Assembly: GCF_012910905.1 (NCBI RefSeq) | Contig: NZ_WTVN01000035.1 | Location: 1 to 43,992 of the forward strand | Length of the DNA: 43,992 nucleotides | DNA from: Aromatoleum toluvorans | GTDB lineage: Bacteria; Pseudomonadota; Gammaproteobacteria; Burkholderiales; Rhodocyclaceae | Reading direction: 5' to 3' | In this document: piece after piece, positions 1 through 43,992 of the stretch | How positions within the stretch are numbered: position 1 is the first letter of the stretch | Layout: each line of letters opens with the position of its first letter | The notes under the pieces: generated by a model | Told to the model about the DNA's origin: nothing | The model's input: the letters and a program-made list of their open reading frames with translations, nothing else | Database searches by the model: none | Made by a program: the position numbers and the translations under genes

Positions 1-859
1 CCGCAAAACCGCCCGGAAACAGCAGCAGCGCGAGCAGCATCAGCACATAGGGCACGACATCCTTGGCCCCTTCCGGCAGCGCGATCCCGGCGAGCGCCTC
101 GGCGACGCCGAGGAACACCCCGCCCGCCAGTGCCCCCGGCAGGCTCGTCACGCCGCCCAGCACCGCGGCGGGAAAGGCCTTCAGCGCCACCAGCCCCATG
201 TTCGGATGGATGAAGGTCACCGGCGCCAGCAGCAGCCCCGCGACCGCCGCGAGGCCGGCACCGAGCGCCCACGCCAGCGTGTGCATGCCGGCGACCGACA
301 CGCCCATCAGCGCGGCGACCTGCGCGTTCTCCGAACATGCGCGCAAGGCCAGCCCCGCGCGCGTGGCGCGAAAGAACAGCGTCAGCACGCCGGCCAGTGC
401 CGCCGTCGTGACGATCACCGCGACATGCTCGGCCGCCAGCACGACTCCGCCAACGTGCACGCTCTCCCCCGCGAACGGCAGCGGCAGGCGATGCATGGTG
501 TGGCTCGCCGCCGGCACCGCGCCCACCGCACCGCGCATCACCATGCCCAGCCCGAAGGTCAGCAGCAGCGCCGTCAGGTGCGTGCGGCCGGGGGCGCCGC
601 GCAGCACCGTGCGTTCGAGCAGCGCGCCGAACGCCGCCATCGCCGCGACGCCCAGCCCCGCCGCCGCGGGCAGCGGCAAACCGGCCGCGTGATGCAGCGC
701 CAGCACCACGAACGCGCCGAGCATCAGCAGTTCGCCCTGCATGAAGCTCACCGTTTCGGTCGCCTTGTAGATCAGCACGAAGGACAACGCGACCAGCCCG
801 TACACGCAGCCGGTCGCGACACCGCTCGCGAACACCTGGATCAGCGTGAGCGCGGTCAT
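1..859 (-). CDS. livH: Branched-chain amino acid ABC transporter permease, LivH type (3' end outside window)
   Basis: Reading the complement from the ATG at 859 gives about 286 residues of a very hydrophobic protein that runs off the left edge without a stop. It opens MTALTLIQVFASGVATGCVYG and continues with SFVLIYKATETVSFMQGE, the pattern of LivH-family inner-membrane permeases, which start with a short helix followed by a G-x-x-Y-G-L-x-A-L turn. LivH forms one of two transmembrane subunits of a high-affinity branched-chain amino acid (or amide/urea) importer. LivM, the two ATPases and the binding protein are not in the window and presumably lie to the left. The next gene is divergent, with 160 bases between the starts. 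Substrate cannot be read from the sequence. Confidence 0.85.
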   Translation of the reverse strand, partial: MTALTLIQVFASGVATGCVYGLVALSFVLIYKATETVSFMQGELLMLGAFVVLALHHAAGLPLPAAAGLGVAAMAAFGALLERTVLRGAPGRTHLTALLLTFGLGMVMRGAVGAVPAASHTMHRLPLPFAGESVHVGGVVLAAEHVAVIVTTAALAGVLTLFFRATRAGLALRACSENAQVAALMGVSVAGMHTLAWALGAGLAAVAGLLLAPVTFIHPNMGLVALKAFPAAVLGGVTSLPGALAGGVFLGVAEALAGIALPEGAKDVVPYVLMLLALLLFPGGFA

Positions 860-1019
860 AGGTGCGGGGGCGACGCCATCGCGGGGGAGAAAGGAATCAT
901 GCGCATTCCGGAAAAAGTCCGCCACGCGACGCGGCGGCGGGCGAAAGGTCCGATTATGCCAAGCGCGGCGCGGGCCGGGCCGCTCCAACGGCGGGCAGCA
1001 GCGGTGTTATGCTCATCCG

Positions 1020-1640
1020 ATGCCTCCCATCGACACTCTCGTCTACTCGATCGGCCTCGCCGGCGTCGCCGCCCAGGCCGCAGCCGGCGTGCTCGAGGCC
1101 GGCAACAAGCGCTTCGACCTCTTCGGCATGATCGTGGTCGCCCTCTCCGCCTCGCTCGGCGGCGGTTCGCTGCGCGACATGCTGCTCGATCGCCGCGTGT
1201 TCTGGATCGCCGACCAGAGTTACCTCGTCACCGCCGTGCTCGCCGCACTGGCGGCCTTCGCGCTGGCGCGCGTGATGCGCCTGCCCGCGCGCCTGTTCCT
1301 GCTGCCCGACGCGATCGGCCTCGCGCTGTTCACGGTGAGCGGCACGCAGGCAGCGCTCGCGCTCGACGCCCCGTGGCTCGTCGCGAGCGTCATGGGCGTC
1401 ATCACCGGCGCCTTCGGCGGCATCGTGCGCGACGTGCTGTGCAACGAGGTGCCGCTGGTGTTCAGCGGCGCGCTCTACGCCACCGCGTCCTGGGCGGGCG
1501 CGCTGCTGCTCGTGGCGCTGACCACCCTGGATGTCGCGCACGCGTGGTCGGCCCTCCTCGCCGGCTCCCTGACCCTCGCGCTGCGCCTCGCGGCGATTCA
1601 TTTCGGCTGGCACCTGCCGCTGTTCCGCGCGCGGCTGTAA
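1020..1640 (+). CDS. UPF0126/TRIC-type (YadS/YicG-like) inner-membrane protein
   Basis: The 206-residue product from the ATG at 1020 (MPPIDTLVYSIGL) is almost entirely hydrophobic, with about seven predicted helices. It carries the duplicated signature of the UPF0126 family: SLGGGSLRDMLL near residue 45 and TGAFGGIVRDVLCNEVP near residue 130, each with a G-G-x-x-R-D core. Length matches the family (about 205 residues). Members are related to trimeric intracellular cation channels, and some E. coli relatives have been linked to glycine uptake; neither role can be assigned here. A longer upstream start at 846 would add a charged, atypical leader and was not used. It stands alone, 128 bases before mscL. 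Confidence 0.85.
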   Translation: MPPIDTLVYSIGLAGVAAQAAAGVLEAGNKRFDLFGMIVVALSASLGGGSLRDMLLDRRVFWIADQSYLVTAVLAALAAFALARVMRLPARLFLLPDAIGLALFTVSGTQAALALDAPWLVASVMGVITGAFGGIVRDVLCNEVPLVFSGALYATASWAGALLLVALTTLDVAHAWSALLAGSLTLALRLAAIHFGWHLPLFRARL

Positions 1641-1768
1641 GGCGCTACGCCGTGCCGCGGCGCCGCACGCGATGACGTGCGAAAGGCGGGAAAGATGGCA
1701 AACTATGCACATCGGCACGAGCAGCGCGCCGAACCGTGACCCATCAACAACCCGGGAGGTTATCGAGC

Positions 1769-2203
1769 ATGAGTTTCCTGCGCGAGTTCAAAGAGTTCGC
1801 GATGCGCGGCAACGTCGTCGACCTGGCGGTCGGCGTGATCATCGGCGGCGCATTCGGCAAGATCGTCGAATCGCTGGTCAAGGACGTAATCATGCCCATC
1901 ATCGGCCGCCTGCTGGGCGGCGTCGATTTCAGGCACTTCTACATCAACCTCGGCGACAAGACCTACGAATCGCTGGAAGCGGCCGAAAAGGCCGGCGCGC
2001 CGCTGGTGAAGTACGGCGCATTCATCAACACGACGATCGACTTCCTCATCATCGCGTTCGCGATCTTCGTCGCGATCAAGGCGATCAACCGCCTCAAGCG
2101 CGCCGAAGCGCCCGCGCCGGCGCCGGACCCCGAACCCGCGCCCGAGCCGGAAGACATCAAGCTGCTGCGCGAGATCCGCGACGCGCTCAAGCAGCGCGCC
2201 TGA
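1769..2203 (+). CDS. mscL: Large-conductance mechanosensitive channel MscL
   Basis: The 144-residue protein begins [20 protein letters not shown], the highly conserved MscL N-terminus, followed by [14 protein letters not shown], the glycine-rich first membrane helix that forms the channel gate. A second hydrophobic helix ([18 protein letters not shown], about residues 89-106) is followed by a Pro/Glu-rich linker and a C-terminal amphipathic helix ([13 protein letters not shown]). MscL is a homopentamer in the inner membrane that opens under hypo-osmotic shock. A clear ribosome binding site (GGGAGGT, 1754-1760) fixes the ATG at 1769 rather than the upstream one at 1736. It is followed by an 8-bp hairpin before the convergent hydrolase gene. 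Confidence 0.97.
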
Positions 2204-2210
2204 CGCGACC

Positions 2211-2230
2211 GGGAGGGCCGCCGCCCTCCC
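2211..2230. terminator. Hairpin between convergent mscL and hydrolase genes
   Basis: GGGAGGGC and GCCCTCCC form a perfect 8-bp stem around a 4-base CGCC loop. It lies in the 37-base gap between two convergent genes and could end transcription from both sides. There is no T tract, so intrinsic termination is uncertain. Confidence 0.45.
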
Positions 2231-2240
2231 CCTCCAGCCC

Positions 2241-2882
2241 CTACGCGTGGTCGCCGACGTAGGGGTTGCTGCGGCGCTCGTCGCCGAAGGTCGAGGTCGG
2301 GCCGTGGCCCGGCACGAAAGTGACGTCGTCGCCGAGCGGGAAGAGCTTGTCGCGGATCGAGTGGATCAGCGTCGCGTGGTCGCCCTTGGGGAAGTCCGTG
2401 CGGCCGATGGAGCCGGCGAAGAGCACGTCGCCGACGATCGCGAGGCGCGCGTCCGCGTGGAAGAACACGACGTGGCCGGGCGTGTGGCCGGGCGTATGGA
2501 TCACGCGCAGCGTCTCCTCGCCCACCGTCACCGTGTCGCCCTCATGCAGCCAGCGGTCCGGCTCGAAGGACTCGACGTCGGGGAAGCCGAACATCTTGCT
2601 CTGCTGCGGCATCCCGGCGATCCAGAAGCGGTCTTCCTCCTGCGGCCCCTCGACCGGCACGCCCAGCTCGCGCGCGAGCTTCGCGGTGCCGCCGGCGTGG
2701 TCGATGTGGCCGTGCGTGATCAGCAGCTTCTCGATCGTCACACCCAGCTTGTCGGCCGCGGCGCGGATGCGCTCGAGGTCGCCGCCCGGGTCGACCACCG
2801 CGCCCTTCATCGTCCGGTCGCACCACACGATGCTGCAGTTCTGCTCGAAAGGGGTCACCGGGACGATGCGCAACTGGATCAT
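2241..2882 (-). CDS. MBL-fold metallo-hydrolase, glyoxalase II-like
   Basis: The 213-residue protein starts MIQLRIVPVTPFEQNC, typical of the short YcbL-like glyoxalase II/MBL hydrolases. It has the dinuclear metal motif THGHIDH (H57-x-H59-x-D61-H62), the next ligand in HTPGHTPGH (about 129-137), the bridging aspartate in GDVLFAGSIGRTDF and the last histidine in VPGHGP. All metal ligands are therefore present. The family hydrolyses thioesters such as S-lactoylglutathione, but short members often have other substrates, so only the fold and chemistry are assigned. The start at 2882 fits the conserved N-terminus; an upstream start at 2927 adds 15 unrelated residues. The gene sits 83 bases downstream of modC. 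Confidence 0.88.
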   Translation of the reverse strand: MIQLRIVPVTPFEQNCSIVWCDRTMKGAVVDPGGDLERIRAAADKLGVTIEKLLITHGHIDHAGGTAKLARELGVPVEGPQEEDRFWIAGMPQQSKMFGFPDVESFEPDRWLHEGDTVTVGEETLRVIHTPGHTPGHVVFFHADARLAIVGDVLFAGSIGRTDFPKGDHATLIHSIRDKLFPLGDDVTFVPGHGPTSTFGDERRSNPYVGDHA

Positions 2883-2965
2883 GGCTGGCCGTGGATTCGT
2901 TGGTAAGTCGCACAGTTTAACGTGCACTCAATTGGCGCGCGGATTTCCCCGCCGCCCCAGCCCGC

Positions 2966-4069
2966 TCAGCGCAGCAGCGCGACGCCCTTGACCTGCGCGA
3001 AGAGCGCCATGCCCGGCACGATCCCCAGCTGCACCGCCGAGCGCGTCGTGATGCGCGCGAGCAGCGCGCGGCCGGCGCAGTCGAGCCGCACCAGCGTGCG
3101 CCCGGGGCTCGCGCCGTCGAGCGACACGACGCGCGCCGGCAGCACATTGAGGATGCTCGAATCGTGGCGTTCCGCGAGCGCGAGGCTCACGTCGCGCGCC
3201 AGCACGCGGGCGCGCACCTGCGCCCCGAGCGGCGCGTCGAGGCCGGTGATCCACAGCGGCAGGCCGCCGAATTCGAGCCGTGTCAGCGCGAAACGCTCGT
3301 CGTGCGCGGCGACCTGCGCCTCGACGACGACGAAGGCATCCTCGTCGCGCGCGAAGGGCAGGTCCAGGCGCGGCAGCACCTCGGCGATCGCACCCGACGC
3401 CTGCACGCGCCCGTCGCGCAGCAGCACGACGTGGTCGGCGAGGCGTGCGACCTCCTCCGCGGCATGGCTCACGTACACCACCGGGATGTCCAGCTCGCCG
3501 TGCAGGCGCTCGAGGTAGGGCAGGATCTCCGCCTTGCGCGGTGCGTCGAGCGCGGCCAGCGGCTCGTCCATCAGCAGCAGGCGCGGACTGGTCGCGAGCG
3601 CACGCGCGATCGCGACGCGCTGGCGCTCGCCGCCCGACAGGCGCTCGGGCATGCGCTCGAGCAGCGGCTCGATGCCGAGGAGCGCGATCGCGTGATCGAG
3701 CGACACCCGCCGCTCGGCCGCCGTGACGCGCCGCATGCCGAATTCGAGGTTGCGCCGCACCGACAGGTGCGGGAACAGGCTCGCCTCCTGGAACACGTAA
3801 CCGAGCGGGCGGCGATGCGTCGGCACGAACAGTCCGCGCGCCTCGTCCTGCCACACCTCGCCGCGCAGCGCGAGAAAGCCGTCGCGGGCGCGCTCCAGGC
3901 CCGCGAGACAGCGCAGCAGCGAAGTCTTGCCCGAACCCGACTGCCCGAACAGTGCGCTGACGCCGCGCGCAGGCAGCTGCAGCGCGGCCTCGAGCGCGAA
4001 ACCGGGCCAGGCGAGCCGGAACCGCGCCTCGATGCCACCGGTCGCGGCCGGCGCCGCGGCGCGGCTCAT
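2966..4069 (-). CDS. modC: Molybdate ABC transporter ATP-binding protein ModC
   Basis: This 367-residue ATPase has Walker A GQSGSGKT (residues 42-49), signature [15 protein letters not shown] (from 144), Walker B LLLMDEP (164-170) and the switch histidine in [10 protein letters not shown]. The C-terminal third ([10 protein letters not shown] onward) is a MOP/TOBE molybdate-binding domain, which distinguishes ModC from generic ABC ATPases. It powers molybdate import through ModB. Its ATG at 4069 overlaps the modB stop in an ATGA arrangement, indicating translational coupling. It is the last gene of modEABC, all on the minus strand. Confidence 0.96.
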
Positions 4070-4737
4070 CGCGCGCTCCCGCGCTTGCGGCGGTTGAGCA
4101 GCAACAGCACGAGGAAGCTGAACACGACCATGCCCGCGGAGAGCCAGTGCGCCTCGGCGTATTCCAGCGCCTCGACGTGGTCGTAGATCTGCACCGACAC
4201 GACGCGCGTCTTGTCCGGGATGTTGCCGCCGATCATCAGCACCACGCCGAACTCGCCGACCGTGTGCGCGAAACCCAGCACCGCCGCGGTGACGAAGCCC
4301 GGGCGCGCGAGCGGCAGCACGACGCTGAAGAAGGTGTCGAGCGCGCCCGCGCGCAGCGTCGCGGCGACTTCCAGCGGCCGTTCGCCGATCGCCTCGAAGG
4401 CCTGCTGCAGGGGCTGGACGACGAAGGGCAGGGAGTAGAACACCGAGCCGACGACCAGCCCCGCAAAGCTGAACGGCAGCAGGCCGATCCCCAGCGCCTG
4501 CGTGAGCTCGCCGATCGGTCCGTGCGGCCCCATCGTCACGAGCAGGTAGAAGCCGATCACGGTCGGCGGCAGCACCAGCGGCAGCGCGACCACCGCGCCG
4601 ACCGCGCCCTTGAACGCCGAACGCGTGCGCGCGAGCCACCACGCCACGGGCGTGCCGATCACGAGCAGGATCGCCGTCGTCACGGCCGCCAGTTCCAGCG
4701 TCAGGCGGATCGCCCCGAAGTCGACTGCGCTCATCAT
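4066..4737 (-). CDS. modB: Molybdate ABC transporter permease ModB
   Basis: The 223-residue protein ([17 protein letters not shown]) has five or more hydrophobic helices and the permease EAA-like loop, read as [20 protein letters not shown]. The stretch [15 protein letters not shown] is characteristic of ModB and CysT/W permeases, and the 3' part ([17 protein letters not shown]) is typical of ModB. It forms the homodimeric membrane channel of the molybdate importer. The start at 4737 lies 13 bases after the modA stop. A second ATG directly follows at 4734, so the exact start is uncertain by one codon. The stop overlaps modC. Confidence 0.95.
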
Positions 4738-4750
4738 CGCTGCGCCCGCC

Positions 4751-6378
<1,628 letters not shown>

Positions 6379-6400
6379 GTCTTCCACCATCCTATGGTCA

Positions 6401-6417
6401 TCAATATATAGCGATTA
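6401..6417 (-). promoter_or_regulatory. ModE-box-like half site before modE
   Basis: The complement reads ATCGCTATATA at 6405-6415, eleven bases that match the left half of the known E. coli ModE operator consensus (ATCG-T-TATATA). It lies 15 bases upstream of the modE start region, where a bound repressor would block transcription. The matching right half is not clear, so this may be a half site. Confidence 0.45.
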
Positions 6418-6507
6418 CCATGCCAAGAAGCGAATCGCCATGGACGGCCGGATAATCCCGCGAAACGTCGGGATCCTGGCGATCTCCGCGCTGGCAGACG
6501 CGACATT

Positions 6508-6531
6508 TTATGTATAGCAGACAATATAGCG
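6508..6531 (-). promoter_or_regulatory. ModE operator-like site upstream of modEABC
   Basis: On the complement, CGCTATATTGTC is followed after a short spacer by TACATAA. From memory, the E. coli modA operator begins CGTTATATTGTC and continues through CCTACATAACG, so the match is close, with two extra bases in the spacer. It stands about 130 bases upstream of modE in an otherwise gene-free divergent region. Autoregulation of the mod operon by ModE is the simplest reading. Confidence 0.5.
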
Positions 6532-6847
6532 TGTCACATTTCCGACAAACCCGACAAGGCGTGCGCCCAGGCAGGGGAACTCACGCAATATCTTCACGGA
6601 ACCGGACCTCGAACCGGGGGGATGCGCGCCACGGCCGTGATCAAGCCTCGCACGTCGTCCCCGGCGTGCCAAGCTACAACTTTCGTGCAATACGTCACGC
6701 GCATCGGAAGCCTAGGGCCTTGAATTCTGTTGCCATCCCGTTCATGCTGCCCGCGCGTAAGATCTAGGTCACCAATAACAAGAAAGCGAAGCTCACGCGC
6801 CCAGGTTAACGGCGCGGGACTATTTGATCCACAAGGGGACGGCTGGA

Positions 6848-7798
6848 ATGACCGAGGGAATCAAGGGCGCGCGGGACGCCAGGCGAACGCTCGCCGATAC
6901 GCGCGCGGGTACTGCGCTCGCCGGCCGCCGCCGCATCATGCTCGGGCTGCTGGCTGGCCTCGGGCTGTCGCTGGCCGAACGCTCGATCCCGGCCGCACTG
7001 GCCGCGAGCGAGCCGCCGCTGGTGATGGGGATCTTCCCGCGGCGTCAGGCGACGCTGACCACGGAGCTCTACGCACCACTCGCCGCCTACCTCGGGCGCG
7101 AGCTCGGGCGCGAGGTCCGGATCGTCACCGCGAAGGATTTCGACGCGTTCTGGGATGGCGTCGAACAGCGGCGCTTCGATATCGTCCATTACAACCAGTT
7201 CCACTACGTCCGCTCCGCCGACAAGTACCGCGTGATCGCGCACAACGAGGAGTTCGGCACCGGCACGGTCGCCGGCGCGCTCTATGTCAGGAAGGACAGC
7301 GGCATCACCGCGATCGCACAGCTGCGCGGGCGCAAGATCGTGTTCGGCGGCGGCACGGACGCAATGATGAGCTACATCCTGCCGAGCTACCTGCTGCTCG
7401 AGGCGGGGCTGAAGCCCGGCGACTACGAGACGGTGTTCTCCAAGAATCCGCCCAATTCGCTGATCTCGCTGTACCACGGCCAGGCCGACGCGAGCGGGGC
7501 GGGCGACATCCTGATTGATCTGCCGGTGGTGCGCGAGGCGATGGACACCGCCACGGTCACCCACCTCGGCATGACCGAGCGCGTGCTGCACCTGCCCTGG
7601 GCGGTGCGCAAGGACATGCCGCAGGCGCTCGCCACGCGCATCCAGGCGCTGCTGGTGGGGCTCAAGGCACGCGAAGAAGGGCGCGCGATCCTCGCCCGGG
7701 CCGAGATGACCGGCTTCGGCCCGGCGCGCGACGCCGACTACGATCCGCACCGCCGCATCATCCGCAAGGTCATGCCGGCGATCGATATCCCGCGCTGA
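6848..7798 (+). CDS. PhnD-like periplasmic substrate-binding protein
   Basis: The 316-residue protein has an N-terminal export signal with a run of three arginines before a hydrophobic stretch (GRRRIMLGLLAGLGL, residues 27-40), possibly Tat-type. The mature part begins PPLVMGIFPRRQ and follows the PhnD/phosphate-phosphonate binding pattern: TTELYAPLAAYLGREL, FDIVHYNQFHYV, GGGTDAMMSYILPSYLL, and NPPNSLISLYHGQADASG. Such proteins bind anions such as phosphonate, phosphite or phosphate, but many orphan members feed sensor proteins. No permease or ATPase is linked; the next gene, 15 bases on, is a membrane c-di-GMP protein, so a sensing role is more likely than transport. ATG 6848 is preferred to 6824. 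Confidence 0.82.
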   Translation: MTEGIKGARDARRTLADTRAGTALAGRRRIMLGLLAGLGLSLAERSIPAALAASEPPLVMGIFPRRQATLTTELYAPLAAYLGRELGREVRIVTAKDFDAFWDGVEQRRFDIVHYNQFHYVRSADKYRVIAHNEEFGTGTVAGALYVRKDSGITAIAQLRGRKIVFGGGTDAMMSYILPSYLLLEAGLKPGDYETVFSKNPPNSLISLYHGQADASGAGDILIDLPVVREAMDTATVTHLGMTERVLHLPWAVRKDMPQALATRIQALLVGLKAREEGRAILARAEMTGFGPARDADYDPHRRIIRKVMPAIDIPR

Positions 7799-7813
7799 GC
7801 ACGGAGAGCGCCC

Positions 7814-9880
7814 TTGCGCCTCGCGAGCAAGTTCATCCTCACCGTGGCCGGCATCCTGTCGGTCACGCTGGCGCTGAACACCTGGTTCTTCCTGCGCAGC
7901 CAGAACCACCTCGTGGAACAGCAGCTCAACGAGCGCGGCCGCGTGCTGGGCCACCTGATCGCACTGATCAGCCCCGAGGCGATCCTCGGGCTCGATTTCC
8001 TGACCCTCAACGGCTATGCGCGCGAGGTCAGCCGGCAACGTGACGTGGTCTATGGCGTCATTGTCGACAATGACGAGCGGCCGCTGACGTCGTATGTGAA
8101 CGGCGACGATCCGCACATCCGCAGCAGCCTCGGTGTCGCCGGGCCGGCGCCGGATCATCTGCCGCCGCCCCGCCTGCGGACGCTGATCCGGGAGCTCGCG
8201 GCGCTGCCCGACGTGATCCCGATCGAGTTTCCGATCGTCCACGACGGTCGCCCGCTGGGCCGCCTGCAGGTCGGCATCAGTCGCGCGGAACTGGCCACGC
8301 AGGCGCGCGAGCAGCTTCTTCTGCAGTTCGGCATCTATGCGGCGATCATCCTGTTCCTGAGCGTCGCGATCTACCTCGTGTTCCGCTACAGCGTGATGCG
8401 CCCGGTGCAGCACCTGATCGAGGTCTCGCGCGACGTCGGGCGTGGCGAATTCACGCTCGTCCCGGTGACCTCCGACGACGAGCTGGGGCGCCTCGGCGAG
8501 ACCTTCAACGCGATGACGCTGGAGATCCAGCGCGAGCAGGCCAAGCTGCACTACCAGGCGAACTACGATTCGCTGACGGCCCAGCCGAACCGCATGCTCG
8601 CGGTCGAGCGGCTGCAGCAGGAGATCCGTTCGGCGCATCGCCAGCAGCAGCGCTTCGCGCTGATGTTCATCGACCTGAACGACTTCAAGATCGTCAACGA
8701 CACGATGGGGCACGCCGCGGGTGACCGCCTGCTCGCGCACGTGAGCGCCAACATCCGTGCGCGCCTGCGCGAGGAAGACACGCTCGCGCGCCTCGGCGGC
8801 GACGAATTCCTGGTGCTGCTGCCGCGCCTCGGCGAGGCGAACGACGCCAGGGATGTGGCCGGACGGCTGCTCGAGGCGGTGGCCGAACCGGTGACGCTGG
8901 ACGGCCGCGACGTGGTCGTGCACTGCAGCATCGGCATCGCGCTGTACCCCGACGACGGGGAATCGGTCGAGGCGCTGATGGCCAACGCCGACAACGCGAT
9001 GTATCAGGCGAAAAAGCCCGGACGGACGCCGATCTGCTTCTTCACGGCGGAGATGAACGCACAGGTGCATGAGCGCATGCGTCTCGAGCAGGATCTCAAC
9101 AGGGTTGTCGCGCGTGGCGAACTGCAGCTCGCGTTCCAGCCCATCTTCCGCGCCGATGATGGCGCCTACGTCGGCGCCGAGGTGCTGCTGCGCTGGCGGC
9201 ACCCCGAACGCGGCTTCATCTGCCCGGCGACCTTCATCCCGCTCGCCGAAAGCACCGGCCAGATCGTCGCGATCGGCGAATGGGTGCTGCGCGAGGCGGG
9301 GCGACAGCTGCGCCGCTGGCTGGACGCGGGACTCGCGCCGGGCTATCTGGCGGTCAACCTCTCGCGCGTGCAGTTGCGCGAGGACCTGGAGCAGCTGATC
9401 CGCGAGGTCCTCGACGATAACGACTTGCCGCCGCAGGCCCTGGAGCTCGAGATCACCGAGAACGTCCTGCTCGACGACCACCAGCAGATCAACGCGGTGC
9501 TGGGACGGCTGCACGCGCAGGGGCTGCGCTTCAGCCTCGACGACTTCGGCACGGGTTACTCCTCGCTCAGCTACCTGCGCCGCTTCTCGTTCGACACGCT
9601 GAAGATCGACCGCAGTTTCGTCGCGCCGCTGCGCGACGACGCCGAGGCCGCCGCGCTGGTGCGCGCGATCGTCGCGATGGCGCACAGCCTCGCGCTGAAG
9701 GTGATCGCCGAGGGAGTGGAAACCCCCGCACAGCAGGAATTCCTGAAGGGCCTGAACTGCGACTACCTTCAGGGCTACCTGTTGTCGCGCCCGCTCGACG
9801 CCGACCACTTCACCACCTTCCTCGCCTGCTGCGCGCGCAAGTCCCGACCCGCAGGCAGTTCACCGGTGCTTCTCCAATGA
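7814..9880 (+). CDS. Membrane-bound GGDEF/EAL cyclic-di-GMP protein with HAMP domain
   Basis: This 688-residue protein has one N-terminal helix (about 7-27), a roughly 140-residue periplasmic domain, a second helix (about 172-190), a HAMP segment ending near 240, then GGDEF and EAL domains. The cyclase motif GGDEF (328-332) is intact, with a product-inhibition site RxxD (319-322) five residues upstream. The EAL domain has EVL at 456-458, ELEITEN (544-550), DDFGTGYSSL (576-585), KIDRSF and AEGVET (632-637), so phosphodiesterase residues also look intact. It could make or break c-di-GMP according to a periplasmic signal, probably relayed by the preceding binding protein. TTG start at 7814; the stop overlaps the next ATG. 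Confidence 0.93.
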   Translation: MRLASKFILTVAGILSVTLALNTWFFLRSQNHLVEQQLNERGRVLGHLIALISPEAILGLDFLTLNGYAREVSRQRDVVYGVIVDNDERPLTSYVNGDDPHIRSSLGVAGPAPDHLPPPRLRTLIRELAALPDVIPIEFPIVHDGRPLGRLQVGISRAELATQAREQLLLQFGIYAAIILFLSVAIYLVFRYSVMRPVQHLIEVSRDVGRGEFTLVPVTSDDELGRLGETFNAMTLEIQREQAKLHYQANYDSLTAQPNRMLAVERLQQEIRSAHRQQQRFALMFIDLNDFKIVNDTMGHAAGDRLLAHVSANIRARLREEDTLARLGGDEFLVLLPRLGEANDARDVAGRLLEAVAEPVTLDGRDVVVHCSIGIALYPDDGESVEALMANADNAMYQAKKPGRTPICFFTAEMNAQVHERMRLEQDLNRVVARGELQLAFQPIFRADDGAYVGAEVLLRWRHPERGFICPATFIPLAESTGQIVAIGEWVLREAGRQLRRWLDAGLAPGYLAVNLSRVQLREDLEQLIREVLDDNDLPPQALELEITENVLLDDHQQINAVLGRLHAQGLRFSLDDFGTGYSSLSYLRRFSFDTLKIDRSFVAPLRDDAEAAALVRAIVAMAHSLALKVIAEGVETPAQQEFLKGLNCDYLQGYLLSRPLDADHFTTFLACCARKSRPAGSSPVLLQ

Positions 9881-10458
9881 GCCCCACCCAGCCCGACGCC
9901 GCGCTCGCCGCCATGCGCAACCGCCAGCGCGCCGTGCGCCAGGCGCGCGGCAAAGTCCTGCTGCGCGGCGCGCTGGGCGCCGCCGCCGTCGTCGGCTTCG
10001 TGCTGTGGGCCCATTTCGCCTCCGGCCGGCCGACGTTCTCGCCGCACGGGGCGCCCGAGCCCGGCTGGGAGGCGTTTCGCAACGCCTATGGCGTCGACGC
10101 CTTCGGCCGCGACGGCTATTTCGTGCGCGCGATCCAGAACGGCTACAACCTCGTGCACCACACGCACAAGTACGCGTGGCGCTTCACGCGCAAGGGTGCC
10201 CACGACCATCCGAACGCGTGCAGCGACTGTCACGACGCGGAGGCCCTCGCTTACGCCTTCGCGGCCGGCGATCGCTTCGACGCGCGGCTCGGGCGACGGG
10301 TGTCCTTCGAGGAGCGCGTGATGCGCTGCTACGCGACACATCTCGACGGCTTCATCCCGACGATCCACGAGCCGGCGGTGCGCGACATCCGCATCTTCGC
10401 CCGCATGGTCGCCCACCACCTGCAACTCGGCGAAGGCGCGCTGGGGCACGCACGGTGA
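9877..10458 (+). CDS. Membrane-anchored monohaem cytochrome c, SoxA/TsdA N-domain-like
   Basis: The 193-residue protein has a single N-terminal membrane anchor (about 29-47) and one haem-binding motif, CSDCH at 115-119. Thirty-six residues later comes RCYATHLDG with Cys151, followed by a helix (RDIRIFARMVAHHL). The next gene has the same arrangement (QCYINSSNG), and the layout resembles the single-haem SoxA/TsdA N-terminal fold, in which this cysteine can be the unusual haem ligand. CYATH is not a second haem motif because it lacks the second cysteine. The ATG overlaps the GGDEF/EAL stop and its own stop overlaps the next GTG. Substrate is unknown. Confidence 0.75.
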   Translation: MSPTQPDAALAAMRNRQRAVRQARGKVLLRGALGAAAVVGFVLWAHFASGRPTFSPHGAPEPGWEAFRNAYGVDAFGRDGYFVRAIQNGYNLVHHTHKYAWRFTRKGAHDHPNACSDCHDAEALAYAFAAGDRFDARLGRRVSFEERVMRCYATHLDGFIPTIHEPAVRDIRIFARMVAHHLQLGEGALGHAR

Positions 10459-11552
10459 AGCCGCTCGCGCCGGCCTGGCGGAAGGCCATACGACTTGCAC
10501 TGCTGATCGGCGTGCTGCTCGCGCTGTACGCGCTCGCGCTCGCGAAGCACGACGAACGCGCGCGCATCCGCGAGCAGCCGGTGACGCTCACGCCGGGCTG
10601 CGCCGACAAGCTCGCCCGCTACGGCCTCGCCGCCGGAGCGACCTACGTGTCGCCCTACGCGCTCGCGCGCACCGGACAGGCGACCGTGCGCCGAGGCTAC
10701 AGTGAGGAGGACGTGCGCGCGATCGAGCGCGGCTGCAACATCATCGACGACCTGCAGGGACAGCTCGCCGCGGACCCGGCGCGCGAACGCTGGAACGCGA
10801 CGCGCTTCGTGCGCGGCACCCACACGAGCTGCGACCACTGCCACCAGGGCATCGGCGACAAGCAGACCGCGGCCGGCGTGCCGCAGCCCGGCTCGCTGAG
10901 CCTCGCCGCGTCGTGGGTCATGGCCGACATGTACGACCAGTTCACCGGCATCCTGCTGCCCTACGAGCTGCGCCAGATGCAGTGCTACATCAACTCGTCG
11001 AACGGCTACAAGCCGAACATCGCCGACGACCTGATCCGCGACGTCACCGCGTATGGCCGCTTCCTCGCCGCGGCGCTCGACCTGCGCTTCGGCAACCGCT
11101 ATCCGGAACAGGGTATCGACGAGGTGACCGCCTCATCGACACTCAAGCGCGGCGACGACTATGTCCGCGGCGGCGCGCTGTTCAGGGAGAAGTGCGCGCG
11201 CTGCCACGGCCCGCAGGGGCTCGGGACGGTCGTCGACGGCAAGGTGCTGTTCCCGGCAGTAGCCGGGCCGAACGCGTTCAACCTGCAGTCGCGCAACAAC
11301 TTCTCCTTCGTGTCGACGATCCTGCCGGGCTTCATCTGCCGCAACATGCCGCTCGGCGAGGAGGGCACGCTCTCCAACCAGGACTGCCGCGACATCGCCT
11401 TCTACGTCAGCAACCTGCCGCGGCCCGCCGGCGACAAGCAGGGACCGCTCGCGGCGCTGTGGCAGCAGCTGATGATGCACGTGATGCCGCCGCTGATCCA
11501 TACCGTCGAATCCTGGCAGCGGCCGGGCGAAACCGTGGGGAGCGGGACGTGA
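10455..11552 (+). CDS. Dihaem cytochrome c of the thiosulfate dehydrogenase (TsdA)-like family
   Basis: The 365-residue protein has an N-terminal anchor (about 11-30) and two haem motifs, CDHCH (126-130) and CARCH (247-251). The first domain has QCYINSSNG (Cys177), matching the place of the cysteine haem ligand in TsdA. The second ends FICRNMPLGEEGTLSNQD then AFYVSNLPRP, closely resembling the TsdA C-terminal domain, with Met298 as probable axial ligand. TsdA interconverts thiosulfate and tetrathionate, but this protein has a longer N-terminus, a C-terminal extension after PRP and a membrane anchor, so the activity is not certain. GTG start overlaps the previous stop; the stop overlaps the SulP start. 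Confidence 0.8.
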   Translation: MKPLAPAWRKAIRLALLIGVLLALYALALAKHDERARIREQPVTLTPGCADKLARYGLAAGATYVSPYALARTGQATVRRGYSEEDVRAIERGCNIIDDLQGQLAADPARERWNATRFVRGTHTSCDHCHQGIGDKQTAAGVPQPGSLSLAASWVMADMYDQFTGILLPYELRQMQCYINSSNGYKPNIADDLIRDVTAYGRFLAAALDLRFGNRYPEQGIDEVTASSTLKRGDDYVRGGALFREKCARCHGPQGLGTVVDGKVLFPAVAGPNAFNLQSRNNFSFVSTILPGFICRNMPLGEEGTLSNQDCRDIAFYVSNLPRPAGDKQGPLAALWQQLMMHVMPPLIHTVESWQRPGETVGSGT

Positions 11553-13135
11553 ACGTGAAGACCGGCGTGTTTGCGTGGGCACCGCCGCGCGCGGGCGCAC
11601 TCGGCAACGAGTTGCTGATCGGACTGACGCTCGCGATCGTCGTGCTGCCGCAGGCGATCGCGTTCTCGACGACGCTGGCCGGCCTGCCGTCGTATTTCGG
11701 CCTCTACTGCGCGATCTGGGGCGTGCTGTTCACGGCGCTGCTGAACCCGTCGCGGGTGTTCCACGGCGGGCCCAACAGCACGCTGTCGGCGGTCGTCGGC
11801 GTCACGCTGCTGCCGGTCGCGCCGCAATTCGGCCCCGACTACATCGGCTATGCGCTGACGCTGTTCCTGCTCGCGGGGCTGATCCAGCTGGTGTTCCTCG
11901 CGGTGCGGCCGCTCGGGCGGATGCTCGACTTCGTCAGCGAACCGGTCGCCAACGGCATGATCTGCGGCATCGGCCTGTACATGATTTTCAAGTCATTCCC
12001 GGCCTTCGCCGGACTGCCGATCAACACCCAGGTCGAATGGCGCCTGTGGATCGCCTGGCAGAGCTTCCTCGCGGTGCTCGAGATCGGCAACCTGCACGCG
12101 ATCCACATCGGCCTGATCACGCTGCTCGTGACCATCGTCGCGCGCCAGTTCGCAGCCCTGCGCAACTGGGCGATCCTGCTCGGCATCGTCGCCGGCACGC
12201 TGTACTCGGAATGGCTGAACGCCCGCCTCGGGCTCGCTGCCACGCTGGTCGAACAGACCGCCAACGTCTCCGCCGCGGGCTTCGTGTACCCGTCCGTGCC
12301 GCTGGTTGCCCAGGAGGCGATGCCCGACATCATCAGCATCATCCCCGGCGCGGTCACGCTCGCGCTGTTGGGCCTGTTCCAGACGGTCGCCGCGATGCGG
12401 CGCATGAACCGCCGCAGCGGCCAGTTCGTCGACGCGCGCCACGGCATCTTCGCCGACGCGCTCTCCAACTGCGTGCTGCCCTTCATCTCGGCGCTGCCGA
12501 CCTGCGCATCGTTCAACCGCATGTCGCTGATGCACGCGATGAACACCGGCAGCCGGCTCGCCGCCGTCTCGTCGGCGCTGTTCCTGCTCGCGCTGGTGAG
12601 CTTCTTCGGCGACTTCATCGCGATCATCCCGGTGCCGGCGATGGCCGCGATCATCATGGTCGTCGGCGCCAACATGATCGACTGGTCGGACATCCGCGCG
12701 CACTTCCAGCACCGCCCCGAAGCGATCGTGTTCAGCGCCTCCTTCCTGTCGGTGCATCTCTTCGGCCTCTTCGGCGCGGTGATCTGCGGCTCGCTGCTTG
12801 CCCTCGCCTATGCGAAGTGGGAGAAGGCGCATCCCAACGTCAGCCTCGAGCACAACGTGTTGCGCATCCGCGGCAACATCTATTACGGCTCGCTGCCGGT
12901 GATCGAGTCGCTATACCACCGGGCCAGCACCGACGCGCGCATCGACGAGCTGATCGTCGATTTCTCCGCGGTCCACCACATCGACCCGGAAGGCATCCGC
13001 TGGCTCGCCGAGGTCGGCAGGAACGGGAAGGTCCGCTTCATCGACCGGCGCAGCGGGCAGGACCGGCGTGCCGTTTCGGGCGAATCCCCGCCCGACCGCA
13101 AGCGCCGCGACCGCCGCCGCCGGCACACGCTGTAG
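11549..13135 (+). CDS. SulP family inorganic anion transporter with C-terminal STAS-like domain
   Basis: The 528-residue protein shows about ten or more hydrophobic helices and the SulP opening signature (LTLAIVVLPQAIAFS, GLYCAIWGVLFTALL, HGGPNSTLSAVVG). SulP proteins carry sulfate, bicarbonate or other anions across the inner membrane. The C-terminus has a short STAS-like segment, LIVDFSAVHHIDPEGIRWL, in which the usual phosphorylatable serine after the aspartate is proline. It ends in an arginine-rich tail with two R-R/D-R-R clusters. GTG start at 11549 overlaps the cytochrome stop, so it belongs to the five-gene operon. The substrate cannot be told; sulfate or thiosulfate export or import is a context-based guess. 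Confidence 0.88.
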   Translation: MNVKTGVFAWAPPRAGALGNELLIGLTLAIVVLPQAIAFSTTLAGLPSYFGLYCAIWGVLFTALLNPSRVFHGGPNSTLSAVVGVTLLPVAPQFGPDYIGYALTLFLLAGLIQLVFLAVRPLGRMLDFVSEPVANGMICGIGLYMIFKSFPAFAGLPINTQVEWRLWIAWQSFLAVLEIGNLHAIHIGLITLLVTIVARQFAALRNWAILLGIVAGTLYSEWLNARLGLAATLVEQTANVSAAGFVYPSVPLVAQEAMPDIISIIPGAVTLALLGLFQTVAAMRRMNRRSGQFVDARHGIFADALSNCVLPFISALPTCASFNRMSLMHAMNTGSRLAAVSSALFLLALVSFFGDFIAIIPVPAMAAIIMVVGANMIDWSDIRAHFQHRPEAIVFSASFLSVHLFGLFGAVICGSLLALAYAKWEKAHPNVSLEHNVLRIRGNIYYGSLPVIESLYHRASTDARIDELIVDFSAVHHIDPEGIRWLAEVGRNGKVRFIDRRSGQDRRAVSGESPPDRKRRDRRRRHTL

Positions 13136-13141
13136 CCGCCG

Positions 13142-13160
13142 CCGGCACTTCCCGTGCCGG
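13142..13160. terminator. Hairpin between convergent sulP and OB-fold genes
   Basis: CCGGCAC and GTGCCGG pair over 7 bp around a TTCCC loop, directly after the SulP stop. No T tract follows on either strand. Its place between convergent genes makes a terminator role plausible. Confidence 0.35.
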
Positions 13161-13191
13161 GCAGCGTGACGATCGGGCGCGGACCAAGCGC

Positions 13192-13560
13192 TTACTTCTT
13201 CGCGATGGTCGCGTCCTCGACCAGCAGCGGGTACATGTAGCCCGAGCCGAAATCGCGGTCGAGCGTGACGTTGCCGGTGACGACGACTTCGTCGCCGACC
13301 GCGGCAGTGTCCTTGCTCGTGACGATGAGGTTGTTGGTGCCCTGTTCACCCGAACCGTCGCGCACGTGGACGAAGTTGCGGCCCATGATGCCGTTGTTCA
13401 CCTTGACCACCTTGCCGCTGACCTGGATCGCCTTGCCCGACAGCGCGGCCTTTTCCTGATACACGGCGGCGACGGTCTTGACGGCGGCGTCCTCGGCGAA
13501 GGCCGCGGGGGCGACGGAAGCGAGCATTCCGGCGATGACGAGGGCGAGAATTTTCTTCAC
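13192..13560 (-). CDS. Periplasmic OB-fold protein (NrfJ-like)
   Basis: A 122-residue protein with a Sec signal peptide (VKKILALVIAGMLASVAPAAFA). The mature part contains GKAIQVSGKVVKVNNGIMGRNFVH and a later GDEVVVTGNVTLDRDFGSGY, a five-stranded OB-fold pattern as in the NrfJ/tRNA-anti-like periplasmic family. Function of these proteins is poorly defined; some are linked to metal or c-type cytochrome physiology. GTG 13560 was chosen because AGGAG stands upstream at a normal distance and it begins the signal peptide; the 5'-longer reading to 13650 lacks a ribosome site. It is downstream of the chemoreceptor on the same strand, with a 136-base gap. Confidence 0.75.
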   Translation of the reverse strand: MKKILALVIAGMLASVAPAAFAEDAAVKTVAAVYQEKAALSGKAIQVSGKVVKVNNGIMGRNFVHVRDGSGEQGTNNLIVTSKDTAAVGDEVVVTGNVTLDRDFGSGYMYPLLVEDATIAKK

Positions 13561-13696
13561 GAACAGACTCCTGCTGATGGGTCCGCATGCGGACAGGAAG
13601 GCAATGCTGCAAGCGGGCATTGTATACCCCTGCCGCGGCGGCGGGCGCATGACGTCCGACTGAGACGATGCCGCGCCCGCACGTGCCGCGGATGCA

Positions 13697-15304
13697 TCAG
13701 GCGAGGCGGAAGCGCCCCGCGGTGCCCTGCAGCTTCGCCGCGACTCCTTCGAGCTGCTGCGCGGCGGTCGCCGTCTGCTTGACCGCGGCGCTGTTTTCCT
13801 CGCTCATCTGCGCGGTCTGCTCGACGCGGCGCGCGATCTCGTTGCTCGCGGTGGACTGCTCGTGCAGCGCGCTGGTGATGTCCTCGACCGCCGCGACGAC
13901 GTGGCGCGCCTGGTCGGTCAGGACGCTCATCGCCTCGCCCGCCTCGCGCGACAGCGCATCGACGCTGCCCATGTGCGCAACGACCTTCTCCATGCTCGCG
14001 ACGGCGTCGTGAGTGACGTTCTGCACCTGCGCGATCATCTCGGTGATCTCCTGCGTCGACTTGCCGGTGCGCTCGGCGAGCTTGCGCACCTCGTCGGCGA
14101 CCACCGCGAAGCCGCGCCCCTGCTCGCCGGCGCGCGCCGCCTCGATCGCGGCGTTGAGCGCCAGCAGGTTGGTCTGGTCGGCGATGTCGCGGATGACGCC
14201 GACGATCGACGAGATCTGGTCGGAGAAGCCGCCCAGCAGGCGGATCTGCTCGGCCGTGTGGCCGACCGCGGTGGCGGTGACACGACCGCTCTCGACCATG
14301 CGCGTGACGATCTCGTGGCCTTCGGCGGACTTGCGCCCCGACTCGGTGGCGGCGCTGCGCACGTCCCTCGCGTGGTCGGACACCTGGGCGATGCTGACCG
14401 ACATTTCCTCGACCGACGCCGCCATCGACGAGGCCGCCTGCGACTGCTGCTCGGTCGAGCCCGACAGCTGCGTGGTCGTCGCGACCAGTTCCCCGCTCAT
14501 CGACGCCAGGCCGTCCGCGTGTTCCTGCATGTGCGCGGCGATCTCGCGCAGGTTGCCCTGCATCGCACGGCAGGCGGCCAGCACCTTCGCCAGCTCGTCG
14601 CGGCCGTCCACGTCGAAGGCGTGCGTCAGGTCGCCCGCCGCGATGCGCTCGGCGGCCTGCTGCACGGTCTGCAGCGGCTTGAGGATGGAGCGCAGCACGA
14701 ATCCGGCATACACCGCCAGCGCGAGCGCGGCGACGACCGCGACGATGGCGATCTCCAGCAGGGTCTCGCTGCGCTTGGCGTCGAAGCGGCGGTCGGCGTC
14801 TTGGGCCTCGCGCCCCATCGACTCCGCCACCTTTGCCAGGTGTTCGCGGATGCGTTCGACGGTGGCGTCGGCCTCGTCGTCGATCGCATGGATCGTCGGA
14901 TCGACTTCGTTGGCAGCGTTCAGCGTCGGCAGCAGACGCTTCTCGAACAGCGCCACGATCGCCTCGACCTCCCGGCGCGCCTGGGCCACCGCCTGCTTCT
15001 CCTCGGACGAATCCGCGGCCTCGTCGAGCCGCTGCAGGTCTGCGTTCGCCTCGGCATGCAGGGCGGCGAAATCCTTCTTCGCGGCATCGATATCGCGGTT
15101 GATGATCGTGTCGGCAAAGATCTGGTAGAACTGCGCTCCCAGCCAGGACGCCTCGGCTGCACGCGCCTGCGCCTGCGTCTTGGCAAAACCGTCGTCCTGG
15201 GCGTTGGCGAGATGGCTCATGCCGTACAGCGCGATTCCCATCACGGCGGCAAGCATGATGAGCGCGATGGCGACCATCGCCTGCAGACGGTGTTTGACAG
15301 ACAT
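13697..15304 (-). CDS. Methyl-accepting chemotaxis protein
   Basis: The 535-residue protein starts [17 protein letters not shown] with a first membrane helix (about 8-28), a roughly 155-residue helical periplasmic domain of the four-helix-bundle type, a second helix (about 185-207), a HAMP domain and a cytoplasmic signalling domain. The conserved hairpin tip is [20 protein letters not shown] followed by [18 protein letters not shown], so it can couple to CheA/CheW. There is no CheR-binding pentapeptide; it ends GRFRLA. Ligand unknown. A sigma-28-like promoter lies upstream, fitting the flagellar regulon. The start at 15304 begins the membrane helix; the reading to 15448 adds an unlikely leader. 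Confidence 0.94.
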
Positions 15305-15356
15305 TTCTTGTGCTCCCTGGCAATGCCGCGCGACGACTGCCGACGGCGTCCGGATC

Positions 15357-15383
15357 TTAACGGCAAAGCCGCAGGGATTTTGA
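15357..15383 (-). promoter_or_regulatory. Sigma-28 (FliA)-like promoter for the chemoreceptor
   Basis: On the complement, TCAAAATC (15383-15376) is followed by exactly 11 bases and GCCGTTAA (15364-15357). The latter matches 7 of 8 positions of the FliA -10 consensus GCCGATAA and the former resembles the -35 TAAAGTTT/TCAAG type. It stands about 50 bases upstream of the MCP start, as expected for a flagellar-class promoter. Confidence 0.6.
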
Positions 15384-15582
15384 GGTTTTATTTCACCGGA
15401 TTGATCGGCGGACGACGCCCCGCAATGGTGCATCCGGGCGACGTTCAAGGCTTGGGGCGGGTCCCGGCCCTGCCCCTGATCATGCTATAGGCATTTTTTC
15501 ACGGCACGCCGACCGACCGTCAATGCAATCGTCGGCATTGCGCGCTAGCATCGCGGCATCCCGACTACCCGAGGCCGCAACG

Positions 15583-17223
15583 ATGGCACGCATCCACCCC
15601 GAAGGCTGGCAGCGCATCCCGGCGAGCGGGGCATTGGCGCGCGAACTCGAGACCCTGGCGACGCTGGCCGAAGGCTTGCCCGACGACCATGCCGTGTATC
15701 ACGGCATCCACTGGACGCGGGTGAATCGCGACCACGCGCTGTTCGGCGAGATCGACTTCGTCGTCGTCGGCCCGAGCGGCCGGCTGCTGCTGATCGAGCA
15801 GAAATCGGGCTTCCTCGACGAGACCGCGGACGGGCTGGTCAAGGCCTACGCGAAGGCGAAGAAGAACGTCAGCGTGCAGATGGCGCGCAGCGCGGACCAT
15901 CTGCGCGAGCGCCTCGGCGTCTTCCTGAAGGGCCACAAGGCGCGCATCGACGCGCTGCTCTACTGCCCGGATTACACCGTGCGCCAGCCGGGCAGCGCCG
16001 GGATCGACCCTGCGCGCATCGTCGACGCGAGCCGGCGCGAGCATCTCGTGGCGATCGTGCAGAGCCTGCTGCGCGACGACACGCGCGACCGCGTGGTGCT
16101 CGACAACATCGCGCGTTTCCTCACCGACGAGCTGGAACTCGTGCCGGAGGTGAACGCCATCGTCGGCCAGGCGGAGGCGCTGTACACGCGGCTCGCCGGC
16201 GGCCTGGCGGAATGGGCGCGGCGCATCGAGATGGAGCCCTTCCGCCTGCGCGTCACCGGCACCGCCGGCAGCGGCAAGACGCAGCTCGCGATGGCGGTGT
16301 TCCGCGACGCGCTCGCGGCGGGGCGGCGGCCGCTGTACGTGTGCTACAACCGCCCGCTCGCGGACCACATCGCGCTGATCGCGCCGCCCGGCGGCGAAGT
16401 CGCAACCTACCACCAGCTGTGCGACCGCGTGCTGCGCGCGCACGGCGCGGTGCCCGATTTCCGCCGGCCCGACGCGTTCGCCGAACTGGAACAGCGCTTC
16501 GGCGCGCTCGACGCGGGCGAGGCGTGGCGCTTCGACGAGCTGATCGTCGACGAGGGACAGGACTTCCGCGAGGACTGGCGCGACGCGCTGCTGCGCCTGC
16601 TGCGGCCCGGCGCGCGCGCGTGGTGGCTGGAGGACCCGCTGCAGAACCTGTACGAGCGCCCGCCCGTCGCGCTGCCCGGCTGGGTGCGCCTCACGAGCGA
16701 ACGCAACTACCGCAGCCCGGGCGACATCCTGTCGGCGCTGAACCGCATGCTGCCGCTGGCGCGGCCGCTGGAGGCCGGCAGCCCGCTCACCGGCTCGGAC
16801 GTCGAGATCCTGACGTGGGCGGATTCCGCCGAGCTCATCGACGCGACCAAGCGCGCGATGACGCGCGCGATCGGGCTGGGCTTCCGCCGCGACATGATCG
16901 CGACGATCACCTTCCGCGGGCGCGAACATTCGGCGTTCACGCCCTACGACCGCCTCGGCGCGCACCGCCTGAAGGCCTTCAGCGGGACCTACGACCTGTT
17001 GGGCAACCCGGTGTATTCGGACGGCGACTTCCTGATCGACTCGGTGTACCGCTTCAAGGGCCAGGCCGCGCCGTGCGTGATCTTCACCGAGATCGACTTC
17101 GCGGAGCTCGACGCGCTGACGGTGCGCAAGCTCTTCGTCGGCGCGACGCGCGCGAGCATGAAGCTGATCCTGGTCGTGTCGGAGCGCGCGGCCGGCCACC
17201 TGCTCGCCGGCCTCGACCGCTGA
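15583..17223 (+). CDS. NERD nuclease-related domain fused to UvrD/Rep-like DNA helicase
   Basis: A 546-residue two-part protein. Residues about 15-130 form a NERD domain with GEIDFVVV (D58) and LLLIEQKSG (E72, K74), the D...E-x-K pattern of the restriction-endonuclease fold. A superfamily 1 helicase follows: Walker A GTAGSGKT (226-233), DEGQDF (323-328) for motif II, ERNYRS for motif IV, FKGQAAPCVIF and VGATRASMKL for motifs V/VI. It is shorter than true UvrD. Such proteins act on DNA in repair or in phage defence, but no role can be assigned. No partner gene is linked: MCP is divergent and czcA convergent. ATG 15583 gives the normal NERD start; 15523 is possible. Confidence 0.85.
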   Translation: MARIHPEGWQRIPASGALARELETLATLAEGLPDDHAVYHGIHWTRVNRDHALFGEIDFVVVGPSGRLLLIEQKSGFLDETADGLVKAYAKAKKNVSVQMARSADHLRERLGVFLKGHKARIDALLYCPDYTVRQPGSAGIDPARIVDASRREHLVAIVQSLLRDDTRDRVVLDNIARFLTDELELVPEVNAIVGQAEALYTRLAGGLAEWARRIEMEPFRLRVTGTAGSGKTQLAMAVFRDALAAGRRPLYVCYNRPLADHIALIAPPGGEVATYHQLCDRVLRAHGAVPDFRRPDAFAELEQRFGALDAGEAWRFDELIVDEGQDFREDWRDALLRLLRPGARAWWLEDPLQNLYERPPVALPGWVRLTSERNYRSPGDILSALNRMLPLARPLEAGSPLTGSDVEILTWADSAELIDATKRAMTRAIGLGFRRDMIATITFRGREHSAFTPYDRLGAHRLKAFSGTYDLLGNPVYSDGDFLIDSVYRFKGQAAPCVIFTEIDFAELDALTVRKLFVGATRASMKLILVVSERAAGHLLAGLDR

Positions 17224-17224
17224 C

Positions 17225-17253
17225 GGCCCGGGTGCCGTGTCCGGCCCCGGGCC
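17225..17253. terminator. Hairpin between convergent helicase and czcA genes
   Basis: GGCCCGGG and CCCGGGCC form a perfect 8-bp stem with a 13-base loop immediately after the helicase stop and before the czcA stop. No T tract is present. It probably serves both convergent transcripts. Confidence 0.4.
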
Positions 17254-17262
17254 TTGCCACGC

Positions 17263-20806
<3,544 letters not shown>

Positions 20807-20821
20807 CCTGGTGTCCTCCGC

Positions 20822-22390
20822 TCAGTGATCGTGGCTCGCGCCGGCCTTGCCCAGCTCGGCCTTGATGACGAAGCTGTTCTTCGCCGCGTAGCGCTCGCCG
20901 GCGCGCAACCCGCCCAGCACTTCGACGTAACGCCCGTCGCTGCGGCCCAGCTCCAGCGGGCGCGCTTCGAACGCGTCGCCGTAACGGCCGAACACGACCT
21001 TCCAGTCGCGCAGGTCCTGGATCGCCGCGGCGGCGACGGCGACCGGCACCCTGGCCTCGTCGGCGAGGACCTCGACCGTGACCGGCAGCCCCGGCCGCCA
21101 CTGCCCCTTGTCGTTCTTCACGACGATGCGCGCGGTCGCGCTGCGCGTGTGCTCGCCGATCAGCGCGCTCACGTAGGTGACGCGCCCTTCGGCGGTCGCG
21201 TCGAAGGCATTGGCGGCGACGCGCGCGCTGCGCCCCGCGGTGACCGCGGGCAGGTCGCGCGCCGCCACCGGCGCCTCGACCCACACCGTCGACAGGTCGG
21301 ACACGGTGAACACCGTCGCGTCCTCGCCGACCGCCGCGCCGACCGACAGGCGCTTGTCGGTCACGACGCCGTCGATCGGCGCGCGCAATTCGTAGCGCGT
21401 CAGATCTCCGTCCCCACCCGCCGCGGCACCCAGCGCGGCCAACTTCTGGCGTGCGCTCTGCGCCTCGATCTCCGCCTCCTGCATCGCCGCGCGCGCCTGC
21501 AGCATGTCCTGCTCGGGCGAGATCTTCTGCTCCCACAAGGTCTTTTCGCGCTCGTAAGTGGTGCGCGCCAGCGCCAGCCGGCGCTGTGCGGCGAGCAGTG
21601 CGCTGCGCTGGTCGGCGAGCGCGTGGCTGCTCAACACGGCGAGCACCTGCCCCTTCTTCACGCGGTCGCCGGCATTGACCTTGACCGCCTCGACGAGCCC
21701 GGCCAGGCGCGGCACGACATGCACGGTGCGGTCGGCGTCGTAGCGCACTTCGCCGAGCAGGCTCAGCGTCGTGCCGATCGTCGCCGGCCCCGCCTCGGCG
21801 ATCTCGACACCCGCCCCCTGCAGCTGCGCATCGCTCATCGCGACACGGGCCTCGGCCTGCGCATAGCCGAGTTCATAGCTCTTGCCGTCGTGCTCGGCGC
21901 GCACCGTGACCTCGAACGAATGCGGCTCGCTCACGACCGCGTCGCCCTTGAGGTAATCCTCCTCCTGCGTGAAGCGGAAGACCTGCGCGGGCTGGCCGAG
22001 GCGCTCGAGCGTGAGCTCGACGCGACTGCGGGCCGGGTCGAGCGGTTTGCCGTCGAGATAGGTGTAGACGCGGAACTGCGGCTCCACGCCGGTCTCGAAG
22101 ATCGTCACTTCCACCGTATATGGGCCTTCGCCCAGCAGCTTGCCGCCGTGCGGCCCCTTCACGGGCTCGGCGCGTTCGTGCCCGTGCCCGTCCTCGTGAG
22201 CGTCGGCGGGCGCACCGGCCTTGTCGTCCTTGTGGGCGTCTTCCTTGTGTCCCGCCTCGCTATGCTCCCCGTGGCCGTCGCCGGCCGGGGCGGGTTTGTC
22301 GGTGTTCAGGATTGCGGCGCCGAGCGCGACGCCGGCGACCAGCACCAGCGCGATCGCAAGCTTCTGCTTGCCGGGTTTGTGTTCCTTCAT
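20822..22390 (-). CDS. czcB: RND efflux periplasmic adaptor CzcB
   Basis: The 522-residue protein has one N-terminal helix (LAIALVLVAGVALGAAIL) and then a His/Asp/Glu-rich region (residues about 38-75, with several HGH/GHK/HED groups) fitting periplasmic Zn/Cd binding. An extra N-terminal beta domain precedes the membrane-fusion core: the lipoyl half VPRLAGLVEAVKVNAGDRV, a coiled-coil hairpin (about 280-350) and the beta-barrel domains. It bridges CzcA and CzcC and may hand over metal. The long His-rich form is characteristic of CzcB rather than CusB. It starts 17 bases after the czcC stop. All czc genes read leftward. Confidence 0.93.
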   Translation of the reverse strand: MKEHKPGKQKLAIALVLVAGVALGAAILNTDKPAPAGDGHGEHSEAGHKEDAHKDDKAGAPADAHEDGHGHERAEPVKGPHGGKLLGEGPYTVEVTIFETGVEPQFRVYTYLDGKPLDPARSRVELTLERLGQPAQVFRFTQEEDYLKGDAVVSEPHSFEVTVRAEHDGKSYELGYAQAEARVAMSDAQLQGAGVEIAEAGPATIGTTLSLLGEVRYDADRTVHVVPRLAGLVEAVKVNAGDRVKKGQVLAVLSSHALADQRSALLAAQRRLALARTTYEREKTLWEQKISPEQDMLQARAAMQEAEIEAQSARQKLAALGAAAGGDGDLTRYELRAPIDGVVTDKRLSVGAAVGEDATVFTVSDLSTVWVEAPVAARDLPAVTAGRSARVAANAFDATAEGRVTYVSALIGEHTRSATARIVVKNDKGQWRPGLPVTVEVLADEARVPVAVAAAAIQDLRDWKVVFGRYGDAFEARPLELGRSDGRYVEVLGGLRAGERYAAKNSFVIKAELGKAGASHDH

Positions 22391-22407
22391 CGGGGTACTC
22401 CGGTTCT

Positions 22408-23703
22408 TTATCGGGGGGCGGGCGCGACGAGGGCGCCGGACGGGCGTTCAAGGCCGAGGATGCGGTCGAGCTCGGCGCGGGCGCGGTAGGTCTCGGCCAT
22501 CGCGCGCAGATGCTGGGCACGTGCCTGCAGCAGCGTGCGCTGCGCGTCGAGCGCTTCGAGGAAGCTGAACTTGCCCAGCTCGAAGCCCTTCGACGCGGCT
22601 TCCCACGCGCTCTGCGCGCCGGGCAGCACCTCGGTGGCGAGCGTTTCGGTTTCGCCACGCGCCGCGACCAGCCGCTCGCGCGCCTGGAGCGCCTCCGCGG
22701 AGACCTGCAGACGCGCCGCGCTCAGCTCCTCGCGCGCCTTGTCCTCGCGCTTGAGCGCATCGACGAGATTGCCCTGGTTGCGGTCGAACAGCGGCAGGGG
22801 TACCGCCACGCCGATCACGGCCTGGTTGAGGCCCAGTTCCTCGGACCGCTTCGCCCCGAGGCTCACCGTCAGGTCGGGAATGCGGCGCGCCTTCTCGACC
22901 TCGGTGAGCGCCACGCGGTGGTCGATCTCGAGACGGGCGCGACGCACGGCCGGCGCGTCGTCGACCCGCGCCTGCAGCTCGTCGGGCGAGGGCGCGGCCG
23001 GCAGGTCGTCGAGGCGCGCCTCCAGCGTCCGCGCCGCGAGCTGCGGCTCGCCCAGCAGCGCGGCGAGACGGGCGCGCGCGGCGGCCAGTTCGCTGCGCGC
23101 CTGCGCCGCTTCGACGCGCACCCCCGCTTCGGCGACGCGGGCACGGGTTTCCTCGACCGGCGCGACCTTGCCGGCCAGCACCCGCAGTTCGGTCGCCCGC
23201 GTGCCGCGCCGTGCCAGTTCCAGCGCGCCGTCGGCGACGCGGACGCGTTCCTGCGCGATCAGCGCGTCGAAGAAGCCGGACGTGACCGCCGCGCCGATTG
23301 CCAGGCGCCGCGCCGTGTGCTCCGCGGCGGCGATATCGCGCGCGCGGTCGGCCGCGGCCATGCGCGCCGCGCGCTTGCCGCCGAGTTCGATCGGCTGGTT
23401 GAGCTGCACGGTCGTGGTGCGCGTGTCGTGGCGCGTGTCTTCCTGCAGCCAGGAAAGTTCGGGGTTGGGATAGGCGCCGGCCTGCTGGCGCAGCCCTTCG
23501 CGCGCTTCCACCTCGAGGCTCGCGGCGGCCAGCTCGGGGTTGTGCGCCAGCGCGCGCTCGATCGCCTCGCGCAGACTCAGGGTGGCGGATGCCGCCTGGG
23601 CAATGGGCGCTGCGGGGTTCGCCGGAGCCTGCGCGCCGGCGACGGCGGGCAGGCATAGCGCCAGGCACAGCGCCACGCCGCCCTTCAGGGGGGGTCGTGT
23701 CAT
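22408..23703 (-). CDS. czcC: Outer-membrane efflux protein CzcC (TolC family)
   Basis: A 431-residue protein with a Sec signal peptide (MTRPPLKGGVALCLALCLPA, cut near AGAQA). It has the repeated TolC structure: LSLREAIERALAHNPEL opens the first half and a second long alpha-hairpin region follows, with LNQPIELGGKRAAR and VPLPLFDRNQGN as the characteristic OEP loops. It forms the outer-membrane duct of the CzcCBA pump. The order czcC-czcB-czcA is the classical one. The start at 23703 gives a good signal peptide. No frameshift or missing part was seen. Confidence 0.93.
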   Translation of the reverse strand: MTRPPLKGGVALCLALCLPAVAGAQAPANPAAPIAQAASATLSLREAIERALAHNPELAAASLEVEAREGLRQQAGAYPNPELSWLQEDTRHDTRTTTVQLNQPIELGGKRAARMAAADRARDIAAAEHTARRLAIGAAVTSGFFDALIAQERVRVADGALELARRGTRATELRVLAGKVAPVEETRARVAEAGVRVEAAQARSELAAARARLAALLGEPQLAARTLEARLDDLPAAPSPDELQARVDDAPAVRRARLEIDHRVALTEVEKARRIPDLTVSLGAKRSEELGLNQAVIGVAVPLPLFDRNQGNLVDALKREDKAREELSAARLQVSAEALQARERLVAARGETETLATEVLPGAQSAWEAASKGFELGKFSFLEALDAQRTLLQARAQHLRAMAETYRARAELDRILGLERPSGALVAPAPR

Positions 23704-23837
23704 GCAATCCTCGTCGGGAATCGGTCGGATCCGCGCGCGCGCTACGCGGGCGAATGGATCAGGGAAACAACCGACGCGGACGGGGCTGGCGCGGGGGCAT
23801 GCGAGCCGTCAACGGCACGCCCGCCCTCGTCGGTTCG

Positions 23838-24182
23838 TCAGACGAGGACGGCCAGGGGCGGACGCAGGAAGCGCTCGGGCGGCGGATCGGGGACGAACGC
23901 GCCGTAGGGGGTGTCGTTCGCTTCGAAGCTCGGCACCGCCGGCACACGCGGCAGGCGAAAGACGGCGTGCAGGCAGTGGCAATGCAGGCCGGCGCAGCCA
24001 ACCTCGCTCCACAAGTGACCGTCGCCCCCGCCACCGCCCTGCCCCCCGTCATCAGCGGCCTGCAGCACGCCATGGCCCGCCGATCCGGCGAGGGCGGCCT
24101 CGCCGCGATACTCGACCACCGCCGCAGTGCACCATTGCAGCGGCAGGAAAAACATGAAGAAGAGGAGGACGAGCTTGCGCAC
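23838..24182 (-). CDS. CzcI-like small exported protein
   Basis: A 114-residue protein with a signal peptide (MRKLVLLFFMFFLPLQWCTA). The mature part is Gly/Asp-rich in the middle and has a Cys/His group (CAGLHCHCLH near residue 66), then a Pro-rich tail ending PPPERFLRPPLAVLV. The leader LFFMFFLPLQW and the position directly upstream of czcC match CzcI, a small periplasmic protein reported to modulate metal induction in Cupriavidus. Sequence similarity outside the leader is weak from memory, so the symbol is withheld. The gap to czcC is 134 bases. Confidence 0.65.
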   Translation of the reverse strand: MRKLVLLFFMFFLPLQWCTAAVVEYRGEAALAGSAGHGVLQAADDGGQGGGGGDGHLWSEVGCAGLHCHCLHAVFRLPRVPAVPSFEANDTPYGAFVPDPPPERFLRPPLAVLV

Positions 24183-24317
24183 GGGGAGGATTGTAGGGGA
24201 CCCACGGATTCACGTCACCCGCCGATCCGGACCGCCGCTCCAACAGCAGGCTCGCGCCCATGTCGGCGGACACGGCCATCCACATCGTGCCCGCGGCGGT
24301 GAATTCCGCGACGATCT

Positions 24318-24413
24318 TCAGCTTGTCCTCGGGCAGGAGGTTGCCCTGCGGCCGGTCGGCACCGCACGCCCTTCCTGCGGCTCGGCGTGCTCGTGATCGC
24401 GGCAGTCCGCCAT
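24318..24413 (-). other. Possible 31-residue leader ORF after the MerR-type promoter
   Basis: An ATG at 24413 with AAGGA about seven bases upstream opens MADCRDHEHAEPQEGR, a short Cys/His/acid-rich reading frame that stops at 24318. In a different frame the same DNA continues as LPEDKLKIVAEFTAAGTMWM, which looks more protein-like, so a one-base shift near 24350 may split a slightly longer gene. Both readings are weak; it is listed because its start lies about 24 bases downstream of the predicted transcription start. Confidence 0.25.
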
Positions 24414-24443
24414 GGCGGTTTCCTTTTTCCGTCGCATGGATGC

Positions 24444-24474
24444 ATTGGACACCCTGTACCAGCTACAGGGTCAA
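24444..24474 (-). promoter_or_regulatory. MerR-family metal-responsive promoter/operator driving the czc cluster
   Basis: On the complement, -35 TTGACC (24474-24469) and -10 TCCAAT (24449-24444) are separated by 19 bases, longer than usual. The spacer holds the dyad ACCCTGTA...TACAGGGT. An over-long spacer with such a dyad is the hallmark of MerR, ZntR, CadR and PbrR promoters, where the activator untwists the DNA when metal binds. It points leftward toward the czcI-like gene. No MerR-type regulator gene is in the window. Confidence 0.75.
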
Positions 24475-24560
24475 GCGGATCGACACGGGCGATCACTGGA
24501 ACGGGGGCTTGGCCCCACCCGATCTTAAGAAAACTTAATGTCGTGTACGGCCTGTTTTCT

Positions 24561-24579
24561 AATGCGAATCGTTATCATT
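24561..24579 (+). promoter_or_regulatory. Fur-box-like operator upstream of the iron permease genes
   Basis: AATGCGAATCGTTATCATT agrees with the classical 19-base Fur box (AATGATAATCATTATCATT) at 16 of 19 positions. It lies 24 bases before the cupredoxin start, where Fur with iron would repress the cupredoxin-FTR1 operon. Confidence 0.65.
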
Positions 24580-24602
24580 AAAAAGAACTTCCGGAGCCCG
24601 CC

Positions 24603-24926
24603 ATGACCCGCCTCGCCCTTCTCGCTGCGCTGTGCCTGCCGCTTGCCGCATTCGCGGCCGATCCCGCGGAGATTCCGCTGACGATCAAGAACCACCGCTT
24701 CGAGCCCGCCGAGATCCGCATCCCGGCCGGCCAGAAGGTCAAGCTGATGATCCACAACCAGGACAGCACGCCCGAGGAGTTCGAGAGCCACGAGCTCAAC
24801 CGCGAGAAGGTCATCCCCGGCGGCGCCAAGTCGGCAGTCTTCATCGGGCCGCTGCAGCCGGGCAAGTACCCGTTCTTCGGCGAATTCAACGAAGCGACCG
24901 CGCGCGGCGTGGTCATCGCGGAGTAA
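24603..24926 (+). CDS. Periplasmic cupredoxin-domain protein (EfeO N-domain-like)
   Basis: A 107-residue exported protein with a signal peptide (MTRLALLAALCLPLAAFA). The mature 88 residues form one cupredoxin-like domain: IPLTIKNHRFEPAEIRIPAG, HNQDSTPEEFESHELNREK and PGKYPFFGEF. The typical Cys copper ligand is absent, so a type 1 copper site is not expected; the EfeO cupredoxin domain shows the same FESHELNREK pattern. It probably helps oxidise or deliver iron to the FTR1 permease encoded six bases downstream. Start ATG 24603 has CGGAG about eight bases upstream. Confidence 0.85.
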   Translation: MTRLALLAALCLPLAAFAADPAEIPLTIKNHRFEPAEIRIPAGQKVKLMIHNQDSTPEEFESHELNREKVIPGGAKSAVFIGPLQPGKYPFFGEFNEATARGVVIAE

Positions 24927-24932
24927 GGCGCG

Positions 24933-25754
24933 ATGTTCGGCGCCGCCATCATCGTCTTCCGCGAATCCCTCGAGGCGGCGCTGCTGATCGGCATCATTGC
25001 CGCCGCGGCGCGCACGCTGCCCAATCGCAACCGCTGGCTGTGGAGCGGCGTCGGCGCGGGGGTGGCAGGCGCCCTGGTGGTCGCGGCGCTCGCCGGCAGC
25101 ATCGCCGAAATGGCGGGCGGCATGGGGCAGGAGATGCTCAACGCCGGGATCCTGGGCCTCGCGGTGGTCATGCTCGCGTGGCACAACATCTGGATGGCGC
25201 GGCACGCGCGCGCGATGGTCGACGGCGCGAAGGCGATCGTGCGCGACGTGGCGGACGGCCGGCGCGCGCTGTCGGCGATCATGGTGCTGGTCGCGATGGC
25301 GGTGCTGCGCGAAGGCTCCGAAACCGTGCTGTTCCTCTTCAGCCTCGCCTCCGAGGGTGAATCGACCGCGCAGGTGCTGGCGGGCGGAGCGCTCGGACTC
25401 GTGGCCGGCGCGGTCGTCGGCTACACGATGTACACCGGGCTGCTGCACGTGCCGATCCGCTGGTTCTTCACCGTCACCGCCGGGCTGGTGCTGCTGCTCG
25501 CGGCCGGCATGGCCGGGCAGATGGCGCGTTTCCTGATCCAGGGCGACATCCTGCCCCCGCTCGCGAATCCGATCTGGGACACCTCGGCCTGGCTGTCATC
25601 CAGCTCCGCCGGCGGCACGCTGCTGCACGTGCTCGCGGGCTACGACCCGCGCCCGAGCGCAATGCAGGCGCTGTTCTATCTCGGCACGATGGTGGCGATC
25701 GGACTGGGCATGTACCTCGTCCGCGCGCCGTCGCCCGCCCGCGCTTCCGTCTGA
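24933..25754 (+). CDS. FTR1-family iron permease (EfeU-like)
   Basis: A 273-residue membrane protein with about seven helices. It has the two REXXE iron-binding motifs of FTR1/EfeU: RESLE at 10-14 in helix 1 and REGSE at 126-130 in helix 4. These carry ferric or ferrous iron through the inner membrane. There is no long N-terminal domain as in fungal Ftr1. It forms an operon with the cupredoxin gene (6-base gap); EfeB peroxidase is not linked. The Fur-like site upstream fits iron repression. Confidence 0.92.
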   Translation: MFGAAIIVFRESLEAALLIGIIAAAARTLPNRNRWLWSGVGAGVAGALVVAALAGSIAEMAGGMGQEMLNAGILGLAVVMLAWHNIWMARHARAMVDGAKAIVRDVADGRRALSAIMVLVAMAVLREGSETVLFLFSLASEGESTAQVLAGGALGLVAGAVVGYTMYTGLLHVPIRWFFTVTAGLVLLLAAGMAGQMARFLIQGDILPPLANPIWDTSAWLSSSSAGGTLLHVLAGYDPRPSAMQALFYLGTMVAIGLGMYLVRAPSPARASV

Positions 25755-25856
25755 TTTCCGTCTCCCCGGCTCCAGCCACCCCCACTCCAGCGGGGTCGGG
25801 GCGTCGCATCGCGGCCATTTCCGCAGTCTTCAACGCAACCTACGAAAGGGATCAAC

Positions 25857-26588
25857 ATGAAAAAACAGCTCATCGCGCTGGCCGTCGCCGCCCTCGGCAC
25901 GGGCTTCGCCCATGCCGGCCCGGCCGCCTACATCTTCACGCCGACCGTCGAATACGGCGAGCACGAGATCGAGTTCAAGGCCGGTACGACCCGCGACCAC
26001 GGCAAGGAAGACGAGTCCGCGCTGATGATCGGCTACGGCCAGGGCGTGACGCCGTGGTGGTTCACCGAGCTGAGTGTCGAATGGGAGCGTGAGCGCGGCG
26101 AGCGTTTCAAGTACGAAGCCTTCGAATGGGAAAACAAGTTCCAGCTCACCGAGCCCGGCAAGTATCCGATCGACCTGGGCATCCTGGCCGAGATCGAGCG
26201 GCCGCGTAACCATGCGGAAGGCTGGGAGCTCAAGCTGGGCCTGCTGACGCAGAAGGATTTCGGCAAGGTGCAGGCGAACTTCAACCTGCTGGCCGAGCGC
26301 CACTTCGACGCTGAGGAAAAGAGCGAGACCGAGCTGGGCTACCAGTGGCAGGTGAAATACCGCCTGATGCCGACCTTCGAGTACGGCCTGCAGGGCATGG
26401 GCGAGGTCGGCAAGTGGGACAACTGGGCGGCCTCGGACGAGCAGGAGCACAAGGCCGGCCCGGCGATCTTCGGCAAGCTGCCGCTGGGCGGCCACCAGGC
26501 GCTGAAGTACGACGTGGGCTTCCTCTTCGGCATGACCAAGGCGACGCCCGATCACACGCTGCGCATGAAGCTCGAGTACGAGTTCTGA
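25857..26588 (+). CDS. Outer-membrane beta-barrel-like protein of unknown function
   Basis: A 243-residue exported protein: signal peptide MKKQLIALAVAALGTGFAHA, then alternating strands such as YIFTPTVEYGEHEIEFKAG, SALMIGYGQGVTPWWFTEL and TELGYQWQVKYRLMP. It ends in EYEF, with the C-terminal phenylalanine typical of Bam-assembled barrels. No family name is recognised. It is 102 bases after FTR1 and may be co-transcribed, suggesting an outer-membrane step for metal, but that is inference. RBS AAAGG precedes the ATG at a good distance. A strong terminator follows. Confidence 0.7.
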   Translation: MKKQLIALAVAALGTGFAHAGPAAYIFTPTVEYGEHEIEFKAGTTRDHGKEDESALMIGYGQGVTPWWFTELSVEWERERGERFKYEAFEWENKFQLTEPGKYPIDLGILAEIERPRNHAEGWELKLGLLTQKDFGKVQANFNLLAERHFDAEEKSETELGYQWQVKYRLMPTFEYGLQGMGEVGKWDNWAASDEQEHKAGPAIFGKLPLGGHQALKYDVGFLFGMTKATPDHTLRMKLEYEF

Positions 26589-26613
26589 TCCGCGCGCGGC
26601 CCCGCCCGCAGAC

Positions 26614-26641
26614 GCCCCGCCTTCGCGCGGGGCTTTTTTTC
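26614..26641 (+). terminator. Rho-independent terminator after the outer-membrane protein
   Basis: GCCCCGC and GCGGGGC (26614-26620, 26627-26633) form a 7-bp stem with a 6-base loop, followed by eight T residues. It ends the iron transport transcript. Confidence 0.9.
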
Positions 26642-26670
26642 GCCCGGACGCCGACCGGGCGCAGGCGTCG

Positions 26671-27150
26671 TCAGCGTCTGGCGAACTTGCCCACGAGCTG
26701 GGCGAGCTTCTCGGTCTTGCGGCGCTCGGCTTCCTCGGCGCGCTGGCGCTCGCGTTCGGCGTCCGCCGCGACCTTCTTGCGCTTGGCGACGTCGGCGAAG
26801 CGCTCCTTGAGCGTCTGGGCGGCGTGCTGGCGCTGTTCCTCGGTGACTTCGCCGCTTTCCTTGCCGTCGAGGTCGAAGCGCGCCGTGGCCTTCTCGACGG
26901 CCTTGAGGTAGCGCGTCGTCGCGGTGTGCATGCGCATCGCGCTGCGGATGACCTTGCGATCGACGTCGGGCAGGCGCTCGGCGATGGCCTTGTCGATGCG
27001 CAGCGCGAGCGGCTTCACTTCGGCGAAGGTGGGCGAGATTTCCTGAAGCTTCTGCAGCAGGCCGCGGGCGTCGAGGCCGGCGGGCTTGGCTGCGGTGGCC
27101 GGGGCGGCGGGCTGTTCGGCCACGGCTTCGGGAGTGGTTTCGGTATTCAT
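26671..27150 (-). CDS. ProQ/FinO-family RNA-binding protein
   Basis: The 159-residue protein begins MNTETTPEAVAEQPAA, an acidic/Ala-Pro linker, then a ProQ/FinO-like domain (about residues 30-115) with LQEISPTFAEVKPLALRI and LRIDKAIAERLPDVDRKVIR. The end is a charged helix (RAEEAERRKTEKLAQLVGKFARR). ProQ proteins bind structured RNAs and act as RNA chaperones in post-transcriptional regulation. It lacks the C-terminal Tudor-like domain of E. coli ProQ. ATG 27150 opens a normal FinO N-terminus; an upstream frame to 27405 is Arg-rich and looks noncoding. Confidence 0.85.
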   Translation of the reverse strand: MNTETTPEAVAEQPAAPATAAKPAGLDARGLLQKLQEISPTFAEVKPLALRIDKAIAERLPDVDRKVIRSAMRMHTATTRYLKAVEKATARFDLDGKESGEVTEEQRQHAAQTLKERFADVAKRKKVAADAERERQRAEEAERRKTEKLAQLVGKFARR

Positions 27151-27468
27151 TGCGGAAAGGTGCTGGAACTGCGGACGAAAAGCGGCATCATCGCATGAAA
27201 CAGCCGCAAGCTGGACGATCACGGCGTCAGGGCAGGCGCGCGCGGCGCTTGTCCCGGCGCATTCGTCCGTCGGGCAGACGCTCGCGGCCTGCGGCTTCCC
27301 GGAGCGGACGCGGTCGCGGGGGCGGCGACGCAAACTCGGGCGCTGCGCGCCCTCAGACATGCGTCGCCTTGTTTCCCCCGCAACCACGCCCGCTCCGGCG
27401 CTCACGACAGCCCGCCGGCCGAACGCACCGGCGCGCCGCGTGCGCCCGCCCTGACGGGTGAGCCTTGG
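27151..27468. other. Gene-free stretch between ProQ and the formate dehydrogenase gene
   Basis: About 318 bases with only Arg/Pro-rich, low-quality frames. An fdsD-like (about 70-residue) subunit gene, common downstream of fdsA, was looked for and not found on either strand. No clear terminator or promoter is visible. Confidence 0.4.
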
Positions 27469-30276
27469 TCAGGTCTCGACGGTTTCTTTTGTGGTGATCC
27501 TCGCGGCGCAGTACTTGAACTCGGGGATCTTGCCGAAGGGGTCGAGCGCGGGCTGGGTGAGCAGGTTCGCGGCGGCTTCGACGTAGCAGAAGGGCATGAA
27601 GATGGAGCCTTTCTGCATGCCGCGGTCGGCGCGCGCGGCCAGCGTGATCGCGCCGCGGCGCGTTTCGAGCGTGATCGTGGCGCCCGAGGCGACGCCCTGC
27701 GCGGCGAGGTCGTCGGGGTGCACGGTGCACCACGGCTGCGGCTCCAGCGCGTCGAGGACGTTGGCGCGGCGGGTCATCGAGCCGGTGTGCCAGTGTTCCA
27801 GCACGCGGCCGGTCGTGAGCACCATCGGGTAGTCGGCGTCGGGCAGTTCCGCGGCAGGCAGTGGCGTGACGGCGACGAAGCGGGCGCGGCCGTTGGCGGT
27901 CGGGAAGTCCTGCTCGAAGAGGACGGGGTAGGACGGGCCGTCCTCGGTGAATTTCGGCGCGATGGCCGCGCCTTCCGCTTCGAGCTGCGCCCAGGTGATG
28001 CCGGCATAGGCAGGCAGCGCCTGGCGCAGTTCGTCGAAGATCTCCGCGGGGCCGGCATAGTCCCACGCGAGGCCCAGGCGCTGCGCCATCTGCTGGATGA
28101 TCCACCAGTCGGGGCGCGCCTCGCCCGGCAGCGGCAGCACGGGCTGCGAGAGCTGCACGAGGCGGTCGGTGTTGGTGAAGCTGCCGGTCTTCTCCATCAG
28201 GCTGGAGGCCGGCAGGATCACGTCGGCGAGCATCGCGGTCTCGGTGAGGAAGAGGTCCTGCACGACGAGGTGCTCGAGCCCGCCCAGCGCGGCGCGCGCG
28301 TGCGCGAGGTCGGGGTCGGACATCGCGGGGTTTTCGCCTTCGATGTACATGCCGCGGATCTCGCCGGCGAGCGCGGCGTCCATGATCTCGACCACCGTCA
28401 GGCCGGGCTTGTCCGAGAGCGGCGTGTCCCACAGCGTCTCGAACTTCGCGCGCACGGCCGGATCACTGACGCGCTGGTAGTCGGGGAACATCATCGGAAT
28501 CAGGCCGGCATCGGAGGCGCCCTGCACGTTGTTCTGGCCGCGCAGCGGGTGCAGGCCGGTGCCGCGGCGGCCGATCTGGCCGGTCATCAGCGCGAGCGCG
28601 ATGAGGCAGCGCGAGTTGTCGGTGCCGTGGATGTGCTGCGAGATGCCCATGCCCCAGAAGATCATGCTGTTGGGGCCTTTCGCGTACAGACGGGCGACTT
28701 CGCGCGCAGTTTCTGCGGGAATGCCGGTGATCGCTTCGACGCGCTCGGGCGGGAATTGCAGCGCCGCGGCGCGGAAGGCGTCGAAGCCTTCGGTGCGCGC
28801 GGCGATGAAGGCCTCGTCGGTGAGCCCTTCCTCGATGATCACGCAGGCGAGCGACAGCAGCAGCGTGACGTCGGCGTCGGGGCGGAACTGCAGGTAGCGG
28901 TGGGCGTGGCGCGCGAGCGGGGTTTCGCGCGGGTCCATCAGCACGAGCTTCGCGCCGCGCTCGGCAGCATTTTTCATGAAGGACGCGGCGACCGGGTGGT
29001 TCGCGGCGGGGTTCGCGCCGATCACGACGATCACGTCGGCAAATTCGACGTCGCGCACGGGGTTGGACACCGCGCCGGAGCCGATGCCTTCGAGCAGCGC
29101 CGCGACCGAGGAGGCATGGCACAGGCGCGTGCAGTGGTCGACGTTGTGCGTGCCGAAACCGACGCGCACGAGCTTCTGGAAGAGGTAGGCCTCCTCGTTG
29201 CTGCCTTTCGCGGAACCGAAGCCGGCGAGGGCGTGCGGGCCGTGGGCGGCCTTGATGCGCGCGAGGCCGGCGGCGGCGGCGTCGAGCGCTTCTTCCCAAG
29301 TCGCTTCGCGGAAGGCGGCGAGCGGGTTGGCGGGGTCGAGGTCGACCGCTTTCGGGATGCCGGGCCTGCGGATCAGCGGCTTGGTGAGGCGCTGCGAGTG
29401 GCGCGGATAGCCGAAGCCGTAACGGCCCTTCACGCACAGGCGGCCGGCGTTCGCCGGGCCGTCGCGGCCGACGACATGGATGATCTTCGCCTCGTGGCCT
29501 TCGCCGGCGACGTGGTAGGTGGTCTGGCAGCCGACGCCGCAGTAGGGGCACAGCGAGTCGATGGCCTTGGTTGCGGCGACCGCTGCGGGCGCGGTGATGG
29601 GCTCGGCGAAGGCGCCCAGCACCGGCGCGGGTTCGGGTGCAGTCTTCGCAAGCGCCGCGGGCAGCAGCGCGCCGGTCGGACAGGCCTGCACGCATTCGCC
29701 GCAGCCGACGCACGAGGACGTGCCCATCGGGTCATCGAAGTCGAACACGATGGCACTGTCGGCGCCGCGGTGCGCGAGGCCGATCACGTCGTTGACCTGC
29801 TCCTCGCGGCAGGCGCGCAGGCAGCGCGTGCACTGGATGCAGGCGGCGAGGTTGACGGCGATGCCGGGGTGGCTGCGGTCGGCGGCCGGTTGTTCGCGCG
29901 GCGCGAAGCGGGATGCCTGCACGCCGAGTTCGTCGCACCAATGCGCGAGCTCGGAATCGGCCTTCTCGGCCTCGGCGGGCACGTCGGCACGCAGCAACTC
30001 CAGCACCATGCGTTGCGAGGCGCGGGCGCGCTCGCTCTCGGCCTTCACCTTCATGCCGGGCTTGGGCGCGCGGCAGCACGAGGGCGCGAGCACGCGCTCG
30101 CCGTCGATCTCGACGACGCAGGCGCGGCAGTTGCCGTCGGCGCGCAGGCCGTCGGTGTAGCACAGGTGCGGGATGTCGGTGCCGGCGCGGCGCGCGGCCT
30201 GCAGGATGGATTCGCCGGGCGCGGCGTCGATCTCGCGGCCGTCGAGTTCGAAGCGGATCATGTCGGCGGCGTTCAT
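27469..30276 (-). CDS. fdsA: NAD-dependent formate dehydrogenase, molybdopterin alpha subunit
   Basis: A 935-residue subunit with an N-terminal ferredoxin domain ([2Fe-2S] Cys39, 50, 53 and 67/68), two [4Fe-4S] motifs in CIQCTRCLRAC (146-156) and CVGCGECVQAC (189-199), a further cluster (CPYCGVGC from 243, plus Cys281) and the molybdopterin domains. In HCTRLCHASS, Cys386 occupies the selenocysteine position of FdhF, so this is the cysteine type, with His387 following. It oxidises formate to CO2 and passes electrons to the FdsGB-like partner. ATG 30276 overlaps the stop of the upstream subunit gene. fdhD, fdsC and fdsD are not in the window. Confidence 0.93.
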   Translation of the reverse strand: MNAADMIRFELDGREIDAAPGESILQAARRAGTDIPHLCYTDGLRADGNCRACVVEIDGERVLAPSCCRAPKPGMKVKAESERARASQRMVLELLRADVPAEAEKADSELAHWCDELGVQASRFAPREQPAADRSHPGIAVNLAACIQCTRCLRACREEQVNDVIGLAHRGADSAIVFDFDDPMGTSSCVGCGECVQACPTGALLPAALAKTAPEPAPVLGAFAEPITAPAAVAATKAIDSLCPYCGVGCQTTYHVAGEGHEAKIIHVVGRDGPANAGRLCVKGRYGFGYPRHSQRLTKPLIRRPGIPKAVDLDPANPLAAFREATWEEALDAAAAGLARIKAAHGPHALAGFGSAKGSNEEAYLFQKLVRVGFGTHNVDHCTRLCHASSVAALLEGIGSGAVSNPVRDVEFADVIVVIGANPAANHPVAASFMKNAAERGAKLVLMDPRETPLARHAHRYLQFRPDADVTLLLSLACVIIEEGLTDEAFIAARTEGFDAFRAAALQFPPERVEAITGIPAETAREVARLYAKGPNSMIFWGMGISQHIHGTDNSRCLIALALMTGQIGRRGTGLHPLRGQNNVQGASDAGLIPMMFPDYQRVSDPAVRAKFETLWDTPLSDKPGLTVVEIMDAALAGEIRGMYIEGENPAMSDPDLAHARAALGGLEHLVVQDLFLTETAMLADVILPASSLMEKTGSFTNTDRLVQLSQPVLPLPGEARPDWWIIQQMAQRLGLAWDYAGPAEIFDELRQALPAYAGITWAQLEAEGAAIAPKFTEDGPSYPVLFEQDFPTANGRARFVAVTPLPAAELPDADYPMVLTTGRVLEHWHTGSMTRRANVLDALEPQPWCTVHPDDLAAQGVASGATITLETRRGAITLAARADRGMQKGSIFMPFCYVEAAANLLTQPALDPFGKIPEFKYCAARITTKETVET

Positions 30277-32054
30277 GCGCCCTCTCCTTTCACGGCGCCG
30301 ACTTCCTGCGGGAAGAAGCGCAGCACCGATTGCATCGGGTTCGGCGCGGCCTGTCCGAGGCCGCAGATCGAGGCGTCCATCATCGTCCGCCCGAGTTCCT
30401 TGAGGAGCCCCGCGTCCCACTGCGGCGCCTTCATCAGTGCCGCCGCCTTGGCGGTGCCGACGCGACAGGGCGTGCATTGGCCGCAGGATTCGTGGGCGAA
30501 GAATTCCATCGCGTTCTCGGCGAGGAGCCGCGCCTGGTCGTGCTGCGAGAACACGACGATCGCCGCCGAGCCGATGAAGCAGCCGTGGGGCGCGAGGGTG
30601 TCGAAGTCGAGCGGCACGTCGGCGAGGCTCGCCGGCAGGATGCCGCCCGAGGCGCCGCCGGGGAAATAGCCGTACAGCGCGTGGCCGGGGAGCATGCCGC
30701 CACAGTGTTCATCGATGAGCTCGCGCAGCGTGATGCCCGCGTCGGTGACGACGACGCCCGGCTTCGCGACGCGGCCACTCACCGAGAAGCTCCTGAGGCC
30801 CTTCCTGCCGTTGCGGCCGAAGCTCGCGAACCAGTCGCCGCCCTTCTCGACGATGTCCCTGACCCACCACAGCGTCTCGAGGTTGTGCTCGAGCGTCGGG
30901 CGGCCGAAGAGGCCGACTTCGGCGACGTAGGGCGGGCGCAGGCGCGGCATGCCGCGCTTGCCTTCGATCGATTCGATCATCGCCGACTCCTCGCCGCACA
31001 CGTAGGCGCCGGCGCCGCGGCGCAGTTCGATCGGCGGCAGGTCCGGCCACGCGGCACGCACGCGCTCGAGTTCCTCGGCGAGCAGGCGCCGCAGCGCGGG
31101 GTATTCGTCACGGATGTAGATCCAGATGCCGGCGATGCCGACGGCGCGCGCGGCGATCAGCATGCCTTCGATGAAGCGGTGCGGGTCGGTCGCGAGGTAG
31201 TGACGATCCTTGAAAGTGCCGGGCTCGCCTTCGTCGATGTTCACGGCCATGTTGCGCGGCGCGGGCTGGGCGGCGACGGTGCGCCACTTGCGTGCGGCCG
31301 GGAAACCGGCGCCGCCGAGGCCGCGCAGCCCCGCGTGGTCGAGCGCCTGGATGATCGAATCGGTAGCGCGCTCGCCGCTGCGCACCGCTTCCCACAGCGC
31401 GTAGCCGCCGGCCGCGCGGTAAGCGTCGAAGCGGATCGCCTCCGGCAAGGATTCGTCGCGTTCGCCGCTGGCGACGACCGCCGCGACCTTGTCGGCATCG
31501 GCGTTGAGCACCGGCTTCTGCCCGACGACCGCGACCGGCGCGCTGTCGCAGCGGCCGACACAGGGCACGCGCTGCACGCGCACGTCCGCGCCGAGGCGGG
31601 TCGCGAGCGACGCGGCGAGTTCCGCGCCGCCCGCCATCGCACAGCCGAGCGAGTCGCACACGCGCACCGTCAGCGCGGGCGGCGCTTCCGCACCGCTCGG
31701 GACGAAATCGAAGTGGTGGTAGAAGGTCGCGACCTCGAACACTTCGGCGCGCGCGAGCTTCAGCGCCTCGGCGAGCGCGGCGAGATGGTCGGCGAAGAGT
31801 GCGCCGTGCGCGTCCTGCAGGCGGTGCAGGTACTCGATCAGGCGGTCGGCGCGCGGCGTGACGCCGGCGTCGCGGTCGGGCGCGAGCGCCGCGGCGGCCG
31901 CGGCCAGCGCGGATTCGGGCAGCGGTTCGCGCTTGCGACCGCGCTCCCCGCCGCCCTTCCCGACTTTTCCACCACGACCTCCTCCTGAACCGTCGGGACG
32001 ACTGCCCGCTGTCCGTTCCGTCGTCCTGCCTGCCTGTTCCGCGATGTTCGCCAT
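30273..32054 (-). CDS. NADH-binding diaphorase subunit of formate dehydrogenase (NuoE-NuoF/FdsG-FdsB fusion)
   Basis: This 593-residue protein joins two usually separate subunits. Residues about 65-190 are a NuoE/FdsG-type thioredoxin-like domain with [2Fe-2S] ligands Cys133, 138, 165 and 169. Residues about 205-585 are NuoF/FdsB-like: GLGGAGFPAARKW (246-257) for FMN/NADH, RGAGAYVCGEESAMIESIEG, and the [4Fe-4S] CGQCTPC motif (Cys524, 527, 530 and 564). It takes electrons from FdsA to NAD. The first 45 residues are Gly/Arg-rich, outside the usual fold. The next gene overlaps by four bases. A lysR gene lies upstream on the same strand. Confidence 0.9.
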   Translation of the reverse strand: MANIAEQAGRTTERTAGSRPDGSGGGRGGKVGKGGGERGRKREPLPESALAAAAAALAPDRDAGVTPRADRLIEYLHRLQDAHGALFADHLAALAEALKLARAEVFEVATFYHHFDFVPSGAEAPPALTVRVCDSLGCAMAGGAELAASLATRLGADVRVQRVPCVGRCDSAPVAVVGQKPVLNADADKVAAVVASGERDESLPEAIRFDAYRAAGGYALWEAVRSGERATDSIIQALDHAGLRGLGGAGFPAARKWRTVAAQPAPRNMAVNIDEGEPGTFKDRHYLATDPHRFIEGMLIAARAVGIAGIWIYIRDEYPALRRLLAEELERVRAAWPDLPPIELRRGAGAYVCGEESAMIESIEGKRGMPRLRPPYVAEVGLFGRPTLEHNLETLWWVRDIVEKGGDWFASFGRNGRKGLRSFSVSGRVAKPGVVVTDAGITLRELIDEHCGGMLPGHALYGYFPGGASGGILPASLADVPLDFDTLAPHGCFIGSAAIVVFSQHDQARLLAENAMEFFAHESCGQCTPCRVGTAKAAALMKAPQWDAGLLKELGRTMMDASICGLGQAAPNPMQSVLRFFPQEVGAVKGEGA

Positions 32055-32187
32055 ATCGTTCGCCGCCTATGCCATTGCGCCACGCCACCACGCGGGATGA
32101 ATATCCGCCCCGCGCAAGCCCCTGCAGCCCGGTCGGCCGAACGATAGTGCAGCCCCGCGGGCAAGAAAAGCGGAATCTGCCGAAGGC

Positions 32188-33087
32188 CTATTCGCTTTTT
32201 CCGAACGGCCCGGCGAGTGCGTGCGCCGCCGCGAGCACGGCATCGACCAGCGGCGAACTCGGCTCGCGCCTGAGGGTCACGAGCCCCGTCTCCCACGCCA
32301 CCGACGGTTTCACCAGCGGCAGCACACGCAGTTCCGACGAGGCGCCGACGAGTCCCAGCACGCTGCGCGGCAGAATCGTAGACCAGCGCCCGGTACGAAC
32401 GTGCGCGAGCAGGCTCAGGATCGAGTTCGTCTCCAGCCCGACGTGCGGCATGCACTCGAGGCCCTCGAACACCCGGTCGATGGTCTGGCGGTTCTGCATG
32501 TCGCGCGACAGCAGGCACAGCGGCTGGCGCGCCGCCGCCTCCCACGCGATCGCCTCGCCGGCCGGCAGCGCGGACGCGGCCGTGAGGAACACGAGCTGCT
32601 CGCGCCACAGCGCACAATATTGCAGATCCGGCGCGTCGGCGGAATGCGCATACACGACGCCGGCTTCGAGCTCGAAGTTGCGCAGCGCGTTGAGGATCGC
32701 CTGCGTGCTCGCCGAATGCACCTCGATCGCAACCGCCGGATGCGCGTCGGCAAAGGCCTCGGTCAGCGACGCGACGACCGGCAGCGCGGTCGGGATCACG
32801 CCGATGCGCAGCGGCCCGCGCAGCCCGTCGCGCAGCATCCCGAGCTCGTGGCGCAGGTCGTCGGCACCGGCCGCGACGCGCTTCGCATGTGCGACGACGC
32901 ATTCGCCCTCCGGCGTCAGGCCGGCGAAGCGCTGGCCGCGCACGACCAGCGCGACGCCCAGCTCGTCCTCCAGGTCGCGGATCGCCGCCGACAGCGTCGA
33001 CGGCGACACGTGGCAGCTCTCGGCGGCCTTGCCGAAATGCCGTTCGCGCGCGAGGGCGAGGAGATAGAGGTATTTGCGGGCGATCAC
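32188..33087 (-). CDS. LysR-family transcriptional regulator
   Basis: The 299-residue protein starts VIARKYLYLLALARERHFG, the LysR helix-turn-helix, with KAAESCHVSPSTLSAAIRDLE as recognition region. The ligand domain follows (GPLRIGVIPTALPVVASL, and the C-terminal lobe). GTG 33087 gives the normal LysR length; upstream readings to 33324 are arbitrary. In Cupriavidus a LysR-type regulator, FdsR, controls fds; this gene sits immediately upstream of the formate dehydrogenase genes and is a fair candidate for that role. It is not divergent from fds as in the classical layout, so this is inference. Confidence 0.88.
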   Translation of the reverse strand: MIARKYLYLLALARERHFGKAAESCHVSPSTLSAAIRDLEDELGVALVVRGQRFAGLTPEGECVVAHAKRVAAGADDLRHELGMLRDGLRGPLRIGVIPTALPVVASLTEAFADAHPAVAIEVHSASTQAILNALRNFELEAGVVYAHSADAPDLQYCALWREQLVFLTAASALPAGEAIAWEAAARQPLCLLSRDMQNRQTIDRVFEGLECMPHVGLETNSILSLLAHVRTGRWSTILPRSVLGLVGASSELRVLPLVKPSVAWETGLVTLRREPSSPLVDAVLAAAHALAGPFGKSE

Positions 33088-33265
33088 GACGCTCAGGATA
33101 CGGGCTCCGCCCGCGCCTCGCCACCCGCGGGCCACCTCCGTGCCACTCGCACGGGCGCCCGTCAGCGCATGCGATTGCCGGCGCGCAACGATTCCATGCG
33201 AAACAGCGCCGGCAGCTTCAGTAAAATAGCGGGTTTTCCTGCACCGCAACGAAGGAATTCCCAGC

Positions 33266-34909
<1,644 letters not shown>

Positions 34910-34932
34910 GACTCCGCACGGATCCGACATCA

Positions 34933-35532
34933 ATGAAGCGCATTCCGCCTCCGGCCGCCCCTCGAAACGCCGCAGCCCGCCCGCTCCGGGCTGCGCTGCT
35001 CGCGCTGACCCTGCTCGGCACGCAGGCCCCGTCCGCACACGCGGAGGGGCCGCAGGCCCCGCTGTCGACGATCGCCGCGCTCGACGTGCCGCGCTACATG
35101 GGCACGTGGTACGAGATCGCCAGGTACCCGAACCGCTTCCAGCGCCACTGCGTCGGCTTCACCCACGCAGAGTACCGCCTGCAGGAGGACGGACGGGTGC
35201 GCGTGGCGAACCGCTGCCGCAACGCCGAGGGGCGCGTCGTCGAGGCGATCGGTGCCGCGCGGCAGCTCGGGGCGGCCGATTCGCCCCGCCTCGAAGTGCG
35301 CTTCGCCCCGGCCTGGCTGTCCTTCCTCCCCGCGGTGTGGGGCGACTACTGGGTGATCGACCTCGACGCGGACTACCGCCTCGCGGCCGTGAGCGAACCG
35401 CGGCGCGAATACCTGTGGATCCTGTCGCGCACGCCGACCGTCGCCCCGCAGGCCCTGGAAGCGCTGCGCACGCGCCTCGCGGCGCGGGGCTTCGACCTGT
35501 CGCGGCTGGAGATGACGCGGCAGGAGGACTGA
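34933..35532 (+). CDS. Exported lipocalin family protein (Blc-like)
   Basis: A 199-residue protein with a signal peptide (about 1-36, ending SAHAEG) and the lipocalin fingerprint YMGTWYEIARYPNRFQ, followed by the FTHAEYRLQEDGRVRV and GDYWVIDLDADYRLAAV strands and EYLWILSRTP at the C-terminus. It lacks a lipobox, so it is probably soluble periplasmic rather than an outer-membrane lipoprotein as Blc is. Bacterial lipocalins bind fatty acids or lysolipids and respond to envelope stress. It may share a transcript with gpmI. ATG 34933 was chosen for the signal peptide. Confidence 0.87.
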   Translation: MKRIPPPAAPRNAAARPLRAALLALTLLGTQAPSAHAEGPQAPLSTIAALDVPRYMGTWYEIARYPNRFQRHCVGFTHAEYRLQEDGRVRVANRCRNAEGRVVEAIGAARQLGAADSPRLEVRFAPAWLSFLPAVWGDYWVIDLDADYRLAAVSEPRREYLWILSRTPTVAPQALEALRTRLAARGFDLSRLEMTRQED

Positions 35533-35540
35533 ATCCGCAC

Positions 35541-35555
35541 CGGGTTCGGAACCCG
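35541..35555 (+). terminator. Weak hairpin after lipocalin
   Basis: CGGGTT and AACCCG pair around a CGG triplet nine bases after the stop. The stem is short and no T tract follows. Confidence 0.25.
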
Positions 35556-35711
35556 CGTGAAGCTGTCGGCGCCGTCTTCCCCACGGCGCGCGCCGGAGCG
35601 AGCGCAGCTCTCCTCGCATCCTGCGCGCCCCCTGTCACGTCCGATTTGGACCAAGGCGACAAGCCCGGCGCGAAGGGTATATAGTTGCCAGGTCAATCAT
35701 TGGACAGATCA

Positions 35712-36383
35712 ATGAATAATACATATCTCTCGCCCACCGCGCTGATCGACAGCGACCACCCCGAAGTCCTCGCGTTCGCGAAAACGCATTGCCAAGGCGA
35801 CGACGTGCGCGAGCGCGCCGTGGCGCTGTATTACGCCGTGCGCGACGGCTTCCGCTACGATCCCTATCGCATCGACCTGTCGGAAACCGGCATGAAGGCG
35901 AGCAGCGTCCTTGCCACCGGCGCGGGCTGGTGCGTGCCGAAAGCCACGCTGCTGGCCGCGGTGTGCCGTGCAGTGGGCATTCCCGCGCGCCTCGGTTACG
36001 CCGACGTGCGCAACCACCTCAGCACCGAACGCATGCGCCAGACGATCGGCTCGGACCTCTACCGCTGGCACGGCTACACCGAGATCCTCATCGACGGCGA
36101 CTGGTACAAGGCCACGCCGGCGTTCAACCTCGCCCTGTGCGAACGTTTCGGCCTGCTGCCGCTGGAATTCGACGGCCGCAGCGACTCGATCTATCACGCC
36201 TTCGACCGCAGCGGCAATCAGCACATGGAGTACGTGCACCAGCGCGGGCATTTCCCCGACGTGCCGCTGTCGCAGATGACCGCGGATTTCCGCACGCATT
36301 ACCCGCTGTGGCTGGAGCAGGCGGAGCAGATGCGCGCGGCGGATTTTCTCGCGGACGTGGAAAGGGAAAACCAGCCCGCGTAA
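35712..36383 (+). CDS. Transglutaminase-like cysteine peptidase domain protein
   Basis: The 223-residue protein (MNNTYLSPTALIDSDHPEVL) has a transglutaminase-core fold. The probable catalytic cysteine lies in GAGWCVPKATLLAA (Cys74) and the histidine in YRWHGYTEI (His120). The third residue is less clear: the segment after DGDWY reads KATPAFN, where many members have an aspartate. Members act as cysteine peptidases or amidases; no substrate is known. There is no signal peptide, so it is likely cytoplasmic. Start 35712 is chosen over 35685 because the domain begins close to it; ribosome site weak. Confidence 0.8.
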   Translation: MNNTYLSPTALIDSDHPEVLAFAKTHCQGDDVRERAVALYYAVRDGFRYDPYRIDLSETGMKASSVLATGAGWCVPKATLLAAVCRAVGIPARLGYADVRNHLSTERMRQTIGSDLYRWHGYTEILIDGDWYKATPAFNLALCERFGLLPLEFDGRSDSIYHAFDRSGNQHMEYVHQRGHFPDVPLSQMTADFRTHYPLWLEQAEQMRAADFLADVERENQPA

Positions 36384-36396
36384 CCTGCAATAACCC

Positions 36397-36411
36397 GGGG
36401 GCATCGCCCCC
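36397..36411 (+). terminator. G/C hairpin after the transglutaminase-like gene
   Basis: GGGGGC and GCCCCC pair around an ATC loop, 14 bases after the stop. No T tract, so termination is only likely. Confidence 0.35.
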
Positions 36412-36697
36412 CGCGGGGGAACCTGCGCGCGCTCGCGGCAGGCAACCCCGAGACACCTGACCGGTCGGGTCGCAGCCCCCTGCGCGGGCGGCCCGACGCC
36501 CGTGATCAACGGGTCGAGGCAAGACGATCACCGCCGCCGCGATCCGCAGTGGTAGTCGTCCTCCCGCTGGTGGCGCACAGCCACCACCCCGGCATACGCC
36601 CTCTTCACCCGATGATCGGGGCGCGTCCCCCTGCCGCCCCGCCGCCGAAATTCCTGTGCCCGTCATCGTTGGCAGCAATCGCGTTCGGTGACCCGCT

Positions 36698-36770
36698 CCC
36701 CAGCCATGGGGGGCATGGGTCAAATCCCCCCCGGCCGTGGGGAGACGTGGGTCAAGTCCCCAGCCGCGGG
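36698..36770. repeat. Imperfect 30-base tandem repeat, about 2.4 copies
   Basis: CCCCAGCCATGGGG...ATGGGTCAAAT (36698-36725) is followed by CCCCCGGCCGTGGGG...GTGGGTCAAGT (36728-36757) and a third partial copy, CCCCAGCCGCGGG. Each copy contains a small CCCC.../GGGG inverted repeat and the shared box TGGGTCAA. It could be a REP-like or operator element. Confidence 0.5.
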
Positions 36771-36984
36771 CCGTACGCGGAGCCGCGCAAGGCAATCTCC
36801 CTGTCATTACCCAAAACGAGCAAACCCAATCAGATATGGCTTTTTTCATGTTGCGTCGCCATCGGCATAAGCGGTGGCACGGCGGTTGCTGAGACGGGGC
36901 GAACCTTGGGGCTAGAAGATTTCCAGAACTGGCTGTTGGTTCGACACAAGAAACCCCCCGTGCACGGAAACAGGAGAGCCAATA

Positions 36985-39340
36985 ATGAAAGCGCAAAAAC
37001 TGAAGCTGATCGCCGCCCTGGTGGCCCTCGCCTGCAGCGTCCCGGCCCAGGCCGTCCTGGAGCGTGTCGGACCGGTCAGCAACGCCCCCTCCGTCGGCGG
37101 CTACCCCGCCTGGTACGAAGACACCACCGGGCTGGCCCTGGAATTCTGCAGTCCCAAGAACCAGGCGGAAGTGGACGGCGGCTGGTGCCTCCTTCTCTCC
37201 CCCGACGTGCCGGTGGTGCCGGAGGTCTTCCCCGCCTCCTTCTTCGACGAGCACTTCTACTGGGCCGCCGGCGCCACCCTGGCCCACGGGACCCAGACCC
37301 GGGGCGTGTTCACCACGGCCATGGAAGCGGCCTTTGCCAACGGCCCGGCGATTCCCGGCGACCAGATCACCTTCGCCCGCATCCGCATGGTGTTCACGCC
37401 GGTCCCGGCCACCGGAACCTACCGGATCATCCACCCCTTTGGCGAGGATACGGTCTTCGCCGAGGCGGGCGGGAGGATTTTCTATACCGAAGACGTGGCG
37501 GTGCCCTGCGCCACGGGCTTCGACTGCCCGCTCAACGGCCGGGTCGGCCCCTTCCTGCTGCCTTCCGACGTTCCCGGCGGCGCCGAGATGCCGCCCCTGA
37601 CGGCGACCAACCCGGCGCCCGACAAGAACCCCGCGCACTTCGGCGGCACCTTCGCGGCGACCCCCTACCCGGGCACCGGCAATGCCTACATCGCCGATCC
37701 CGCCCGCCAGGGGCCGGTGACCGGCAGCCCCCTGCCCAACTTCACCGACTCCAGCGGCGCGTCCCGCAACCACAACATCGTCCGCCTCGAAGGGCCGGTC
37801 GGGTCCAACCTGGGCGGCCCGGGCATCGACTTCCTGGAATCCACCGACTTCGCCCTGATGGGTCGCGCTTATACCGGCGCCATGCCGGGCCAGGTGAGCG
37901 TCAAGCGCGCGAGCTACCAGCGCAGCGCCGCCGGCAACCAGCTGGACGTCATCGCCACCGCCGTCGAGGCGAGCCAGGGCCGCATGCCCGCCGGTCCCCG
38001 CCCGATCCAGGCGTCGCCCCAGCTCTCGTTCTTCGACGCCCCCTGCGCGGGGGCCGTGGACCCGGTGACGGGGGCTATCATCCCGCCCTTCGGCGCCCCG
38101 GCGGCGGCCACCGAGACGCAGATGTTCGCCGCCAGCGGCAGCCACTGGGGACAGATCAAGCCGACCCTCATTCCCGCCGCGGTGTGCGTCAAGGACGCCA
38201 GCGCCCGGGACGTGAACGGCAACCTGCCCCACCTACACCCCCCATGCGGTGTCGGATGAGGTCGCCATTACCCAGGCGACCTTCGACCCCGCCGCCGGCG
38301 CCCTCACGGTGGCCGCCGCCTCCAGCGACACCGTCCTGCCCCCCGTCCTGAGCGTTGGCTTCGGCGCCTTCCGCGGCAACCTGGTGAACGGCAGCCTGGT
38401 GGTGCCCACCGTGGCCCCCCCGGCCAACCTGCGGGTCTTCTCCGCCGCAGGCGGCAGCAACAAGGCCCAGGTGACGACCGCCGCCGCTGCCGGCGTCCCC
38501 GCGCCCACCGGCTCCCCGGTGGCGGTGCCCGACAGCTACACCTTCGCCGAGGACGCGGGGCTTCAGCTTCTCGCCCCCCTGACCAACGACCTCAACGCCG
38601 CTGGCGGCACCGTGACCCTCACCACGCCCCCGCGCCTGGGCACCGCCGTGCTCAATCCGGACGGCACCGTGGCCTATACCGCGAACCCCAACGCCAACGG
38701 CGCCGACGGCTTCACCTACACGGTGACCGCGGGCGCCCAGGTCTCCAACACCGGCACCGTGACCCTCAACATCACGCCGGTGAACGATCTCCCGGTGGCA
38801 GGGAATAACTCGGCGTCCGCCCTGGTGAACGTGCCCGTCACCATCGACGTGCTGGCCAACGACACCGACCCCGACGGCTTCGCCGACATCGTCGCGGTGG
38901 CGGCCCTCACGCCGCCCACCCCGGCGGGCGCCACGGTGAGCCTGGCGGGCCGGCTGGTGACCTTGAGCGCCACCGCGGGCGGCACCTACAGCTTCACCTA
39001 CAAGCCGCAGGATGCGGCGGGCGCGGTGTCCGCCAACACGGGGGTCGTGACCGTGCAGGTGGCCGCCGCCGAGACCTCCACCTTCACCAAGTCGGAGTAC
39101 GTGGTAAGCAAGGGCCAGCTCATCGCCTCGGGCAGCATCCTGCCCGCCGCCAGCCAGACGGTCACGGTGGAGTTCGCCGATGCCGCGGGCACCGTGCTGG
39201 GCCTCGCAGGCACCGTGGCGGTGGACGGCGCGGGGAACTGGGCGATCAAACCGCTGATCGCCCGGCCCGCGGGGGCAACTGCCCTCAAGGCCACCACCAA
39301 CAACGGCACGGTCAAGACCGCCCCCCTCGCCCTCAAGTAA
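36985..39340 (+). pseudogene. Large secreted protein with cadherin/Ig-like repeats, copy 1, frameshifted
   Basis: Two adjacent frames (36985-38259 and an out-of-frame continuation to 39340) together match the intact downstream paralogue over its full length. It has a signal peptide (MKAQKLKLIAALVALACSVP) and an unrecognised N-terminal region with conserved cysteine pairs. Two bacterial cadherin/Ig-like repeats with VLANDTDPDG follow. The break lies at a CCCC run (38227-38230): the first frame ends in NLPHLHPPCGVG, while removing one C restores TYTPHAVSDEV, the counterpart of AYYAHQVSDEI. Without the extra base the protein would be about 784 residues. AGGAGAG ribosome site at 36971. Function unknown; probably a cell-surface or extracellular protein. 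Either a real mutation or a sequencing error. Confidence 0.8.
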
Positions 39341-39379
39341 CGGGACCCACGGACCAATCCGCCCTCAGGAGCCACAATT

Positions 39380-41668
39380 ATGAAAACGCAAAAACTCAAG
39401 CTGATTGCCGCAATGGTGTCCCTGGCCTGCAGCTTCTCCGCCCACGCCGTCCTCGAGCGCGTCGGGCCTGCCAGCATCGCCCCCACCGTCGGCGGCTTTC
39501 CCGCCTGGTACCAGGACACCACCGGCCTCACCCTGGAGTTCTGCGACCCGCAGAACGCCGCGGAGCTCTCCGGCGGCTGGTGCCGGCTGTTGGCGGCCGA
39601 CGTGCCGAACCTGCCGGAAGCCTTCCCCAACGCCTTCGCGCCGGAGCACTTCTTCTTCTCCGGTGACGCGGGGGTGAAGCTCGCCAACGGCGGCGCCGGG
39701 AGCCTGATCCTCGGCGTGGAAGCCGGCTTCGCCGGCGGCGCCCCGGCCCCCGGCGACCACATCGCCTTCGCCCGCATCCGGGTCAAGATCACCACCGTGC
39801 CGGTAACCGGCAAGTACCGGATCATCCACCCCTACGGCGAGGAGCTCCTGGACGGCGTCGCGGGCGAGCGGATCTTCTTCACCGACGACGTGGGCTTCAT
39901 CTGCGTGGAGGACTTCAGCTGCGCGCTCAGCTCCCGCATGGGTCCCTTCCTGCTGCCCTCGGCGACTCCGGGAGGCGCGGAACTGCCGGCGGTGAGCGGA
40001 CCGGTGCCGGGCAAGCAGTACATCGCCGATCCCTTGCGCCGGGGGCCTGTCACGGGCAGCGCCCTGCCGGACGTCGTGGATTCCACCGGAACGCTGCGCA
40101 ACCACAACATCTTCCGCATCGAGGGACCGGCGGGCTCCGGCATCGGCGGACCGGGGATCGATTACATCGAGACCACCGACTTCACCCTCCAGGGCCGCAT
40201 CTACACCGGCGGCATCCCCGGGCAGGTGCGGGTCGACCGGGCGAGCTACGCCCGCAGCGCCGCGGGCAACAAGCTGGATGTCTTCGCGCAGGCCCGGCCG
40301 ACCACCCAGTCGCGCCTGCCGACCCAGCCCACGCCTCCGGCGGTGCAGCCGCAACTCAGCTTCTTCGACGCACCGTGCGGCGGCGTGGTCAATGCCCTGG
40401 GGATCGTCCTGCCGCCCTATACGGCGCCCGTGGGGGCCACCGAGAGCATCATGTTCGCCGACGGTGCCCACCACTGGGGCCAGGCCAAGCCGGCTGCCAT
40501 TCCCGCCGGGGTGTGCGTCAAGGACGCGGCGGCGCGGGACCAGCTCGGCAACATCGTTCCGGCCTATTACGCCCATCAGGTGAGCGATGAGATCACCATC
40601 AGCCAGGCCCACTACGATCCGGCGGCCGGCTCCCTGACCGTGGCTGCGGCGTCCTCCGACACGCTGGTGCCGCCCACCCTGAGCCTCGCCTTCGGCAGCT
40701 TCCGCGGCGACCTGGTAAACGGCAGCCTGGTGATGCCGGCGAGGATTGCCCCGCCGGACATCGGGCGGGTGCTCTCCAGCGCCTTCGGGGTGAATGACGC
40801 CCGGGTGACCATCGGCGCGGCCACCGGCGCCGCCCCGGCGGGCGTGCCGGTGGCGGTGAACGACGGCTACACCTTCCTCGAGGATGCGCCGCCCCAGACG
40901 CTCGCGGTGCTCGCCAACGACACCAACGCCGTGGGCGGCAAGGTGAGCATCGCATCGCCCCCCCACTTCGGGACCGCGGTTGCGAACGTGGACGGGACGG
41001 TGACCTACACGCCCAAGCTCAACGCCAGCGGCACCGACGCCTTCACCTACACGGTGACCACGGGCACGGTGGTCTCCAACACCGGCAACGTGGTGCTCAA
41101 CATCACCCCGGTGAATGATCCGCCGGTCGCGGTGGCCGACACGGCCAACGCGCTGGTGAACGTGCCCCAGGCGATCAACGTGCTGGCCAACGACACCGAT
41201 CCCGACGGAACAGCGGACATCGTGGTCGCGGCGAACGTGAGCCCGCCCGTCCCGGCCGGGGCCACCCTTACCGTGGCGGGCGGCGTGGTGACCTTCACCG
41301 CGCCGGCGGTGGGCACCTACACCTTCACCTACCAGGCCCAGGACGCGGCAGGCACCCTGTCCAGCCCGGCGACGGTGACGGTGCGGGTGGCGGCGGCGGA
41401 GACCCTGTCGGTCCAGTCGGCCCGCTTCGTGCCCCGCCTGAGCCGGCTGCGGGTAGTGGGTACCCTCACCCCGGTGGCAGGACAGACGATCACTTCCGAG
41501 TATGCCAATGCGGTGGGCGCCACCTTCGGCGTGGTGGGCAGCACCACCCCCCTGCCGGACGGCACCTGGACGATCGAGAAGCTCGGCCTGACCGCCCTGC
41601 CCGCCGGCACGACCCGGATCAAGACCACCACCTCCAACGGCAGCGTCGTCCTGACGCCGCTCAAGTAG
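39380..41668 (+). CDS. Large secreted protein with cadherin/Ig-like repeats, copy 2 (intact)
   Basis: A 762-residue exported protein with signal peptide MKTQKLKLIAAMVSLACSFS (cut near AHAVLE). Residues about 25-460 form an unrecognised region with three cysteine pairs (EFC...GWC, FIC...FSC, APC...GVC). From about 490 come two cadherin/Ig-like tandem repeats, with VLANDTNAVGG, TYTPKLNASGTDAFTYTV and VLANDTDPDGTADIV; the acidic DTDPDG loops suggest calcium binding. A last beta domain ends TSNGSVVLTPLK. No sorting signal such as PEP-CTERM or LPXTG is seen. It follows copy 1 after 39 bases with its own AGGAG. Base use differs from neighbours: GCC is favoured over GCG for alanine. Role unknown. 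Confidence 0.88.
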   Translation: MKTQKLKLIAAMVSLACSFSAHAVLERVGPASIAPTVGGFPAWYQDTTGLTLEFCDPQNAAELSGGWCRLLAADVPNLPEAFPNAFAPEHFFFSGDAGVKLANGGAGSLILGVEAGFAGGAPAPGDHIAFARIRVKITTVPVTGKYRIIHPYGEELLDGVAGERIFFTDDVGFICVEDFSCALSSRMGPFLLPSATPGGAELPAVSGPVPGKQYIADPLRRGPVTGSALPDVVDSTGTLRNHNIFRIEGPAGSGIGGPGIDYIETTDFTLQGRIYTGGIPGQVRVDRASYARSAAGNKLDVFAQARPTTQSRLPTQPTPPAVQPQLSFFDAPCGGVVNALGIVLPPYTAPVGATESIMFADGAHHWGQAKPAAIPAGVCVKDAAARDQLGNIVPAYYAHQVSDEITISQAHYDPAAGSLTVAAASSDTLVPPTLSLAFGSFRGDLVNGSLVMPARIAPPDIGRVLSSAFGVNDARVTIGAATGAAPAGVPVAVNDGYTFLEDAPPQTLAVLANDTNAVGGKVSIASPPHFGTAVANVDGTVTYTPKLNASGTDAFTYTVTTGTVVSNTGNVVLNITPVNDPPVAVADTANALVNVPQAINVLANDTDPDGTADIVVAANVSPPVPAGATLTVAGGVVTFTAPAVGTYTFTYQAQDAAGTLSSPATVTVRVAAAETLSVQSARFVPRLSRLRVVGTLTPVAGQTITSEYANAVGATFGVVGSTTPLPDGTWTIEKLGLTALPAGTTRIKTTTSNGSVVLTPLK

Positions 41669-41712
41669 CACCAGGCGCGGCCCCTGCGGGCAGTCTGCAG
41701 GTGACGGGGAGG

Positions 41713-41747
41713 AAACGCCCGGACCTCAGGGTCCGGGCGTTTTTTTT
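41713..41747 (+). terminator. Strong Rho-independent terminator after the paralogue pair
   Basis: ACGCCCGGACC and GGTCCGGGCGT (41715-41725 and 41730-41740) form a perfect 11-bp stem with a TCAG loop, followed by seven more T residues. The strand matches the upstream genes. Confidence 0.95.
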
Positions 41748-41864
41748 GGTGTTCTCGAGTAGTCCCCCGGGGGGATGCTGCCCCTTTGCGCGGGCGGCCC
41801 GTCCCCCTCGTGCCCCGGTGTCCGCACGGCACCGGCGCAAGAAGGAGGCCGCTTAGGGATCACC

Positions 41865-42299
41865 TCACAGCTTGTTGCAGCGCACCGGCCCCATTATCAG
41901 GTTTCCATTCACGTAAACGCTGACCCGGGGGTTGCCCGTCACGCCGTTGGGGGCTGCGCCCTGCTTCGGCAACACGATCGGCCCGTCGGCAAGCGTCAGG
42001 TGCAGATCGACCTGGTTGTGCACCGTTGCGTCGTGGTCGCCGCCGCCGTCGAAAACCACCGTGACCGGGACGTCGTGCAGCGTGATCGTCGGCCCCAGGG
42101 TAATCACCGGCCCCGTGTTGCTGCAGTCGCCCGTGACGGAAAGCTGCAAGGTGCCGGGCACGCTGATGTTGGACGTGACTTCCATCGCGACCACCGGTGC
42201 GATCGCGGCGCCGGCGAGCGCAAGTCCTGCCAGGCTCGTGCGTGCAAGCCGTGCGACGGCCAGGGCGGAACGCTGCTGTGTGGATACCAGTGCAATCAT
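41865..42299 (-). CDS. Small secreted protein of unknown function
   Basis: About 144 residues with a long signal segment (LARTSLAGLALAGAAIAPVVA) and a mature part rich in Val/Thr strands: TSNISVPGTLQLSVTGDCSN, LGPTITLHDVPVTVVFDGGG and NPRVSVYVNGNLIMGPVRC. Two cysteines (in GDCSN and VRCNKL) may form a disulfide. It is not recognised. GGAGG stands five bases before the ATG at 42299; another ATG at 42302 is only two bases away, so 42299 is preferred. It follows the response regulator after about 300 bases on the same strand, so a link is possible but unproven. Confidence 0.65.
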   Translation of the reverse strand: MIALVSTQQRSALAVARLARTSLAGLALAGAAIAPVVAMEVTSNISVPGTLQLSVTGDCSNTGPVITLGPTITLHDVPVTVVFDGGGDHDATVHNQVDLHLTLADGPIVLPKQGAAPNGVTGNPRVSVYVNGNLIMGPVRCNKL

Positions 42300-42600
42300 C
42301 ATGACCTCCGATCCTTTTCTGGTTGGTCGCGAACGGACACGCCCCCTCCCGGCGCCGGCCGCCGATGCGCTGTTCCGCCGTCGGCCGGGACGTTCCGTCC
42401 CTCATGGCGCCCTCGCGAGGCCTCCGCTCGAGCGCTCTGCATCGAGGACTGGCGGCACAATGCCGCGGGCCTCATCTGCAATATATGCATTGGTCCTGAC
42501 AGGGGAACTCTGCGGATCGATGGATTCGCCGCCCGCCGACGGCTAGCTTTTCCGCTCCATCGGACGACGGACGGGCGTCATCGCCGATGCACGTCCGCAC

Positions 42601-43239
42601 TCAGCCGAGGCCGTGGGTGCGGGCGTAGGTGACGAGCTCGAGGCGGCTGCGGACCTCGAGCTTCTCGTAGATCCGGTGGAGATGCGTCTTGACCGTGCCT
42701 TCGCTGATGAAGAGCCGCTCGGCGATCTCCTGGTTGCGCAGCCCGCTCATGAGCAGGCGCACGACCGCCTCCTCGCGGCTGGAGAGAAGCTCGTTGATCG
42801 GCCTCGCGCGTGCATCGCCGTCGAGCAGGTGGCCGAGCGCAGTGCCGATCGAACGGGTCTCGATCCATCGCCCGCCGGCGTGCACCTTGCGAATCGCCCG
42901 CACGATGAACTCGGAGCCCATCTCCTTGAGCACGATTCCCTCCGCGTCCAGGCGCATGACCTGGAGCAGCAGTTCCTCGCTGATCGCCGCGGTGAAGATC
43001 ACGACGCGGCTGCGCAGCGCCTCCGAGCGCACCTGCCGCAGGACCTCGAGCCCGTCCGTCCCACCCATCTTGAGATCGAGGACGATCACGTCCGGATGCC
43101 TGTTGCGGGCGAGGCGCAGCGCCTCACCGCCGTCGGTGCAGCGCGCGACCACCTCGATGTCGGGCTCGGCGCGCAGCAGGCACGAGAGCCCATCGAGCAC
43201 GATGGGGTGATCATCCACCAGCATGACTTCGATACTCAT
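42601..43239 (-). CDS. NarL/FixJ-family response regulator
   Basis: A 212-residue two-domain regulator: receiver domain with acidic residues in MLVDDHP (D9, D10) and phospho-acceptor D55 (VIVLDLKMGG), Thr and Lys switch residues in IFTAA and VLKEM, and a LuxR-type helix-turn-helix at the end (LSSREEAVVRLLMSGLRNQE, then GTVKTHLHRIYEKLEV). It binds DNA as a dimer when phosphorylated. It is 109 bases downstream of the sensor kinase remnant, its likely partner. Start ATG 43239. Target genes are not known; the nearby secreted protein is one possibility. Confidence 0.93.
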   Translation of the reverse strand: MSIEVMLVDDHPIVLDGLSCLLRAEPDIEVVARCTDGGEALRLARNRHPDVIVLDLKMGGTDGLEVLRQVRSEALRSRVVIFTAAISEELLLQVMRLDAEGIVLKEMGSEFIVRAIRKVHAGGRWIETRSIGTALGHLLDGDARARPINELLSSREEAVVRLLMSGLRNQEIAERLFISEGTVKTHLHRIYEKLEVRSRLELVTYARTHGLG

Positions 43240-43348
43240 GATGGGAGTTCTCGGCAAATCGGCGAAGGCCGGGCGGGCAGGAGTACCGGTGCAGACTAAG
43301 CATATGCCTTGGCACGGAATCCCGAAGCGATCGGACGATGGATCCGCG

Positions 43349-43870
43349 CTATATCCTTGGATGATCCTCCGCGTCCGCAACGGTCCGCAGGGGGACGAGG
43401 GGAATCCGGATTTCGACGCGCGCGCCCTCGTCCGTCGAGTGGATGCCGAGACGCCCGCCCAGGGCGCCCACGCGCGCGCTGAGCGAGCGCGGGCCGAGCG
43501 CTTCGCGGCACAGGTCGCAGCCGTCGTAGTAGCCACGGAAAGGAAAGCCCGTGCCGTCGTCCGCGATGATGATGCGCAGGGCCTCGTCCTCGGCACGCAC
43601 TTCGACCCGCATGTGGGACGCCCCGCCGTGCCGCGCGGCGTTGGCGACGCCTTCGCTGACGATGTGGAGCAGTTCCAGCTCGAGCTTCTCCGGCAGGGGG
43701 CGGGCCAGCGTCGATCGGACCGACACCTCGATCATCCACTCGCGCGCGAGCCGGCCCGCCAGCGACGCGAGGCGTGCGTCCAGATCGGCCCCCTCGCAGG
43801 AGTCCGGCGCCGCCGGCAGCCCGAGGGACTCGACGAGGCGGCGCAGCCGGTGCTGTTCGTTGACGATCAA
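43349..43870 (-). pseudogene. Sensor histidine kinase fragment (NarX type), 5' part lost
   Basis: The surviving frame is about 173 residues: a short NEQHRLRRLVESLGL linker, then the HATPase_c domain with the N box EGVANAARHGGA, the G1 box IADDGTGFPF and the G2 region SLSARVGALGGRLGI. The dimerisation/His domain that should come before is absent: an in-frame stop lies at 43886-43888 and the upstream DNA encodes metZ on the other strand. TTG 43870 is only the first possible start and is not likely to be used. The partner response regulator downstream is intact. A kinase without its His domain cannot autophosphorylate. Confidence 0.75.
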
Positions 43871-43992
43871 CGCGCATGATGTCGATCACGGCAAATCTGG
43901 GTGACACGAAAACCACCATCACTCACCCGGCGTCGACCACGCACGGGCGCATCAGCGCCGAGGCGCGCGCCGCTGCGGGCATTGGCGAAGGT
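43867..43992 (+). pseudogene. metZ: metZ C-terminal fragment (O-succinylhomoserine sulfhydrylase), continues past window
   Basis: The plus strand reads STRMMSITANLGDTKTTI and then THPASTTHGRISAEARAAAG to the window end, matching from memory the conserved C-terminal part of MetZ/MetY-type PLP enzymes (NLGDTKT, HPASTTHGR, AAAGIGEG). The first about 300 residues, with the PLP-binding lysine, are missing: just upstream of 43864 the reading ends in a stop and the DNA belongs to the kinase. It would be inactive unless rescued elsewhere. Not in the annotated frames; found by reading the strand opposite the kinase. Confidence 0.75.

Follow-up and report, generated by a model that had tools for sequence, protein, structure and literature searches.

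A conserved five-gene cassette places a PhnD-like binding protein and a c-di-GMP receptor beside TsdA/SoxA-type cytochromes and a SulP transporter

To our knowledge, the signal for most c-di-GMP receptors is unknown. In the window analysed here, a 43,992-nucleotide stretch of Aromatoleum toluvorans DNA, a c-di-GMP receptor lies in a row of five genes with a binding protein, two cytochromes and an anion transporter. Do these genes form a unit, and what compound might it sense and respire? Our best reading is that they are a c-di-GMP-linked cassette, both sensory and respiratory, for a sulfur compound that is probably not handled as plain thiosulfate. An earlier, sequence-only reading had described the five as consecutive open reading frames with start-stop overlaps, and they are present in the window as it claimed:

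6848..7798, + strand: g1, binding protein of the PhnD/PtxB family (PF12974)
7814..9880, + strand: g2, HAMP-GGDEF-EAL membrane receptor, by Pfam domains
9877..10458, + strand: g3, monohaem cytochrome with a SoxA/TsdA catalytic-domain fold
10455..11552, + strand: g4, dihaem TsdA-like cytochrome, by profile match and motifs
11549..13135, + strand: g5, SulP-family anion transporter, by Pfam Sulfate_transp and STAS

The ORF listing gives g1 an alternative TTG start at 6824, and g2 starts with TTG after a 15-base gap. The g2/g3 junction is an ATGA overlap and the g3/g4 and g4/g5 junctions are GTGA overlaps. Across the genus, the gaps from g1 to g5 read 15/-4/-4/-4 in 5/7 loci and 15/-8/-4/-4 in 2/7. 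Scanning 6380-13700 with consensus patterns turned up neither a terminator-like nor a sigma-70-like site; this does not decide for or against a single transcript.

Using g4 to find them, we collected 40 distinct loci from Beta- and Gammaproteobacteria; g4 is therefore present in every one by construction. The transporter g5 adjoins g4 in 40/40 loci and g3 is present in all 38 testable ones; g1 was found in 33/38 testable loci and g2 in 32/37. All five genes occur together in 32/40 loci, with g2 cut by contig ends in some (L106, L069 and L072). Contigs start inside the cassette in L089 and L112, and L094 holds only a fragment of g1; as assembled, g5 is in pieces in L103 and g1 carries an in-frame stop in L100. 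The genus gap pattern and the 32 five-gene loci make the arrangement more than chance, and the five genes are a conserved unit. Co-conservation, on which the sequence-only reading had staked its claim of one unit, holds in most of the g4-derived loci.

It is not total, however. The same five gammaproteobacterial loci (of 38 testable) have neither g1 nor g2 beside the cytochromes and SulP gene, so the g3-g4-g5 core does not strictly need the sensor. One of these five genomes (G917) carries a g1-g2-like pair on a contig other than that of the core, a second has g1 relatives adjoining a chemoreceptor and a kinase, and the remaining three yield only weak family matches (<= 84 bits). Loci of order 1-2, of order 2-1 and core-only are each monophyletic in a midpoint-rooted tree of g3-g4-g5, and across 28 loci the pairwise distances of the five are correlated with one another (r 0.68-0.93, uncorrected for species descent). 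Beyond the five genes, neighbour clustering revealed one chromosomal stretch (zapD/coaE-like and its neighbours) common to two clades and none common with the core-only clade. In the 2-1 clade, 7 loci have this stretch right next to the cassette, and L083 of the 1-2 clade has it 4.8 kb away; shared chromosomal position thus accounts for part of the betaproteobacterial conservation. Searching plasmids with g3 gave no match, and a phylum-wide search with g3 (398 genomes, E <= 1e-8) returned only its own genome.

In the receptor g2, two TM helices flank a PAS/Cache-like periplasmic domain and are followed by HAMP, GGDEF and EAL domains (Pfam 43, 163.8 and 244.2 bits). We go no further than 'PAS/Cache-like' for the periplasmic domain, since it was modelled with moderate confidence (pLDDT 76) and Foldseek gave only weak matches to it (E at least 0.0045). 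GGDEF and the I-site are intact in 30/30 proteins and nine EAL-domain motif residues in 31/31. With A-site, I-site and EAL residues that we take to be the ones that matter all in place, g2 is probably a bifunctional GGDEF-EAL enzyme, in agreement with its earlier description as a membrane c-di-GMP enzyme with a periplasmic domain.

Alongside it, g1 matches Pfam Phosphonate-bd at 167.6 bits, and its best PDB profile match is PtxB (E 8e-25). Its subfamily has invariant PR (64-65) and DAM (171-173) residues. Although g1 has its fold and family in common with PtxB and PhnD, 32/32 g1 proteins lack the STS-H motif found in binders of phosphite and phosphonates, and their corresponding positions hold A172, M173, M/I/L/V at 174 and P201; the triplet opposite S124-S126 has an alignment ambiguous by one residue and contains no Ser or Thr either way. 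The loop Asp16 of PtxB/PhnD is Arg65 in g1, and the g1 locus has no ABC genes of its own. The missing STS-H motif makes a phosphorus ligand unlikely, and on this ground we rejected phosphite or phosphonate sensing; the phosphorus oxyanion that the sequence-only reading had offered as a candidate drops out. Its view of g1 as a binding protein with no ABC partner at the locus held up in a 3-kb motif scan of the 40 loci: ABC ATPase-like ORFs lie near only 3/40, all behind modA on the opposite strand, and we rejected ABC uptake via g1 accordingly.

What g1 does instead is suggested by its relatives. Its role as a sensor is strengthened because close relatives in other genomes adjoin a HAMP-GGDEF-EAL protein (L135), a HAMP-histidine kinase (HAMP-HisKA, L137) and two HAMP-chemoreceptors (HAMP-MCP, L136 and L138). 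Examples of chemoreceptors, kinases and c-di-GMP enzymes driven by solute-binding proteins are known (excerpt of PMC9602780). The neighbour of g1 is the gene of a membrane GGDEF-EAL receptor that has a periplasmic domain, as in the NspS-MbaA pair of V. cholerae and S. meliloti, where a solute-binding protein drives a c-di-GMP enzyme (excerpt of PMC8967002); NspS-MbaA responds to polyamines, whereas g1 is of the PhnD family and the g1-g2 pair is tied to cytochromes and a SulP transporter. AioX, ArxX, ArrX and TtrS also use a PhnD-family protein or domain to sense a respiratory oxyanion, as g1 may, but their output is a histidine kinase, unlike that of g1-g2. The sensor domain of TtrS is a PhnD-like Phosphonate-bd domain (portion of PMC11293645), and g1 matches the NCBIfam TtrS model weakly, at 27.1 bits against a cut-off of 750. 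The AioX/ArrX pocket (Cys106, Ser161, Ser163 and His192) is not found in g1: the g1 of the window is devoid of Cys and the subfamily lacks STS-H. We rejected arsenic sensing of the AioX kind for want of the Cys and the pocket residues.

The haem-binding and ligand residues of the two cytochromes are as follows:

10219..10233, + strand: g3 haem motif C115-S-D-C118-H119, invariant in 38/38
10327..10329, + strand: g3 Cys151, presumed distal haem ligand, invariant in 38/38
10830..10844, + strand: g4 haem 1 motif C126-D-H-C129-H130, in 39/39 (L112 is cut by a contig end)
10983..10985, + strand: g4 Cys177, at the position of the TsdA catalytic Cys ligand (mature Cys96, precursor Cys123), in 40/40
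11193..11207, + strand: g4 haem 2 motif C247-A-R-C250-H251, in 40/40
11346..11348, + strand: g4 Met298, with Asn297 the haem 2 pair comparable to Asn254-Met255 of Campylobacter jejuni TsdA; Met298 in 40/40

Pfam recognizes g4 only in its C-terminal domain (Cytochrome_CBB3/Cytochrom_C), and g4 matches TsdA at E 7e-21. It has in common with TsdA of A. vinosum and C. jejuni two haems, a Cys that by homology would ligate haem 1, Arg173 in 40/40 (TsdA Arg119) and Ser181 in 39/40, with one Ala (TsdA Ser127); its Asn-Met haem 2 pair is that of C. jejuni. Arg119 is invariant in TsdA and SoxA and Ser127 in TsdA, as an excerpt of PMC4423706 reports. The TsdA Arg109 position, fourteen residues before Cys177, is occupied by Phe163 in g4, and Phe is found there in 40/40 loci, whereas the TsdA-like paralogue controls have R (19) or K (4) in 23/23. 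Because Arg109 coordinates thiosulfate in TsdA, the Phe suggests that g4 probably does not process its substrate in the way usual for plain thiosulfate. Also unlike TsdA, g4 starts with a hydrophobic helix and an extension at its N-terminus, has additional invariant Cys residues (49, 94, 295 and 311; Cys49 and Cys94 in 39/39) and is partnered by a monohaem sister and a SulP transporter.

In a tree rooted on A. vinosum TsdA, with 22 other TsdA-type proteins from one genus and one from a different family in the order, the g4 proteins formed a single clade set off by a long branch of 2.3 substitutions per site (support 0.93). The tree contained 23/24 TsdA-like control loci (L040 was left out, as was one additional match in each listing that had no locus) and 39/40 g4 proteins, L112 being cut. 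Several of these paralogues come from cassette-bearing genomes, including the window's own (L030), so the cassette is not those genomes' only TsdA-like enzyme. The earlier label of g4 as TsdA-like is sound for the Cys-ligated haem, Arg119 and Ser127 but not for Arg109; within this sampling g4 branches apart, and plain thiosulfate chemistry as in TsdA finds no support in a pocket with Phe in 40/40.

The smaller cytochrome, g3, had no Pfam match at E <= 0.001 and scored 16.2 bits against SoxA-TsdA_cyt-c, under the 27-bit cut-off. Foldseek with its model gave only TsdA and SoxA structures at a probability of at least 0.7, none of them at E <= 0.001: the best match had E 0.0035 and probability 1.00, ranks 1-9 were TsdA or TsdBA, and ranks 10-12 were SoxA. 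Motifs, profile and model matches bear out the earlier assignment of g3 and g4 as monohaem and dihaem cytochromes of SoxA/TsdA type. Like SoxA of SoxAX, g3 has a CxxCH motif, another conserved Cys and the SoxA/TsdA domain fold, but it has a single haem and, as predicted from its model, a TM anchor in the membrane. Equivalents of Arg119 and Ser127 are kept in only 28/38 and 8/38 g3 proteins, so g3 may be an electron carrier only. SoxB, the marker of the Sox pathway, was unmatched in the 7 genus carriers and exceeded its cut-off in 1/17 genus genomes; no Sox pathway follows in these carriers, and we rejected membership in it for the genus.

Completing the row, g5 exceeds the Pfam cut-offs for both Sulfate_transp (152 bits) and STAS (25.2 bits), in line with its original assignment as a SulP anion transporter; its STAS domain is short and its tail Arg-rich. 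It shares these two domains with SulP/SLC26 transporters but scores 137.5 bits against the NCBIfam sulP subfamily, below the cut-off of 380.45. At the position of the SLC26Dg Glu, a residue with a role in coupling, g5 has no acidic residue but Gln278 (21/21).

We propose that g1 is a receptor subunit rather than a transport subunit, which would bind a periplasmic ligand and dock on the PAS/Cache-like domain of g2; g2 would then raise or lower c-di-GMP, as NspS-MbaA does with polyamines. Held in the membrane by its N-terminal helix and assisted by g3, g4 would perform a TsdA/SoxA-type reaction on a sulfur compound, with the Cys ligand of haem 1 forming a covalent sulfur adduct and electrons leaving through the His/Met haem 2. 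The candidates are a thiol or thiosulfonate, organic or bulkier, and tetrathionate if the reaction runs as a reduction. Through g5, the anionic substrate or product would be exchanged across the inner membrane. The ligand of g1 would be the compound that the cytochromes handle, and the unit would adjust c-di-GMP in response to it. We consider this full mechanism, one sense-and-respire cassette, evenly balanced between right and wrong. A stronger form is tentative and in our judgement rather unlikely: that the g3-g4 pair, with two Cys-ligated haems, is a respiratory sulfur enzyme of a kind not described before, with a non-thiosulfate substrate, and is tied within a single operon to a dedicated c-di-GMP receptor that a binding protein triggers. 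If it were true, the substrate that feeds electrons to the cell would also decide between motile and sessile life.

The cassette could instead be an ordinary thiosulfate dehydrogenase or tetrathionate reductase, in which g4 works as a true TsdA although its pocket has diverged, g1 is a TtrS-like sensor of thiosulfate or tetrathionate, and g5 moves sulfate or thiosulfate. The Cys, Arg119, Ser127 and C. jejuni-type haem 2 pair retained by g4 agree with this, as does the PhnD-like sensor domain of TtrS (portion of PMC11293645), for all that g1 matches the TtrS model weakly. Against it are Phe in 40/40 loci where 23/23 paralogues have R or K, the separate clade and long branch of g4, and the other TsdA-like enzymes in cassette-bearing genomes, and we judge it unlikely.

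The five core-only loci bear on two further readings in opposite ways. Two functions may simply travel together, with g1-g2 an independent c-di-GMP receptor whose ligand is unrelated and g3-g5 a sulfur respiration unit; g1 and g2 occur in opposite orders in two clades and do not adjoin the core in the third, the G917 pair lies apart from its core, and chromosomal position explains part of the conservation. Yet g1-g2 adjoin g3-g5 in 32/37 testable loci of both Beta- and Gammaproteobacteria, with short gaps where measured, which leaves this reading improbable. About as improbable is that the cytochromes are redox sensors or receptor partners, their Cys-ligated haems reporting redox state to g1/g2 while the SulP protein is a housekeeping anion exchanger. 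The substrate-coordinating residues missing from g3 would suit such a role, as would the membrane anchors suggested by the g3 model and the g4 hydrophobic stretch, but the core persists in five loci with no adjacent g1-g2, and g4 conserves the catalytic Arg119 and Ser127 equivalents.

The sense-and-respire cassette that we favour has a partial precedent. In Qipengyuania flava, c-di-GMP controls TsdA via a PilZ protein (portion of PMC10267684), and c-di-GMP is linked to a TsdA-type enzyme in both cases; there the LOV kinase-GGDEF-PilZ route carries a blue-light signal, whereas the cassette holds receptor and enzyme in one gene cluster with a binding protein. The cassette would give a second link between c-di-GMP and sulfur oxidation and would add to the Cys-ligated haem enzymes a member with an altered substrate pocket. 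Searches of the open-licence PMC literature on the gene set or on a TsdA/c-di-GMP link found no paper on the five-gene combination. Since gene order supplies a receptor, a candidate ligand-binding protein and a candidate enzyme in named strains (Aromatoleum, Marinobacterium and Motiliproteus), ligand and output are directly testable.

The cassette's neighbours, clustered without family annotation in the 2-1 clade, are no guide to its substrate, and some are molybdenum-related. We did not adopt a molybdenum theme, as clustering found none of these genes common to the clades. They are modE/modA, which flank the cassette in 5/7 genus loci, a MoaA-like gene that follows it in Marinobacterium and a molybdopterin oxidoreductase that precedes it in Motiliproteus.

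Domain searches and ORF coordinates gave the following layout for the cassette and its genes, g1 to g5:

6848-7798, + strand: g1, PhnD-family binding protein
7814-9880, + strand: g2, HAMP-GGDEF-EAL receptor
9877-10458, + strand: g3, no family reaching cut-off
10455-11552, + strand: g4, dihaem cytochrome
11549-13135, + strand: g5, SulP transporter with STAS domain
13038-13135, + strand: Arg-rich tail of g5, with DRR and RR repeats

The coordinates bear out the junctions described in the sequence-only reading, a 15-base gap followed by ATGA, GTGA and GTGA overlaps. On the other strand, domain searches of the window found a ModE-type regulator and modA to the left of the cassette and a small protein and a chemoreceptor to the right. 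The modA and ModE-type genes (window 4751-6390) lie divergently beside the cassette, and both are so placed in five of the seven carriers of the genus.

Close full-length relatives of g4 (>700 bits) were found in 7 of 17 genomes of the genus. Across the order, 15 of 349 sampled genomes, own genome counted, held relatives above 500 bits, besides which one genome (G261) gave a weak TsdA-like match; at 1e-60, relatives were present in 4 of 369 genomes of the class, again counting our own. Searches with g3 yielded full matches in 2 of 199 genomes of the family, plus two weak ones, and at E <= 1e-8 no match beyond its own genome in 398 genomes of the phylum. A scan of named genomes returned 35 loci, with carriers in Aromatoleum, Azoarcus sp. 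Aa7, three Marinobacterium, Motiliproteus sediminis and many Beta- and Gammaproteobacteria MAGs, including Acidiferrobacteraceae and Ectothiorhodospiraceae. Removing duplicates left 40 distinct loci, window counted. All 40 contain g4, by which they were collected, and g5; g3 is present wherever the contig reaches (38/38; L089 and L112 start inside the cassette), g1 in 33 of 38 (32 above threshold, plus L094 with a fragment at its contig end) and g2 in 32 of 37 (31 above threshold, plus a cut copy in L106). Five loci, all from MAGs, carry g3-g4-g5 without adjacent g1-g2 (L093, L101, L102, L103 and L104).

The gene order is 1-2-3-4-5 in 12 loci and 2-1-3-4-5 in 21 loci in the tree, with L094 entered under the latter on its partial g1. 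In a midpoint-rooted g3+g4+g5 tree, the 1-2, 2-1 and core-only (n=5) loci are each monophyletic (support 0.965, 1.0 and 1.0). We then clustered ORFs around the loci and dropped those overlapping the cassette. This clustering gave no neighbour cluster in common with the core-only clade and four common to the 1-2 and 2-1 clades, two of which are overlapping frames of the others or of one stretch. All common clusters come from one chromosomal stretch with two clear genes, which we take to resemble zapD and coaE (L089:2827-4359; L083:14235-15677). The conserved unit therefore comprises these five genes, three of which form its core. The zapD/coaE-like stretch adjoins g5 in seven loci of the 2-1 clade (L069, L072, L073, L089, L098, L105 and L109); in L083, of the 1-2 clade, 4.8 kb separate it from the cassette. 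In Betaproteobacteria, some of the conservation is therefore accounted for by a common chromosomal position, and this border is perhaps an old common insertion site.

The cytochrome g4 matches Allochromatium vinosum TsdA (E 7e-21) and keeps TsdA-type residues at Cys177 (40/40), Arg173 (40/40), Ser181 (39/40) and Met298 (40/40). TsdA is described as holding thiosulfate through Arg109, Arg119 and Ser127 (for the latter two, PMC4423706), whereas g4 has Phe163 at the Arg109 position in 40/40, in an alignment that is gap-free across Y160, G165, E171, R173 and C177. Among 23 dihaem TsdA-like control proteins (22 of the genus, one of G261), the residue here is R in 19 cases and K in the other 4, and in a tree with these controls g4 forms a separate clade on a long branch. 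At haem 2, g4 has Asn297-Met298, resembling Asn254-Met255 reported for Campylobacter jejuni TsdA (PMC6879331, PMC5146829). The same pair is found in the 23 paralogues, so it does not decide here which way the reaction runs. In g3, CxxCH and Cys151 are conserved (38/38). Modelled at pLDDT 89, g3 carries a long helix at its N-terminus, and the model resembles both TsdA and SoxA (best E 0.0035, probability 1.00), placing g3 in the SoxA/TsdA kind; equivalents of Arg119 and Ser127 are not conserved (28/38 and 8/38), and g3 alone is thus probably not a thiosulfate enzyme.

The best solved-structure match of g1 is PtxB (E 8e-25). The phosphite pocket described for Ps_PtxB contains an STS-H motif (S124, T125, S126 and H155), with D16 on a loop closing over it (PMC5700983); the aligned g1 residues are instead A172, M173, M/I/L/V at 174, P201 and R65. 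A172, M173 and P201 are invariant (32/32), and R65 is kept in 31/31; the one gap is in L100, where an in-frame stop interrupts g1 further upstream. AioX is reported to combine a PhnD-like Ser/Ser/His pocket with a Cys (PMC5908839), whereas g1 of the window contains no Cys. With the pocket residues replaced and no Cys, g1 is unlikely to bind phosphite, phosphonate or an arsenic oxyanion in the known manner. An anion is still conceivable because an invariant Arg sits at the pocket loop. In the genomes of L102, L104 and L112, g1 relatives adjoin other receptors: a HAMP-GGDEF-EAL protein (L135), HAMP-chemoreceptors (L136, L138) and, with the relative split over two frames, a HAMP-histidine kinase (L137). 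Such pairing of one binding-protein subfamily with varied receptor outputs would be expected of a receptor subunit. Two loci have g1 doubled in tandem between g2 and g3 (L099:3572-5526; L107:7692-9625), which may mean that one receptor answers to two ligands.

The presumptive partner g2 has an intact GGDEF and I-site (30/30) and keeps E456, N515, E546, E549, D576, D577, K597, E633 and Q653 (31/31). Its periplasmic part matched no Pfam family and is modelled (pLDDT 76) as a small alpha/beta domain flanked by long N- and C-terminal helices; the matches of this model to PAS/Cache sensors are weak. Pfam assigns the transporter g5 to SulP, yet it scores far under the NCBIfam sulP cut-off. It carries Gln278 (21/21) in place of the SLC26Dg Glu, a residue with a proposed role in proton coupling, and the Arg-rich C-terminal tail is common to the 21 aligned SulP proteins.

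We favour a cassette in which g1-g2 would sense a periplasmic compound, g3-g4 would turn over a sulfur compound and g5 would exchange an anion; on the simplest reading of gene order, the compound sensed would be the one turned over. We found no SoxB match in the seven carriers of the genus; the one genus genome above the SoxB cut-off is a non-carrier. Each cassette part is of a known kind, and in the literature searched we found no description of the fixed five-gene combination or of the changed TsdA pocket. The theme of signalling genes tied to a redox enzyme is not isolated, given the link of c-di-GMP to TsdA in Qipengyuania flava, which responds to blue light and runs through a PilZ protein (PMC10267684), and a Dechloromonas aromatica hydrogenase cluster described as including a GGDEF gene and a periplasmic binding component (PMC2907700).

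Several loci showed further features. Two MAGs labelled Bordetella parapertussis (L090, L100) have cassettes that group with other Betaproteobacteria MAGs in the 2-1 clade, so these names may be wrong. In Motiliproteus, the region immediately before g1 encodes a molybdopterin oxidoreductase, whose leader and small partners mark it as probably a formate dehydrogenase (L088:1932-6519). In Marinobacterium, a convergent MoaA-like radical SAM gene follows the cassette (L084:12729-13979; L086:12864-13859). The gammaproteobacterial MAG locus L101 encodes a 939-residue protein with 37 CxxCH by simple count some 6.6 kb before the core genes (310-3129), and a divergent PhnD-family protein (62.8 bits) without the FPR motif beside its core-only cassette (8089-9003).
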